This document shows positions 1 through 64,000 of a stretch of DNA of 64,000 nt, one piece after another. The notes under the pieces are model-generated. The model was not told where the DNA came from, ran no database searches, and worked only from the letters and a program-made list of their open reading frames with translations. The position numbers were made by a program, and so were the translations under genes. Location: assembly GCA_029391995.1 (NCBI GenBank), contig CP113924.1:527001-591000 (forward strand). The letters run 5' to 3'. Source of the DNA: Streptococcaceae bacterium ESL0729. Its GTDB lineage: Bacteria; Bacillota; Bacilli; Lactobacillales; Streptococcaceae. Each line of letters opens with the position of its first letter. Positions within the stretch are counted from its first letter, which is position 1.

Positions 1-28
1 AAATAAATCACTAAAAGGAGATACCATC

Positions 29-724
29 ATGGTAAAATTAGTTTTTGCACGTCACGGACTTTCTGAGTGGAATGAAAAAAATCTTTTCACTGGTTGGGCT
101 GATGTAGACCTAGCTGAGCAAGGAACACAAGAAGCAATTAAAGCAGGGAAACTTGTTAAGGAAGCTGGAATCAAATTTGATGTAGCTTACACTTCTGTTC
201 TTAAACGTGCTATCAAAACTACAAACTATATTCTTGAATACTCAGATCAACTTTGGGTACCAACTCTTAAATCTTGGCGTCTAAACGAACGTCACTACGG
301 TGGTCTTACTGGTCTTAACAAGGCTGAAGCTGCTGAAGAATTTGGAGATGATCAAGTTCTTATCTGGCGTCGTTCATACGATACACTACCACCAAACATG
401 GACCGTGACAACGAATACTCTGCACACTCAGACCGTCGTTACGAAAGCCTTGATGACTCAGTTATTCCAGATGCTGAAAACCTTAAGGTAACTCTTGAAC
501 GTGCCCTTCCTTTCTGGGAAGATCACATTGCACCAGCACTTAAAGACGATAAAAACGTTCTTGTTGGAGCTCACGGAAACTCAATTCGTGCCCTTGTAAA
601 ACACATCAAAGGTCTTTCTGATGATGAAATCATGGGTGTTGAAATTCCAAACTTCCCACCACTAGTATTTGAATTCGATGAGAACTTAAACCTAGTTAAG
701 GAATACTACCTAGAAGAAAAATAA
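29..724 (+). CDS. gpmA: 2,3-bisphosphoglycerate-dependent phosphoglycerate mutase
   Basis: Glycolytic enzyme interconverting 3- and 2-phosphoglycerate in the cytosol through a phosphohistidine. The N-terminal RHG motif carries the catalytic His9 ([10 protein letters not shown]), the second histidine lies in GAHGNS (about His182), and LNERHYG is the family's substrate loop. At 231 residues it has the normal length of the dPGM family. AAAGGAG about 8 bases before the ATG sets the start. Codon use is strongly biased, as expected of a highly expressed gene. It is probably monocistronic: a terminator follows at once, and its promoter lies outside the window. Confidence 0.96.
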
Positions 725-726
725 GA

Positions 727-752
727 AAATGGGTCCCATGACCCATTTTTTT
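727..752 (+). terminator. intrinsic terminator of gpmA
   Basis: AAAATGGGTC and GACCCATTTT form a 10-bp stem around a CCAT loop, followed by a run of T. It lies just after the gpmA stop codon. Confidence 0.9.
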
Positions 753-875
753 GTGCCATTTTTGTATCTTTTTTTAGGCCTCTAAAGGAGCTGTTGGTAA
801 AATTGAGCAATCTTTTCCTACTTTAAATATTGCTTAAAATAGTGTAGAATAGACAGGTATTTGAGGTGGATACAT

Positions 876-2978
876 ATGTCTAAATTTAACAATGAAAAAA
901 ATAAAAGTAAAAAATTAGGTGAGTCAGTAAGAGCCATTCCAACCAGGATAAATTTGCTGTTTTTTGTAATCTTTACCCTGTTTATTATCCTGATTGCCAA
1001 GCTCTATAATATGCAGATAATTCACTATGATTTTTATGTAAAAAAATTAAAGGAGTCAGGCTCTGTTGCCAAGGTCATCGAAGCAAGCCCCAGGGGGCAG
1101 ATTTATGATGCAACAGGTACGCCCCTAGTAACCAATAAGGCAAAAACGGCCATAAAATTTACCAGATCAAATAATGTTACTGCTGGTCAAATGAGAGAGG
1201 TAGCAGAAAAACTTGTACCCATCCTTCCTAATGCCTTAGAAGATGAGTATTTATCTGAAAGAGATAAGAGGGATTTCTTCCTGGCTGATCCAGACAATCT
1301 TCGTAAGGTCCAAGAAAGGCTTACAACCGAGGATAAGTATGACCAAAAGACTGGTGATAGGCTTTCAGAGGGTGAGATATACACCAATATTATTTCAAAG
1401 GTAACTGAAGAGGAGGTTGCCTACAATGCTGATGAGCTTGAGGCCGCAAGAATTTATAAGAAAATGAATGCAACCTCAAATTTTAATACAAGTACACTTG
1501 TATCAGACAATCTATCAGATACCCAGGTCGCAAAGATTGCTGAAAATGAGAAAAATCTTCCTGGGATTAGCATTGGGACAGATTGGACTAGGTCATATGC
1601 TGATACAGCTTTAAGGCCAATCCTTGGGACAATCTCTTCTGAAAAATCAGGTATTCCAGCAGAAGACCTTGATGATTATCTAGCCAAGGGTTATTCAAGA
1701 AATGACCGAGTTGGAACAAGCTACATTGAAAAGAGCTATGAAGAATACTTACAAGGATCTAAGACAGTAAGTGAAGTTTATCTGGACAAGGACGGAAATG
1801 TAAGTAGCCAAAAGGTTCTTTCTGAAGGAAAAAGGGGTAACGATGTTAAGTTGACCGTTGACCTAAAATTCCAATCAGGTGTTCAAGATATCCTCCAAAG
1901 ATACTTTGATGAGGCTAAATCTTTAGGGATTGCCAATGTCTCAGAAGGAGCCTACGCTGTGGTTATGAATCCTAATGACGGCTCTATTCTTGCCATGGCA
2001 GGACTAACGCAGGACATCCAAACGGGAGAAATTGCCAAAAATAGCCTGGGAACCTTTACCGGTGCCTATGTTCCAGGTTCTGTCGTCAAGGGAGCAACCA
2101 TCACATCAGGCTGGCAAAATGGTGTTTTATCAGGTAATGAAGTTTTAATCGATCAGCCCATTCAAATCGCTGGAAGTGCGGTCAAACAATCATGGTTTAC
2201 CTACGGTGGAAAACTTGCCATCAATGCAGTTCAAGCCCTTGAGTATTCATCTAATACCTACATGCTACAGATTGTCCTAAAAATGCTTGGCCAACCTTAC
2301 AGCTATAATATGGGGATTGACTTGACCAATAAGGACAAGGTTTTTGATGAACTAAGGGCAACTTTTGGTGAATATGGTCTGGGAGTTAAGACAGGTTTTG
2401 ACGTAAGTGGAGAAACCCGTGGTCTTATCCCAAGTGCTGACTCATCAAGTATTGGTGCCCTACTTGATTTAAGCTTTGGTCAGTACGACACTTATACTAC
2501 CTTACAATTGGCTCAATATGCTTCAACTGTAGCCAACGGGGGAACCCGTTATGCACCACATATTGTCAAGGGAATTTATGAGAATCAAGAAGAAAATGTC
2601 CTTGGTAAGGAACTTAAACTAATTGATCCTCAAGTTGTCAATAAGGTTAATATCTCACAAGCTCAAATGGACATTATCAAGGAAGGTTTTTATGAGGTTG
2701 TTCACGGAAGCGGCTATGCGACTGGTACAGTTATCAGGCAGGGTGAAAGTGTTCCAATCTCTGCTAAAACAGGGACTGCTGAAACATTTGCTCGTGATGC
2801 TAGTGGAAACCTTGTTACAACGACAGCTAATAATGTTGTAGCCTATGCACCAAGTAATAATCCACAGATTGCCCTTGGTGTCATGATTCCCAACCTAACT
2901 GACGGTAATTCAGGGGTCAACCAAAAAATTGCCCGTGATATCGTAAACTTATACAATAGTATGTACGGATTTAAGTAA
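876..2978 (+). CDS. pbp2B: penicillin-binding protein 2B (class B transpeptidase)
   Basis: Monofunctional transpeptidase for peripheral/septal peptidoglycan, bound to the membrane by one N-terminal helix. About 30 basic or polar residues precede a membrane segment ([20 protein letters not shown]); a PBP dimerisation domain follows and then the transpeptidase. The catalytic motifs are SVVK (Ser402), SSN (458-460) and KTG (631-633). The frame is open from a TTG at 861, but GAGGTGG at 863-869 positions the ATG at 876, giving 700 residues. recR starts 11 bases downstream, so pbp2B-recR-ddl-murF look co-transcribed, the order known from streptococci and lactococci. No resistance-type alteration of the motifs is visible. 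Confidence 0.94.
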
Positions 2979-2989
2979 AGGAGGCCCAA

Positions 2990-3586
2990 GTGTATTATCC
3001 CCAACCAATAGCCAGGCTAATTGAGAGTTATAGTAAGCTTCCAGGTATCGGACAAAAGACTGCAACCAGGCTAGCCTTTTATACCATCGGGATGGAAGAT
3101 GAGGATGTAAATGCCTTTGCTAAGAACCTTCTATCAGCCAAAAGGGATTTAAAATTTTGCACTATTTGTGGTAATTTAACGGATACAGATCCCTGTGGTA
3201 TCTGTACAAGTGATAGTAGAGACAAGACGACCATTCTAGTTGTTGAAGATAGTAAGGATGTTTTAGCCATCGAAAAAATTAGAGAATATAATGGTCTTTA
3301 TCATGTGCTTCAGGGAACCATATCACCCATGAACGGGATCTCCCCTGATGACATCAATGTAAAAAGTCTTATAACACGTCTTAGGGATACAAGCATCAAT
3401 GAGGTTATCCTAGCAACTAATGCAACAAGTGAGGGTGAAGCTACATCAATCTATTTATCAAGGCTGATTAAGCCGGCTGGAATTAAAGTTACCCGCCTGG
3501 CACGTGGACTTGCGGTTGGTAGTGACATTGAATATGCTGATGAGGTTACCCTCCTTAAGGCTGTAGAAAATAGGAAGGAAATTTAA
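2990..3586 (+). CDS. recR: recombination mediator RecR
   Basis: Works with RecF and RecO to load RecA at single-strand gaps. The protein has an N-terminal helix-hairpin-helix region ([14 protein letters not shown]), a C4 zinc finger (Cys57, Cys60, Cys69, Cys72) and a Toprim domain starting at [11 protein letters not shown]. Its 198 residues match the family. The start is GTG at 2990, fixed by AAAGGAGG at the end of pbp2B. The stop is three bases before ddl, so translation is probably coupled. Confidence 0.95.
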
Positions 3587-3589
3587 TTC

Positions 3590-4633
3590 ATGAAGGAAGT
3601 TTTAATTTTACTGTATGGTGGTCGTAGTGCTGAACGTGAGGTATCAGTCCTGTCAGCTGAAAGCGTGATGAGGTCAGTTGATTATTCAAAACATTTGGTA
3701 AAAACTTATTTTATAACCAAAGATGGTGATTTTATTAAAACTCAAGTTTTTAGTGAACAACCAGCAGCGGATGAAAAACTAATGACCAATGAGACAGTTA
3801 AGCTGGATCAAAAAATTAAAGCAAGTGATATCTTTGAAGAGGGAGCAGTAGTCTTTCCAGTCCTCCACGGTCCTATGGGAGAGGATGGCTCAATTCAAGG
3901 TTTCTTAGAAATTCTTAAAATGCCTTATGTTGGACCAAATATTACAGCAGCTAGCGTTACCATGGATAAGATTATGACCAAACATGTTCTTGAAACTGTT
4001 GGGGTTCCTCAAGTTCCTTATGTGGCAGTTATTGGTCGTGAAGCCATGAGTGAAAAAATGAAGGAAGTAAATGAAAAACTTACCTATCCTGTTTTCGTAA
4101 AACCTGCCAACATGGGTTCAAGTGTTGGAATTTCAAAGGTTGAATCAAATGATGACCTTGAAGCTGGTCTTAATGAAGCCTTTAAGTTTGATGGCCGTGT
4201 CCTGGTTGAGCAGGGAGTTGATGCCCGTGAGATTGAGGTTGCAGTCCTTGGAAACCTTGAGGTCAAGTCTACTTTAGCTGGTGAAGTTGTTAAGGACGTA
4301 GATTTTTATGACTACAATTCCAAGTATATTGACAACAGGATTACCATGGATATTCCAGCCCATATTGATGCACCCGTTATGGAAAAAATGCGTCATTATG
4401 CAGAGCTTGCCTATAAGACAGTTAGTGGAAGTGGCCTTAGCCGTTGTGACTTCTTTTTAACAAAAGATAATGAATTTTACTTGAATGAAATTAATGCCAT
4501 TCCAGGATTCACCCAATTTTCAATGTATCCCCTTCTTTGGGAAAAAATGGGACTTAGCTACCCTGATTTAATCGAAGAGTTGATTAGACTAGCCAAGGAA
4601 GCCTTCAATGAGCGTGAGGAACATTTAAAATGA
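3590..4633 (+). CDS. ddl: D-alanine--D-alanine ligase
   Basis: ATP-grasp enzyme that makes the D-Ala-D-Ala dipeptide added to the peptidoglycan precursor by the MurF protein encoded next. The N-terminal GGRSAERE motif, the central ATP-grasp segment ([15 protein letters not shown]) and the C-terminal metal-binding stretch NEINAIPGF are present. The length of 347 residues is normal. It starts three bases after recR behind AAGGAAA and overlaps murF by 4 bases (ATGA), so the two wall genes are translationally coupled. Confidence 0.96.
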
Positions 4634-6000
4634 AGTTAAGTTTATATGAAATAGCAAAAGTAGTCGGGGCAAAAAACAAGGTTGAGGAATTTTCTGACCT
4701 TGAACTTACTGGTATTGAATTTGACAGTAGAAAAATTACAGCAGGAGACCTTTTCTTACCTTTAAAAGGTGAGCGTGATGGCCATGATTTTATTTCCAAG
4801 GCCTTTGAAAATGGGGCAGGAGCCACCTTGTCTGAAAAAGATCTTGAAGGTCATACCTATCTCTTGGTTGATGATGTCCTCAAGGCCTTTCAAGACTTGG
4901 CCCGATATTATTTGGATAAAACAGGGGCTGATGTTATTGCCGTAACTGGTAGTAACGGAAAAACGACCACCAAAGATATGATTGCTTCAGTCCTTGAAAC
5001 TAGCTTTAAGACCTATAAGACTCAAGGGAATTATAACAATGAGATTGGCCTTCCTTATACAGTCCTTCATATGCCTGAAGCTACTGAAAAATTAGTCCTT
5101 GAAATGGGGCAGGATCATCTGGGGGATATCCATACTCTTAGTCAGATTGCAAGACCCAAGATTGCTGTTCTTACCATGATTGGTGAAAGCCATATTGAGT
5201 TCTTTGGCAGCCGCGAAAAAATTGCTGAGGGTAAGATGCAGATTACTGATGGGATGAAAGCTGGGACGCTTATTGCTCCTGCTGACAAAATTATCAATCA
5301 GTATTTGCCAGAAAACCAAAAAATTGTCCGTTTTGGACCGAATGAAGATATTTTTATTACAAACCTTTATTCCCACACGGACTATCAAACATTTGAATTA
5401 AACTTCATGGACCGCGAGCTGACAGTACCATTACCAGGGAAATTCAATGCCACCAATGCCATGCTTGCGGCCTACGTTGGCCATATTGAAGGCGTAAGTG
5501 ACGAAAATATAAAACGCGGGCTCCAAGAGGACCTTAGAGTTACTGGAAACCGCACCGAGTGGCTTGTAGCCGCAAACGGGGCAGATATCCTATCAGATGT
5601 CTACAATGCCAATCCAACGGCCATGCGTCTAATGCTTGAAACCTTCCAGGAGCTTGCAAACAATCCTGGCGGCAAAAAAGCAGTCGTTCTAGCTGATATG
5701 AAGGAGCTTGGTGAAAGCTCAAACATGTATCATTCAATGATGATTACAGCACTTGACCCTGAAAAAATTGACCGTCTCTACCTTTACGGGGAAGAGATGG
5801 AAGCTTTGGTTGACTATGCCAAGGACATTTTTGAAAAGGGACATCTTAAGTTCTACCGCAAAGACGATGAGAAAGATGAGCTTGATGATTTAATCAAGGA
5901 TGTAGCTGAAGATCTGGGTGAAAATGACCAAATCCTTCTTAAAGGAAGTAATAGCATGAATTTAGCTGAGGTTGTCAAGGGACTTTTACCCAAAGAATAA
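4630..6000 (+). CDS. murF: UDP-MurNAc-tripeptide--D-alanyl-D-alanine ligase
   Basis: Adds D-Ala-D-Ala to UDP-MurNAc-tripeptide, the last cytoplasmic step of precursor peptide assembly. An N-terminal Mur ligase uridine-binding domain is followed by the ATP P-loop [10 protein letters not shown] (about residues 106-115), the middle Mur ligase domain and a C-terminal Rossmann-like domain. Its 456 residues are typical. The start overlaps the stop of ddl (ATGA). It is the last gene of the pbp2B-recR-ddl-murF group; no clear terminator separates it from the prfC promoter, so some readthrough is possible. Confidence 0.96.
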
Positions 6001-6015
6001 TCACTAGAATACGCT

Positions 6016-6028
6016 GTTATAATATAAC
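6016..6028 (+). promoter_or_regulatory. palindromic extended -10 box of prfC
   Basis: TGTTATAAT is an extended -10 element (TATAAT at 6018-6023). It is embedded in the odd-length palindrome GTTATAATATAAC. No good -35 is visible; it would fall in the murF 3' end, as is usual for extended -10 promoters. Confidence 0.5.
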
Positions 6029-6046
6029 AACGGAGAAAGAATAATA

Positions 6047-7615
6047 ATGAATCTACAAGAAGAAGTAAATAAGCGTCGCACCTTTGCGATTATTAGTCAC
6101 CCGGATGCCGGGAAGACGACTATCACTGAGCAACTTTTGATGTTCGGTGGTGCCATCCGTGAAGCTGGAACGGTTAAGGCCAAAAAATCTGGAACCTTTG
6201 CCAAGTCTGACTGGATGGAAATTGAAAAACAACGTGGGATTTCTGTAACCAGCTCTGTCATGCAGTTTGACTATGCTGGTAAGAAGGTAAACATCCTTGA
6301 TACCCCAGGGCATGAGGACTTTTCAGAAGATACCTACCGAACTTTGATGGCTGTGGATGCTGCTGTTATGGTAATTGACAGTGCAAAAGGTATTGAGGCC
6401 CAGACCAAGAAACTTTTCAAGGTTGTAAAAGACCGCGGAATCCCAGTCTTCACCTTCATCAACAAACTTGACCGGGACGGGCGTGAACCTCTTGAACTCT
6501 TAGAAGAGCTTGAGGAAACACTTGGTATTTTAAGTACACCGATGAACTGGCCAATTGGGATGGGTAAAGCCTTTGAAGGACTTTACGACATGCACAACCA
6601 CCGTATTGAACTCTTCAAGGGAGATGAGCGTTTTGTTGAGCTAAATGAAGAAGGTGAAGTACCTGAAAATCATGAACTACGCAACAACCCATTTTACAAG
6701 CAGGCATTAGACGACATTGAGCTAATCCAAGAAGCCGGAAATCCCTTCTCTGAAGAAGAGGTAATCCTAGGTGAGTTAACACCTGTCTTCTTTGGGTCAG
6801 CCCTTACAAACTTTGGTGTCCAAACCTTCCTTGATACCTTCTTAGAATATGCACCAACGCCTCATGCCCACAAGACCACTGATGGTCATGAGATTAGCCC
6901 CTATTCTGAAGACTTCTCAGGATTTGTCTTCAAGATCCAAGCCAACATGAACCCAGCCCACCGTGACCGCATTGCCTTTGTCCGCATTAGTTCAGGAACC
7001 TTTACCCGCGGGATGGATATCCGTCTTCCCCGAGCTAAAAAGAAGATGAAGCTATCAAACGTGACTCAGTTTATGGCTGAAAGTCGTGAAAACATTGAGA
7101 CAGCAGTAGCAGGAGACATCATCGGGGTCTATGATACTGGAACTTATCAGGTTGGAGATACTCTATTAACTGGTAAGCAAAACTTTGAGTATGAGCCTTT
7201 ACCAACATTTACCCCTGAATTATTTATGCGTGTCAGTGCTAAAAATGTCATGAAGCAAAAGAGCTTCCACAAGGGAATTGAGCAGCTGGTACAAGAAGGT
7301 GCCATCCAGCTCTACCAAAACTATCAAACCAATGAATATATGCTGGGTGCTGTCGGACAACTTCAATTTGAAGTCTTCCAGCACAGGATGATTGGTGAAT
7401 ATAATGCAGAGGTTGTTATGACTCCAATGGGGAACAAGACAGTCCGCTGGATTAATCCCGAGCAGCTTGATGAAAAAATGAGCTCCAGCCGTAACATTTT
7501 AGCCCGTGACCGTTTTGGAAATCCCCTTTTCCTATTTGAAAATCAATTTGCAGAACGCTGGTTTGCCGACAAGTACCCAGATGTGGAGTTAAGCTCGACA
7601 CCACCAACTGCGTAA
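6047..7615 (+). CDS. prfC: peptide chain release factor 3 (RF3)
   Basis: Translational GTPase that recycles RF1/RF2 after termination. The G1 loop [12 protein letters not shown], the switch region RGISV, the G3 motif DTPGHEDF and the G4 motif NKLDRDG are all present, followed by RF3-type domains II and III. At 522 residues it is within the family range. Start ATG at 6047 follows CGGAGAAAG. It has its own extended -10 promoter and a bidirectional terminator behind it, so it is most likely transcribed alone. Confidence 0.96.
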
Positions 7616-7622
7616 GATAAAT

Positions 7623-7650
7623 AAAAAAACATCCTAATGGATGTTTTTTT
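7623..7650 (+). terminator. bidirectional terminator between prfC and the sortase gene
   Basis: AAAAAAACATCC - TAAT - GGATGTTTTTTT. The A run and T run on both sides let it serve prfC (plus strand) and the convergent sortase gene (minus strand). Confidence 0.9.
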
Positions 7651-7663
7651 GTATGGCAAGAAA

Positions 7664-8638
7664 TTAATTGCTTCCTCCTTTGTCTCCATTAGCACCTTCT
7701 TCAGTACCTGGATTCCACCAAGAGGCATGGGCATTTGTACTTTTGACTTTTAAATTAAATTCATTAACAAGTTCTTGGGGGGCATTATCCCAGCTATAGC
7801 TACTTGTTAGTTGGGCGTGGGTTATGATTCGAAAGTCGGTTGACGGAAAGAGGCAGCTGACTATTGTTAATTCAGGGTTTTCACTTGGATTCAAAACAGA
7901 TGTAGTATTTTTTGTTACTAAAGTTTGGCCAGTTATTTGGTACTCATAGATGCCGCTTGCATTGGCAAGGAGGACAGTTTGGCCGTTCAGCCAATCAGAT
8001 CCAGATAATTTTCCGTTGATGATATAGGGTGAATCATTATTTATTTCCTTCTGTAGGCCACTAAATCCAGTCTTGCCATCATTGAAGTTGTGGGCGGCTA
8101 GCCCATAATTTCCTTGTCCCATGACAGGGACAGTTGATCCAAGTGGGTCAAGCTGGGATTTATTAGCGTAGTTGGCTCCAGCGTTTAGTCCCGCATCACT
8201 ATAAGCATCATTATAGATGGGAAGAAGGATATTTCTACTTGGAATAGATACAAACCCTTGTTTACTAAGACCTGGTACAGCCTGACGCATGACCATTTTT
8301 TCTATATCAAGGCGAGAGCTGTCATCATGAGCGGCCAGTTTATTTTCTTCATTCTGCCTGTAGGAGTTTACCACATCTAAAACTTTATTTTGGACGGCAA
8401 ATGTGTTCTTTTGGTACAAAATTTGCATGCCTATGCCTAAAGAAGACAGGATGAAAGCCAGTAAAATTGTGTTTATGATTAATTTTTTATAGGTGGTGGG
8501 ATTTTTCCTAAGCCTTGAAAAGATAAATTGGAGCAGGCAGGCTAGGGGCAAGGAGATAAGTAAAATGAATAATATTTCCGAAAGGCCATATTGATCGTTG
8601 GTAGCTTGATTGATTGCTAAAATTGGCAAGTTTAACAT
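7664..8638 (-). CDS. sortase family transpeptidase with two N-terminal membrane segments
   Basis: Predicted to link LPXTG-type proteins to the cell wall outside the membrane. Catalytic residues can be placed: His183 (GLAAHNF), Cys262 (LTIVSCLF) and Arg270 (FRIITH), the class A/C-like His-Cys-Arg triad. It is odd in two ways: there are two hydrophobic segments (about 21-40 and 54-75) where most sortases have one, and the protein is long (324 residues) with a polar, glycine-rich tail (WWNPGTEEGANGDKGGSN). AAGGA precedes the ATG. It lies downstream, on the same strand, of a truncated LPXTG protein, which suggests a decayed adhesin or pilus locus. Whether it is the housekeeping sortase or a dedicated one cannot be told here. 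Confidence 0.8.
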   Translation of the reverse strand: MLNLPILAINQATNDQYGLSEILFILLISLPLACLLQFIFSRLRKNPTTYKKLIINTILLAFILSSLGIGMQILYQKNTFAVQNKVLDVVNSYRQNEENKLAAHDDSSRLDIEKMVMRQAVPGLSKQGFVSIPSRNILLPIYNDAYSDAGLNAGANYANKSQLDPLGSTVPVMGQGNYGLAAHNFNDGKTGFSGLQKEINNDSPYIINGKLSGSDWLNGQTVLLANASGIYEYQITGQTLVTKNTTSVLNPSENPELTIVSCLFPSTDFRIITHAQLTSSYSWDNAPQELVNEFNLKVKSTNAHASWWNPGTEEGANGDKGGSN

Positions 8639-8784
8639 GGTTAGAATCCTTATTAATCTGTATTTGAGTAAGTATTTTACCGGCAGCTGATAAATTATAA
8701 GTGGTAAATTAAACTTATCTTTGATTTGCGTTATTATATCATAAAAAGTTTAGAATCCTTTTTAGGTGGGTCATAATGGATATG

Positions 8785-8818
8785 AAAATAGGATGATTTA
8801 CTAGACCATCCTATTTTT
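8785..8818. terminator. terminator downstream of the LPXTG remnant
   Basis: AAAATAGGATG and CATCCTATTTT form an 11-bp stem with T runs on either strand. It separates the minus-strand LPXTG remnant from the sortase gene. Confidence 0.8.
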
Positions 8819-8822
8819 CTAT

Positions 8823-9197
8823 TTAATCTGCCCTTCTAAATTGTTTATAGGCTAGAATCATACTTGTTGTAGCGAGGAGGAGAAGGAGGCAGCTAAGTTT
8901 GAAGCTATCTTCCCTTTTAGTTCCTGTACTTGGTAATTCCGTCTTTACTGGAGTCTTTTGGTCAACTTGTGGATTTATTTGCTTGTGTTTGTCGTCGTTA
9001 GAAATAGTGTCTGCCTTTGTTGGGCTGGTGCTTGTTTCCTTTGGTGTGTGACTATTAACAAGATCATATCCCTTGATACTTGTAATATAGCCATCAACAG
9101 CATCTTCACTAATTGTATAATTTATTTTCTGCCCGTCTTTATACTCTGGCAAATCAGTAAATTCGTACTTCCAATTATGAACTGTTTGTAATAAAAG
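8823..9197 (-). pseudogene. truncated LPXTG surface protein (C-terminal Cna-B repeat and anchor)
   Basis: Only the C-terminus of a wall-anchored surface protein remains. Reading in frame from a stop at 9198-9200, the first residues (NWKYEFTDLPEYKDGQ) and the E-box region YTISEDAVDGY match the end of a Cna protein B-type domain. A Lys/Pro/Thr-rich linker follows, then the sorting signal LPSTG, a hydrophobic helix and the basic tail FRRAD. There is no ATG, ribosome binding site or signal peptide in the frame; a TTG at 9150-9152 is the only start-like codon. It is probably the relic of an adhesin or pilin once processed by the adjacent sortase. An assembly error upstream is a less likely explanation. 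Confidence 0.72.
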
Positions 9198-9290
9198 TTA
9201 TATATTGCAAAAACAATACTCGTGCATTTTAACACTTTTTACTTAAAAATTGAATTCATCCCCCTTGTTAACCTATTATTGGCTCACTTA

Positions 9291-9319
9291 TTGAAGATTC
9301 ACTAACTCTTTGATAAGAT
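9291..9319 (+). promoter_or_regulatory. promoter of the LytTR operon
   Basis: TTGAAG (9291-9296), 17-base spacer, TAAGAT (9314-9319). TCACT occurs at 9284-9288 and again at 9299-9303, a 15-base period around the -35 box that might be a regulator-binding repeat. Confidence 0.5.
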
Positions 9320-9355
9320 TTAGAAAAGATGTCTAGGCTAACTAAAGGAGCTTTC

Positions 9356-9811
9356 ATGGTAAAAATATATCTTGAAATTATTCCTCCAGGGGAAGAAGAG
9401 GAGATAAGCTGTCGTTTGCATGCTCTTAGTGACTTTCGAAAGGAGCTTTTGAGTAAGTTAGAAGTAGATGAGAACATCTATTTTTTAGGGAAAAAGGAAG
9501 GTAAACTTTATAAGCTATCAATAGACGAGATATTTTATGTTGAATCAGTTGATAAAAAAACCTTTGCCTACAGTGAAGGGGAGGAATTTGAGTTAGATGA
9601 TAGACTTTATGTGATTGAAGATAAGTTGAAAAATTGTCAATTTATCCGTATCTCAAAATCCATGCTTGTAAATATTGAAAAAATTTCAATGATTCATCCC
9701 AGCCTAAGTGGCCGTTTTGAAGCCCAGCTTACAAATGGTGAGCGTGTAAAAATAACAAGAAAGTATGTTCCAGATTTAAAGCGGGCCTTTGGTCTAGGGG
9801 GAGATAAGTGA
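9356..9811 (+). CDS. LytTR-domain DNA-binding regulator
   Basis: A stand-alone LytTR transcription factor: 151 residues, an N-terminal segment and a C-terminal LytTR domain (about residues 40-145) with the family pattern DEIFYVESVDKKTFAY, FIRISKSMLVNI and KITRKYVPDLK. It lacks a receiver domain, so it is not a classical response regulator. The frame is open from an ATG at 9329, but AAAGGAG at 9343-9349 selects the ATG at 9356. The stop overlaps the start of a DUF3021 membrane protein. Such pairs resemble the LytTR regulatory systems of streptococci (HdrRM, BrsRM), in which the membrane protein restrains the regulator; that role here is inference. Confidence 0.86.
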   Translation: MVKIYLEIIPPGEEEEISCRLHALSDFRKELLSKLEVDENIYFLGKKEGKLYKLSIDEIFYVESVDKKTFAYSEGEEFELDDRLYVIEDKLKNCQFIRISKSMLVNIEKISMIHPSLSGRFEAQLTNGERVKITRKYVPDLKRAFGLGGDK

Positions 9812-10191
9812 TGATCAGGCAGATAATCAAAATCTTTAGTAATTTTTCAGTAGCAACCACCATAATACTTCTGGCAAGTATTCTTACAGGTACAAGCTTG
9901 GACAACAGTTTAGTTGGTCAAATAATGATCACAAGTCTTGTTAGTGCAATTTTTTGTATGACTTTTTTAAATCTATTTGATTTTGCCTTTAAAAGTATTT
10001 TAGCTCTTTTGGGCGTTCTTCTAATTGTTGGCAGTGCAAGCCTTCTTTTTGACTGGAAAACTCCACTCATCATGCTTGCTAGCTCTCTTGTAATGACCGC
10101 AGTCATTATCGCAGCCAATTACAGGATGGATAAAACAACAGCTGACGAACTAAATAGGCAGATAAAGACCAGAAAGAGTCACAAGAAGTAA
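9811..10191 (+). CDS. DUF3021 family membrane protein, partner of the LytTR regulator
   Basis: A 126-residue integral membrane protein with four hydrophobic segments (about 12-28, 35-55, 60-78, 85-105) and a basic, cytoplasmic-looking tail (NRQIKTRKSHKK). It fits the DUF3021 family, which is habitually encoded next to LytTR regulators. The stop of the regulator and this start overlap in TGATG; GGGGGAGA lies about 8 bases upstream. An upstream GTG at 9808 is an alternative start. By analogy with streptococcal LytTR systems it may sequester or inhibit the regulator; no direct evidence is visible. Confidence 0.78.
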   Translation: MIRQIIKIFSNFSVATTIILLASILTGTSLDNSLVGQIMITSLVSAIFCMTFLNLFDFAFKSILALLGVLLIVGSASLLFDWKTPLIMLASSLVMTAVIIAANYRMDKTTADELNRQIKTRKSHKK

Positions 10192-10195
10192 ATGT

Positions 10196-10231
10196 AAAAA
10201 GTCTCCAAGTGCATCTTGGGGGTCTTTTTTT
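10196..10231 (+). terminator. terminator after the LytTR-DUF3021 pair
   Basis: An imperfect stem, AAAAGTCTCCAAG against CTTGGGGGTCTTTT, around a TGCAT loop, followed by T residues. It separates the regulator pair from the ABC transporter genes. Confidence 0.75.
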
Positions 10232-10302
10232 GCAGGTCAGTTGATTTGAATGTTTTTTTGATAAAATTTTTGTTAGGATAAAAAAAGATTGGAGGATATT
10301 TT

Positions 10303-11199
10303 ATGGCTCAAGATGAATATCTACTGGAAGCAAAAAATTTATCAAAAACCTATAAGGATAGGCAGGTGGTTAAAGATATCAATTTAACCATAAAAAAAGG
10401 AAGCTTTACAGCACTTTTAGGAACTAATGGGGCTGGAAAGTCAACAACCATTTCCATGCTGACCCTCTTAAGGAGACCAAGCTCTGGATCTATATCTTAC
10501 GATGGTCTTTCCTCAGATAAGGACAGCAGTAAAATTAGGTCAAAGATTGGTCTTGTATCCCAAGGAAGTTACCTTGATGATGTTTTGACTGTTGAAGACA
10601 ATCTTTATATGTGGGCTGGCTTATATAAGGGGATTAGCAGGGAGCGGATTAAGGAAGTAGTTGGTCTGACCCAGCTTGATGATATTCTTAAACATAAGGT
10701 CAAGGAGCTTTCAGGGGGGCAAAGAAGAAGGGCTGATATCGCCCTAGCCATCCTTCATCAGCCTGAAATTCTTTATCTGGATGAGCCAACGACAGGCCTA
10801 GATATCCAAACAAGGACGGCCGTTTGGGAGCTACTCCAGGAGATGAGAGTAAGTGAGGGACTAACAATCTTCTTGACCAGCCACTACCTGGACGAGGCAG
10901 AGTCAGCAGATAATGTCTACATCATTGATGGCGGGAAAATCATAGCCCATGGCTCGGCGGCTGACTTAATAAGGCAATATTCCAAGAAAAGATTATCCAT
11001 CCTGGATGGGGATTTTGATCAAATCAAAAGAATCCTTAAACTTAGTCAGACAACATTTCCCATTTCACTTGATTTTGACGACTCTATTGCTGCAATAGCT
11101 ACCCTTGAACAGTTGAAGGTCTATATTAAAGATTTTACCTACCAGGGAGGGAATATGAATGATGTCTTTTTAAGTCTAACAGGAAGGGAGATGCGTTAA
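10303..11199 (+). CDS. ABC transporter ATP-binding protein (exporter type)
   Basis: Nucleotide-binding subunit of an ABC-2 exporter. Walker A GTNGAGKST (about residues 39-47), Q-loop region SQGSY, signature LSGGQRRR, Walker B ILYLDEPTTG and the H-loop SHYLDE are intact. The C-terminal 70 residues are an accessory domain common in antibiotic/bacitracin-type exporters. It starts behind TTGGAGGA and overlaps the permease gene by one base, so the two form one transporter. The substrate is unknown; the LytTR pair just upstream is a plausible controller. Confidence 0.9.
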   Translation: MAQDEYLLEAKNLSKTYKDRQVVKDINLTIKKGSFTALLGTNGAGKSTTISMLTLLRRPSSGSISYDGLSSDKDSSKIRSKIGLVSQGSYLDDVLTVEDNLYMWAGLYKGISRERIKEVVGLTQLDDILKHKVKELSGGQRRRADIALAILHQPEILYLDEPTTGLDIQTRTAVWELLQEMRVSEGLTIFLTSHYLDEAESADNVYIIDGGKIIAHGSAADLIRQYSKKRLSILDGDFDQIKRILKLSQTTFPISLDFDDSIAAIATLEQLKVYIKDFTYQGGNMNDVFLSLTGREMR

Positions 11200-12065
11200 T
11201 GAAAGCACTAATGATGAGAAACTTAAAACTCTATTTTAAGGAACCTCTAGCAATTTTCTTTTCTCTTTTGAGCTCCCTGATTATTTTAATCCTCTATTTT
11301 GCCTTTTTAAGGGAGGGTTATTTGAGCAATTTGTCGGGACTTCCTGGGCGTGATAAGTTTTCAGACCTTTGGCTTTTGGCAGGCCTTCTTGCTGTAACAG
11401 GTATTACAGTTTGTTTTCAGTCTATGGCACAGCTTGTAATTGACCATTCAAGCGGCAAGCTGCAGTACTTTAGATTGACCGATACTAGGGCTTCAGCCAT
11501 CTATCTAGGCTACTTTTTTTCAAGCTTTATCATCGGAAGCCTGATGCAAATTTTAATCTACCTTATATCAGCTGGCGTTTTTTACATCAAGGATGGCTTA
11601 ATTCCAGGAGTTCATAACCTTCTTCCTTTGATTATAGCCATTTTGCTAAATAGCCTTTTATCAGCCAGCCTAGGTCTTGTAATCACAGGTCTTGTGAAAG
11701 CTAGGTCTAGCTTGAATTCGCTTGGAACAATCATCGGTACCCTGTCAGGTTTTTTGACTGGGGTCTATATTCCTATCGGAAGCCTTCCCAATTTGGGGCA
11801 AAATATCATCAAATTGTTCCCGGGAGCCTATAGTGCAGCCCTTTTTAGGGAAATTCTCTTAAAAGACCAACTTACAGACACTTTTAAGCAGCTACCAGCT
11901 GCTGCTCAAGATAGCTACCGTGAGATATTTGGCATTGGTTTAAAGCTTAACGGTCAATTGACCACACCCCTTGAAAATATTTTAATCATTCTCACATCAT
12001 CCATAGTCCTTGCCCTCTTGTCAATTTTTATTATCAGGCGAACCCTCAAAAAGGGATTAGACTAG
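11199..12065 (+). CDS. ABC-2 type permease
   Basis: Membrane subunit of the exporter, 288 residues with about six hydrophobic segments and the ABC-2 conserved region near the end of the fourth (SLGTIIGTLSGFLTGVYIPIG). Its ATG uses the last base of the ATPase stop codon (TAATG). The pair is typical of drug, bacteriocin or lipid exporters; the sequence does not reveal which. No terminator follows clearly, and the next 355 bases hold the cshA leader. Confidence 0.87.
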   Translation: MKALMMRNLKLYFKEPLAIFFSLLSSLIILILYFAFLREGYLSNLSGLPGRDKFSDLWLLAGLLAVTGITVCFQSMAQLVIDHSSGKLQYFRLTDTRASAIYLGYFFSSFIIGSLMQILIYLISAGVFYIKDGLIPGVHNLLPLIIAILLNSLLSASLGLVITGLVKARSSLNSLGTIIGTLSGFLTGVYIPIGSLPNLGQNIIKLFPGAYSAALFREILLKDQLTDTFKQLPAAAQDSYREIFGIGLKLNGQLTTPLENILIILTSSIVLALLSIFIIRRTLKKGLD

Positions 12066-12139
12066 TCAGGTTTTTGAGGATAATTTTTCTTGGAAACGAA
12101 TTCTTGGTTTTTCTTCTATTAATTAACTATTACTTGTGG

Positions 12140-12145
12140 TATACT
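12140..12145 (+). promoter_or_regulatory. extended -10 box of the cshA transcript
   Basis: TGGTATACT is an extended -10 element. A start near 12152 would give a leader of about 270 bases before the cshA ATG. No convincing -35 box is seen. Confidence 0.45.
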
Positions 12146-12150
12146 TGTAC

Positions 12151-12330
12151 AGTTGCCTGATTGAGGTAATTATAACTCGATGGAGTATTTGGATTTAGCG
12201 TTTTGGGCTTCGTTGCTTGAAATGCAACAAGTTTTTTGTAAGAGTAGAATTTACTCGGAAACGATTTTAAGAGAAACGATAATGATGCCTAACCTTTCGC
12301 GGGCTAGCCATCTAATTATAGGCAGGATAT
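12151..12330 (+). ncRNA. candidate structured leader RNA of the DEAD-box helicase gene
   Basis: The 355-base gap before cshA has no gene but shows three nested pairings: TGCCT (12154-12158) with AGGCA (12320-12324), a self-complementary TAATTA at about 12167-12172 with TAATTA at 12313-12318, and GATGG (12179-12183) with CCATC (12308-12312). Inside lie CTT-C-GTTGC/GCAACAAG followed by T6 (12208-12236), which looks like an intrinsic terminator, and GAGTA/TACTC (12242-12256). I do not recognise a known riboswitch family. Attenuation or cold-responsive control of the helicase is an inference. Confidence 0.5.
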
Positions 12331-12420
12331 GAAGGGACTTCAGATTCCTAGCACTTTATGAAAAACTATTATAAAAAACTATAAATAACCGAAAACTCCA
12401 CTTATTTGAATGGAGATTTA

Positions 12421-13989
12421 ATGAAATTTAATGAATTAGGATTGTCAGAAGACATTCTTACAGCAGTTGAAAAAGCCGGTTTTGAAACACCGTCACCAAT
12501 CCAAGAAGGAACTATCCCACTAGCAATCGCAGGACGCGATGTTATCGGACAAGCCCAAACTGGGACTGGTAAAACAGCTGCTTTTGGACTTCCAACACTT
12601 GACAGAATTGACGTCAACGGTGGAATCCAAGCCCTAGTAATTGCCCCAACTCGTGAACTTGCGGTTCAATCGCAAGAAGAACTTTTCCGTTTTGGTCGTG
12701 AAAAGGGAGTTAAGGTGCGTTCAGTTTACGGTGGATCAAGCATCGAAAAACAAATCAAGGGACTTAAGTCAGGAACTCACATCGTTGTGGGAACTCCAGG
12801 ACGTCTTCTTGACCTTATCCGTCGTCGTGCCCTTAAACTTGACCAAGTAAAAGTACTTGTTCTTGATGAGGCAGACGAAATGCTTAACATGGGATTCCTT
12901 GAAGATATCGAAGACATTATCAAGGCAGTTCCAAATGAACGTCAAACCCTTCTTTTCTCAGCTACAATGCCTGATGCCATCAAACGTATCGGTGTTAAAT
13001 TCATGAGCAATCCTGAACACATCAAGGTAGCTGCAAAAGAAATGACAGCTGATAACATCGAACAATTCTACATCCGTACAAAAGAATTCGAAAAATTCGA
13101 TGTCCTAACACGCCTTCTTGACGTTGAACGTCCTGAGCTTGCAATCATCTTCGGTCGCACAAAACGCCGTGTTGATGAGCTTACTCGTGGACTTAAACTT
13201 CTCGGATACCGCGCTGAAGGAATTCACGGAGACCTTGCCCAACAAAAACGTATGAGCGTTCTTCGTGACTTCAAAAATGATAACCTTGATATCCTAGTTG
13301 CGACTGACGTTGCTGCCCGTGGACTTGATATCTCAGGTGTAACTCACGTTTACAACTACGATATCACTCAAGACCAAGAGTCATACGTTCACCGTATCGG
13401 ACGTACTGGACGTGCTGGTAAATCAGGCCAGTCAATCACTTTCGTTACTAATAACGAAATGGGTTACCTTAAGGCCATTGAAAAACTTACCAAAAAAGAA
13501 ATGACTGGTATGCGTCCACCAACAAAAGAGGAAGCATACAAGGCTAGTCTCTCAGTAGCATTTGATGAAATCAGACGCGACCTTGCGGACGAAAAAGTTG
13601 TTTCAGGACTTGGTAAATTCGACAAGGATGCTGAGCAACTTCTTAAGGAATACTCAGCTGAAGAGCTTGTAGCCCTTCTTCTTAAGGCTAAGGTTAAGGA
13701 CCCTGACAACCAACCTAAGGTTGATATCGCAGCTGAAAAACCACTTCCATTTAACAATGGTTCTGGCAAAGGTGGTGGACGTGGTGGAAACCGCGGAAAC
13801 AACCGTGGCGGTAACCGTCGTGGTGGTTATAAGGGACGTGGCGACCGCAATGATCGTGACCGTAACCGTAATGACCGCAATAGCGATAATAAGAAAAAAG
13901 GTTATTATCAAAACGACAAGAAAAAAGCTCATCCTAAGGGACAAGAGAAAAAAGCTGGTTTCGTAATGCGTAACCGTGGTGACAAATAA
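12421..13989 (+). CDS. cshA: DEAD-box ATP-dependent RNA helicase, CshA type
   Basis: Unwinds RNA in mRNA decay, ribosome assembly and cold growth. The Q motif (ETPSPIQ), Walker A AQTGTGKT, PTRELA, DEAD box (VLDEADEML), SAT and the helicase C motif HRIGRTGR are intact. The C-terminus (from about residue 445) is a Gly/Arg/Asn-rich RNA-binding tail with several RGG-like repeats ending in a basic segment. TGGAG before the ATG at 12421 sets the start; the TTG at 12406 is not needed. Codon bias suggests high expression. The long structured leader upstream points to post-transcriptional control. Confidence 0.93.
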   Translation: MKFNELGLSEDILTAVEKAGFETPSPIQEGTIPLAIAGRDVIGQAQTGTGKTAAFGLPTLDRIDVNGGIQALVIAPTRELAVQSQEELFRFGREKGVKVRSVYGGSSIEKQIKGLKSGTHIVVGTPGRLLDLIRRRALKLDQVKVLVLDEADEMLNMGFLEDIEDIIKAVPNERQTLLFSATMPDAIKRIGVKFMSNPEHIKVAAKEMTADNIEQFYIRTKEFEKFDVLTRLLDVERPELAIIFGRTKRRVDELTRGLKLLGYRAEGIHGDLAQQKRMSVLRDFKNDNLDILVATDVAARGLDISGVTHVYNYDITQDQESYVHRIGRTGRAGKSGQSITFVTNNEMGYLKAIEKLTKKEMTGMRPPTKEEAYKASLSVAFDEIRRDLADEKVVSGLGKFDKDAEQLLKEYSAEELVALLLKAKVKDPDNQPKVDIAAEKPLPFNNGSGKGGGRGGNRGNNRGGNRRGGYKGRGDRNDRDRNRNDRNSDNKKKGYYQNDKKKAHPKGQEKKAGFVMRNRGDK

Positions 13990-14023
13990 AAAAGAAGCTA
14001 GTACCTTAGGGTATTAGCTTTTT
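13990..14023 (+). terminator. terminator of cshA
   Basis: AAGCTAGTACC pairs with GGTATTAGCTT (one G-T pair) around a short loop and is followed by T residues. Confidence 0.8.
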
Positions 14024-14107
14024 GCATGTTGACCTTACAAATCTGTAAGTTTATTTAATCTTTTAGCTGCTATAATAGTTGAGAAGTCTGCTCCTTGATT
14101 AGAGCCT

Positions 14108-14136
14108 TTGGCTAATCCCTGTAATTATGGTAAAAT
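14108..14136 (+). promoter_or_regulatory. promoter of glmU operon
   Basis: TTGGCT (14108-14113), 17-base spacer ending in TGG, then TAAAAT (14131-14136), so both a -35 and an extended -10 are present. Confidence 0.6.
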
Positions 14137-14151
14137 GTTCACAGAAAATAA

Positions 14152-15549
<1,398 letters not shown>

Positions 15550-15566
15550 AAGGGTTAGGTAGAGGC

Positions 15567-16124
15567 ATGGAGTTTAAAGATTTTGAAGAAAAAACCATCA
15601 AAAGAACCGATATTTTTAAAGGCCACATCATTGATGTTAAGGTGGATGAGGTAGAACTACCTCAAGGCCTTGGTACCTCTCGCCGCGAGCTTATCTTTCA
15701 TCCTGGAGGGGTTGCTCTTTTACCCATCACAAAAGATGATAAGGTAATTCTCGTCCGTCAGTTTAGAAAGGCCCTTGAAGAGGTAATCTATGAGATTCCT
15801 GCGGGAAAGCTTGAAGCTGGTGAAAAGAAGGATCTAAAGGGTGCGGCCCTTCGTGAACTTGAAGAAGAGACAGGCTTTACCTGCCAGGACATCAAATTAA
15901 TTTCAGCCTTTTATACGGCACCAGGATTTTGTAACGAAAAACTGTACCTTTATCTAGCAGATGATTTAATCAAGGTTGAAAATCCTCGTCCGCAAGATGA
16001 TGACGAGGTATTAGAATTAGAATATTTCAGTTTGGATGAGTGTAAGGAGCTGATAGCTAGTGGGCAAATAGCTGATGCTAAGACAATCATCGCCATCCAG
16101 TACTGGGAGTTAAATAAAAAATAA
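15567..16124 (+). CDS. nudF: ADP-ribose pyrophosphatase (Nudix hydrolase)
   Basis: Hydrolyses ADP-ribose and related nucleoside diphosphate sugars. The Nudix box is intact: it begins GKLEAGE and continues through RELEEETGF. The flanking ADPRase features (FHPGGVALLP, RQFRKALEEVIYEIPAGK) assign it to the NudF branch. Length 185 residues. It lies between glmU and macP as in streptococci; the biological link to wall synthesis is not obvious, so this is likely conserved operon placement. Confidence 0.92.
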   Translation: MEFKDFEEKTIKRTDIFKGHIIDVKVDEVELPQGLGTSRRELIFHPGGVALLPITKDDKVILVRQFRKALEEVIYEIPAGKLEAGEKKDLKGAALRELEEETGFTCQDIKLISAFYTAPGFCNEKLYLYLADDLIKVENPRPQDDDEVLELEYFSLDECKELIASGQIADAKTIIAIQYWELNKK

Positions 16125-16141
16125 TAACAGGAGGGTATATC

Positions 16142-16414
16142 TTGCCTAAGCCCATTTTAACGGATGAGATTATACGAGAACACAAAAATAAGGAAAAACG
16201 CCTGGACCGTCAAATCAAGGAAGAGATGATGGATGACACCAAGCTTATCAGGAAGTATGATAAGCTTGAGCGTGACCTGCAAAAAAAACAGGTTCATAAG
16301 AGTCGCCGGATTGAAAATGCAAAAAGAAGCGAGCGAAATAAAAATATCAACAAGTGGATTTTCATCCTAATTATTTTAATCTCCCTTTTGACCTTTGCCG
16401 TCCTTAAGTTATAA
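16142..16414 (+). CDS. macP: MacP-like activator of a cell wall synthase
   Basis: A 90-residue protein with a highly charged, coiled-coil-prone cytoplasmic part (residues 1-70) and one C-terminal membrane helix (WIFILIILISLLTFAVL). This layout, the N-terminal motif KPILTDEII and the position after glmU-nudF fit MacP, which in pneumococcus is phosphorylated by StkP and activates PBP2a. The start is TTG behind AGGAGGG. Assignment rests on layout, short motif and gene order. No strong terminator follows; the A6TTAAT6 palindrome at 16431-16446 lacks GC pairs. Confidence 0.76.
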   Translation: MPKPILTDEIIREHKNKEKRLDRQIKEEMMDDTKLIRKYDKLERDLQKKQVHKSRRIENAKRSERNKNINKWIFILIILISLLTFAVLKL

Positions 16415-16537
16415 GGATTCATCTTCAGCAAAAAAATTAATTTTTTGAGGTCGTGATATCTAAAGGTGTTGAAATTAATGTGGTGGGTAAATCTAATACA
16501 CTACTCACATTTATGCACATTGTAGAAAGCAGTAAAA

Positions 16538-17221
16538 ATGAAAATTGGAATAATCGCTGCCATGGACGAAGAACTTCGCCTGCTGACTGAGAATTTACAG
16601 TCCAGTCAAAAAGCCATGGTTCATGGAAATGTCTACTATGAAGGCCTTCTTGGTCGTCATGAGGTTGTCCTTGTAAAATCAGGGATTGGAAAGGTCATGA
16701 GTGCCCTTGCAGTTGGTATTTTGGTGGATCGATTTAAGGTTGATGCCATCATTAATACTGGTTCTGCTGGAGGGGTCGGTGCTAATCTTTCTGTGGGTGA
16801 TTTGGTCATAGGAGACCGTCTTGCCTATAATGATGTTGATGTCACAGCATTTGGTTATGCTTACGGACAGATGGCTGGTCAAGAACTTTACTATGAATCA
16901 AGTAAATATTTCGTGTCTGAGCTAAAAAAAGTAACCGATGATCAGGCCAAGGTTGGTCTTATTACAAGTGGCGATAGCTTTATTTCTAGTCAGGAAAAAG
17001 TCAACCAAATTAAGGAACACTTTCCGCAGGTCTTGGCTGTTGAAATGGAAGGGGCAAGTATAGCCCAAGCAGCTCATAATCTGAACAAACCCTTTGTCAT
17101 CTTAAGGGCCATCAGTGACAATGGTAATGAGGAAGCAAGCGTAAGTTTTGATGACTTTATCATTGAGGCAGGCAAAAAATCAGCCCAGGTTATTTTAGAC
17201 CTATTAAAGGAGATGAAGTAG
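16538..17221 (+). CDS. mtnN: 5'-methylthioadenosine/S-adenosylhomocysteine nucleosidase
   Basis: Cleaves MTA and SAH to adenine plus methylthioribose or S-ribosylhomocysteine, the latter feeding LuxS and AI-2. The N-terminus MKIGIIAAMDEELRLL, the central NTGSAGGV and the C-terminal VEMEGASIAQ with SDNGNEEA match the family and carry the substrate-binding and catalytic residues. Length 227 residues. The ribosome binding site is weak (GAAAGCAG). It follows macP by 123 bases and ends in its own terminator; the glmU-nudF-macP-mtnN order is characteristic of streptococci. Confidence 0.94.
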   Translation: MKIGIIAAMDEELRLLTENLQSSQKAMVHGNVYYEGLLGRHEVVLVKSGIGKVMSALAVGILVDRFKVDAIINTGSAGGVGANLSVGDLVIGDRLAYNDVDVTAFGYAYGQMAGQELYYESSKYFVSELKKVTDDQAKVGLITSGDSFISSQEKVNQIKEHFPQVLAVEMEGASIAQAAHNLNKPFVILRAISDNGNEEASVSFDDFIIEAGKKSAQVILDLLKEMK

Positions 17222-17243
17222 AGCTAGGTGCTCTACTTTTTTT
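17216..17243 (+). terminator. terminator of mtnN
   Basis: AAGTAGAGC and GCTCTACTT form the stem and T7 follows. The stem begins within the last codons of mtnN. Confidence 0.85.
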
Positions 17244-17326
17244 ACGTATAAAAGGTTATAATAGACAGGTGAAACTTTAGACATGAGGGCTTAAAAAAGC
17301 CTGGATAAAGAGAAAAGGAAAGAATT

Positions 17327-18808
17327 ATGTATACAGCAAAAAATGATGATGGCCTTGCCCTTCATACAGACCTCTACCAAATTAATATGATGGAGACCTA
17401 TTTTGAGATGGGTATTTCTGAAAAAAGAGCCGTTTTTGAGGTTTATTTTAGAAAATTACCCTTTGAAAATGGTTATGCCGTCTTTGCAGGCCTTGAAAGG
17501 ATTGTCGATTACTTGAGCAATCTTAAATTTACAAAAAAAGATTTGGCCTATCTTGAAGATTTGGGCTATTCAAGAAAATTTTTGAACTACTTGAGATGTA
17601 TGAAATTTACCTGTACGGTAAACAGTGCTCGTGAGGGAGATTTAGTTTTTCCAAATGAACCCATTCTTCAGGTTGAAGGTCCCATTGCCCAGTGCCAATT
17701 GATTGAGACCGCCATCCTAAATATCATCAACTTTCAAACCTTAATTGCAACCAAGGCTGCAAGAATTAGATCAGTTATTGATGATGACCTTCTTCTTGAA
17801 TTTGGGACAAGAAGGGCCCAGGAGATGGATGCTGCCCTTTGGGGAGCACGGGCTGCAGTTATTGGTGGGGCTGATGCGACCAGCAATGTCCGTGCTGGAA
17901 AATTATTTGGCATTAAAACAAGTGGTACTCATGCCCATTCCCTGGTTCAAGCTTACGGTAGTGACTACGAGGCTTTTAAGGCCTATGCCAAAACCCACAA
18001 GGATTGTGTCTTTTTGGTTGATACCTTTGATACCTTATCAATCGGGGTACCAGCAGCCATCAGGGTGGCCCGTGAACTAGGTGATACCATTAATTTTCTT
18101 GGTGTAAGAATTGACTCTGGTGACATGGCCTACCTTTCCAAAGAAGTTAGAAAGCAACTTGATGCGGCAGGTTTTGAACAGGCAAAAATCTATGCTTCAA
18201 ATGATTTGGATGAAAATACCATCTTAAATTTAAAGATGCAGAATGCAAAAATTGATGTCTGGGGAGTTGGAACCAAGCTAATAACGGCCTATGACCAGCC
18301 AGCCCTTGGAGCGGTCTACAAACTTGTGGCCTTTGAGGGAGAAGACGGTATCTTGGAGGATAGGATAAAACTTTCAAATAATGCAGAGAAGGTATCGACC
18401 CCTGGTAAAAAACAGGTTTGGCGGATTACCAGCAATAAAAGAGGCAAGTCAGAGGGTGATTATATAAGTGGTGCCTCTGAAAAAGTGGCAGAACTTGATG
18501 AAATCTTCATGTTCCATCCAACCTACACCTATATAAACAAAAAATTAACTGATTTTGAGGCGGTCCCCCTTTTAGTCCCAATATTCAAGGATGGCTACTT
18601 GGTTTATGAGCTTCCAAATCTTGAGGAAATAAAACTTTATGCCAAGGAAGAGTTGGGAAAACTATGGGATGAGTACAAGAGACTCTTAAATCCAGAGGAT
18701 TATCCAGTTGATTTATCACAGGAAATTTGGGATAGGAAGATGAACTTGATTGAAGAAGTTAGAAGTCAGGTGCAAAAAAAGATAAAGAAAGATAAGGAAG
18801 ATAAATAA
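17327..18808 (+). CDS. pncB: nicotinate phosphoribosyltransferase
   Basis: First step of NAD salvage from nicotinate (Preiss-Handler route). The 493-residue sequence has family motifs [39 protein letters not shown] and [23 protein letters not shown] precedes the ATG. A -10 box TATAAT lies at 17257-17262. nadE starts two bases after its stop and nadD follows, forming a three-gene salvage operon that converts nicotinate to NAD. Confidence 0.95.
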
Positions 18809-18809
18809 G

Positions 18810-19637
18810 ATGACTTTACAGGAAGAAATTATTGAAGAGTTAAAGGTTAAGCCAGTGATTGATCCAGCTGAAGAAGTTAGGATATCAGTTGATTTTTTAA
18901 AGGACTACTTAAGGGAGCAGCCCTTCTTAAAAAGCTTTGTCCTTGGAATTTCTGGTGGGCAGGATTCGACCCTTTGCGGCAGGCTTGCTCAGATGGCCAT
19001 TGAAGAATTGAGGGCTGAAACAGATGATTCAAGCTATCAATTTATTGCCGTAAGACTTCCTTATGGGGTTCAAGCCGATGAAGCTGATGCCCAAAAATCA
19101 CTTGATTTTATTAAGGCAGATGTCCTTTATACCATTAATATCAAGGAGGCAGTTGATGCCCAGGTCAAGGCCTTAAGTGATACAGGGATTGAGGTTTCTG
19201 ACTTTGTTAAAGGAAATATTAAGGCCCGCCAAAGAATGATTAGCCAGTATGCAGTTGCCGGCCAAAAGGCAGGTGCTGTTCTTGGAACAGACCATGCTGC
19301 AGAAAATATTACAGGCTTTTTCACCAAGTATGGGGATGGTGGAGCTGACCTTCTCCCAATCTTTCGCCTTAACAAAAGACAAGGTAAGGCCCTCTTAAAA
19401 TATTTGGGGGCAGACCCAAGCTTTTACGAAAAAGTTCCAACAGCCGACCTTGAAGACGATAAGCCAGGTCTAGCTGACGAGGTAGCTTTAGGTGTCAGCT
19501 ATGATCAAATTGATGACTATACTGAAGGAAAAGAGGTATCTCCTGAGGCCCAAGAGATTATCGAATCTTGGTGGAAAAAAGGCCAGCACAAGCGTCATTT
19601 GCCAGTAACAATCTTTGACGATTTTTGGAAAAACTAG
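18810..19637 (+). CDS. nadE: NH3-dependent NAD+ synthetase
   Basis: Amidates nicotinate adenine dinucleotide to NAD+ with ammonia, the last step of the pathway. The PP-loop GISGGQDST (about residues 46-54) is intact; [27 protein letters not shown] is summarised by its HAAEN and KYGDGG motifs. At 275 residues it lacks a glutaminase domain, so it is the ammonia-dependent form. It begins two bases after pncB and ends one base before nadD. Confidence 0.95.
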
Positions 19638-19638
19638 T

Positions 19639-20238
19639 ATGAAGAAAAAAGTTGGAATCCTTGGGGGGAACTTTAATCCAGTTCATAATGCTCACTTATT
19701 TATGGCTGATCAGGTTAAGAATTCCCTTGGTCTGGCAGAGGTTTACCTAATGCCTGAAGCCAATCCTCCCCATATTGATAAAAAAGAAACCATTGAAGCA
19801 AATCATAGGGTCAAGATGCTAGAGCTTGCCCTTGAAGGCTACCCCCAGTTGGGACTTGAGTTGACAGAGGTTGAGCGGGGTGGTATTTCCTATAGCTATG
19901 AAACCATGAAGCACTTGATTAAACTTAACCCCCAGGTCGACTACTTCTTTATTATTGGTGAGGACATGGTCGATTATTTACCAAAATGGCATAAGATTGA
20001 TGAACTTATTGAACTGGTTACTTTTGTTGCCGTAAGAAGAAGTTCCCCTAAAAATAATCAGATACCTTCCAAGGAAAATTCCTATCCAGTAGTTTGGGTT
20101 GACTTGCCCTACCTTGATATATCTTCTTCTTATATCAGGGAGAAGATAAGCCAGGGAATTAGACCTAATTTCATACTTCCTGAAAATGTTCTGAAATATA
20201 TTGAAAAAAACGAACTTTATCTGAAAGAAAGTCAATAA
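19639..20238 (+). CDS. nadD: nicotinate-nucleotide adenylyltransferase
   Basis: Converts nicotinate mononucleotide and ATP to deamido-NAD, the middle step between PncB and NadE. The N-terminal motif GGNFNPVHNAHL with the HxxH-type nucleotide-binding site and the C-terminal ISSSYIREKI are diagnostic. The frame is open from a TTG at 19615 inside nadE, but the family N-terminus fits the ATG at 19639. The ribosome binding site is poor (GGAAA), so it probably relies on coupling to nadE. There is no HD-domain YqeK gene next to it. Confidence 0.92.
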   Translation: MKKKVGILGGNFNPVHNAHLFMADQVKNSLGLAEVYLMPEANPPHIDKKETIEANHRVKMLELALEGYPQLGLELTEVERGGISYSYETMKHLIKLNPQVDYFFIIGEDMVDYLPKWHKIDELIELVTFVAVRRSSPKNNQIPSKENSYPVVWVDLPYLDISSSYIREKISQGIRPNFILPENVLKYIEKNELYLKESQ

Positions 20239-20329
20239 ATCTACAATTAAGTCTGTATTTTTTTATATAAAAGAGTATAATGGTAGCCATTAGGTGCTGT
20301 GAAAGCCCTACATTATAGAAGGAGAGTAT

Positions 20330-21652
20330 ATGACTGAATTAACAACAAATTTTACTGAAAAATTATATGAAAACTATCAGGCAAGTGTAAAGTATCAGGC
20401 CATGGAAAATGCCCTTACCAGTAATGGATTACTTAAATCCTTAGAGACTCGTAAGGCTCGAGTAGAAAATCTGCCAGTCTTTTCACTTGATCTTACATCA
20501 GACCCGATAACCAACCAAAAACAAAGTGGTCGTTGTTGGATGTTTGCGGCCCTAAATACTTTCCGCCACAAAATCTTAAGTGATTATAAACTTGATAATT
20601 TTGAGCTTTCACAGGCTCATACCTTCTTTTGGGACAAGTATGAAAAATCAAACTGGTTCTTTGATAACATTCTTGCCACAGCTTCTGAAGACTTAGAGGA
20701 CCGTAATGTTCGCTTCCTACTTGACACCCCCCAACAAGACGGTGGGCAGTGGGATATGGTCGTTGCCATCTTCCAAAAATACGGAGTTGTTCCAAAGGAC
20801 ATCTACCCTGAATCAGTTTCTTCAAGTGCCTCTCGCGAGCTCAACCAATACTTGAATAAGCTTTTACGCCAAGATGCTGAAATCTTACGCCAAGTAGCAC
20901 GTGATGGTGGTGATACTCTTGCTAAAAAAGAAGAGCTTTTAGAAGAAGTATTTACCCTTTTAGCTACAAGCTTAGGCTTACCTCCAAAAACTTTTGACTT
21001 TGAATACAGGGATAAAAATAATGATTTCCATAAGTTACAAGGAGTAAGTCCTAAGGAATTTTACGATAAATTTGTAGGTCTTAACCTTGATGACTATGTA
21101 AGTGTTATTAATGCCCCAACTGAAGACAAACCTTATAACAGAAGCTATACAGTTGAGTTTCTTGGAAATGTTGTTGGTTCCCGCGATGTCCGTCACTTAA
21201 ATGTTGACATGAGTCGCTTCAAGGAACTTGCAATCAGCCAGATGCAAAATGGTGAGACAGTTTGGTTTGGTTGTGATGTAGGTCAGCTTTCAGACCGCAA
21301 GGCAGGAGTCATGGCTTTAGATACCTATGATTTCAAGGGAGCTCTTGATATTGACTTTACTCAAACAAAGGCAGGACGTTTGAATTATTCAGAATCCCTT
21401 ATGACTCATGCCATGGTTATTACAGGTGTAGACTTGGATGAAAATGGTAATTCCCTTAAATGGAAGATTGAAAATTCTTGGGGAGACAAGGTTGGTGACA
21501 AGGGATACTTCGTTGCAAGTGATGCTTGGATGGATGAATATACCTACCAAATCGTTGTTCGAAAAGATCTTCTAACAGAAGAAGAATTAAAAGCCTATGA
21601 GGCAGAGCCTCTTGTCCTAAAAGCATGGGACCCAATGGGAGCTTTAGCATAA
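20330..21652 (+). CDS. pepC: aminopeptidase C (bleomycin hydrolase family)
   Basis: Cytoplasmic cysteine aminopeptidase that trims peptides brought in by systems such as the Ami importer downstream. The papain-like triad is visible: Cys69 in QKQSGRCWMFAALN, His in LMTHAMVITGV and Asn in WKIENSWGDK. Length 440 residues, as in lactic acid bacteria. AAGGAGAG precedes the ATG; a TATAAT box at 20276-20281 suggests its own promoter. The C-terminus ends in a short alanine-bearing tail (GALA), the self-processing end known in this family. Confidence 0.95.
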   Translation: MTELTTNFTEKLYENYQASVKYQAMENALTSNGLLKSLETRKARVENLPVFSLDLTSDPITNQKQSGRCWMFAALNTFRHKILSDYKLDNFELSQAHTFFWDKYEKSNWFFDNILATASEDLEDRNVRFLLDTPQQDGGQWDMVVAIFQKYGVVPKDIYPESVSSSASRELNQYLNKLLRQDAEILRQVARDGGDTLAKKEELLEEVFTLLATSLGLPPKTFDFEYRDKNNDFHKLQGVSPKEFYDKFVGLNLDDYVSVINAPTEDKPYNRSYTVEFLGNVVGSRDVRHLNVDMSRFKELAISQMQNGETVWFGCDVGQLSDRKAGVMALDTYDFKGALDIDFTQTKAGRLNYSESLMTHAMVITGVDLDENGNSLKWKIENSWGDKVGDKGYFVASDAWMDEYTYQIVVRKDLLTEEELKAYEAEPLVLKAWDPMGALA

Positions 21653-21678
21653 AAAAGAAGGCCTAGCCTTCTTTTTTT
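21651..21678 (+). terminator. terminator of pepC
   Basis: AAAAAAGAAGGC - CTA - GCCTTCTTTTTTT. Confidence 0.9.
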
Positions 21679-21711
21679 CTTGTCCTTTGCTGGCTTGATT
21701 TGGCAAAAATT

Positions 21712-21720
21712 TGTTATTAT
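21712..21720 (+). promoter_or_regulatory. extended -10 box abutting the MATE gene start
   Basis: TGTTATTAT is an extended -10 element whose last base is only 7 bases from the A of the ATG at 21727. Transcription from it would start at or next to the start codon, giving a leaderless mRNA. No ribosome binding site is present before that ATG. Confidence 0.5.
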
Positions 21721-21726
21721 AGGACT

Positions 21727-23043
21727 ATGAATGAAAATACAAAGAAACTTTTAAATTTTTCTCTACCTGCCATTTTTGAAAATATTTTGCAGACCAGCCT
21801 TGGTTTTGTCGATTCAATTTTGATTTCAAAAATATCTTTGGTAGCAGTTGGAGCGGTCAGTATTTCAAATGGCCTTATTGCTCTCTATCAGGCCATCTTT
21901 ATTGCCCTTACAGTCGCTATTTCAACTAGCCTATCGACTGAACTTTCTGGATCTGGCCGGCAAAAAAAAGTAAGAGTTAGTCAAACAGTTGCCTCAAGTA
22001 TGAAATTATCCCTTCTTTTTGGAATTTTTATGGGACTTATATCGATTGTTTTTGCCAAAAATTTCCTAACATTTTTGGGAGCTCGCAGAGAAATTCTTGA
22101 TCAGGCCCTAGTCTTTTTTAGGATTGTCGGGGGAACAAGTCTAAGTATGGTCCTCCTAACGGTTATGGCCGGGATGATTAGATCTACTGGTGATAGTAAA
22201 AGTCCCCTTTATGTCAATCTAGTTGTCAATCTTTTAAATCTGATTTTCAACTATCTTTTCATCTTTGGTTTTATGGGTCTACCAGCCCTTGGAATAGTCG
22301 GTTCGGCTCTTGGTACCAGCCTGGCTCGCCTGATTGGAGTTGTCCTTTTATTTTTGAAAATTCAAAAGACCTCAGTTAGGATTGACCTCAAAAGCCTCTA
22401 TGCAAGAATCTCCCTTAAACCAATTTTTTTAAAATCCCTGCCCATTATGGGAGAGAGACTAACCATGCGGCTTGGGGATTTGGTTATTTTTGCCATAGTC
22501 ATCGCTTATGGTAATCAAGTCTTTGTCGGAAATTCCATCGGAGAAACCATAACAAGCTACAATTATCTTCCAGCCTTTGGAATGGCGACAGGTATTTCTA
22601 TTCTGGTTGCTCATGAATACGGGGAGAAGAATGTTTGGCAGATCAAATCCTTAACCAACTCGGGCCTAATGGTTACGAGCCTAATTTCAACTTTGCTTGG
22701 GGGGATTATTTATTTTTCAGGTTCCTACCTGAATGGTCTGTTTACAAGTGACCCACAAGTTACCAAGGCTTCAATGATTGTCCTTTTTATTTCCTTTATT
22801 TCAGAGCCTGTTGTTAGTGCTGTTCTGATCTATACGGCAAGTCTTCAGGCCATGGGGGATGTAAAAACTCCCTTTTATGCAACAAGTATTGGCATGTGGG
22901 TGATTAGGATAGGACTTGCCTATCTTTTAGGTAGCATCTTTGGCCTTGAACTTCTTGGTGTTTGGCTTGCCACCTTGATTGATAACATCTTTAGGTACGG
23001 ACTTTTAAAAAGAACCTATCGCAATAAAATAGCAAGTTTGTAA
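21727..23043 (+). CDS. MATE family multidrug/cation antiporter
   Basis: A 438-residue protein with about twelve hydrophobic segments and the two-halves layout of the MATE/DinF family, the first half starting at NFSLPAIFENILQTSLGFVDSIL and the second at SLPIMGERLTMRLGDLV. MATE proteins export drugs using Na+ or H+ gradients; the substrate is unknown here. The frame runs from a TTG at 21700, but that region is the promoter; the ATG at 21727 aligns with the family N-terminus. No ribosome binding site is visible, in keeping with a leaderless message. Confidence 0.88.
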   Translation: MNENTKKLLNFSLPAIFENILQTSLGFVDSILISKISLVAVGAVSISNGLIALYQAIFIALTVAISTSLSTELSGSGRQKKVRVSQTVASSMKLSLLFGIFMGLISIVFAKNFLTFLGARREILDQALVFFRIVGGTSLSMVLLTVMAGMIRSTGDSKSPLYVNLVVNLLNLIFNYLFIFGFMGLPALGIVGSALGTSLARLIGVVLLFLKIQKTSVRIDLKSLYARISLKPIFLKSLPIMGERLTMRLGDLVIFAIVIAYGNQVFVGNSIGETITSYNYLPAFGMATGISILVAHEYGEKNVWQIKSLTNSGLMVTSLISTLLGGIIYFSGSYLNGLFTSDPQVTKASMIVLFISFISEPVVSAVLIYTASLQAMGDVKTPFYATSIGMWVIRIGLAYLLGSIFGLELLGVWLATLIDNIFRYGLLKRTYRNKIASL

Positions 23044-23075
23044 TGATAAAAAAATTTTTCTAGGAAGGAATTTTG

Positions 23076-23116
23076 GCTAGTTTTTTTGTGAACTAGCAGT
23101 ACATTTATGGTAGAAT
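23076..23116 (+). promoter_or_regulatory. ligA promoter with inverted repeat
   Basis: TGGTAGAAT (23108-23116) is an extended -10; TTGTGA or GTGAAC lies at the -35 distance. GCTAGTT and AACTAGC form an inverted repeat (23077-23098) across the -35 region, a possible operator or the end of a weak terminator. The -10 ends 3-6 bases before the ATG codons of ligA. Confidence 0.45.
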
Positions 23117-23119
23117 TGA

Positions 23120-25099
<1,980 letters not shown>

Positions 25100-25118
25100 T
25101 AAAACAGGAAGTATTGTT

Positions 25119-26120
25119 ATGAAGAAAGCAAGATTAATCTATAACCCAACCAGCGGTAAAGAGATTATGAAAAGTAATGTGGCAGAGATTTTAGAAATCA
25201 TTGAAGGCTTTGGTTATGAAACCAGTGCCTTTGCAACCAAAGCAAGTCCCAAATCAGCTCAAAAGGAAGCAAAAAGAGCAGCCCTTGCAGGCTTTGATTT
25301 AATTATTGCTGCTGGAGGAGATGGGACCATCAATGAGGTGGTAAATGGGATTTCTCCCCTGAAAAAAAGACCCAAGATGGCCATTATTCCAGCTGGGACA
25401 ACCAATGATTTTGCTCGTGCCCTAAAGATTCCACGCAATAACCCCCTTGAGGCAGCTCGGGTAATCGGAAAGAAGCAGACCCTTAAGATGGACATAGGCT
25501 TAAAGGGTGAGAATACCTACTTTATGAATATCGCAGCTGGTGGAAACTTGACTGAATTGACCTACAGCGTTCCAAGTCAGCTTAAAACAATCTTTGGCTA
25601 CCTGGCCTATTTGACCAAGGGAGTGGAGCTTTTACCCCAGATAAAGCTTGTACCAGTGAGGATGGAGCATGATGAGGGAGTCTTTGAGGGAGAGATTTCC
25701 ATGTTTTTTGCTGCCCTTACCAACTCTGTTGGGGGCTTTGAGCAGATAGCCCCTGATGCCAAGCTTGATGATGGCCTTTTTACCCTCATCATAGTTAAAA
25801 CAGCCAATCTCTTTGAGTTAATTCATTTGATTGGTCTGGTTATCAATGGAGGTAAGCACCTTGAAGATGACCGCATTGAGTATATCAAGACCAGCAAGCT
25901 TAAGGTTGACGTTTTAAGTCGCGACCGGATGATGATAAATCTTGATGGGGAGTACGGAGGTGACGCCCCAGTTGTCTTTACCAACTTAAAGAATCATATT
26001 GAGATGTATGCCAACCTTGATGAGATATCTGACGATAATTATTTGGGTGATGACATGGAGATTATCAGGGAAGTTGTTTCGGCCAAAATCATTGAAGCAA
26101 CTGGAAATTTGGATAGTTAA
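25119..26120 (+). CDS. dgkB: diacylglycerol/lipid kinase, DgkB type
   Basis: Soluble lipid kinase that returns diacylglycerol, released by lipoteichoic acid synthesis, to phosphatidic acid. The catalytic domain shows LIIAAGGDGTINEVVNG, IIPAGTTNDFARAL and the C-terminal LDGEYGGDAPV. Length 333 residues. ACAGGAAG precedes the ATG. It lies directly behind ligA, a pairing found in lactococci and streptococci. The acidic C-terminal extension after about residue 300 (SDDNYLGDDMEII) is not part of the catalytic core. Confidence 0.9.
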   Translation: MKKARLIYNPTSGKEIMKSNVAEILEIIEGFGYETSAFATKASPKSAQKEAKRAALAGFDLIIAAGGDGTINEVVNGISPLKKRPKMAIIPAGTTNDFARALKIPRNNPLEAARVIGKKQTLKMDIGLKGENTYFMNIAAGGNLTELTYSVPSQLKTIFGYLAYLTKGVELLPQIKLVPVRMEHDEGVFEGEISMFFAALTNSVGGFEQIAPDAKLDDGLFTLIIVKTANLFELIHLIGLVINGGKHLEDDRIEYIKTSKLKVDVLSRDRMMINLDGEYGGDAPVVFTNLKNHIEMYANLDEISDDNYLGDDMEIIREVVSAKIIEATGNLDS

Positions 26121-26163
26121 AAAAATTTATAGTAATATAAATTTTTTTTTATAGCTAAAATAC

Positions 26164-26193
26164 TTTACAAACTACACATAAAAATTGTATACT
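26164..26193 (+). promoter_or_regulatory. promoter of the ami operon
   Basis: TTTACA (26164-26169), 18-base spacer, TATACT (26188-26193). The start would lie near 26200, leaving a leader of about 75 bases. Confidence 0.6.
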
Positions 26194-26207
26194 AAACAGG
26201 TAAATTA

Positions 26208-26222
26208 AATTGTCAGAAAGTT
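26208..26222 (+). promoter_or_regulatory. CodY-box-like site just downstream of the ami start point
   Basis: AATTGTCAGAAAGTT differs at two of 15 positions from the CodY consensus AATTTTCWGAAAATT. CodY repression of oligopeptide permease genes when branched-chain amino acids are plentiful is established in lactococci and streptococci; binding here is inferred. Confidence 0.6.
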
Positions 26223-26276
26223 CAAAAACGACGGGAAATTCTGATTTAATTAATAACAATTAAAGGAGATTTATGA

Positions 26277-28256
26277 ATGAAAAAAGCTAAGCTTTTAGGT
26301 TTCGGACTACTGTCTGTGGCTGCACTAGGGACTTTTGCAGCATGTGGGAACAAAGATAGTAAAAGTTCTTCATCGGACAAAAACCTTGCAAAAGAACTAA
26401 AAACTCTCTACACAAGTGATCCAAAAACCTTGGACTACACAGTTGCCATGCAAAGATATACGGCTGAGCATACTGCAAACTTTGTTGAAGGACTATTGTC
26501 TTACGACCAATACCGCCAGTTAGTTCCAGCTCTTGCTGAAAAATGGGAAGTTTCAGAAGATGGAAAAACTTATACTTACCACATTCGTAAAAATGTTAAG
26601 TGGGTTGATTCTGAAGGAAATGAATATGCAGAAGTTAAACCTTCTGACTGGGTTACAGGGCTAAAACACGCTGCTGACTCTGAATCAGAAGCTCTTTACA
26701 TCGTTGCTGACTCAGTTAAAGGATTAGCTGATTATGCTGCAGGTAAAGAAACAGACTTCTCTAAAGTAGGTATCAAAGCAGATGATGATGCTATGACACT
26801 TACCTATGAACTTAATAATCCAGAAACATTTTGGAATTCAAAAACTACTTATGGTATCCTAAACCCAATCAATGAAGAGTTCTTGAAATCTAAAGGAGAC
26901 AAGTTCGGTGGACTTTCTGCAGATTCACTTCTTTATAATGGACCATTTATCCTGTCAAGTATGACTGATAAATCAGAAATTACCTACAAGGCCAACCCAA
27001 CTTACTGGGATAAGGACAATGTTCACGTTGATTCTGTAAAATGGACCTACTATGATGGATCAAAACCTGATTCACTATATGATGGCTTCAAAGATGGTAA
27101 ATATGACTCAGCTCGCCTTTACCCAACAATGCCTTACTTTGCAAACATTGATAAAAAAGATGTTTTTTGGACAAACCAAGGTTCAGGAACTTACTACGGA
27201 GCTTTCAACTACAACCGTCAAAACTTCACCAACTCTAAGAAGACTGACCAACAAAAAGAAGAAACTAAGAAAGCCCTTCTTAATAAAGACTTCCGTAATG
27301 CTATCACCTTCTCAATTGATAAGACTAAGTACACTGCTCAGTACAATGGAGAAGAGGGAGCTAAGAAGATGATTAGGTCAAGTCTTGTTCCAAGCGACTT
27401 TGTAACAATTGCTGGTAAAGACTATGGTGATACAGTTCAAACAGATCTTGAAAAACGTTCAGACGTATGGAAGGGTCTATCAGTTATCCAACAAGAAAAC
27501 GGAACTTTCAATGCTGAAAAAGCTGTAGCTTCATTTAACAAAGCTAAAGAAGCTCTTAAGGCTGAAGGTGTTGAGGTAAGTGCAGCTAACCCAATCATCA
27601 TTGACGCTCCTGTTAATGAAACAAATGAGATTGGTAAGAAAGCTTATGCTTCACTTAAAAACTCAATTGAATCTACTTTGAATAATGAAGTAACATTCAA
27701 TGTTATCCCACTTGCAAATGACCCATACACTCAAGCTACATTCTCATTCAAGACTGCAGCTGAAGCTGACTATGACTTTGCAGTTACTGGTTGGAGCCCT
27801 GACTTCGCTGACCCATCAACTTACCTAAATATCTTCTCACCTAAATCAGGAGATGTCTTCCGTAACCTAGGTCTTGATAGCGAAGTAACCCTTAAGGGTG
27901 AAGATAAAGGTGTTGCAGCTAAGAAAGCTCTTGATTTTGATAAGTACCAAGAACTTCTTGATACAGCAGCAGCTATCTACGACAGCACAGACAAGCGTTA
28001 TGAAGCATATGCTGATGCAGAAGCATGGTTGCTTGATAACTCAATCATCGTTCCAATCATGTCAGATGGTGGATCAGCATCAATTAGCCGTATCGTACCA
28101 TTCTCAGGTATTAACTCAAATGGTATCGGTTCAACTGCTTACTCATACAAATACCTAAAAGTTGGTAATGATACAGTGACTGCTGAAGAATATGACAAAG
28201 CAGCGAAAACTTGGAAAGAAGAAGTAGAAAAACGCTCTAAAGAAGCAGAAAAATAA
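26277..28256 (+). CDS. amiA: oligopeptide-binding lipoprotein AmiA/OppA
   Basis: Substrate-binding subunit of the Ami oligopeptide importer, tethered outside the membrane by a lipid on Cys23 (lipobox FAAC after a 22-residue signal peptide). A Ser/Lys linker leads into a solute-binding protein family 5 domain (from about residue 45) of 659 residues in total, as in streptococcal AmiA. AAAGGAG precedes the ATG. Codon bias points to high expression. A perfect palindrome separates it from amiC, which probably keeps this gene's mRNA in excess over the membrane subunits. A CodY-like box sits in its leader. Confidence 0.94.
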   Translation: MKKAKLLGFGLLSVAALGTFAACGNKDSKSSSSDKNLAKELKTLYTSDPKTLDYTVAMQRYTAEHTANFVEGLLSYDQYRQLVPALAEKWEVSEDGKTYTYHIRKNVKWVDSEGNEYAEVKPSDWVTGLKHAADSESEALYIVADSVKGLADYAAGKETDFSKVGIKADDDAMTLTYELNNPETFWNSKTTYGILNPINEEFLKSKGDKFGGLSADSLLYNGPFILSSMTDKSEITYKANPTYWDKDNVHVDSVKWTYYDGSKPDSLYDGFKDGKYDSARLYPTMPYFANIDKKDVFWTNQGSGTYYGAFNYNRQNFTNSKKTDQQKEETKKALLNKDFRNAITFSIDKTKYTAQYNGEEGAKKMIRSSLVPSDFVTIAGKDYGDTVQTDLEKRSDVWKGLSVIQQENGTFNAEKAVASFNKAKEALKAEGVEVSAANPIIIDAPVNETNEIGKKAYASLKNSIESTLNNEVTFNVIPLANDPYTQATFSFKTAAEADYDFAVTGWSPDFADPSTYLNIFSPKSGDVFRNLGLDSEVTLKGEDKGVAAKKALDFDKYQELLDTAAAIYDSTDKRYEAYADAEAWLLDNSIIVPIMSDGGSASISRIVPFSGINSNGIGSTAYSYKYLKVGNDTVTAEEYDKAAKTWKEEVEKRSKEAEK

Positions 28257-28309
28257 GATATACTCTTATCCGCAGATTTTGGTTTTATCAATTTGATATA
28301 ATCATGCCA

Positions 28310-28331
28310 GAGACTGGAATCTTCCAGTCTC
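28310..28331 (+). terminator. hairpin between amiA and amiC
   Basis: GAGACTGGAA - TC - TTCCAGTCTC, a perfect 22-base palindrome followed by AATTTGCGTTTT, only moderately U-rich. It probably acts as a leaky terminator or mRNA-stabilising end for amiA. Confidence 0.65.
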
Positions 28332-28362
28332 AATTTGCGTTTTATAGAATGGTTAAAAAATT

Positions 28363-29862
28363 ATGAAAAAATATATACTATCAAGATTACTTAGAGCAGT
28401 TTTTTCAATAGTTGTCGTTACAGCGATTGTTTATACGCTCATATTCTCATTAATTCCCCGTCGTCAAATTTTCACAAGTGACCCTAATATAACAAAGGTT
28501 GCTGGTGATCCAGATAAAAAAGCAAACTATGAAAATAGTGTTTACAGAAAACAAGGTTACATTGACTACTATAATTCGCAACAACTTGTCAATGAAATAA
28601 GCAAAAAAACACCTTCTTTTAGCTCAGAAGGCACTGCTGAAAACCTTAAGATAGCCGAAGATTGGGCCAAGGAAAAAGGTAAGGGCTGGGTAGTTAGCGA
28701 ACTACCAAATAGTAAAAATTTATATGCGACCAGAGAAATTCCCATCTATGAACGCGTACTTAAATTTTATGCCAACCTAATCCAAATTGACCATCCTTGG
28801 AAGGTTAAGGATTCAACAAATCCTGATTTGAAGAGATATGTCAAATTTGAGTGGTCAAAAGGTAATGGACCTGCCCTTGTAGGTAGTGGTACCCAACATA
28901 AATACCTAATTTACTTTGATAAATCTTTCCCATTCATCCACCAAAATATTGTTAAGCTATACTTAGGTGAATCATACCCAACCTTTGGTGGTCGTGAGGT
29001 TATGGATGTCTTGACTAGCGGTCAGGGTCAAACCAAATCTCAAGAGATAACTCTTGAAGATGGAAGCAAGATGCGGGCATCATTTAATATTCATACTGCC
29101 CAGTATCAAAGTCCTGAAAATCAAGATGACAGATCTAAAAAAATCTTTAGTGATGATTACACTGACGTTAAGAGCAACTACCAAGATCCATCAATGATTA
29201 AAAACTCATTTGTAATTGGGGTAATTGCTGTTATCATAAGTTACTTGATTTCAATTCCAGTAGCTACTCAGCTTAGCCGCCATGCAAATTCAATTCTTGA
29301 CCGTATGGGACTATTTTTCACAACGGCCTTCATCGCCCTTCCGTCTCTTGCTGTTATTTACTTCGATAGATTTGTAGGAAATAGCCTCTTTGGTCTACCA
29401 GATAGCTTTACTACTTATGGTGCAAGTGATATTCGCTCTTACATCCTTCCAGTTATTATCCTTGCCCTTCTACAAACGCCAGGAAATATCCTTTGGATTC
29501 GTCGTTATATGCTTGACCAAGCCTCAAGTGACTATGTAAAATTTGCCCGTGCTAAGGGTCTAAGTGAAAAAGAAATCTACGGAAAACATATCTTGAAGAA
29601 TGCCATGATTCCAATCAGTAACGGAATTCCGTCATCAATTATCCTTGCAATTTCAGGGGCAACCATGACTGAAACAATCTTCTTAATTCCAGGTATGGGT
29701 AAAATGCTACCTGATGCCATTAAATCACACAACAATGCAATGGTAGTTGGTATTACCTTTATCTTTACCAGCCTATCAGTTATTTCCGTGTTATTAGGTG
29801 ACCTACTAATGCAAAAAATTGATCCACGTATTAACCTAGCAGAAAAAGGAGGAAGAAAATAA
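28363..29862 (+). CDS. amiC: oligopeptide ABC transporter permease AmiC/OppB
   Basis: One of two membrane subunits of the importer. An N-terminal membrane helix is followed by a roughly 250-residue extracellular insertion and then the binding-protein-dependent permease domain (from about residue 280), with the EAA-like loop FARAKGLSEKEIYGKHILKNA. The length of 499 residues and the large insertion are distinctive of streptococcal AmiC and unlike shorter OppB. The ribosome binding site is weak. It overlaps amiD by one base (TAATG). Confidence 0.93.
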   Translation: MKKYILSRLLRAVFSIVVVTAIVYTLIFSLIPRRQIFTSDPNITKVAGDPDKKANYENSVYRKQGYIDYYNSQQLVNEISKKTPSFSSEGTAENLKIAEDWAKEKGKGWVVSELPNSKNLYATREIPIYERVLKFYANLIQIDHPWKVKDSTNPDLKRYVKFEWSKGNGPALVGSGTQHKYLIYFDKSFPFIHQNIVKLYLGESYPTFGGREVMDVLTSGQGQTKSQEITLEDGSKMRASFNIHTAQYQSPENQDDRSKKIFSDDYTDVKSNYQDPSMIKNSFVIGVIAVIISYLISIPVATQLSRHANSILDRMGLFFTTAFIALPSLAVIYFDRFVGNSLFGLPDSFTTYGASDIRSYILPVIILALLQTPGNILWIRRYMLDQASSDYVKFARAKGLSEKEIYGKHILKNAMIPISNGIPSSIILAISGATMTETIFLIPGMGKMLPDAIKSHNNAMVVGITFIFTSLSVISVLLGDLLMQKIDPRINLAEKGGRK

Positions 29863-30782
29863 TGGATGAGAAACAATTATTTAGTTTTGTACCTCCAAGA
29901 AGTGATGAAAGTGAAAAAATTGAAGCCCCTATGTACTCTTATTGGAGGAGTGTGGGCCGTAAGTTTCTTTCTAATAAATTAGCACTTGTAATGCTAGCTC
30001 TCTTAGTAATGTTACTTTTGATGAGTTTTATCCAGCCCATGTTTTCTGGATATACAGTTATTGATGCAGGTAAAATTGATGATTTTGGTGCCCGCTACAA
30101 TTATCCTAATGCCAAGTATTGGTTTGGAACAGACTCAAATGGACAAAGTCTCTTTGACGCCGTTTGGGCTGGTGCCCGAACATCTATTATGATTGGGGTT
30201 CTAGCTACAATCATAACAACTGTACTAGGTGTTATTGTCGGTGCTATTTGGGGTGTATCACCAAAGATTGACAAATTCATGCTTGAACTTTACAATATCG
30301 TTAATAACGTTCCAGCTCTTTTGATTATGATGGTTTTCTCTTATGCCTTCGGTCAAGGTTTCTGGAATCTACTTCTTGCCATGACTATAACAACCTGGGT
30401 TGGTTCAGCTTACTTTATCAGGGTTAACGTTATCGGTTTAAGGGACCGGGAGTATAATATTGCCAGCCGTACTTTAGGTACAAGGACTTGGACAACAATT
30501 ACTAAGAATATCCTTCCGTACTTGGTATCAATCATTGTTACCTCAATGGCTAGTTACCTACCAAGTTTCATCTCTTATGAAGTATTCCTAAGCTTTTTGG
30601 GTGTAGGTCTATCAAGTGATACTCCGTCTCTAGGACGTTTAATCTCTGAATATACAAGTAATATAACAGATCATGCCTACCTATTTTGGGTACCTGTTAC
30701 CATTCTTGGTTTAGTTACTATTTCATTATATATTGTTGGGCAAGCACTGGCTGACGCTAGTGACCCAAGAACACACATGTAG
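29862..30782 (+). CDS. amiD: oligopeptide ABC transporter permease AmiD/OppC
   Basis: Second membrane subunit, 306 residues. A cytoplasmic N-terminal segment precedes a membrane helix (about 38-58), a short extracellular part with the OppC motif YWFGTDSNGQSLFD, and the permease core with the coupling loop region NIASRTLGTRTWTTITKNILP. The start uses the last base of the amiC stop; GGAGGAAG lies upstream. amiE follows after 17 bases. Confidence 0.93.
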   Translation: MDEKQLFSFVPPRSDESEKIEAPMYSYWRSVGRKFLSNKLALVMLALLVMLLLMSFIQPMFSGYTVIDAGKIDDFGARYNYPNAKYWFGTDSNGQSLFDAVWAGARTSIMIGVLATIITTVLGVIVGAIWGVSPKIDKFMLELYNIVNNVPALLIMMVFSYAFGQGFWNLLLAMTITTWVGSAYFIRVNVIGLRDREYNIASRTLGTRTWTTITKNILPYLVSIIVTSMASYLPSFISYEVFLSFLGVGLSSDTPSLGRLISEYTSNITDHAYLFWVPVTILGLVTISLYIVGQALADASDPRTHM

Positions 30783-30799
30783 AAAGGAAGGTTTTAATT

Positions 30800-31852
30800 A
30801 TGACTAAAGATGTAGTTCTTTCTGCAAAAAATATTAGTATTGAATTTAAGGTCCGTGACCGTACCCTTCGTGCCATCCGTGATATCTCTGTTGATCTTCT
30901 TGACGGGGAAACTTTGGCCCTTGTTGGTGAATCTGGTAGTGGGAAAAGTGTATTTACCAAGGCCTTTACTGGGATGCTTGAAAGTAATGGTGGAGTTAGT
31001 GAAGGCTCAATTATCTATAAGGGTCAGGATTTAACAGAGCTTAAGACAAATAAGGAATGGGAAAAAATTCGTGGTGGACAGATTTCAACTGTCTTCCAAG
31101 ATCCCATGACAAGTCTTAATCCAATCAATACCATCGGAAGCCAGATTAGCGAAGTTATCGTAAAACACCAAAAGTTAAGTGCAGCTGAGGCTAAGAAAGT
31201 TGCCATTGATTTAATGGAAAAAGTTGGAATTCCAGAGGCTGAGAAGAGATATGATGAGTATCCCTTCCAGTATTCTGGTGGAATGCGTCAAAGGATTGTT
31301 ATTGCTATAGCTCTTGCTAGTAAGCCAAATATTCTTATTTGTGATGAGCCAACAACGGCCCTTGACGTTACCATTCAAGCTCAGATTATCGATCTTTTGA
31401 AATCACTTAAGAAGGAATATGGCTTCTCAATGATTTTTATCACCCATGATTTGGGTGTGGTAGCAAGTGTTGCTGACAAGGTAGCGGTAATGTATTCAGG
31501 CGAAATTATTGAGTATGGAACTGTTGAGGATATCTTCTACGATAGCCGTCACCCTTATACCTGGGCCCTCCTATCAAGCTTGCCACAGCTAGCAACCTCA
31601 GATGAACTTTATTCAATCCAAGGAACACCACCATCTCTTTATAATGAAATTACAGGAGATGCTTTTGCCCCAAGGAATCCTGAACCTCTGGCCATTGATT
31701 TTGAGCAGATACCACCTAAGTTTAAGGTTAATGAAACTCACTGGGCTAAGACTTGGTTACTAGATGAGCGTGCACCAAAACTTGAAAAACCTAAAGGCAT
31801 TCAAGACTTGCATGCCAAAATGAAGAAAATTTATAGCAAGGGAGAAGCTTAG
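30800..31852 (+). CDS. amiE: oligopeptide ABC transporter ATPase AmiE/OppD
   Basis: First of two ATPases powering the Ami importer. Walker [12 protein letters not shown]-loop [10 protein letters not shown], signature YSGGMRQR, Walker [13 protein letters not shown] and H-loop THDLG are intact, and the C-terminal oligopeptide/dipeptide transporter extension ([12 protein letters not shown]) is present. Length 350 residues. AGAAAGGAAGG precedes the ATG. It overlaps amiF by one base. Confidence 0.94.
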
Positions 31853-32772
31853 TGGCTGAAAAATTATTAGAAATAAAAGACTTATCAATCTCCTTTGGTG
31901 AGGGTAAAAATAAAAATATTGCTGTTAAAAATGCAAACTTTGACATCTACAAGGGTGAGACTTTTGGGCTAGTTGGTGAATCAGGTAGTGGTAAAACCAC
32001 TATCGGTCGGGCCATTATGGGTCTAAATAATGTTGAATCTGGTGATATTATCTTTGAAGGGGAAAAAATTAATAAAAAACTTTCAAAGAGTGAACAAGAG
32101 CACATTATTAGAAATATCCAAATGATCTTCCAAGATCCCGCAGCCAGTCTTAATGAGCGTGCAACAGTTGATTACATCATCTCAGAAGGTCTAAGGAATT
32201 TCCACCTCTTCAAGGATGACGCTGACCGCGAGGAGAAGGTTAAGACTATGATTAAAGAAGTTGGTCTTCTACCGGAACATCTATCAAGGTACCCGCATGA
32301 ATTTTCAGGGGGACAAAGGCAGCGGATCGGGATTGCAAGGGCTCTGATTATGGAACCTAAGCTTGTTGTAGCAGATGAGCCAATTTCAGCTCTTGATGTA
32401 TCCATTCGTGCCCAAGTTTTAAACCTTATGAAGAGAATTCAAGAGGAGAAAAAACTTACCTATCTGATGATTGCCCATGACCTGAGTGTGGTTCGCTTCA
32501 TTGCAGATAGAGTTGCTGTTATCCACCATGGTGTCATTGTTGAGATGGCAGAGACGGAAGAATTATTCAATAATCCCTTCCATCCTTATACTAAGAGCTT
32601 GCTTTCTGCCGTTCCGATTCCAGATCCTGAGCTTGAAAAAGATAAGGTCTTGACTGTTTATGATGGAAATCATGATTACGAACTAGATAAACCAAGCTTT
32701 AGAGAGATTACACCTGGACACTTTGTTTGGGCCAATAATGCTGAAGAAGCTCAATATCGAAATGAAAAATAG
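31852..32772 (+). CDS. amiF: oligopeptide ABC transporter ATPase AmiF/OppF
   Basis: Second ATPase of the importer, 306 residues, with Walker [12 protein letters not shown]-loop [10 protein letters not shown], signature FSGGQRQR, Walker [13 protein letters not shown]-loop AHDLS and the C-terminal [12 protein letters not shown] motif. The start is GTG, overlapping the amiE stop (TAGTG). It closes the amiACDEF operon; its stop codon lies inside the terminator stem. Confidence 0.93.
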
Positions 32773-32788
32773 GGGAAACCCTATTTTT
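32765..32788 (+). terminator. terminator of the ami operon
   Basis: AAAAATAGGG - GAAA - CCCTATTTTT. The amiF stop codon TAG is part of the 5' arm. Confidence 0.85.
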
Positions 32789-32915
32789 CATTTCTCATCC
32801 TTTAGGATTATAGGAAAGCTGGCCTAATTTTGCTATACTGGTTAGGAGCAAGCTAGAGAGCTAAATTGAGAGTTATTTAGAGAACTAAATTTTAGAAGTA
32901 AAGGTTTATTGATAT

Positions 32916-33095
32916 ATGGTGAAAAAACAATTTATCCAATTTTTATTAATTACAATGTTTGAGGCATGGTTCTTTGCTGATGCCCTTTTGAATGGAAGAA
33001 TCTTCTTTGCAGCAATCTGGTCCTTCCTCCTTTACGGAAGACTTAGGACTAGTTACCGCTTGGATAGGGCTGTAGAAAAGGCTGGCTTGGTATAG
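32916..33095 (+). CDS. small DUF3272-type membrane protein
   Basis: A 59-residue open frame with ATG at 32916: a hydrophobic central part (FIQFLLITMFEAWFFADALL and IFFAAIWSFLLYG) between basic ends. The pattern KQFIQFLLITMFEAWFFADALLNGR is summarised by its FIQF and FEAWFF motifs, which match the streptococcal DUF3272 family as I remember it. An extended -10 box (TGCTATACT) lies about 80 bases upstream and AAAGG precedes the ATG by 11 bases. The 5' arm of the following terminator is inside its last codons. The function is unknown. Confidence 0.66.
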   Translation: MVKKQFIQFLLITMFEAWFFADALLNGRIFFAAIWSFLLYGRLRTSYRLDRAVEKAGLV

Positions 33096-33106
33096 CCAGC
33101 CTTTTT
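33076..33106 (+). terminator. terminator of the DUF3272 gene
   Basis: AAAAGGCTGGC - eight-base loop - GCCAGCCTTTTT, an 11-bp stem that starts within the coding sequence. Confidence 0.9.
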
Positions 33107-33124
33107 ACTTATCTAGTTATTAAC

Positions 33125-33235
33125 TATACCAATTTAAGATAAAAATTAATCTTTTATTGTTGACAAGTTTAAGTTATTGGTTTATATTATCTTGGACGTC
33201 TGAAATAGACAGTGTACAAGTATATACCAATTTAA
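33125..33235 (+). promoter_or_regulatory. glmS promoter flanked by TATACCAATTTAA repeats
   Basis: TTGACA (33160-33165), 17-base spacer, TATATT (33183-33188), a near-consensus promoter. The 13-base sequence TATACCAATTTAA occurs exactly at 33125-33137 and at 33223-33235, upstream of the -35 and within the leader. It resembles half-sites of GntR-type amino-sugar regulators such as NagR; that identity is inferred. Confidence 0.6.
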
Positions 33236-33249
33236 AAGGAGACAAGAAA

Positions 33250-35061
33250 ATGTGTGGAATTGTTGGAGTTGTTGGAAATGACCAAGCAGTAGATATTTTA
33301 ATTCAGGGGCTAGAAAAGCTTGAGTACCGTGGTTATGATTCAGCTGGTATTTTTGTAAATAATACAGATAGGGCAAGCTTGATTAAGGCAGTGGGACGAA
33401 TTGCCAAGCTCCGCGAAGAAATCGGTGATGACACTCAAGGTACAGCAGGAATTGGCCACACACGCTGGGCAACTCACGGGAAACCTTGCTTGGAAAATTC
33501 TCATCCCCATACTGATCAAACTGGTCGTTATGTTTTAGTTCATAACGGGGTCATCGAAAACTACCAAGATATTAAAGAAAAGTATCTGGCAGGTTTTGAT
33601 TTCAAGGGTCAAACAGATACAGAAGTAGCTGTTCAATTGATTGGTAAATTTGCCTATGAAGGTCTTTCCCTTCTTGAGGCCTTTAAAAAAGCTCTTTCAA
33701 TCATTGAAGGAAGTTATGCTTTCGCCCTCATGGATGCGGAAAATCCTGATGTCGTTTATGTGGCTAAGAATAAGAGCCCACTTTTAATTGGTCTAGGTGA
33801 CGGCTACAACATGGTATGTAGTGATGCCATGGCTATGATTCGTGAGACCAATGAATTTATGGAAATTCATGACAGGGAACTTGTTGTTTTGACAAAGGAA
33901 AGCGTGACTGTGACCGATTATGAAGGTCATGAACTTGAACGTGACTCATACATTGCAGAGCTTGACCTTTCAGATATTGGTAAGGGAACTTATCCCTTCT
34001 ACATGCTTAAGGAAATTGATGAGCAACCAACAGTAATGCGTAAGCTTATCACTACCTATGCCCATGAAGATGGTTCAATGAATGTCGACCCTGAAATTAT
34101 CAAGGCTGTGCAAGAAGCTGACCGTATCTACATTATCGCAGCTGGAACTAGCTACAATGCAGGTTTTGCTTCAAAGCGTACCCTTGAGGCTTTAACAGAC
34201 ACACCAGTTGAACTTGGAATTGCAAGCGAGTGGGGTTATAACATGCCTCTTCTTTCTAAAAAACCTTTATTTATTTACCTATCACAGTCTGGTGAAACAG
34301 CTGATTCACGTCAGGTGCTTGTTAAGACCAATGAAAGGAAGATTCCAAGCCTTACAGTAACAAACGTTCCTGGATCAACCCTTTCACGTGAGGCAAGTCA
34401 CACAATGCTCCTTCATGCAGGCCCTGAGATTGCTGTAGCGTCAACCAAAGCTTATACAGCTCAAATTGCAGCCTTAACCTTCCTTGCTAAGGCAGTAGGA
34501 GAAGCCAATGGTAAGGTTGAAGCTTATGATTTTGACCTTGTTACTGAACTTAGTCTTGCTGCCCAAAGCATTGAAGCTACCCTGTCAGAAAGAGAAATAA
34601 TTGAAGAGAAGGTTAAGGAAGTTATTGGTGATAGCCGTAATGCCTTCTATATTGGCCGTGGTGAGGACTACTATGTAGCCATGGAAGCAAGTCTTAAACT
34701 AAAAGAAATTTCATACATCCAGTGTGAAGGCTTTGCAGCTGGTGAGCTTAAGCACGGAACCATTGCCCTAATCGAAGAGGGTACTCCAGTTATGGCCTTA
34801 ATCAATAGTGACAAAACTGTTGCAGCCCACACTCGTGGAAATGTGATGGAAGTTGCAGCTCGTGGAGCAAATGTCCTAACAATCGTTGAAGAAAGCATGG
34901 CAAGAGAAGATGATGATATTATCGTTGATGAGGTTCACCCTTACCTTTCACCAATTGCCATGGTTATTCCAACCCAGCTTATTGCTTACTACGGCTCACT
35001 AATGCGTGGACTTGATGTTGACAAGCCACGTAACTTAGCCAAGGCAGTTACAGTTGAATAA
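33250..35061 (+). CDS. glmS: glutamine--fructose-6-phosphate aminotransferase (isomerizing)
   Basis: Makes glucosamine-6-phosphate from fructose-6-phosphate and glutamine, the committed step to UDP-GlcNAc. The N-terminal CGIVG places the catalytic Cys directly after the initiator Met (class II glutamine amidotransferase), and two SIS sugar-isomerase domains follow from about residue 285. The 603-residue length is normal. The frame is open from 33157, but AAAGGAG at 33235-33241 and the required N-terminal Cys fix the ATG at 33250. No glmS ribozyme core is recognisable in the leader; control probably lies at the promoter. Confidence 0.96.
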   Translation: MCGIVGVVGNDQAVDILIQGLEKLEYRGYDSAGIFVNNTDRASLIKAVGRIAKLREEIGDDTQGTAGIGHTRWATHGKPCLENSHPHTDQTGRYVLVHNGVIENYQDIKEKYLAGFDFKGQTDTEVAVQLIGKFAYEGLSLLEAFKKALSIIEGSYAFALMDAENPDVVYVAKNKSPLLIGLGDGYNMVCSDAMAMIRETNEFMEIHDRELVVLTKESVTVTDYEGHELERDSYIAELDLSDIGKGTYPFYMLKEIDEQPTVMRKLITTYAHEDGSMNVDPEIIKAVQEADRIYIIAAGTSYNAGFASKRTLEALTDTPVELGIASEWGYNMPLLSKKPLFIYLSQSGETADSRQVLVKTNERKIPSLTVTNVPGSTLSREASHTMLLHAGPEIAVASTKAYTAQIAALTFLAKAVGEANGKVEAYDFDLVTELSLAAQSIEATLSEREIIEEKVKEVIGDSRNAFYIGRGEDYYVAMEASLKLKEISYIQCEGFAAGELKHGTIALIEEGTPVMALINSDKTVAAHTRGNVMEVAARGANVLTIVEESMAREDDDIIVDEVHPYLSPIAMVIPTQLIAYYGSLMRGLDVDKPRNLAKAVTVE

Positions 35062-35072
35062 GATTAATCTTT

Positions 35073-35104
35073 ATCAGCCAGTCGCATGACTGGTTGATTT
35101 TTTT
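35073..35104 (+). terminator. terminator of glmS
   Basis: ATCAGCCAGTC - GCAT - GACTGGTTGAT followed by T7. Confidence 0.9.
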
Positions 35105-35113
35105 AAAATATCC

Positions 35114-35142
35114 TTGTAATCCAAGAAAACTTTTAGTATAAT
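35114..35142 (+). promoter_or_regulatory. promoter of the pyr operon
   Basis: TTGTAA (35114-35119), 17-base spacer, TATAAT (35137-35142). Confidence 0.7.
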
Positions 35143-35149
35143 GATAAAA

Positions 35150-35266
35150 ACCTTTAAGAATAGTCCAGAGAGGCTGTAAAGGTGTGCAAGATTGATATTA
35201 TTACCTACACTCTAAGTGTATGTTTTGTCATAGACACACCCTGCCTTCTGGCCGGGTGTTTTTTGT
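35150..35266 (+). promoter_or_regulatory. PyrR-dependent attenuator (pyr leader)
   Basis: CCTTT and AAAGG close a hairpin carrying AGTCCAGAGAGGCT (35161-35174), the conserved PyrR-binding loop. An intrinsic terminator follows: ACACCC and GGGTGT around CTGCCTTCTGGCC, then T6 (35235-35264). GGTGTGC (35181-35187) can instead pair with the 5' arm of the terminator. In the known mechanism UMP-bound PyrR stabilises the first hairpin, frees the terminator and stops transcription. Confidence 0.9.
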
Positions 35267-35299
35267 TAATTTAAAGTAGGTAACTACTTACAGTCATAG

Positions 35300-35836
<537 letters not shown>

Positions 35837-35863
35837 AATTAAAAATTTGAAGGATGGATGACG

Positions 35864-37132
35864 ATGGAAAAACCTATTTACGATGTTCATGATATGCCAA
35901 AACCAGGCCTCTTATTTGGCCTAAGCTTCCAACATTTATTTGCCATGTTTGGAGCCACTGTTCTAGTTCCTATCTTGGTCGGAATTGACCCAAGTATCGC
36001 TCTTTTTTCAAGCGGTCTTGGTACTATGGCCCACCTATCTGTAACTAAATTTAAAATCCCAGCCTACATGGGATCAAGTTTTGCCTATATTGGAGCCATG
36101 CAGTACCTTCTAAAGCATGACGGTATCCCTGCTGTAGCTCAAGGAGCCATGGTCGGTGGACTTGTCTACCTCCTTGTGGCCCTTTTGGTCGGAAGGATTG
36201 GAAAGGCTTGGATTGACAAGGTTCTTCCAGCTATCGTTGTAGGTCCAGTTGTAATGGTTATCGGCTTATCCCTATCAGCCAACGCAGTTAACGATTCAAT
36301 GAATAAGGATGGCCAGTATTTCCTTCCTTATCTTCTAATTTCCCTCTTTACCCTTTTTGCGGTAATCATCTTTAACATGTATGGTAAGGGATTCCTCTCA
36401 GTTATCCCCATCCTTCTTGGAATTTTTACAGGTTACCTCTTTGCCCTCTTGGTTGGGAAAATTATTGGTCAACCCCTTGTAGACTTTACAGGTGTTGTTG
36501 AAAGCCCTTGGTTTAAAGCACCGAACTTTGACATCCCCTTCCTTGACTACAAGCTTAAGTTTTATCCCAGTGCGATTTTAATGATGGCACCGATTGCCTT
36601 TGTAACAATGACTGAACACTTTGGGCACGTAATGGTATTAAATAGCCTGACTGGTCGTGACTACTTCAAAGACCCAGGGCTTGAGAGAACTTTAGCAGGA
36701 GACGGGCTTGCTCAGATTATTGCCGGATTCTTTGGGGCACCGCCTGTAACCAGCTACGGTGAAAACATTGGAGTTATGGCCATTTCAAAGGTTTACAGTG
36801 TCTTTGTTATTGCAGGAGCTGCCATTCTTGCAGTCCTCCTAAGTTTTGTCGGAAAAATCTCAGCCCTAATCTCAAGTATCCCAGCTCCAGTCCTTGGGGG
36901 AGTAAGTATTGCCCTCTTTGGGGTTATTGCAGCAAGTGGTCTTAAAATCTTGGTTGAGGCTAAAACAGACTTTAATGATAAAAGAAATCTTTTGATTGCA
37001 AGTGTTATTCTGGTGGCTGGAATTGGTAATTTAACCTTCCAAATGGGTAACTTTGCAATTACGGGAGTTGCCTTCTCAACAGTCCTTGGGATTGCCTTAA
37101 ATTTACTTTTACCCAAGGAAGGTAAAAAATAA
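35864..37132 (+). CDS. pyrP: uracil permease
   Basis: Nucleobase:cation symporter (NCS2/UraA family) importing uracil. 422 residues with about twelve to fourteen membrane segments; AIALFSSGLGTMAHL-type region (IALFSSGLGTMA), PAYMGSSFAYIG and MTEHFGHV, with PPVTSYGENIG, are family landmarks. Two in-frame ATG codons exist (35858, 35864); AAGGA at 35850-35854 is 9 bases from the second and only 3 from the first, so 35864 is preferred. It follows pyrR by 27 bases. Confidence 0.93.
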   Translation: MEKPIYDVHDMPKPGLLFGLSFQHLFAMFGATVLVPILVGIDPSIALFSSGLGTMAHLSVTKFKIPAYMGSSFAYIGAMQYLLKHDGIPAVAQGAMVGGLVYLLVALLVGRIGKAWIDKVLPAIVVGPVVMVIGLSLSANAVNDSMNKDGQYFLPYLLISLFTLFAVIIFNMYGKGFLSVIPILLGIFTGYLFALLVGKIIGQPLVDFTGVVESPWFKAPNFDIPFLDYKLKFYPSAILMMAPIAFVTMTEHFGHVMVLNSLTGRDYFKDPGLERTLAGDGLAQIIAGFFGAPPVTSYGENIGVMAISKVYSVFVIAGAAILAVLLSFVGKISALISSIPAPVLGGVSIALFGVIAASGLKILVEAKTDFNDKRNLLIASVILVAGIGNLTFQMGNFAITGVAFSTVLGIALNLLLPKEGKK

Positions 37133-37186
37133 TTTATAGCTTTGGCCGCCTATCTTAGGATATAAGCCCAGGATGTGATAAACTAT

Positions 37187-37212
37187 ATTTTGTAAAACAT
37201 TTTTTACAAAAT
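37187..37212 (+). promoter_or_regulatory. inverted repeat upstream of fnr
   Basis: ATTTTGTAAA - ACATTT - TTTACAAAAT, perfect 10-base arms. It lies next to -10-like sequences (TGTGATAAACTATATT) between pyrP and fnr, so it looks like an operator of a second promoter. The TTGT...ACAA outer pattern recalls Rex sites but the spacing is two bases too long. Confidence 0.5.
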
Positions 37213-37241
37213 TATTTTAAAAATTACTGGTGGAGGTTAAT

Positions 37242-38237
37242 ATGCCAAAGGAAATATATGACATAAGTATCATTGGAGCAGGACCTGTTGGTTTGTATGC
37301 AGGATTTTACGCAGGGATGAGGAGTGTCAAGACACAGATAATTGAAAGCTTACCCCAGGTTGGTGGTCAACTTCAGGCCATCTATCCTGACAAGTACATC
37401 CATGACGTTGCAGGACACACCAAGGTCAAAGCAAGTGAGCTTGTAAGTCAACTAAGTGAGCAAGTTGAAAAGATGCCCCAGGTGAAAATCAGGGTTAATG
37501 AGTCAGTGGTTGACATCCAAAAAAATGAAGACCATTATCTGTTAGTTACTAGTGAAGGTAGCTACCATACTAAGGCCATCATTCTTGCCACAGGTAATGG
37601 AAGCTTTAATCCTAGAAAGCTTCCAGCAGATGTTGAAAAAAATCTTCAAAATGAAGATGAAAAGATTTTTTACCATGTAGACAAGCTTGAAAATTACCAG
37701 GATAAGCATGTGGCGGTAGCAGGTGGAGGAGATTCGGCCATTGATATTGCCATGATGCTTAATAAGGTAGCAAGTAAGGTTTATCTAATCCATAGGAGGG
37801 AAGAATTTAGGGCCTTGGAGGAAAGTGTAAGACAGCTTCATCTTTCTGACATTGAACTTTTGACCCCTTATAAATTTAAAAAAATTGAAGATGATAGTGA
37901 TTCAATCAATATTCATTTAAGTAAAATCAAGGCTGATCAAGAAGATAAGATATCTGTTGACAGATTACTTGTTAACTACGGATTTTTATCTGAGACAGGT
38001 CTTGATAAAAATTGGCAGGTTGACATTGCAAAGGACCGAGGCTTGTACGAGGTTGACTCCCTCATGGAAACCAGTGCTCCTATGATTTACGCCATTGGTG
38101 ATGGAGTTACCTATCCAGGAAAAATCAAATTGATTTCTCAAGGTTTTGGTGAGGGTCCAATGGCTGTTAATCAAATCGTTGGAAAACTTTATCCAAATAA
38201 TAAAAGGAGTGCCCACAGTACATCCCTCTTTAAGTAA
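37242..38237 (+). CDS. fnr: ferredoxin/flavodoxin--NADP+ reductase (thioredoxin-reductase-like)
   Basis: FAD- and NADPH-binding oxidoreductase of the YumC/TrxR-like FNR class. [14 protein letters not shown] is the FAD-binding motif at residues 13-26, [13 protein letters not shown] the NAD(P)H-binding motif, and [19 protein letters not shown] the C-terminal FAD contact, summarised here by IGDG. There is no CxxC, so it is not a thioredoxin reductase. GGTGGAGG sets the ATG at 37242 (331 residues). It sits between pyrP and pyrB, 13 bases before pyrB, so the rest of the pyr operon must be transcribed through it. Its placement in a pyrimidine operon is unusual. Confidence 0.88.
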
Positions 38238-38250
38238 GAAAGGCAGGAAA

Positions 38251-39189
38251 ATGATTAATCAAGATGGCAAACTTATGTTGGAACATTTAGTTACCATGGA
38301 AGCTCTCACAAATGAGGATTTGATGGCTCTTATTAAGGTAGGACAAGCTTTTAAGGAAAAAAATCCTTCAGCTGATAGTTTGAAGCCTGAAATTATGGTA
38401 AATATGTTTTTTGAATCAAGTACGAGGACTCACAAGAGTTTTGAGATTGCTGAGCGAAAACTTGGATATAAGGTTGTTGATTTTGATGCATCGACAAGTT
38501 CAGTTAATAAGGGGGAGACCCTTTATGATACTGTTCTTACCATGTCAGCTCTTGGAGCAGATATTTGCGTCATTCGCCATCCAGAAGAAAATTACTATGA
38601 AGATCTGATTGCTAGTAAGAGCATTAAATCATCAATTATCAATGGAGGAGATGGAAGTGGCCAACACCCATCTCAAAGCCTCCTTGATCTAATGACCATC
38701 TATGAAGAATTTGGCCACTTTGATGGACTAAAGATTGCAATTGCTGGTGACCTCAGCCATTCCCGTGTAGCCAAGTCAAACATGCACATGCTTAAGCGTC
38801 TCGGAGCAAAATTATATTTTGTCGCTCCAAAGGAGTGGTACTCAAATGAATTTGACCAGTACGGGGAGCATGTAGAACTTGAAGAAATTATTAGTGATTT
38901 AGATGTCCTCATGCTTTTACGGGTTCAACACGAAAGGCATGACGGTTTGAAGAAATTTTCTAAGGAAGACTATCACCAAAATTATGGTTTAACCCTTGAA
39001 GGTTATAAAAAATTAAAGGATCAAGCCATCATCATGCATCCAGCTCCTGTTAATAGGGGAGTTGAAATTGCAAGTGAATTGGTTGAAAGTCCTAAGAGTA
39101 GGATTGTTGAACAAATGACCAATGGTGTTTTTGCCAGGATGGCAATAATTGAAGCAATAATGAATTACAGAAAACAAGAGAAGCTTTAG
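38251..39189 (+). CDS. pyrB: aspartate carbamoyltransferase catalytic subunit
   Basis: Condenses carbamoyl phosphate and aspartate in the second step of UMP synthesis. The carbamoyl phosphate motif [12 protein letters not shown] and the [11 protein letters not shown] motif are present. The frame extends upstream to 38146 inside fnr, but AGAAAGGCAGG and the family N-terminus place the start at ATG 38251, giving 312 residues. No regulatory PyrI subunit is encoded nearby, as usual in Firmicutes. carA follows by 14 bases. Confidence 0.95.
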
Positions 39190-39203
39190 GAGACTAAATT
39201 AGG

Positions 39204-40295
39204 ATGAAAAGATTATTAATACTTGAAGATGGGACGATTTTTGAAGGAGAAGCCTTTGGGGCAGACCTTGATGTAACAGGAGAGCTTGTCTTTAATACAG
39301 GGATGACTGGTTACCAGGAGTCAATAACAGACCAATCATATAACGGACAAATCATAACTTTTACCTATCCTTTGGTTGGTAATTACGGCATCAACCGTGA
39401 TGATTATGAATCAATTAGTCCAACCTGTAAGGGGGTTGTTGTTCGTGAGAATGCACGCCTTGCAAGTAATTTTAGAAATCAGATGAGCCTTGATGAGTTC
39501 CTTAAAAGAAAAAATATTCCAGGAATTTCAGGAATTGATACCCGTGCCCTTACTAGAATCATCCGTAAGCATGGTACCCTAAAGGCTACTCTTGCCAATG
39601 TTGGTGATGAAATTTCCCACCTGCAAGATCAGCTGAAAGCCACAGTACTACCTACTAATCAGGTATCTCAAGTATCAACCAAAACTCCCTACCCAGCACC
39701 AGGAACTGGACGCAATGTGGTGGTTGTAGACTTTGGTCTTAAACATTCTATCCTACGTGAGCTATCTAAAAGAAACTGCAATCTGACAGTTGTACCTTAC
39801 ACAACGACAGCAGAAGAAATCATTGAGATGAATCCTGATGGGGTTATGCTGACAAATGGTCCTGGAGACCCGCTTGATGTACCAGAAGCCCTTGAGATGA
39901 TTCGAGGAATTCAAGGAATATATCCAATCTTTGGAATCTGTTTGGGTCACCAATTACTTGCCATGGCAAATGGAGCTAAGACCTATAAGATGAAATTTGG
40001 TCACCGCGGATTTAACCATGCCGTGCGTGAAGTTGCCACAGGACGAGTTGACTTTACCTCACAAAACCATGGTTATGCTGTGGATTCTGAAAATCTACCA
40101 AGTGATTTAATGGTGACTCATGTTGAAATTAATGACCAAAGTGTTGAAGGGGTTAGACATAAATATCATCCAGCCTTTTCAGTCCAGTTTCACCCGGATG
40201 CAGCACCTGGACCACATGATGCCAGTTACCTATTTGATGACTTCATGGAAATGATTGATAATTTTAAAAGTGAAGTAAGAATGGATTTGAATTAA
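39204..40295 (+). CDS. carA: carbamoyl-phosphate synthase small subunit
   Basis: Glutaminase subunit supplying ammonia to CarB. The N-terminal CPSase domain is followed by a class I glutamine amidotransferase domain with the nucleophile Cys246 ([10 protein letters not shown]) and the later HP-x-A-P region (FHPDAAPGP). Length 363 residues. carB lies 45 bases downstream, and the pair forms the enzyme shared by arginine and pyrimidine synthesis. Confidence 0.95.
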
Positions 40296-40340
40296 TAGTT
40301 CTTGATTAGAAGTCTTGATTAGTAAAAATAAGGAGAAGTA

Positions 40341-43300
40341 ATGCCTAGACGTACAGATATAAATAAAATTATGGTAATCGGAAGTGGCCCAATCATCATT
40401 GGACAGGCTGCTGAATTTGATTATGCTGGAACCCAAGCCTGTTTGGCCCTTAAGGAAGAAGGATATGAGGTTGTCCTTGTAAACTCAAATCCAGCAACAA
40501 TCATGACTGATAAGGAGATTGCTGATTCAGTCTATATCGAGCCTATAACTCTTGAATTTGTAAGTCGTATCCTTAGGAAGGAAAGACCTGACGCCATCCT
40601 ACCAACCCTTGGTGGACAAACTGGTCTTAACATGGCCATGTCCCTTGCCGAAAGTGGTATTTTAGATGAGCTTAATATCGAACTTTTGGGAACCAAGCTA
40701 TCAGCCATCGACCAGGCAGAAGACAGGGACTTATTTAAGCGACTAATGGAAGAACTTGATCAACCTATTCCTGAAAGTGAGATTGTAAATACAGTTGAAG
40801 AAGCCCTTGAGTTTGCAGCTACAATTGGTTATCCAGTTATCGTGCGTCCAGCCTTCACTCTAGGTGGAACTGGTGGTGGTATGTGTGACAATCCTGAAGA
40901 GTTGCGTGAAATTGCAGCCAACGGTCTAAAATTATCACCAGCTACCCAGTGTTTGATTGAACGCTCAATTGCAGGTTTTAAAGAGATTGAGTATGAAGTT
41001 ATGCGGGACGCAGCTGACAATGCAATTGTTGTTTGTAACATGGAAAACTTTGATCCAGTTGGAGTTCATACGGGAGATTCAATCGTTTTTGCACCAAGTC
41101 AAACACTTTCTGACACCGAATATCAAATGCTCCGTGATGCCAGTCTTAAAATCATCCGTGCCCTAAAAATCGAGGGAGGCTGTAATGTCCAGCTAGCTCT
41201 TGATCCCCACTCATTTAAGTATTATGTAATCGAAGTTAACCCACGTGTTTCTAGGTCATCTGCTCTAGCATCTAAGGCAACAGGTTATCCGATTGCTAAA
41301 CTTGCTGCCAAAATCGCTGTAGGTTTCACTCTTGATGAAATGATTAACCCAGTTACTGGTACCACTTATGCCATGTTTGAGCCAGCTCTTGACTATGTGG
41401 TTTCAAAAATTCCACGCTTCCCCTTTGATAAGTTTGAGCAAGGGGACCGCCACCTTGGTACGCAAATGAAAGCAACTGGTGAGGTCATGGCCTTAGGTCG
41501 TAACATTGAAGAAAGCCTTCTTAAGGCCATCAGAAGTCTTGAGATTGGTGCCTACCATAATGAAAGTGAAGAGGCAAGCCTTGCTAGTGAAGATGAACTT
41601 TACGAAAAGATTGTTAAGGTGCAAGATGACCGTATCTTCTTCCTGTCAGAAGCCATTCGTCGTGGTATCTCAATTGAAGAAATTGCAGAGCTTACAAAGA
41701 TTGATATCTTCTTCCTTGACAAACTACTTCATATTATTGAGCTTGAAGGTGAGCTTAAAACTCATGTCTTCAATCCAGATCTTTTAAAAGAAGCTAAGAG
41801 GAATGGTTTTTCAGACCGTAAGATTGGTGATTTATGGTCAATGACGCCTGAAAAAGTTCGCGAAATGCGTACAAAAAATGGGATTCTACCAGTCTACAAG
41901 ATGGTTGATACCTGTGCGGCTGAATTCGTTAGTCAAACACCATATTTTTATTCAAGTTATGAATTTGAGCAAGAGTCTCATAAGTCTGACAAGGAAAGTG
42001 TTCTTGTTCTTGGTAGTGGTCCAATCCGGATTGGTCAAGGGGTTGAGTTTGACTATGCAACAGTTCACTCAATTAAGGCCATTCAAAAATTAGGCTATGA
42101 AGCAATTGTTATGAACTCTAATCCTGAGACTGTCTCAACTGACTTTTCAGTATCTGATAAACTCTACTTTGAGCCCCTAACATTTGAAGATGTCATGAAT
42201 GTTATCGACCTTGAACAACCTCTTGGAGTTGTGGTTCAGTTTGGTGGTCAAACAGCGATTAATCTAGCATCAAGCTTAGAAAAAGCAGGTGTCAAGATTC
42301 TTGGGACACAGGTTCGTGATTTAGACCGTGCTGAGGACCGTGATGAATTTGAGCGTGCCTTAAAAGATTTAGATATCCCGCAACCTCCTGGTGCTACAGC
42401 AACCAATGAGGAAGAGGCAGTTGCTACAGCCAATATGATTGGTTATCCAGTTCTTATTCGTCCTTCTTATGTTCTTGGTGGACGTGCCATGGAAATTGTA
42501 GCCAATGAAAATGACCTCAGGTCTTACATGAGAACAGCCGTTAAGGCAAGTCCTGATCACCCAGTCCTTGTAGACTCATATTTAGTGGGTCAAGAGTGTG
42601 AGGTTGATGCCATCTGTGACGGAGAAACAGTTCTAATTCCAGGAATTATGGAACACATTGAGCGTGCTGGGGTCCACTCAGGAGATTCAATGGCTGTTTA
42701 TCCACCTCAAAGTTTCAGCCAGGAAATCATTGACACCATTGTTGACTATACCAAACGACTTGCAACAGGACTTAACTGTCTTGGAATGATGAACATCCAG
42801 TTTGTTATCCACCAGGATAAGGTTTATGTTATTGAGGTAAATCCAAGGGCAAGTAGGACAGTTCCCTTCCTAAGTAAGGTAACTGATATTCCGATGGCTC
42901 AAGTTGCAACCCAAGCCATTCTTGGTAAGAAAATCAAGGACATGGGCTACGGTGAAGGTCTAGCTCCTGTAAGTGAGCAGGTCCATGTTAAGGCTCCGGT
43001 CTTCTCTTTCACTAAACTTCAAAAGGTTGATACTCTTTTAGGACCTGAAATGAAGTCAACAGGTGAGGTCATGGGAAGTGATGATACCTTAGCTAAGGCC
43101 CTTTATAAGGCCTTTGAAGCCAGCCATATCCACCTACCAGAATTCGGTAGTGTCCTATTTACAGTTGCAGATAGCGATAAAAAAGAAGCCTTAGAGCTTG
43201 CTAGACGCTTTTCTGACATCGGCTACAGCATTCTTGCTACCAAGGGGACTGCTAGCTTCTTTGCTAAGGAAGGAATCAACGTTAAGGCTGTTAATAAGAT

Positions 43301-43520
43301 TGGAGAGGCTGAAGATGACATTCTTTCACTAATTGCTGGAGGTCATCTGGCTGCAGTGGTCAATACAACAGGAACTGACCGTAATCTTGAAAACGATGAT
43401 AGTCTCTTTATCCGCCGTGAGGCCGTTGAACGAGGAGTTCCCTTGTTTACAGCCCTTGATACAACGGACGCCATCTTAAAAGTTCTTGAAACAAGAGCCT
43501 TTAGCATTCATAAAATTTAA
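40341..43520 (+). CDS. carB: carbamoyl-phosphate synthase large subunit
   Basis: Makes carbamoyl phosphate from ammonia, bicarbonate and two ATP. Two homologous ATP-grasp halves are evident: each begins with a GSGPI-type motif ([20 protein letters not shown] near residue 12 and [19 protein letters not shown] near 555), followed by an oligomerisation region and a C-terminal MGS-like allosteric domain (from about 930). Length 1059 residues. AAGGAGAAG precedes the ATG. It is followed by 143 untranslated bases with two hairpins. Confidence 0.96.
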
Positions 43521-43528
43521 GACCAGGA

Positions 43529-43573
43529 TGATACCATTTAATAGCTTGTTTCTAAGCATATTAAGTGGTATCA
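43529..43573 (+). other. long intercistronic hairpin after carB
   Basis: TGATACCA...TGGTATCA closes a nearly perfect stem that continues TTTAATA/TATTAAG and GCTT/AAGC, with one mismatch, one bulge and a six-base loop. No T run follows, so it is more likely an RNA processing or stability element than a terminator. Confidence 0.7.
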
Positions 43574-43599
43574 CTTGCGATTGGCTTAAAAAGAAGTAG

Positions 43600-43629
43600 T
43601 TACAGCTAATAATTAATAACTAGCTGTAA
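43600..43629 (+). other. second intercistronic hairpin before pyrK
   Basis: TTACAGCTA - 12 bases - TAGCTGTAA, perfect 9-base arms, 35 bases before the pyrK start. No T run follows. Confidence 0.65.
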
Positions 43630-43663
43630 GAGAAAAAGAGATGATAATTTGTTTGGGGGGCAA

Positions 43664-46060
<2,397 letters not shown>

Positions 46061-46109
46061 AAAAGGTAAATCACCAGTAAATTAAATTATTATAGATTAG
46101 GGAGAAACC

Positions 46110-46739
46110 ATGACAAAATCACAAGACATCGCTAAAGACCTACTTGACATTAAAGCTGTATTTTTATCACCAAAGGCTCCATTTACCTGGGCAAGTGGTA
46201 TCAAATCACCAATCTATACAGATAACAGGATTACTATTAGTTATCCTCCTGTTCGCCGTCAAATTGCTGAAGCCTTTGCTGAAGAAATTAAGGCTAATTT
46301 CCCAGATGTAGAGGTAATTGCTGGTGCTGCAACAGGTGGAGTACCTCACGCAGCATGGGTTGCTGAAATTCTTGATTTACCTATGGTTTACATTAGAAGT
46401 AAGGCTAAAGACCATGGTGCAGGAAATCAAATTGAAGGCCGTATTGAAAAAGGTCAAAAGATGGTCATCATTGAAGATTTAATCTCAACAGGTGGTTCAG
46501 TAATTGGTACAGCTGAGGCTGCCCGTCGTGAGGGAGCAGACGTTTTAGGAGTGGCTGCAATCTTTACCTATGAACTTCCAAGAGGGATTGAAAACTTTAA
46601 ACAGGCTGATCTTCCTTTAATAACTCTTTCAAATTATACAGACCTAATTGAGATTGCTAAGGAAACTGGCTATGTAGACCAAGAGGAGCTTGATCTTCTT
46701 AAACGCTTCAAAGACAATCAAGAAGATTGGCAGGACTAG
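46110..46739 (+). CDS. pyrE: orotate phosphoribosyltransferase
   Basis: Couples orotate with PRPP to form OMP, the substrate of PyrF. The PRPP motif [16 protein letters not shown] and an N-terminal [16 protein letters not shown] region fit the OPRTase family. Length 209 residues. AGGGAGAAA precedes the ATG. pyrC follows after six bases. Confidence 0.95.
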
Positions 46740-46745
46740 ATTACT

Positions 46746-48023
46746 ATGACAAAGACAAAATTATTAATAAAAAATGGTCGCCTAGTTGATCCAGCCAGTA
46801 AGTTTGATGGACTGGCAGATATCCTCATTGAAGATGGGAAGATTATCCAAATAGCTGAAAATATCACAGCGGAAGCAGACCTTATTGATGCTTCAGGCTA
46901 TGTGGTAGCACCTGGTCTAATCGACGTTCATGTTCATTTTCGTGAGCCGGGACAAACCCACAAGGAAGATATCCATACGGGAGCTTTATCTGCGGCCCGC
47001 GGTGGTTTTACAACAGTCGTAATGATGGCCAATACCAATCCTACAATCTCAACTGTTGAGGTTTTATCTGAGGTTCTTGAGAGTGCCAACAAGGAAGCCA
47101 TTAATATTGAATCAGTAGCGACAATCACCAAAAATTTTGACGGGGAAAACCTTGTTGACTTTAAGGGACTTCTAGCCGCAGGAGCAGTTGGTTTTTCAGA
47201 TGATGGAATTCCCCTGGCTAATTCAGCCATGGTTAGACGTGCCATGCAGGAAGCCAAGAAGTTTGACACTTTGATTAGCCTTCATGAGGAAGATCCAGCT
47301 CTTACAGGTATTCTTGGAATCAATGACGGAGAAGTTAGCCATAAATGTGGCTTTACTGGAGCACCAACAGTTAGTGAATACAGCATGGTAGCCCGTGATG
47401 CCATGATTGCTTATGATACCAAGGCCCGTGTTCACTTCCAGCACATGTCAGCCAAGGAAAGTGTCGATGTAATCAGATTTGTCAAAGGACTTGGAGCAAA
47501 TATCAGCTCAGAAGTTACCCCTCAACATTTTTCCATAACTGAGGAAGAAATATTTAGATCAGGGACTAATGCCAAGTTGAACCCTCCTCTAAGAAGGGAA
47601 GAGGACCGTCTAGCAGCCATTCGTGGTCTTCAAGATGGAACAATTGATGTTATTGCAACAGACCATGCCCCTCACACCCACGAGGAAAAAGATCAAGAAT
47701 TAACCAAGGCACCAAGTGGAATGACCGGTCTTGAAACCTCCCTCCAACTTGGTTTGACCCATCTAGTAGATAAGGATTACTTAAGCCTTATGGAACTTCT
47801 TGAAAAAATGACAATCAATCCTGCCAAACTTTATGATTTTGACAAGGGTTATTTAAGCGTTGGTGGACCAGCAGACTTAGTCATTTTTGATGACCAGAAA
47901 AAAGTTCTTATTGAGCAAGATTTTGCTTCTAAGGCAAGCAATACTCCCTTTATCAATCAAGAGCTCACAGGTCAGATTGAATATACTATCTGTAATGGTA
48001 AAATTGTCTATAAAAAAAATTAA
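46746..48023 (+). CDS. pyrC: dihydroorotase
   Basis: Zinc amidohydrolase that cyclises carbamoyl aspartate to dihydroorotate. The metal-binding [10 protein letters not shown], later His-containing [13 protein letters not shown] and the C-terminal amidohydrolase fold are typical of class I dihydroorotases (425 residues). It ends the operon, so all six UMP biosynthetic steps, uracil uptake and regulation are encoded together. The ribosome binding site is poor (AGGACT); translation is probably coupled to pyrE. Confidence 0.95.
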
Positions 48024-48024
48024 A

Positions 48025-48050
48025 AAGGTGTCCTTAAGGGCACCTTCTTT
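48025..48050 (+). terminator. terminator of the pyr operon
   Basis: AAGGTG-T-CCTTAAGG-G-CACCTT stem directly after the pyrC stop, followed by a short T-rich stretch. Confidence 0.75.
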
Positions 48051-48161
48051 GATTCAGTCCGAGGGCTTATGGTAATAAAGAGTAAGCTATGATAAAATAC
48101 ACTAGCTAGTAGTTCCATCTAATCCTACTATGTTTTTGCAAATACACTTAAGGATGAGGAG

Positions 48162-48314
48162 ATGAGTATGATAGGACTTGTAATGTTCATATTTATAATC
48201 ATAATGCTACTAATGGCTAGTTTAGAACTTTTTTCAAGTTGCTTCATGGTATTAATCAAATGGATAGTAATTATCTTTATTATCTACTGCCTATATAAAG
48301 CAGTTAGTGGCTAA
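48162..48314 (+). CDS. small hydrophobic membrane peptide (unknown)
   Basis: An unrecognised 50-residue frame starting ATG at 48162 behind AAGGATGAGGAG. It has two hydrophobic stretches (IGLVMFIFIIIMLLMASLEL and a second one from about residue 34, WIVIIFIIYCLY) and a short KAVSG end. TGATAAAAT about 70 bases upstream is an extended -10, and a strong terminator follows the stop codon by zero bases. The combination of good promoter, ribosome binding site and terminator supports a real gene. A toxin-like or regulatory small membrane protein is possible, but no antitoxin RNA was seen. Confidence 0.6.
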   Translation: MSMIGLVMFIFIIIMLLMASLELFSSCFMVLIKWIVIIFIIYCLYKAVSG

Positions 48315-48343
48315 AAAAACCAACCCTTGGGTTGGTTTTTTTT
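48313..48343. terminator. bidirectional terminator
   Basis: AAAAAAACCAACCC/GGGTTGGTTTTTTTT. It serves the small membrane peptide gene and the convergent FMN reductase gene, whose stop codon lies at its edge. Confidence 0.9.
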
Positions 48344-48893
48344 ATTTGGTAAGTTTGGTAAAGAATGAAACATAGGCATCAACAATCCCTTGAACATACT
48401 GTTCAGTAGCAGGGACAAATTTGTCATCCTCATCCAGTAGTTTGTCGATGTGACCAAGGTAGGCCTCAGGTGATTGTAAGATGGGCATATTTGGAAAGAC
48501 TAAGCTCTGGCGAAGGGCGTGATTAGCCCCAAAACCACCAGTCGCACCAGGAGAAGAGCTTACTACAAGGGCGGGTTTTCCGTCCCAAACATTGAAGCCA
48601 TAAGGACGGCTCCCCACGTCAATGGCATTTTTAATGGCCGCACTGACGCTCCTATTGTACTCGGGCGTTACAAAAACAATCCCGTCCACTTCTTTGACCT
48701 TATTTCTGAAGGTTGTCCAGCTTTCTGGAGCACGATTCTCATCGTCAAAGTCTTGGTTGTACATATCTAGGTCATTGATATCGATAATTTCAACATCAAA
48801 TCCTTCTGGAAACATGCTTAAAAGATTTTTAGCAATCTTTTTACTGAAAGCAGCCTTTCTTAAGCTACCTACGATAATTCCAATTTTGCTCAT
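48342..48893 (-). CDS. NADPH-dependent FMN reductase family protein
   Basis: A flavodoxin-fold NAD(P)H:FMN or quinone/azo reductase of 183 residues. The FMN phosphate loop GSLRKAAFSKKIA is at residues 9-21, and the FMN ring motif TPEYNRSVSAAIKNAID near residue 75 is diagnostic. The frame extends to 48917, but AAGGAGGA at the proper distance selects the ATG at 48893 (MSKIGIIVG). It is transcribed alone and divergently from folC. The specific substrate cannot be read from sequence. Confidence 0.9.
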   Translation of the reverse strand: MSKIGIIVGSLRKAAFSKKIAKNLLSMFPEGFDVEIIDINDLDMYNQDFDDENRAPESWTTFRNKVKEVDGIVFVTPEYNRSVSAAIKNAIDVGSRPYGFNVWDGKPALVVSSSPGATGGFGANHALRQSLVFPNMPILQSPEAYLGHIDKLLDEDDKFVPATEQYVQGIVDAYVSFFTKLTK

Positions 48894-48913
48894 AAGATTC
48901 CTCCTTAGGATAT

Positions 48914-48975
48914 ACAAACTTATATTTGTTTACGTTTACAAGGTAAAATATAGCACTATGAAAATGAAATTTCAA
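48914..48975 (-). promoter_or_regulatory. promoter and possible operator of the FMN reductase gene
   Basis: On the minus strand: TTGAAA (48975-48970), 17-base spacer, TATATT (48952-48947). Downstream of the -10 are a tandem hexamer GTAAACGTAAAC (48939-48928) and an inverted repeat ACAAA-N6-TTTGT (48914-48929), placed where a repressor would block transcription. Confidence 0.55.
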
Positions 48976-49027
48976 TTATTTAGTATTTACTTGTTGATGG
49001 ACTTTTGACTTGTCCTTTAAGTTTTCT

Positions 49028-49056
49028 TTGTCATTACTAAGGCTTTTAGCTATAAT
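49028..49056 (+). promoter_or_regulatory. promoter of folC
   Basis: TTGTCA (49028-49033), 17-base spacer, TATAAT (49051-49056); the leader is only about 10 bases and just holds GAGGTG before the GTG start. Confidence 0.7.
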
Positions 49057-49073
49057 TGAGTTGAGGTGAAAAA

Positions 49074-50372
49074 GTGGTTAATAAAAAAGATATAGCAGCT
49101 GTGACTTGGATTCATGGCCGAAAAAAATTTGGTTCCAAGCCTGGAACCATTCGAATTGAACATTTGCTGAAGCTTTTGGGAAATCCTGAGCGTGATTTAA
49201 AGGTAATCCATATCGGTGGAACCAACGGTAAGGGTTCAACGGTAAGTAATCTGAAAAGCTTATTTATGGGGCAGGGTCTTAAGGTGGCAACCTTCACCTC
49301 GCCCTTCATCGAAGTTTTTAATGAACGAATTGCCATCAACGGTAATTTTATCTCTGATCAGGATTTGGACCGATTGACAGCCCAGGTAATTCCTTTAATT
49401 GAAGAGATGGATAAGGACGCAGAGGTTTCAGGTATTACGGAATTTGAAATCATTACAGCCCTAGCCTTCATGTACTTTAAGGAAAAAAAATGTGACCTAG
49501 TCTTACTTGAGGTGGGACTTGGTGGTCTCTATGATTCGACCAATGTCATCATTCCTGAAATTTCAGTGATTACAACCATCGGCCTAGATCACATGGACAT
49601 TTTAGGGGACACTCTTGAGAAGATAGCCTGGGAAAAAGCTGGAATCATAAAGGATGAGGTAGCTTTAGTAACTGGGAATATTGGTCAAGAGGCTTTGGCT
49701 GTTATTGAAAAAATAGCAGAAAAGAAAAGAAGCCCCCATTACAAGCTAGGAAGAGATTATAAGCTTTCAGAAGGAGCAAAAGACCTTAGATGGGGTGAGA
49801 ATTTTTACTTTAGCAATGAAGCCTTGCTTGATGAAGAATTTTATACTCCCCTTCAGGGACGCCATCAAATTGAAAATACGGGGCTTGCCCTTGAAGTCTT
49901 TTATCTTTACTGCAGGAAGGCCAATTTACCCTTTGAGCTTGAGGCTGTCAGGAAGTCCCTGTTGGAGGTTAAGTGGCCAGCCAGGATGGAGAAAGTCTCT
50001 GACAATCCCCTAATTATTTTAGACGGGGCCCATAATATCCATGCCATTGACCGGTTAGTCGATAATCTGTCTAAGGATTACGCTCATCTGCATAAAAAAA
50101 TAATCTTCTCAGCCCTTGAAACAAAGGATATTGAGGGAATGCTTACTAGGCTTTCAAACCTAGAGCAAACAGACCTTTATCTGACAACTTTTGACTTTCC
50201 AAAGGCCCTTAATCTTTCAAGTGAAGCTTATAAGGCCTACAAGCAATTTCCCGATTGGAAGTTGGCCCTTGGGGGAGTGCAAACAGACCTCAAGGAGGAT
50301 GATATGATTATCATTACAGGATCCCTTTATTTTATTTCACAAATTAGGGACGATTTTTTTAAGAAAAACTAG
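49074..50372 (+). CDS. folC: folylpolyglutamate synthase / dihydrofolate synthase
   Basis: Mur-ligase-fold enzyme that adds glutamate to folates (and possibly to dihydropteroate). The P-loop HIGGTNGKGSTV is at about residues 46-57; DILGDTLEKIAWEKAGI and LDGAHNIHAID are the other family motifs. Length 432 residues. The start is GTG behind GAGGTG. Twenty-six bases later starts the hydrolase gene, so folC heads a four-gene run. Confidence 0.93.
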   Translation: MVNKKDIAAVTWIHGRKKFGSKPGTIRIEHLLKLLGNPERDLKVIHIGGTNGKGSTVSNLKSLFMGQGLKVATFTSPFIEVFNERIAINGNFISDQDLDRLTAQVIPLIEEMDKDAEVSGITEFEIITALAFMYFKEKKCDLVLLEVGLGGLYDSTNVIIPEISVITTIGLDHMDILGDTLEKIAWEKAGIIKDEVALVTGNIGQEALAVIEKIAEKKRSPHYKLGRDYKLSEGAKDLRWGENFYFSNEALLDEEFYTPLQGRHQIENTGLALEVFYLYCRKANLPFELEAVRKSLLEVKWPARMEKVSDNPLIILDGAHNIHAIDRLVDNLSKDYAHLHKKIIFSALETKDIEGMLTRLSNLEQTDLYLTTFDFPKALNLSSEAYKAYKQFPDWKLALGGVQTDLKEDDMIIITGSLYFISQIRDDFFKKN

Positions 50373-50398
50373 CAGCCTAGCTGTTAAAGGAGGTATTA

Positions 50399-51388
50399 AT
50401 GGGAGTTATTTTCCTTTATCTATTACTTATTATTATTGCAATTTTACTTATAGCACTTGGATTTGTGGCTTGGTTTATTTCAGGAGCCATCGTCCAAAAG
50501 GATAACAAGTGGTACGCAAAAGTTGGTCATAGCCTAGCTAATCCAGATATTGACCAAGATCAGACTGATCCTTATGCCATTATTGAAAGGGAGCAAAATG
50601 AGCGTGCTCAAATGTTTTGGCAGGAAAAGTTAACTGAGAAAATAGTGATTTCAAGTTTTGATGGCCTAAAGCTTAAGGCCAACCTTTACAAGGTGAATCC
50701 TACTTCAAATAAATGGATTATTGGTGTCCACGGCTACCGCTCAAGTGGTCAAAGGGACATGCAGCTTGTAGTTGAGCAGCTGTCCAAAAATGGTTATAAC
50801 TTTTTAATTCCTGATATGAGGGCCCACGGGGAAAGTGAAGGTAAAATCATCACCATGGGCCACAAGGAGTCAATGGATCTGCTTGAATGGATAAACCTTC
50901 TTCTTGAAAGAGAGCCTAAGGCTGAAATTATTCTCTTTGGTGGTTCAATGGGTGCAACTACAACCATGCTGATTACTAATAATAGGCTACCCATCCAGGT
51001 TAAAGGTGCTGTTGCAGACTGTGGTTATACTTCCCTTGACTTAGAGTTTGCAGATTTGTTTAGCCGTATCTTTAAGCTACCAAAATTTCCCATTGTCTAT
51101 TTTATGGCCTTCTTTATTAAAAGAATGGCAGGCTTTTCAATCAGGGATGTTGACGTCAGGCCTTCTCTAAATAATAATGACCTGCCCATTTTATTCATCC
51201 ATGGGACAGCAGATAAATTTGTACCTCATCAAATGGCCTACAAAAATAATGAGGCCACTAGAGGTCCCAAGGAAATTTTCATGGTTGAAAATGCTCCCCA
51301 CCTATCCTCTTATGTTTATGAGGAAAAAAATTATTTTGAGACAGTTAATGAATTTTTAAACAAGTACATATGGAATAAGGAGAAGTAA
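50399..51388 (+). CDS. membrane-anchored alpha/beta hydrolase
   Basis: A 329-residue alpha/beta hydrolase with an N-terminal membrane helix (residues 3-30), so the catalytic domain is probably extracellular or membrane-bound. The nucleophile elbow is GGSMGA with Ser183, the acid lies in HGTADKFVP and the histidine in APHLSS; HGYRSSG forms the oxyanion loop. It resembles YqkD/FrsA-like family hydrolases; the substrate is unknown. AAAGGAGG precedes the ATG. It abuts the first of two small transporter genes without any gap. Confidence 0.85.
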   Translation: MGVIFLYLLLIIIAILLIALGFVAWFISGAIVQKDNKWYAKVGHSLANPDIDQDQTDPYAIIEREQNERAQMFWQEKLTEKIVISSFDGLKLKANLYKVNPTSNKWIIGVHGYRSSGQRDMQLVVEQLSKNGYNFLIPDMRAHGESEGKIITMGHKESMDLLEWINLLLEREPKAEIILFGGSMGATTTMLITNNRLPIQVKGAVADCGYTSLDLEFADLFSRIFKLPKFPIVYFMAFFIKRMAGFSIRDVDVRPSLNNNDLPILFIHGTADKFVPHQMAYKNNEATRGPKEIFMVENAPHLSSYVYEEKNYFETVNEFLNKYIWNKEK

Positions 51389-51760
51389 ATGCTTAATGAA
51401 AATAAAAGAATCCTGGGCTATCTGCTGGTTTTAGTAGCAGCCTTGGCCAGTAGTTTGGGCCAGCTGGCCTGGAAGTTTGGAGCAGAGACCAGTAGTAGTC
51501 TTGAGGCAACCCTTATGACCATTCTAGGCTTTGTTCTAGCAGGAGCTGGGATGATTGTTCTAATGGCATCATTTAGGTATGGTGAGGTTTCGATTTTACA
51601 ACCCATGATGAGTATTGGCTTTGCCTTTTCGGTCTTCTTTGGCTACTTATTTTTAGGTGAAGGTATTAGTCTAAACAAAATTTTAGGGGTCTTATTTATA
51701 GTTGCTGGAGCCTTTACCCTAGCCTATATTCCTAAAAAAGAAAGGGAGGAAGGTAAATAA
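51389..51760 (+). CDS. small EamA/SMR-like membrane protein, subunit 1
   Basis: A 123-residue protein with four hydrophobic segments (about 10-28, 38-58, 68-85, 92-112) and a charged tail. It corresponds to half of a drug/metabolite transporter and resembles EamA/SMR or ArnE-type proteins (PMMSIGFAFSVFFGYLFLGE is a typical end of the third and start of the fourth helix). AAGGAGAAG precedes the ATG, which directly follows the hydrolase stop. The next gene encodes a similar protein, suggesting a heterodimer. Confidence 0.78.
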   Translation: MLNENKRILGYLLVLVAALASSLGQLAWKFGAETSSSLEATLMTILGFVLAGAGMIVLMASFRYGEVSILQPMMSIGFAFSVFFGYLFLGEGISLNKILGVLFIVAGAFTLAYIPKKEREEGK

Positions 51761-51762
51761 TA

Positions 51763-52113
51763 ATGACTTTTCTTAAAATCGCCTTCTGGCTTTTAACCAC
51801 AACCTTTACAGGAAGTATCGGGGCTATTTACCTAAAAAAAGCCATGGATAAAATGCCAGTCCTATCAGTCCACAATATTCTTAGGTCAAAGGACTTTTAT
51901 CTGGGGTCCTTCTATTACATAGTAAGTGCTGGGACTAATATTGTTTTATTTAAGTATCTTGATTATTCAATCGCCTTTCCATTGACCTCAATCAGCTACA
52001 TCTGGACCATTATCATTTCCTACTTTATGTTTAGGGAAAAAATCAATGTTCAAAAACTTCTAGCAATCATTTTTATCATTGTAGGTGTCTTCTTCCTAGG
52101 AAGAGCTGGATAA
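51763..52113 (+). CDS. small EamA/SMR-like membrane protein, subunit 2
   Basis: A 116-residue protein with four hydrophobic segments and the helix 4 motif FREKINVQKLLAIIFIIVGVFFLG that mirrors its neighbour (FLGEGISLNKILGVLFIVAG). It starts two bases after subunit 1. The pair is likely to act as a heterodimer as in EbrAB or ArnEF; whether it moves drugs or a lipid-linked sugar is not decided by sequence. A bidirectional terminator follows. Confidence 0.78.
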   Translation: MTFLKIAFWLLTTTFTGSIGAIYLKKAMDKMPVLSVHNILRSKDFYLGSFYYIVSAGTNIVLFKYLDYSIAFPLTSISYIWTIIISYFMFREKINVQKLLAIIFIIVGVFFLGRAG

Positions 52114-52114
52114 C

Positions 52115-52136
52115 AAAAGAGCCCTTGGGCTCTTTT
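52115..52136. terminator. bidirectional terminator
   Basis: AAAAGAGCCC - TT - GGGCTCTTTT, between the transporter pair (plus) and the YeiH gene (minus). Confidence 0.88.
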
Positions 52137-52140
52137 ATTT

Positions 52141-53139
52141 TTAGATATTTAAGAAAATGATTAGGACCATGGCATAAAGGGCTTGGATACTTCCAGCTAG
52201 AAGACCAAAAGTTAAAAAAGACCTGCCATTCTTAAGGAATTTTTTGAAATTTAGGCGAAGACCGATTGCAGCAAGGGCACTTACCTCAAGCCAACTACTA
52301 AGGGTTTGGGCAAAATAATGGGTTTCCGTGGGTAACTTAATAAGGCTATTAATTAGACAAACCAGGATAAAGGCAAAAACATACCAGGGAAGAAGCCTGG
52401 TCTTGTACTTCTTACTGGCCTTGGTCCCAGTCCTTTTATCTTTCAAGTAAATTTTCATACAAATGATGACTACAGGTAGCATGATAATCCTTAGTATCTT
52501 GTAAAGCATGGCAAGTTTTACCTGATTATCTCCTAAAAAAGCAGCACTGGCTACAACCTGGCCAACCGACTGCAAACTTCCACCAATCAAGGCTGCCTGC
52601 CTGATTGAACTTTGTGGAAATATCATGCTCGCAATAAAGGCTAGAGTAAACATCATAATCGTACCCAAGAGATTGACTAGGATGATTGCCTGTCCTTTAT
52701 CTTCGTCTTTGGCTTCAATTGATGGTGTAATCGAGGCTATGGCAGAAGATCCGCAGACAGCCACTCCGCCAGCTACCAAGAGACTAAGCTTTTCCTTAAT
52801 GGCAAATTTTTTTCCAAGCATGGTAACACTTACAAGGGTTAGGGTCATAAGGATAAGTATGTAGAAGAAGCTCTTAAATCCTAAGGTCAAGATACTTGTG
52901 ATATTGACACTAAAGCCCAAAAGAAGGACTGAAATTTCAAGAAACTTACTTTCACAAAATTTTGTCCCCCTCTCCCACATTTTATCCTGAAAGATAGTAT
53001 TGCCCAGTAGGATACCTATAAGTAAGGCAAGACTTGCACTTCCAATTTGCGGTAAAAAATTTGCTAGAAGCTTGCTAATAAAGGCTAGACAGAGGGATAA
53101 AAGAATACCAGCCAAGAGACCCTTGATTTTTACTTTCAT
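52141..53139 (-). CDS. YeiH-family putative sulfate exporter membrane protein
   Basis: A 332-residue membrane protein with about ten hydrophobic segments, matching the UPF0324/YeiH family (LLIGILLGN near residue 40, LLLGFSVN, VCGSSAIASITPSIEAKDEDKG summarised by its CGSSAIAS motif, and IGGSLQSVGQVVASA). The family is annotated as putative sulfate or sulfonate exporter; evidence for the substrate is thin. It is transcribed alone on the minus strand with AAGGAGGAAAG before the ATG. No LysR regulator, its frequent neighbour elsewhere, is present. Confidence 0.82.
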   Translation of the reverse strand: MKVKIKGLLAGILLSLCLAFISKLLANFLPQIGSASLALLIGILLGNTIFQDKMWERGTKFCESKFLEISVLLLGFSVNITSILTLGFKSFFYILILMTLTLVSVTMLGKKFAIKEKLSLLVAGGVAVCGSSAIASITPSIEAKDEDKGQAIILVNLLGTIMMFTLAFIASMIFPQSSIRQAALIGGSLQSVGQVVASAAFLGDNQVKLAMLYKILRIIMLPVVIICMKIYLKDKRTGTKASKKYKTRLLPWYVFAFILVCLINSLIKLPTETHYFAQTLSSWLEVSALAAIGLRLNFKKFLKNGRSFLTFGLLAGSIQALYAMVLIIFLNI

Positions 53140-53235
53140 TATTTGAACTTTCCTCCTTCTTGATTTTTACTAAATTCAGATAAAAAACGATTCCTCTACA
53201 TTCTAACATTTTAAGGGTGTGAAAAGGCTTATTTC

Positions 53236-53264
53236 TTGAATATAAAATTTAATTTTGTTATATT
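53236..53264 (+). promoter_or_regulatory. promoter of the CsbD-like gene
   Basis: TTGAAT (53236-53241), 17-base spacer, TATATT (53259-53264), close to the vegetative consensus. Confidence 0.68.
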
Positions 53265-53305
53265 TAAAACATATTAAAAGTATATATAAATTAAGGAGAC
53301 TTATT

Positions 53306-53833
53306 ATGGCAGACAATGGAAATGTAGATAAAGTAAAAGGAAAAGTAGAAACAGCAGCAGGTAATGTTACTGGTGATAACAAGAAGAAAGCTGAAGGTTT
53401 CTTTGATGAATTAGTTGGTAAAACTAAAGAAGTGGCTTCAAAAGTCGGTAAGGCAGCAGAAGATGTGGCTGAAAAAACTGGTGATCTTTTTGATGACGCT
53501 AAGAAAAAATTTGAAGAAGCAAAAGATAAGGCTCCTGAAAAAACAGAAGAGTTAAAAGAAGAAGCTGGTAAGGTAGCTGAAAAAGCTAAAGAAGTAGCTG
53601 GCAAGGTAGCTGAAAAAGCTGGTGAATTCAAAGATTCAGCCAAGGAAGCTGCTGATAAGGCTGCTGAAAAACTTGACCATGCTAAAGAAGCTGCCAAGGA
53701 AAAAGCTGAGGAAGCAAAAGATAAGGCTGCTGACGCTAAAGACGCAGCAGAAGAGAAAGCTTCTGATGTTAAGGATGCAGCTAGTGACAAGATTGATGAA
53801 GCAAAAGACAAGGTAGAAGAGGCTAAAAAATAA
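53306..53833 (+). CDS. CsbD-like stress protein with a long Ala/Lys/Glu helical repeat region
   Basis: A 175-residue, extremely charged protein without Cys, Trp or membrane segment. The N-terminal 40 residues (VDKVKGKVETAAGNVTGD) match the CsbD fold. The rest is a heptad- and 11-mer-like series of Ala/Lys/Glu units (KAKEVAGKVAEKAGEF, KEKAEEAKDKAADAKDAAEE) reminiscent of LEA proteins and apolipoproteins, likely a long amphipathic helix. AAGGAG sets the ATG at 53306; the frame is open further upstream but holds the promoter. Related proteins are induced by stress; a protective role is inference. A 202-codon open frame on the opposite strand is a composition artefact. Confidence 0.83.
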   Translation: MADNGNVDKVKGKVETAAGNVTGDNKKKAEGFFDELVGKTKEVASKVGKAAEDVAEKTGDLFDDAKKKFEEAKDKAPEKTEELKEEAGKVAEKAKEVAGKVAEKAGEFKDSAKEAADKAAEKLDHAKEAAKEKAEEAKDKAADAKDAAEEKASDVKDAASDKIDEAKDKVEEAKK

Positions 53834-53887
53834 GCCTAATTTCCCTATCTATATTGGACGCAGGATGCTCATTTATTTAGAGCCAAC

Positions 53888-53964
53888 AAATCCCCGAACG
53901 TTGACTTATTACATGAAATTTTGAAATAATTTTTCATTAAATTTGTTGACAGGGGATTTTTTTT
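53888..53964 (+). terminator. possible long-loop terminator after the CsbD-like gene
   Basis: AAATCCCC (53888-53895) can pair with GGGGATTT (53952-53959), followed by a T run to 53964; an inner ATGAAA/TTTCAT stem (53913-53936) shortens the 55-base loop. Its 3' arm overlaps the mgtA promoter spacer. Confidence 0.4.
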
Positions 53965-53974
53965 AGTTTATATT
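53946..53974 (+). promoter_or_regulatory. promoter of the mgtA transcript
   Basis: TTGACA (53946-53951), 17-base spacer, TATATT (53969-53974), one mismatch from consensus in the -10. Confidence 0.75.
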
Positions 53975-53989
53975 AGGGTTAAAGTTAAA

Positions 53990-54145
53990 TATTTGTTAGG
54001 TGAGGCTCCTATTTGGACATAAGCTACTGCCGCGAAAGAATCGAGAGACTCTTAGTTGGTAGAACAGGGATGATCGTGAAGGTTATCCATAATGTAGCTG
54101 ATATTTTATATCTACGCCCTATAGTGCTAAAGCTCAACATAAGAT
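53990..54145 (+). promoter_or_regulatory. M-box (ykoK) Mg2+ riboswitch
   Basis: Conserved M-box blocks are recognisable in order: TTAGGTGAGGCTCCTAT, GCTACTGCCGCGAAAGAATC, GGTAGAACAGGGATGATCGT, GGTTATCCATAATG, then TACGCCCTATAGTGCTAAAG with CTCAAC. The family senses Mg2+ and controls magnesium transporters; here it precedes a P-type Mg2+ ATPase gene and is followed by a terminator. CTCAAC (54132-54137) can pair with GTTGAG in the terminator stem, giving the expected switch. Confidence 0.92.
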
Positions 54146-54154
54146 CATGATGCT

Positions 54155-54188
54155 AAAAAGCATGCTCTTTGTTGAGTGTGCTTTTTTT
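54155..54188 (+). terminator. riboswitch-controlled terminator before mgtA
   Basis: AAAAAGCATGCTC against GAGTGTGCTTTTT (two wobble pairs) followed by T residues. It is the expression platform of the M-box. Confidence 0.85.
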
Positions 54189-54296
54189 CGGTGGTCTTGT
54201 TGAACTTAACTTGTATCTGGCTAAATAAGTAATCTTGATGATTGATTTTGCCTTGTAAATTTAGCATGAAATCAATTATGAGACTGGAGGATACGT

Positions 54297-56900
54297 ATGA
54301 AAAAAATGGACACTAAAAAAAGTTCTGCTAAAGAAGTAGAACTTAAAAAATTTGCCTTTCTTTCAGAAGATGATTTGTATAAGGCCCTAGGTTCTTCAAA
54401 TCAGGGAATTTCTGAAGAGGAAGCTGAAAAAAGATTGGAGAAATATGGTCCCAATAAGATTGATGCAGAAAAACCAACTCCTGCCTGGCTTCTATTTTTA
54501 GAGTCCTTTAAAGATCCTTTTGTCTTTGTGCTTGCAGGCTTGATGGTCGTATCAATGCTTACAGATGATTTTCAAGCAGCCTTCATCATGGCCGTTATGA
54601 TTCTTGCCAGTTCAACCATATCTTTTGTTCAGGAATATCGCTCGCAAAAGGCGAGTCTCAAATTAAAAATTCTGATTGAAAATACCTGTGCTGTTACTCG
54701 TAACGGGGAAACCAAGGAAATTCCGATGGATAATGTTGTTCCAGGAGACATTGTGACTCTTGCTACTGGGGATATGATTCCTGCCGATGCTCGTCTTATC
54801 TGGGCCAAGGACCTCTTTATCAATCAATCATCTTTGACAGGTGAATCTCTGCCGGTTGAAAAATTTGTAAATCCAGGATTTAAATCTGAATCAGATGGTT
54901 CAGCAATTGATATGAAAGACTTGGTCTTTACTGGAACTGATATCCTAAGTGGACAAGGTAAGGCAATTATCTTAAAAACAGGTCAAAGTACTTTCTTTGG
55001 TGATATCGCCCTAAATGCTACTAAAAAACGTGGTAAAACATCATTTGACAGTGGCCTTTACCGAGTTAGCCAACTTCTTCTTAGGATGTCACTCATTCTT
55101 TTCCCAGTTGTTCTCTTAATCAATGGGGTGACAAAGGGTGATTGGTCAGAGGCCTTCTTCTTTGCTATCGCCGTAGCAGTGGGTCTAACACCTGAGATGC
55201 TTCCAATGATTGTAACAAGTAATCTGGCTAAGGGTGCAATGACACTTTCAAAGGAAAAGGTTATTGTTAAGGAACTTCCTTCTATCCAAAATCTCGGGAG
55301 TATGGACGTTCTTTGTACCGATAAGACAGGAACTATCACAGAAGACCGAGTGGTTTTGGTTCAACATTTGAATCCTCTTGGTGAAAACAATGATGATGTC
55401 CTAGACCTTGCCTTCCTAAACTCTTCTTATCAAACAGGTTGGAAGAATCTGATGGATGTAGCTGTAATCAACTATTATGATGAAACAGCCCGCAAGGAAC
55501 CATTTACTAATGTTGAAAAAATAGATGAAATTCCCTTTGATTTCTCACGCCGCCGTTTGACTGTTGTTATCAAGGCTGATGGTCATCAGCTGATGATCAC
55601 AAAAGGTGCTGTTGAAGAGATGGAAAGTATCTGTTCTCATGTAGAAATTAATGGAGAAACTGTTCCCCTAACTGATAAGCTCAAAAATCAAATGCGTAAG
55701 CTAAATACTGAGCTTAACGAAAAGGGTATGCGTGTCATTGCTGTAGCCATCAAAAAAGATGTCCATGATAATGCTGTTTATTCAGTAGCTGATGAAAAAG
55801 AGATGGTTCTTGTTGGATTTATGGGCTTCCTTGATCCAGTTAAAGAATCTGCAAAAACTGCTATTTCATCCCTTCATGATCACGGAGTTGCCGTTAAAGT
55901 TCTAACCGGTGACAATGAAATCGTTGCTAAGAAGGTCTGCCGTGATGTGGGTATTGCTGCTGATAACTACCTTCTTGGTTTAGACATTGATAGCATGAGC
56001 CAGGATGAACTTGCTGAAAAGGCAAGGACAGTCAACCTGTTTGCCAAACTTAATCCCATGCAAAAATCTCGGATTATCGAAGCCATTAAGGCAGATAATC
56101 ACACAGTTGGATTTATGGGAGATGGGATTAATGATGCACCAGCCCTTAGGACAGCTGATGTCGGTATCTCAGTTGATACCGCAGCAGATATCACCAAAGA
56201 TGCGTCTTCAATCATCCTTCTTGAAAAGAGCCTAAATGTTGTTGATACAGGTGTACTTGAAGGTCGCAAGGTCTTTAGTAACATGATGAAATACATCAAA
56301 AATACCCTAAGCTCAAACTTTGGTAATGTATTTTCAATTCTTGTTGCATCTGCCTTCCTTCCTTTCCTACCAATGCTTTCAATGCAGCTACTTATTCAAA
56401 ACCTTGTTTATGATATGGCCCAACTTACTATCCCTTGGGATAATGTAGATGATGAAGAACTTGATACACCAGTTAAATGGCAAATTAAGGGGCTCCTTAA
56501 ATTTACCATCTGTATTGGTCCTATCAGTAGTATCTTTGATATTATAACCTTCATCGTTTTATGGTTTGTCTTTGGTCTTAATACAGTTGCCCAACAAGGA
56601 AGCTTCCAAGCTGGATGGTTCATGGTTGGTCTAACTACTCAAACCTTGGTAATGCATGTTATTCGTACTAAAAAGATTCCATTTGTTCAAAGTATGGCAT
56701 CTCTACCAGTATGTTTATCAAGTATTGCAGCCATTGGAGTAGGACTTGTAATTCTTCTTACACCAATCCATAAGGCCTTTGATTTTGGTGAACTACCTAC
56801 TGGTTACTGGCCATGGTTCTTTGCCATTGTTATAGGATATGTCCTTGTAACCCAACTTGTTAAAAAACTTTATATTAAGCTTGGTAATGAGTGGTTATAA
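54297..56900 (+). CDS. mgtA: magnesium-importing P-type ATPase
   Basis: P3B-type ATPase bringing Mg2+ into the cell. The phosphorylation motif CTDKTGTIT has Asp342; the actuator motif LTGES, the N-domain KGAVEE and the hinge GDGINDAPAL are all present, with about ten membrane segments in a 2+2+6 pattern. Length 867 residues is normal. CTGGAGG precedes the ATG. The M-box in its leader should limit expression to low Mg2+, supporting the MgtA assignment over a Ca2+ pump. Confidence 0.94.
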   Translation: MKKMDTKKSSAKEVELKKFAFLSEDDLYKALGSSNQGISEEEAEKRLEKYGPNKIDAEKPTPAWLLFLESFKDPFVFVLAGLMVVSMLTDDFQAAFIMAVMILASSTISFVQEYRSQKASLKLKILIENTCAVTRNGETKEIPMDNVVPGDIVTLATGDMIPADARLIWAKDLFINQSSLTGESLPVEKFVNPGFKSESDGSAIDMKDLVFTGTDILSGQGKAIILKTGQSTFFGDIALNATKKRGKTSFDSGLYRVSQLLLRMSLILFPVVLLINGVTKGDWSEAFFFAIAVAVGLTPEMLPMIVTSNLAKGAMTLSKEKVIVKELPSIQNLGSMDVLCTDKTGTITEDRVVLVQHLNPLGENNDDVLDLAFLNSSYQTGWKNLMDVAVINYYDETARKEPFTNVEKIDEIPFDFSRRRLTVVIKADGHQLMITKGAVEEMESICSHVEINGETVPLTDKLKNQMRKLNTELNEKGMRVIAVAIKKDVHDNAVYSVADEKEMVLVGFMGFLDPVKESAKTAISSLHDHGVAVKVLTGDNEIVAKKVCRDVGIAADNYLLGLDIDSMSQDELAEKARTVNLFAKLNPMQKSRIIEAIKADNHTVGFMGDGINDAPALRTADVGISVDTAADITKDASSIILLEKSLNVVDTGVLEGRKVFSNMMKYIKNTLSSNFGNVFSILVASAFLPFLPMLSMQLLIQNLVYDMAQLTIPWDNVDDEELDTPVKWQIKGLLKFTICIGPISSIFDIITFIVLWFVFGLNTVAQQGSFQAGWFMVGLTTQTLVMHVIRTKKIPFVQSMASLPVCLSSIAAIGVGLVILLTPIHKAFDFGELPTGYWPWFFAIVIGYVLVTQLVKKLYIKLGNEWL

Positions 56901-56905
56901 AAATA

Positions 56906-56935
56906 AAAAGAGCTAGCACAGGCTAGCTCTTTTTT
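56906..56935 (+). terminator. terminator of mgtA
   Basis: AAAAGAGCTAGC - ACAG - GCTAGCTCTTTTTT. Confidence 0.9.
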
Positions 56936-56958
56936 ATATGTAGATTAGATATATGTAC

Positions 56959-56988
56959 AAAAAAATCAGCCGAAGCTGATTTTTTTTA
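56959..56988. terminator. terminator of glnPQ (minus strand)
   Basis: AAAAAAATCAGC - CGAA - GCTGATTTTTTTT, with poly-T on both strands; it begins at the stop of glnQ. Confidence 0.88.
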
Positions 56989-57726
56989 TGAATGTAGTAC
57001 CTGTTGTAAGAAGGTTTGTAGCCTTGGATGTTTAGGATGGTCGAAAATCTCATCAGGTGTTCCATCTTCAAGGATAACACCACCATCAGTAAAGAGAACG
57101 CGATTGGCAACCTTACGGGCAAATCCCATTTCATGGGTAACAATCAACATGGTCATCCCTTGTTTAGCAAGATCTTGCATAACATCAAGTACATCTCCAA
57201 CCATCTCTGGGTCAAGGGCACTAGTAGGCTCATCAAAGAGCATGATATCAGGATTCATAGCAAGAGCACGAGCAATAGCTACACGCTGTTTTTGCCCACC
57301 TGATAGTGATTCGGGCATATCATCTTTTTTATCAAGTAGACCAACTGTATCAAGAAGTTCATTTGCTTTTTTACGAGCATCTTCAAGACTCATCTTCTTA
57401 AGTTCCACAGGAGCATAAGTAATGTTATCAATAACAGTCATGTTAGGGAAAAGGTTGAAATGCTGGAATACCATACCAACATTTTGCCTTACCTGGTTGA
57501 AATCAGTTTGCTTGTCTGACAAGTCAAAATCATCAACAACGACAGAACCACTTGTTATTTTTTCAAGACCATTTAAGGTTCTTAAGAAGGTTGATTTTCC
57601 AGATCCAGAAGGGCCGATGATACAAACAACATCCCCTTCATAGAACTTAGCATCAATCCCTTTTAAGACTTCATTTTTACCATATTTTTTATGCAAGTCA
57701 TTGACATCAATTTTTAATTTTGACAT
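56986..57726 (-). CDS. glnQ: glutamine/glutamate ABC transporter ATPase
   Basis: ATPase of the GlnPQ importer, 246 residues. Walker [14 protein letters not shown]-loop [12 protein letters not shown], signature SLSGGQKQR, Walker [15 protein letters not shown] and H-loop THEMGFA follow the polar amino acid transporter family. It starts directly at the end of glnP (stop and start overlap by one base), so the two are one transcription unit on the minus strand. Confidence 0.94.
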
Positions 57727-59873
57727 TATTTCATTTTCCTCTCTAATCTTCTTGCGAAGCGGATAAGGGCGTAGATTACAATTAGGTAGATGATTGCTAT
57801 AATTCCATATACTTTAAATGATTGGAAGTTACGGGCAACAATGATTTTACCTGTTTGTAGAAGTTCAACCAGACCAATTGCACTAATGATAGTTGTATCT
57901 TTAAGGGTAATGATAAACTGGTTGACAAGACTTGGAATGGTAATTTTAACAGCTTGCGGAAGGATTACGCGACGCATGGTAGTTCCATAAGATACTCCAA
58001 GACTTCGGCTAGCTTCCATTTGACCATTTGGAACTGCCTGAACACCTGAACGGACAATCTCAGCAATGTAGGCTGAAGAGTTAAGGGTAAGGGCAATTGT
58101 ACCTGCTAGGAAGTCATTTAAAGGACTTGCTTTTCCGGTAATTAACTCAAGTAGGTTAGGGATTCCGTAGAAGATGAAGATGGCAAGAACCATAAGTGGA
58201 ATACCACGAATTAAGTCAACGTAGATTTCTGTAAAGGTTCTTAGGAATTTACTTGGGCTAACACTGAAGAGTCCAAGAATTATCCCAATGATTGAAGCAA
58301 GGATGAAGGATACAACTGCAAGTAGAAGGGTAAGTTCTAAACCTTTTAGAAGTTGTTCCCAGTTATTTTTAAGGATACCAACAACAGTTGATTCATCGAC
58401 AGATGAGCTGTCTGTACTTGTTGATTCACCCACATAGGTATTAAGAATTTTGTCATATTCACCGCTTGCCTTAAGTTGAGCAAGTCCATTGTTGAACATT
58501 TCAATCAATTCAGGATTTTGTCCTTTTTTAACAGCAAATCCGTACTCACCAATTTTTTCTGGTTCAATTGGTGTAGCAAATTTCTTACCTTGCTTGATGG
58601 CATATTTAACAACAGGCTCATCATCCATGAAGGCGTCGATACTTGCAGTATTTAAGCTTTCATACATGGTATCGGCTGTGTCAAAGACCTTAATCTTGTA
58701 ACCATATTTATCTTGATTTTTTTCCAAGAAGTCTTGTGAAGCAGTACCGTTTTTAACACCGATTGTCTTATCTTTTAGATCTTCATAAGACTTGATTGAC
58801 TTGTTGCTGTCTTTAACAGCAACAGTTGCATTAGCTGTAAAATATGGATCTGAGAAATCAAATACCTTCTTACGTTCGTCAGTAATTGACATACCTGCAA
58901 TCATACCATCAGCCTGGCTGGCAAGGGTTTGGTCAACAGCTGTCTGGAAACCAACGAAGTTCATTTTTAGGTTGAAACCTTGGTTCTCAGCAATAGCATT
59001 TAGTAGGTCAACGTCGATTCCGACATATTTTTTACTAGAGTCCTGGAACTCAAAGGGAGCAAAGAGGCTGTCACTTGAAATATTATAAAGGCTCTTTACA
59101 GGAGTAGCCTTTTTAGCTACCTCAGTATCCTCTTTGGCTACATATTTAGCAACAATTGCATCATAACCACCATTTGCCTTAAGTTCAGCAAGAGATGTGT
59201 TAAATTCTTTGATTAAATCAGGGTTAGTTCCTTTTTTAACGGCGAAACCATAATTTCCAACTTGTTCAGCTGGCATATTAATAGCAAGATCTTGTCCTTG
59301 TAGGGCAGTGTAAGCAAGAACTGGTTTTTCGTCCATGATGGCATCAACGTCACCAATTTTTAGGCTGTCAAGCATTTGTGAAGCTTCATTGAAGCTCTTG
59401 ATCTTATAACCATACTCTTTTTCGTGCTTGGTAATAAATTCTTGAGCAACCGTGCTATTTTTAACACCGACTGTCTTACCTTTAAGTTGGCTGTAAGATG
59501 TGATTGGCTTTGCCTTGGTTGTTGCAATTACAATTTCAGATTTGTAGTAAGGATCTGAGAAGTCAAATGTTTTTTTACGTTCATCAGTAATTGACATGCC
59601 GGCTATAACACCGTCAACTTTTCCAGAAAGTAGGGAATTAAGGGCTGCATCGAAACCTGGGAAACTTAAGTCCATATCCCAATTGTTCATTTGAGCAATC
59701 TTATTAATTAAATCAACGTCAATACCCTCATATTTTTTATCTGAATTTTGAAACTCAAAGGGAGCATTGGTCGAGTCACTAGCAATTTTAACTTTTTTTT
59801 CATCAGCACTTGCTGTAAATGCTGAAAAAAATGAAATTAAAAGCGTTATAACAACTAAAAACTTTTTATTCAT
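57726..59873 (-). CDS. glnP: glutamine ABC transporter fusion: two binding domains plus permease
   Basis: A single polypeptide of 715 residues: signal sequence (1-23), two tandem solute-binding domains (about 27-250 and 262-480, both starting VKI/YNI-ASDS-like and containing a PFEFQ motif and [16 protein letters not shown]), then a permease domain (about 500-715) with the EAA loop [20 protein letters not shown]. This is the architecture of lactococcal GlnP, which binds glutamine, asparagine and glutamate with different affinities through the two domains. GGAGG before the ATG at 59873 is preferred over an upstream start at 59885. Confidence 0.94.
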
Positions 59874-59899
59874 TTTGTCCTCCAAACTTTTATGTGCCT

Positions 59900-59945
59900 A
59901 TTATATCAAAAAAAAAAGTATATGTCACAATTTCTGACATATACT
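59900..59945 (-). promoter_or_regulatory. overlapping pbp1A terminator and glnP promoter
   Basis: On the minus strand AGTATATGTCA - 7 bases - TGACATATACT followed by T10 is a perfect intrinsic terminator for pbp1A. Its 3' arm includes GTGACA, which lies 17 bases before TATAAT (59905-59900), so the terminator hairpin doubles as the -35 region of the glnP promoter. Confidence 0.8.
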
Positions 59946-59965
59946 AATGATATTTTACCAACTTT

Positions 59966-62008
59966 TTATTTGGTGATTGTTACTTCCTTACCACTTAGGC
60001 TAATTCCTTGAGGAACCTTCCAATCAACATTAGGTACATTGGCTGATAAGTCCTTCATCATCTCCCTGTAGACATCAAGAGCTACCTCTAATTTTTGCCC
60101 GTAGAGTGGAATCATTCTATTAGCATAACCGGTCCAGACGGCCATTGAATAATTGGTAGTGTAGCCGACAAAGTTTTCATCAGGGGCGACAGTTTCCCCG
60201 TAGCTGATATATTTGCCGTAATCAGCTAGGACTTGGTTGATTTGGCTGTCATTATAGTTACTTGTCCCGGTCTTACCTGCCTGGTAGAGGCCTGGGATAT
60301 AACCATTGGTCATGGTACCACCAGTTATAACATCCTTTAAGATGCTGGTCATGGTATAGGCTGTAGTTTCCTTCATGGCCCTTGTCTGAACAGGACTTGT
60401 GACTTTTTCCTGACCATCATCAGTAACAATCTTAGTTACATAATAAGGCTTGGTATAGATACCACCACTTGCCATGGCAGCGTAAGCTGCGGCCATTTTT
60501 TCAGAACTTGCTCCGTATTCATTCCCTGCTTCTTGGGTGTTACTTGAGATACTGTTTGAGTAGACGATACTTGGAGAAAAGTGGATACCAAGGCCATTTA
60601 CGAAGTCATTTGCCTTGGTTAGGCCAACGCTTTCAAGAGTTTTAATGGCAGGAATATTTCTTGACTGTACAAGAGCCTGTCTGACTGTCATTTGACCATA
60701 ATACCTACGGTCCCAGTTGTAGACGGGATCATTTGTCCCAGGCCAATTATAAGGGGCATCATTGATTGTCTTTTTGGTCGTATTGTAAATACCGTATTCA
60801 AAGGCTGGTCCGTAATCGACAAGGGGTTTCATGGTTGATCCCCAATCTCGGTCGGTATTAACAGCCTGGTTGTTCCCAAAGACTGTACCTTCAGGAACTT
60901 TTCTTCCCCCGATTTGAGCAACTACAGCACCACTTTTAACGTCAGTAACGGTTGAGGCCACTTGCATGTCATCATCTGGGAAATTAACATAGTCATCACT
61001 ATTCACAATGTCATAGAGACGTTGTTGGGCATTGCTGTCGACTGTTGTATAAACCTTAAGCCCATCTGTCATAACATCTTGCCCGGTTGTTTCTTGGACC
61101 TCTTCAATGGCCTGCTTGATGAAATTATCGAGATAACTTGGAACACTTACTGATGGTTTAAGCTGCTGCAAGCCATCGGTAATAGGAGTGTTAATGGCAT
61201 TATCATAATCTTCTTGGGATATCTTCTTGTACTTGAGCATGGAAGCTAAAACCACATTCCTTCGGAGGGTAGCGTCCTCTGGATTGGTATAGGGATTGTA
61301 TCCATTTGGTGACTGGGGCATACCGGCTAAAAGGGCTGTTTGAGCCAGGTTTAAATCTTTTAGTTCCTTACCATAGTAGGCAAGAGAAGCTGTCCGCATT
61401 CCGTAGTAACCATTGGCCATGAATACCTTGTTGATGTAGAGGGTTAGAATCTCTTCCTTAGATTCCTTTCTTTCCAGCTGAACGGCCAACCAGGCTTCTT
61501 GGGCCTTTCTCTTAATTGTCTGGTCAGTCTTATTGGTTGAAAAATAAGATAGTTTGATCAGCTGCTGGGTAAGGGTTGACCCCCCTTGGGTTGTTCCGCT
61601 TTTAGCATTGTGGAGAAAGCTTCCAAAAATCCTGACAGGGTCAACTCCCCGGTGGTTGAAGAAGCGGTGGTCCTCAATTGATGTAATAGCATTGACCAAG
61701 GTTATGGGAATATCCTTGGTGGTAATTAAATCCCTTTTTTCTGTTCCAAGATTTGCAATAACCTGTCCATCTTTATCGTATATAATAGAAGAGGAGTGGC
61801 TTTCTAATTTACTTATGTCAAGTTCAGGTGCCGTTCTTGCATAGTAGACAAAGAGAGAAGAAGCTGCTATAAAGCCTACGATGAAGAGGGATATTCCAGC
61901 TATTAAAATATATTTTAATGCCTTCCAGTACTTCTGATTTATTTGTTTCTTTGGTGTCTTCCCTCTCTTTAATCGGGTTTTAATAATTTTTTTTCCTTGA
62001 TTAGCCAT
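59966..62008 (-). CDS. pbp1A: penicillin-binding protein 1A (bifunctional class A)
   Basis: Polymerises and cross-links peptidoglycan. A basic cytoplasmic tail, one membrane helix (about 33-55), a glycosyltransferase 51 domain with Glu112 (EDHRFFNHRG) and QGGSTLTQQL, then a transpeptidase domain with STMK (391-394), SRN (449-451) and KTG (579-581). The 680 residues are somewhat shorter than many PBP1A proteins, lacking a long C-terminal repeat. The ATG directly abuts the recU stop (TAAATG), with GGAGAAAAG upstream. recU-pbp1A is the standard arrangement in Firmicutes. Confidence 0.94.
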   Translation of the reverse strand: MANQGKKIIKTRLKRGKTPKKQINQKYWKALKYILIAGISLFIVGFIAASSLFVYYARTAPELDISKLESHSSSIIYDKDGQVIANLGTEKRDLITTKDIPITLVNAITSIEDHRFFNHRGVDPVRIFGSFLHNAKSGTTQGGSTLTQQLIKLSYFSTNKTDQTIKRKAQEAWLAVQLERKESKEEILTLYINKVFMANGYYGMRTASLAYYGKELKDLNLAQTALLAGMPQSPNGYNPYTNPEDATLRRNVVLASMLKYKKISQEDYDNAINTPITDGLQQLKPSVSVPSYLDNFIKQAIEEVQETTGQDVMTDGLKVYTTVDSNAQQRLYDIVNSDDYVNFPDDDMQVASTVTDVKSGAVVAQIGGRKVPEGTVFGNNQAVNTDRDWGSTMKPLVDYGPAFEYGIYNTTKKTINDAPYNWPGTNDPVYNWDRRYYGQMTVRQALVQSRNIPAIKTLESVGLTKANDFVNGLGIHFSPSIVYSNSISSNTQEAGNEYGASSEKMAAAYAAMASGGIYTKPYYVTKIVTDDGQEKVTSPVQTRAMKETTAYTMTSILKDVITGGTMTNGYIPGLYQAGKTGTSNYNDSQINQVLADYGKYISYGETVAPDENFVGYTTNYSMAVWTGYANRMIPLYGQKLEVALDVYREMMKDLSANVPNVDWKVPQGISLSGKEVTITK

Positions 62009-62608
62009 TTACTTTTCTCCTAAATAATACTTGTTTATAACTTCCAAGTAGGGAACTCTTGGGATGCCGCTCATTTCAATTTGATGCCCATGCCTTTTAA
62101 TATATTTTATAGGTAGGGATTTATTAGTTCCATGTTCTTTATAATAGTCAATTAAAAATTTTGAATCAAGAAAATAGGTTTCGTAAAGAGCCGAAAAATG
62201 CAGCAAAACAAAGGATATTCCCCCCTGCCTTAAGACCTGATCCATATGTTCAAGTTGGTGGTCATGAAAATTTTTCATGGGGAACATGGTTTTTTGTTTG
62301 CTTTCCTTGGCCTCAAAGTCAAGATACTTGCCCTGATAAACACCTGAATAGTCGGTGGTAGAAGCTTGCCTGAAATAAGCTTCAGTTATCTTGGCCTTAC
62401 TTCTTTTGGGGTAATCAACCTTGACAATCTGAATGGGGGTTGGCCTCTTGTGGACAACAGCAATCTTGCGGCTCAAGTAGTAGTCGTTACTTGCATTGAT
62501 CTCAGTTTCAAAGTTCATTCCGCGGTTGGCAAAATTTACTTTTTTTTCTGCTGGTTTTTTATTTTCTAAAATTCTTTGCCTTCTAATTCCGTTTGGATAA
62601 TTAATCAT
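62009..62608 (-). CDS. recU: Holliday junction resolvase RecU
   Basis: PD-(D/E)XK nuclease that cuts Holliday junctions and helps chromosome segregation. The catalytic segment [12 protein letters not shown] (Asp-x-Glu-x-Lys) is present, and the N-terminal MINYPNG and stalk region fit the family. The frame is open to a TTG at 62614; GAAGGA positions the ATG at 62608, giving 199 residues. It is co-transcribed with pbp1A and divergent from ypsA. Confidence 0.94.
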
Positions 62609-62639
62609 AGTCAATCCTTCAAGTCAGATGATATTAAAT

Positions 62640-62669
62640 TTGCTAAAAGACATCTGACGCAGTTATAAT
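62640..62669 (+). promoter_or_regulatory. promoter of ypsA
   Basis: TTGCTA (62640-62645), 18-base spacer, TATAAT (62664-62669). Confidence 0.5.
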
Positions 62670-62697
62670 ATTATATCATAAGTAGAAATAATTTGGG

Positions 62698-63243
62698 ATG
62701 ATAAAATATATGAAGAGTATACTAGTGTGTGGCTACAAGGATTTTGAGCTGGGAATTTTTAAGGATAATGACCAGAAAGTTTCTTTGATTAAGGCAGTTA
62801 TTAGGAAAAAGTTATTAAATTTAATTGACCAGGGTGTTGAATGGTTTATTTTTGGTGGTAATAAGGGCTTTGAATTTTGGGTTTTAGAGATTGTAAATGA
62901 GCTGAAGGAAGAATATGACCTAAAAACGGCCAGTATATTTGCCTTTGAGAATCACGGTGAATCATGGAATGAGGCAGCTAAGAGTAAACTTGCGTTGTTT
63001 AAGGGAGCTGACTATATTAGCTATGCCTATAATCACTATGAAAATCCTGGTCAATTCAAGGAGTATAATAAATTTCTTTTAAGTCATACGGATGGAATCT
63101 TTTGTTTTTATGATTCTGAAAATCCCAATAATTTAAAATATTTGTTTGCCTTGATTGAAGAAGCAGATGATTACTACCAATTGTCCTTAAGTTTTGATGA
63201 CCTTAATGAGGCCTATGACGAAATCTTAGGTAATGATTATTAA
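62698..63243 (+). CDS. ypsA: YpsA family protein (UPF0398, DUF1273)
   Basis: A 181-residue SLOG/Rossmann-type protein: ILVCGYKDFELGIF at the N-terminus and the nucleotide-like motif FGGNKGFEFWVLEIV around residue 53 are the family marks. In Bacillus and Staphylococcus YpsA influences cell division, and its gene lies beside gpsB as here. Two ATG codons are possible (62698 and 62710); neither has a strong ribosome binding site, and the second fits the family N-terminus better. Its biochemical activity is unknown. Confidence 0.88.
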   Translation: MIKYMKSILVCGYKDFELGIFKDNDQKVSLIKAVIRKKLLNLIDQGVEWFIFGGNKGFEFWVLEIVNELKEEYDLKTASIFAFENHGESWNEAAKSKLALFKGADYISYAYNHYENPGQFKEYNKFLLSHTDGIFCFYDSENPNNLKYLFALIEEADDYYQLSLSFDDLNEAYDEILGNDY

Positions 63244-63245
63244 GC

Positions 63246-63274
63246 TTGAAAGGACGTGTTCTTTTTGATAAAAT
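63246..63274 (+). promoter_or_regulatory. promoter of gpsB
   Basis: TTGAAA (63246-63251), 17-base spacer, TAAAAT (63269-63274). Confidence 0.65.
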
Positions 63275-63306
63275 CAAGAACAGAGAAATGATAGAGGAGA
63301 GTTAGC

Positions 63307-63693
63307 ATGACCAAATATAAATTCACACCAAAAGATATTTTTGAGCAACATTTTGACCGTAAAATGAGGGGTTATGATCCAGATCAAGTTGATTTAATGC
63401 TTGATGATGTAATCCGCGATTACGAAAGCTTCCAGGATGAGATTTTAGCCCTTAGGGAAGAAAATGAATTCTTGCGTTCAAAACTTGCTAATGCCGAAAA
63501 GCAAGCAAGTCCTAACCCAGCTGATTTTGGGGATACAAAAAGGATTGAACCTGTCGAAGTTGTTAAAGCTACTCAAGAGGTCAAGGCTGCTCCTAAGGCT
63601 GAAAAATATCAAGAGGGTTCAAATTTTGATGTCTTAAAACGTTTGTCAAGGCTTGAACTTGCGGTCTTTGGACCTAAGACTGAGGAAAACTAA
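63307..63693 (+). CDS. gpsB: cell division adaptor GpsB (DivIVA domain)
   Basis: Small coiled-coil adaptor that links penicillin-binding proteins and StkP-type signalling at the septum. The N-terminal DivIVA-like domain (residues 1-70: FTPKDIFEQHFDRKMRGYDP, DQVDLMLDDVIRDYESF) ends in a coiled coil; a variable linker leads to the C-terminal trimerisation motif NFDVLKRLSRLELAVFG. Length 128 residues. AGAGGAGAG precedes the ATG. Partners such as pbp1A and MacP are encoded in the same window. Confidence 0.93.
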   Translation: MTKYKFTPKDIFEQHFDRKMRGYDPDQVDLMLDDVIRDYESFQDEILALREENEFLRSKLANAEKQASPNPADFGDTKRIEPVEVVKATQEVKAAPKAEKYQEGSNFDVLKRLSRLELAVFGPKTEEN

Positions 63694-63717
63694 CTCTGAC
63701 AAGCACCAATAATTTAC

Positions 63718-63746
63718 TTGAAGTATGTTACCTAATTTGCTATAAT
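63718..63746 (+). promoter_or_regulatory. promoter of rnpB
   Basis: TTGAAG (63718-63723), 17-base spacer, TATAAT (63741-63746). Confidence 0.75.
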
Positions 63747-63751
63747 TAGGG

Positions 63752-64000
63752 GGCAATTTTCGGATAATCGCGCTGGTTTTAACCGGTGAGGAAAGTCCAT
63801 GCTCGCACGGGCTGAGATGCCCGTAGTGTTTGTGCCAGGTGAAACAATAAGCCTGGGGACGAAAGTTACGGCTGGGAAATTGGCTAAGTTTTGATATGCC
63901 AAGATTACCTATAAAAGTGCCAAAGAGACGAGTTTAGCTGGAAACGGCTAAAGTGGAACGTGGTAAACCCCTCAAGCGAGCAACCCAAACTTTGGTAGGG
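63752..64000 (+). ncRNA. rnpB: RNase P RNA, class B (5' part, cut by window end)
   Basis: Catalytic RNA of RNase P, which matures tRNA 5' ends. The conserved block GAGGAAAGTCCATGCTCGCA (63789-63808) and GACGAAAGTTACGG-type sequence, later GAAACGGCTAAAGTGGAACG and AAACCCCTCAAGCGAGCAAC, are typical of the class B (Bacillus-type) RNA. The gene follows gpsB as in streptococci. It is transcribed from its own promoter and continues beyond base 64000; the 3' end is not in the window. Confidence 0.93.

Follow-up and report, generated by a model that had tools for sequence, protein, structure and literature searches.

A Candidate Two-State Leader RNA Upstream of the RNA Helicase Gene cshA in Streptococcaceae Bacterium ESL0729 and a Second Genus of Its Family

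The gene cshA, encoding a degradosome DEAD-box RNA helicase, lies at positions 12421 to 13989 (plus strand, as do all features of this locus described below) of a 64,000-nucleotide stretch of the Streptococcaceae bacterium ESL0729 genome (GenBank accession no. CP113924.1, positions 527,001 to 591,000), here called the window. Its product scored 691 bits against the NCBIfam CshA equivalog NF053631 (cut-off, 646) and matched PF00270 and PF00271, in agreement with an earlier reading of the letters alone (the original prediction), which had also given the gap between the upstream open reading frame (ending at 12065) and the cshA ATG (12421) correctly as 355 bases. Here, we report a leader RNA of 270 nt in this gap (12151 to 12420), delimited by an alignment of 16 leaders and scoring 98 bits with a covariance model (R2) described below. 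It is preceded by an extended −10 promoter element (TGGTATACT; 12137 to 12145), and the pattern TGnTA(T/A)(A/G)CT stands at a constant 5 nt from the leader start in all 16 leaders, so the transcript probably starts at about 12151, leaving a leader of about 270 nt; this start, predicted from the promoter element, lies away from the ATG, as the long leader of the original prediction implies. The Shine-Dalgarno (SD) word UGGAG (12411 to 12415; 5 nt upstream of the ATG) is identical in 16 of 16 leaders, and the whole leader folds below chance (−67.3 kcal/mol; z = −3.1).

About 50 nt upstream of the predicted start lies TTGGAAACGAATTC (12089 to 12104), which we take to be a cre-like site of the CcpA type. 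A similar TGAAAACG(T/C)ATT precedes all 12 leaders of a second genus (g9) and TGGAAACGTATT precedes that of G002, a genome of the window's own genus; no such site was found within 75 nt of the leaders of two further genomes, G001 and G003. Other RNAs in the window are an M-box magnesium riboswitch (53985 to 54152), a PyrR binding site (35147 to 35268), and an RNase P class B RNA (63756 to 64000) cut by the window end.

The window's genome (G000; 1.45 Mb, single contig) was compared with its relatives by a DNA search of 58 related genomes, of which 11 matched: 4 of its own genus, 5 of g9, and 2 with short matches (G031, 27 nt; G051, 40 nt), which were set aside because the loci do not contain cshA. 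Among 295 genomes drawn from the family, the own genus was represented by 4 and g9 by 12, and cshA was located in 30 genomes, namely these 16 and 14 from seven other genera; one upstream region (L131, from G008; 150 bases, at a contig end) was too short and was dropped before leaders were compared. The leader set comprised 16 leaders (15 distinct; 155 to 300 nt), 4 from the own genus and 12 from g9.

The best leader stretches are 90% identical across the two genera (61 nt in G019 and 48 nt in G034), and the other three g9 genomes of the DNA search gave stretches of 73 to 86% identity over 48 to 107 nt. Fourfold-degenerate sites of cshA, compared between the window's genome and the two g9 genomes G034 and G011 (G030, G019, and G025 were left out because the frame was lost), are 46 to 47% identical; leader conservation across the genera is far above that of these sites. 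The pattern AACCGAANNCTCCA...TGGAG occurred in 11 of the 295 family genomes, namely all 4 from the own genus, 6 of the 12 from g9, and G080, whose match lies away from its cshA and was taken as chance.

The original prediction had described a switchable leader built on three nested pairings around a terminator-like hairpin. The named words are present and in nested order (TGCCT at 12154 with AGGCA at 12320, TAATTA at 12167 and 12313, and GATGG at 12179 with CCATC at 12308), as are the terminator-like hairpin with its T6 run and the small GAGTA/TACTC hairpin (words at 12242 and 12252; 12242 to 12256). The nested set itself is neither conserved nor unusual. A nested triple of 5, 6, and 5 bp with gaps of at most 10 nt arose in 131 of 2,000 dinucleotide shuffles of the window leader, and 385 of the 2,000 contained three nested helices with 5 bp or more each, so such a triple is not remarkable. 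Among the 16 related leaders the named set is kept in one, the window's own; even the leader of G002, 92% identical to it, is without TGCCT, AGGCA, and CCATC, and its middle helix survives, by eye, only through a G-U pair (TAATTA/TGATTA). We therefore rejected the three helices as a conserved fold. The alignment with related leaders, by which the original prediction was to be checked, revealed a different one, so that what stands of the switchable leader is a long structured RNA with mutually exclusive pairings, formed by other helices.

RNAalifold, run on the 16 leaders with no structure supplied, returned a consensus made up of three helices (P1, P2, and P3) and three minor pairs. The consensus energy over 15 rows is −24.7, compared with a mean of −2.68 (standard deviation, 1.94) for column shuffles, which preserve gap pattern and conservation class and leave neighbouring bases unpreserved (z = −11.35; 0 of 300 as low); with the two most divergent leaders removed, z is −9.31 (0 of 300). 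Standard pairs fill 96.2% of 421 cells, against 39 to 49% when the partner is slid by one to three columns. That the gap is merely AT-rich DNA with chance pairings and no regulatory function is a view that describes the three nested helices of the original prediction well, and the pair counts of P2 in single leaders are also within chance, but the consensus z score and the conservation across genera far above fourfold sites make it scarcely credible for the leader as a whole.

P1 is a 5′-terminal hairpin (12152 to 12170; 12152 to 12158 with 12164 to 12170). All of its cells are paired over the 13 distinct rows having letters there, and two of its seven pairs changed on both sides (G-C to A-U in G002; C-G to U-A in G000 and G002), making it the best-covarying helix of the conserved fold. 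P3 is an antiterminator-like hairpin (12198 to 12225; 12198 to 12208 with 12215 to 12225) found in the consensus and by counting pairs; 11 of 11 pairs are standard in the 14 leaders that have this block, and the full-alignment value of 92.7%, with its two-sided changes, is not usable because it stems from the misaligned G001 and G003. P1 and the P3/terminator block are absent from these two genomes (L136 and L137), which make up half of the four own-genus genomes; both keep P2 and the SD-hiding hairpin described below, and g9 keeps everything. Three g9 leaders (L117, L118, and L119) carry an extra insert of 53 to 71 nt with predicted hairpins between the 5′ strand of P2 and the P3 block.

P2 is a long-range helix between UGGAGUAUUUGG (12181 to 12192) and CCGAAAACUCCA (12389 to 12400), placed by the alignment, the consensus, single-sequence ensembles, and in silico blocking. 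Its strands are 79 to 230 nt apart across leaders, and the stretch between them is mostly unalignable. In the alignment, 97.6% of P2 cells are paired; 7 of 11 pairs are invariant and no pair changed on both sides, and since the strands are nearly invariant, covariation cannot inform here. In the ensembles of single sequences, P2 dominates for 13 of 16 leaders (pairing probability of the 5′ half at least 0.86). In the other three (G060, G063, and G030) it has one disrupted pair and does not dominate, with probabilities of 0.13 to 0.20 for the 5′ half and 0.37 to 0.58 for the 3′ half. Counting in favour of P2, G001 and G003 have a G-U pair in place of its usual A-A mismatch, with loss of the adjoining U-A pair. 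Counting pairs in single leaders gave no excess for P2: 54 of 200 shuffles equalled the window, and a best 5′/3′ helix as good as the real one arose in 14 to 54 of 200 shuffles for 13 leaders and in 199 to 200 of 200 for G060, G063, and G030.

The 3′ strand of P2 contains the anti-Shine-Dalgarno segment CUCCA (12396 to 12400), and its 5′ strand opens with UGGAG, the same word as the SD. CUCCA can pair with either copy, and pairing with the SD forms an SD-hiding hairpin (12396 to 12415; CUCCA 12396 to 12400 with UGGAG 12411 to 12415) that excludes P2, with which it has its 5′ arm in common. Paired cells make up 97.3% of this hairpin in the alignment and, as in P2, no pair changed on both sides, the strands being nearly invariant. 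With nothing blocked, predicted SD accessibility is 0.79 in the window and 0.15 to 0.81 over the 16 leaders; the SD is mostly paired (0.15 to 0.21 free) in 7 of 16 (G072, G034, G066, G011, G060, G063, and G030), which counts against a clean on state in those leaders. When the 5′ strand of P2 was blocked in silico, the window's accessibility dropped to 0.00 and none of the 16 leaders exceeded 0.05, the partner of the SD then being the 3′ strand of P2 or its spacer (probability, 0.89 to 1.00). Under this block the CUCCA/UGGAG hairpin reached at least 0.93 in 13 of 16 leaders, and G060, G063, and G030 used a shifted pairing in the same region. In a scan with a sliding 12-nt block, the five most damaging blocks all overlapped P2 in 13 of 16 leaders, so the SD-hiding effect appears specific to P2; in the three remaining leaders (again G060, G063, and G030), blocks outside P2 lowered accessibility equally. 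One segment has, by these predictions, two exclusive pairings, one of which covers the SD, and both are conserved in relatives, the exceptions being the 3 of 16 leaders in which P2 is not dominant and the hairpin is shifted.

The same helices could serve to stabilize the mRNA with no switch at all, P1 and P2 protecting it from 5′ exonucleases and from endonucleases; CUCCA would then be complementary to the SD as a by-product. The position of P1 at the predicted 5′ end, its standing as the best-covarying helix, the closure of the whole leader by P2 in 13 of 16 ensembles, and the dominance of one state at equilibrium are all in keeping with this explanation. A clamp, however, would not need a 5′ strand that repeats the SD word exactly, and the hairpin that takes over the SD once P2 is blocked (at least 0.93 in 13 leaders, shifted in 3) would be superfluous to it; we regard pure stabilization as unlikely. 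For the two-state leader, the conserved fold, the mutual exclusion of its parts, and the predicted change in SD accessibility are shown by computation, as properties of predicted structures.

Within the P3 block, a terminator-like hairpin (12208 to 12231) is followed by U6 (12232 to 12237), and it shares bases with P3, the two hairpins excluding each other. In the window the terminator is predicted at −6.2 kcal/mol versus −11.7 kcal/mol for P3, which forms with a predicted probability of 0.99; the terminator hairpin is only about −6 kcal/mol in both G000 and G002. In g9, the hairpin overlapping P3 is followed by U5 to U7 in 11 of 12 leaders. Its energy is −10.4 to −10.8 kcal/mol in nine leaders and weaker in the other three (G025, G069, and G072); P3 lies at −11.1 to −13.5 kcal/mol. 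The U-tract is lost in G025, which has U3 only, and the terminator of G069 has a mismatch. From these energies, much of g9 could plausibly use transcription attenuation, which in the window is unlikely to matter.

A cold-sensing leader had also been raised by the original prediction; in such a leader, cooling would shift P3 against the terminator (and P2 against the SD hairpin) and so induce cshA. Folding of truncated transcripts is in its favour insofar as all 12 g9 leaders have a larger predicted P3 share at 15°C than at 37°C (0.81 versus 0.31 in G078 and 0.54 versus 0.15 in G034; the rise is small where the share is already near 1), a trend that is partly generic because cooling always favours the longer helix. 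In the window, however, P3 stays at 0.98 to 1.00 across 5 to 45°C, and in G075 and G019 it is back down to 0.86 at 5°C. Nor does SD accessibility follow a common temperature trend across leaders: its shifts from 37 to 15°C are small and opposite in sign (0.79 to 0.94 in the window, 0.51 to 0.26 in G001, and 0.15 to 0.05 in G072), and it falls in the cold in several relatives. The window leader does not behave as a heat-melting SD thermometer either, its SD accessibility at 5 and 45°C being 0.97 and 0.76, respectively. Temperature alone is quite improbable as the signal and, on these models, fits less well than feedback from unwinding by CshA.

The original prediction had recognized no known riboswitch class, and indeed no Rfam (release 15) family reached its gathering score at the leader; the best was pan (17.9 versus 36.2 bits; E = 1.4), and a permissive search of the leader gave only subthreshold matches, including pan and a minus-strand csRNA. 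Rfam searches at cshA in 15 further loci found only two unrelated elements, away from the leaders. A riboswitch with the conserved block AUUUAGCGUUUU-GCUUGAAAUGC as the binding site of a small molecule might explain why the primary sequence of this block hardly varies among the 14 leaders having it. We consider it very unlikely, given that the consensus offers no compact multihelix aptamer, that the single target gene has a nonmetabolic product and the leader no Rfam match, and that the two own-genus leaders without the block still keep P2 and the SD hairpin.

We give still less room to a leader peptide, in which translation of a small open reading frame starting at AUG 12180 (MEYLDLAF) would control P2 and P3. 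MEYLDLAF followed by a stop is found in 7 of 12 g9 leaders, but in 3 leaders the frame stops after MEYLD, in 2 it extends to 15 amino acids, and in the window it is open for 50 amino acids, where the product has no NCBIfam or Pfam match (the comparison excludes the G002 row, for which another ATGGAGT had been taken). There is no SD at a normal distance from AUG 12180, and P2 accounts for the same bases. The reading frame being unconserved and free of any domain, this candidate was rejected.

The model R2, built from the window and 13 other leaders, spans the first 89 nt. Against the 30 genomes it gave 14 strong matches, all training members, and two matches (G009 and G063; E = 0.84 and 0.87) that were taken as chance. 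Against 52 loci (30 upstream regions and L019 to L040 of L019 to L098), only the 14 training leaders matched. A search of 395 genomes of the order found the window's own genome only, and this is a thin test, since the draw, made with stricter filters, evidently held no g9 genomes. The full block is present in 14 genomes, in all of which the RNA precedes cshA, with no second match better than an E value of 0.8, and this sole placement fits autogenous control. The known distribution of the leader family comprises two genera.

Other members of the family have a different element in the same place. A hairpin, GYUUCGYAC, with the loop (C/U)UUCG(C/U)A precedes cshA in 7 of 8 Streptococcus loci, in Lactococcus (L019), and in 2 of 5 leaders of genus g8 (L020:2957-2993; L021 to L026; L019:2926-2962; L122:808-844; L124:807-843; further copies in L146 to L175). 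Its stem changed on both sides in 16 of 70 cells (covariation score, 0.62 versus 0.29 when shuffled; 0 of 500). A model (R3) built from ten hairpin-bearing leaders matched 48 of 97 family genomes, as listed 42 of 46 in g4 and 6 of 18 in g8 (two of these six, G010 and G024, are training members), and among the same 97 genomes it had no match in the own genus (g1) or in g9. All 30 of the matches fetched, out of 49, lie 22 to 25 nt before the cshA start; the hairpin has the same spacing in 6 of 7 named Streptococcus loci and stands at 44 nt in L025 and 54 nt in Lactococcus L019. Like the leader of the window, it is a conserved element of cshA leaders within this bacterial family, and Rfam gave no match to it in the loci searched. 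It differs in consisting of a single short hairpin, which covaries and has an invariant loop core, and R2 had no match in the leaders of this type that were searched. Enterococcus-like cshA leaders (L028, L090, L128 to L130, and L133) begin with a GCCGA(A/G)AAG-like sequence and have UUUUUCGGU further on; by eye, they form a third leader type. The comparison suggests that cshA has repeatedly been given a structured leader, with folds that differ by lineage.

DEAD-box proteins unwind short helices. We consider the chances about even that the cshA leader regulates its gene in cis by switching between two exclusive states, with unwinding by CshA as the likely signal. In the on state, P1 would cap the 5′ end and P2 would close the leader and lock the anti-Shine-Dalgarno segment CUCCA, leaving UGGAG open to ribosomes, while P3, once formed, would keep the terminator apart. 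In the off state, with P2 opened or not formed, CUCCA would pair with UGGAG and translation would stop; opening of P3 would likewise free the overlapping terminator to form. As DEAD-box enzymes open short helices and the opening of P2 or P3 would lower expression, negative feedback is the simplest circuit: excess helicase would open P2 and P3, and scarcity of CshA, or cold, would leave them closed, so that CshA would rise. We infer the regulation, its direction, and the role of CshA as signal alike from the modelled fold, and a helicase that controls the structure of its own mRNA, as the original prediction proposed, would be the most attractive mechanism. A more tentative, and on the whole doubtful, extension is that the leader acts as a sensor of helicase activity, in which free unwinding activity, and not the binding of a ligand or protein, sets expression; P2 and P3 would then be test substrates whose unwinding by CshA hides its own ribosome binding site and frees the terminator, and lineage-specific folds, namely this leader and the GYUUCGYAC hairpin of streptococci, would do the same job on cshA.

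Leader switches of the anti-SD/anti-anti-SD kind have a short segment with two alternative partners, the SD and an upstream strand whose pairing leaves the SD free. The cshA leader is alike in that CUCCA has this choice between the SD and the upstream strand of P2; it differs in that the upstream strand contains a second copy of the SD word and is situated about 200 nt away, close to the 5′ end, and in being a new sequence family with no known ligand or protein. Transcription attenuators resemble it in that P3 and the U-tract terminator share bases and are mutually exclusive, and differ in that the terminator of the window leader is a weak one. The leader family appears to be new and narrow, with an architecture of a known kind, the two-state SD leader. 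Among the matches listed in an open-access literature search, no title concerned a cshA leader RNA, which is weak evidence of absence, and the main text of a survey of premature terminators (PMC2965389) contains none of the strings "helicase," "DEAD," "cold," and "Lactococc." The closest published case among the matches listed, going by its abstract, is crhR of Synechocystis, a cold-induced RNA helicase gene that is autoregulated both transcriptionally and posttranscriptionally (PMC3485376). As would be the case for cshA, an RNA helicase gene receives feedback from its own product, measured in Synechocystis and proposed here from the predicted fold; crhR belongs to another phylum and encodes another helicase, and the abstract names no leader fold.

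CshA is, by its NCBIfam name, the RNA helicase of the Gram-positive RNA degradosome. To our knowledge, how the cellular amount of such helicases is controlled is poorly understood. The cshA leader adds an unlisted RNA family to the annotation of these genomes, and its candidate two states would offer a concrete substrate on which feedback by unwinding may be tested.
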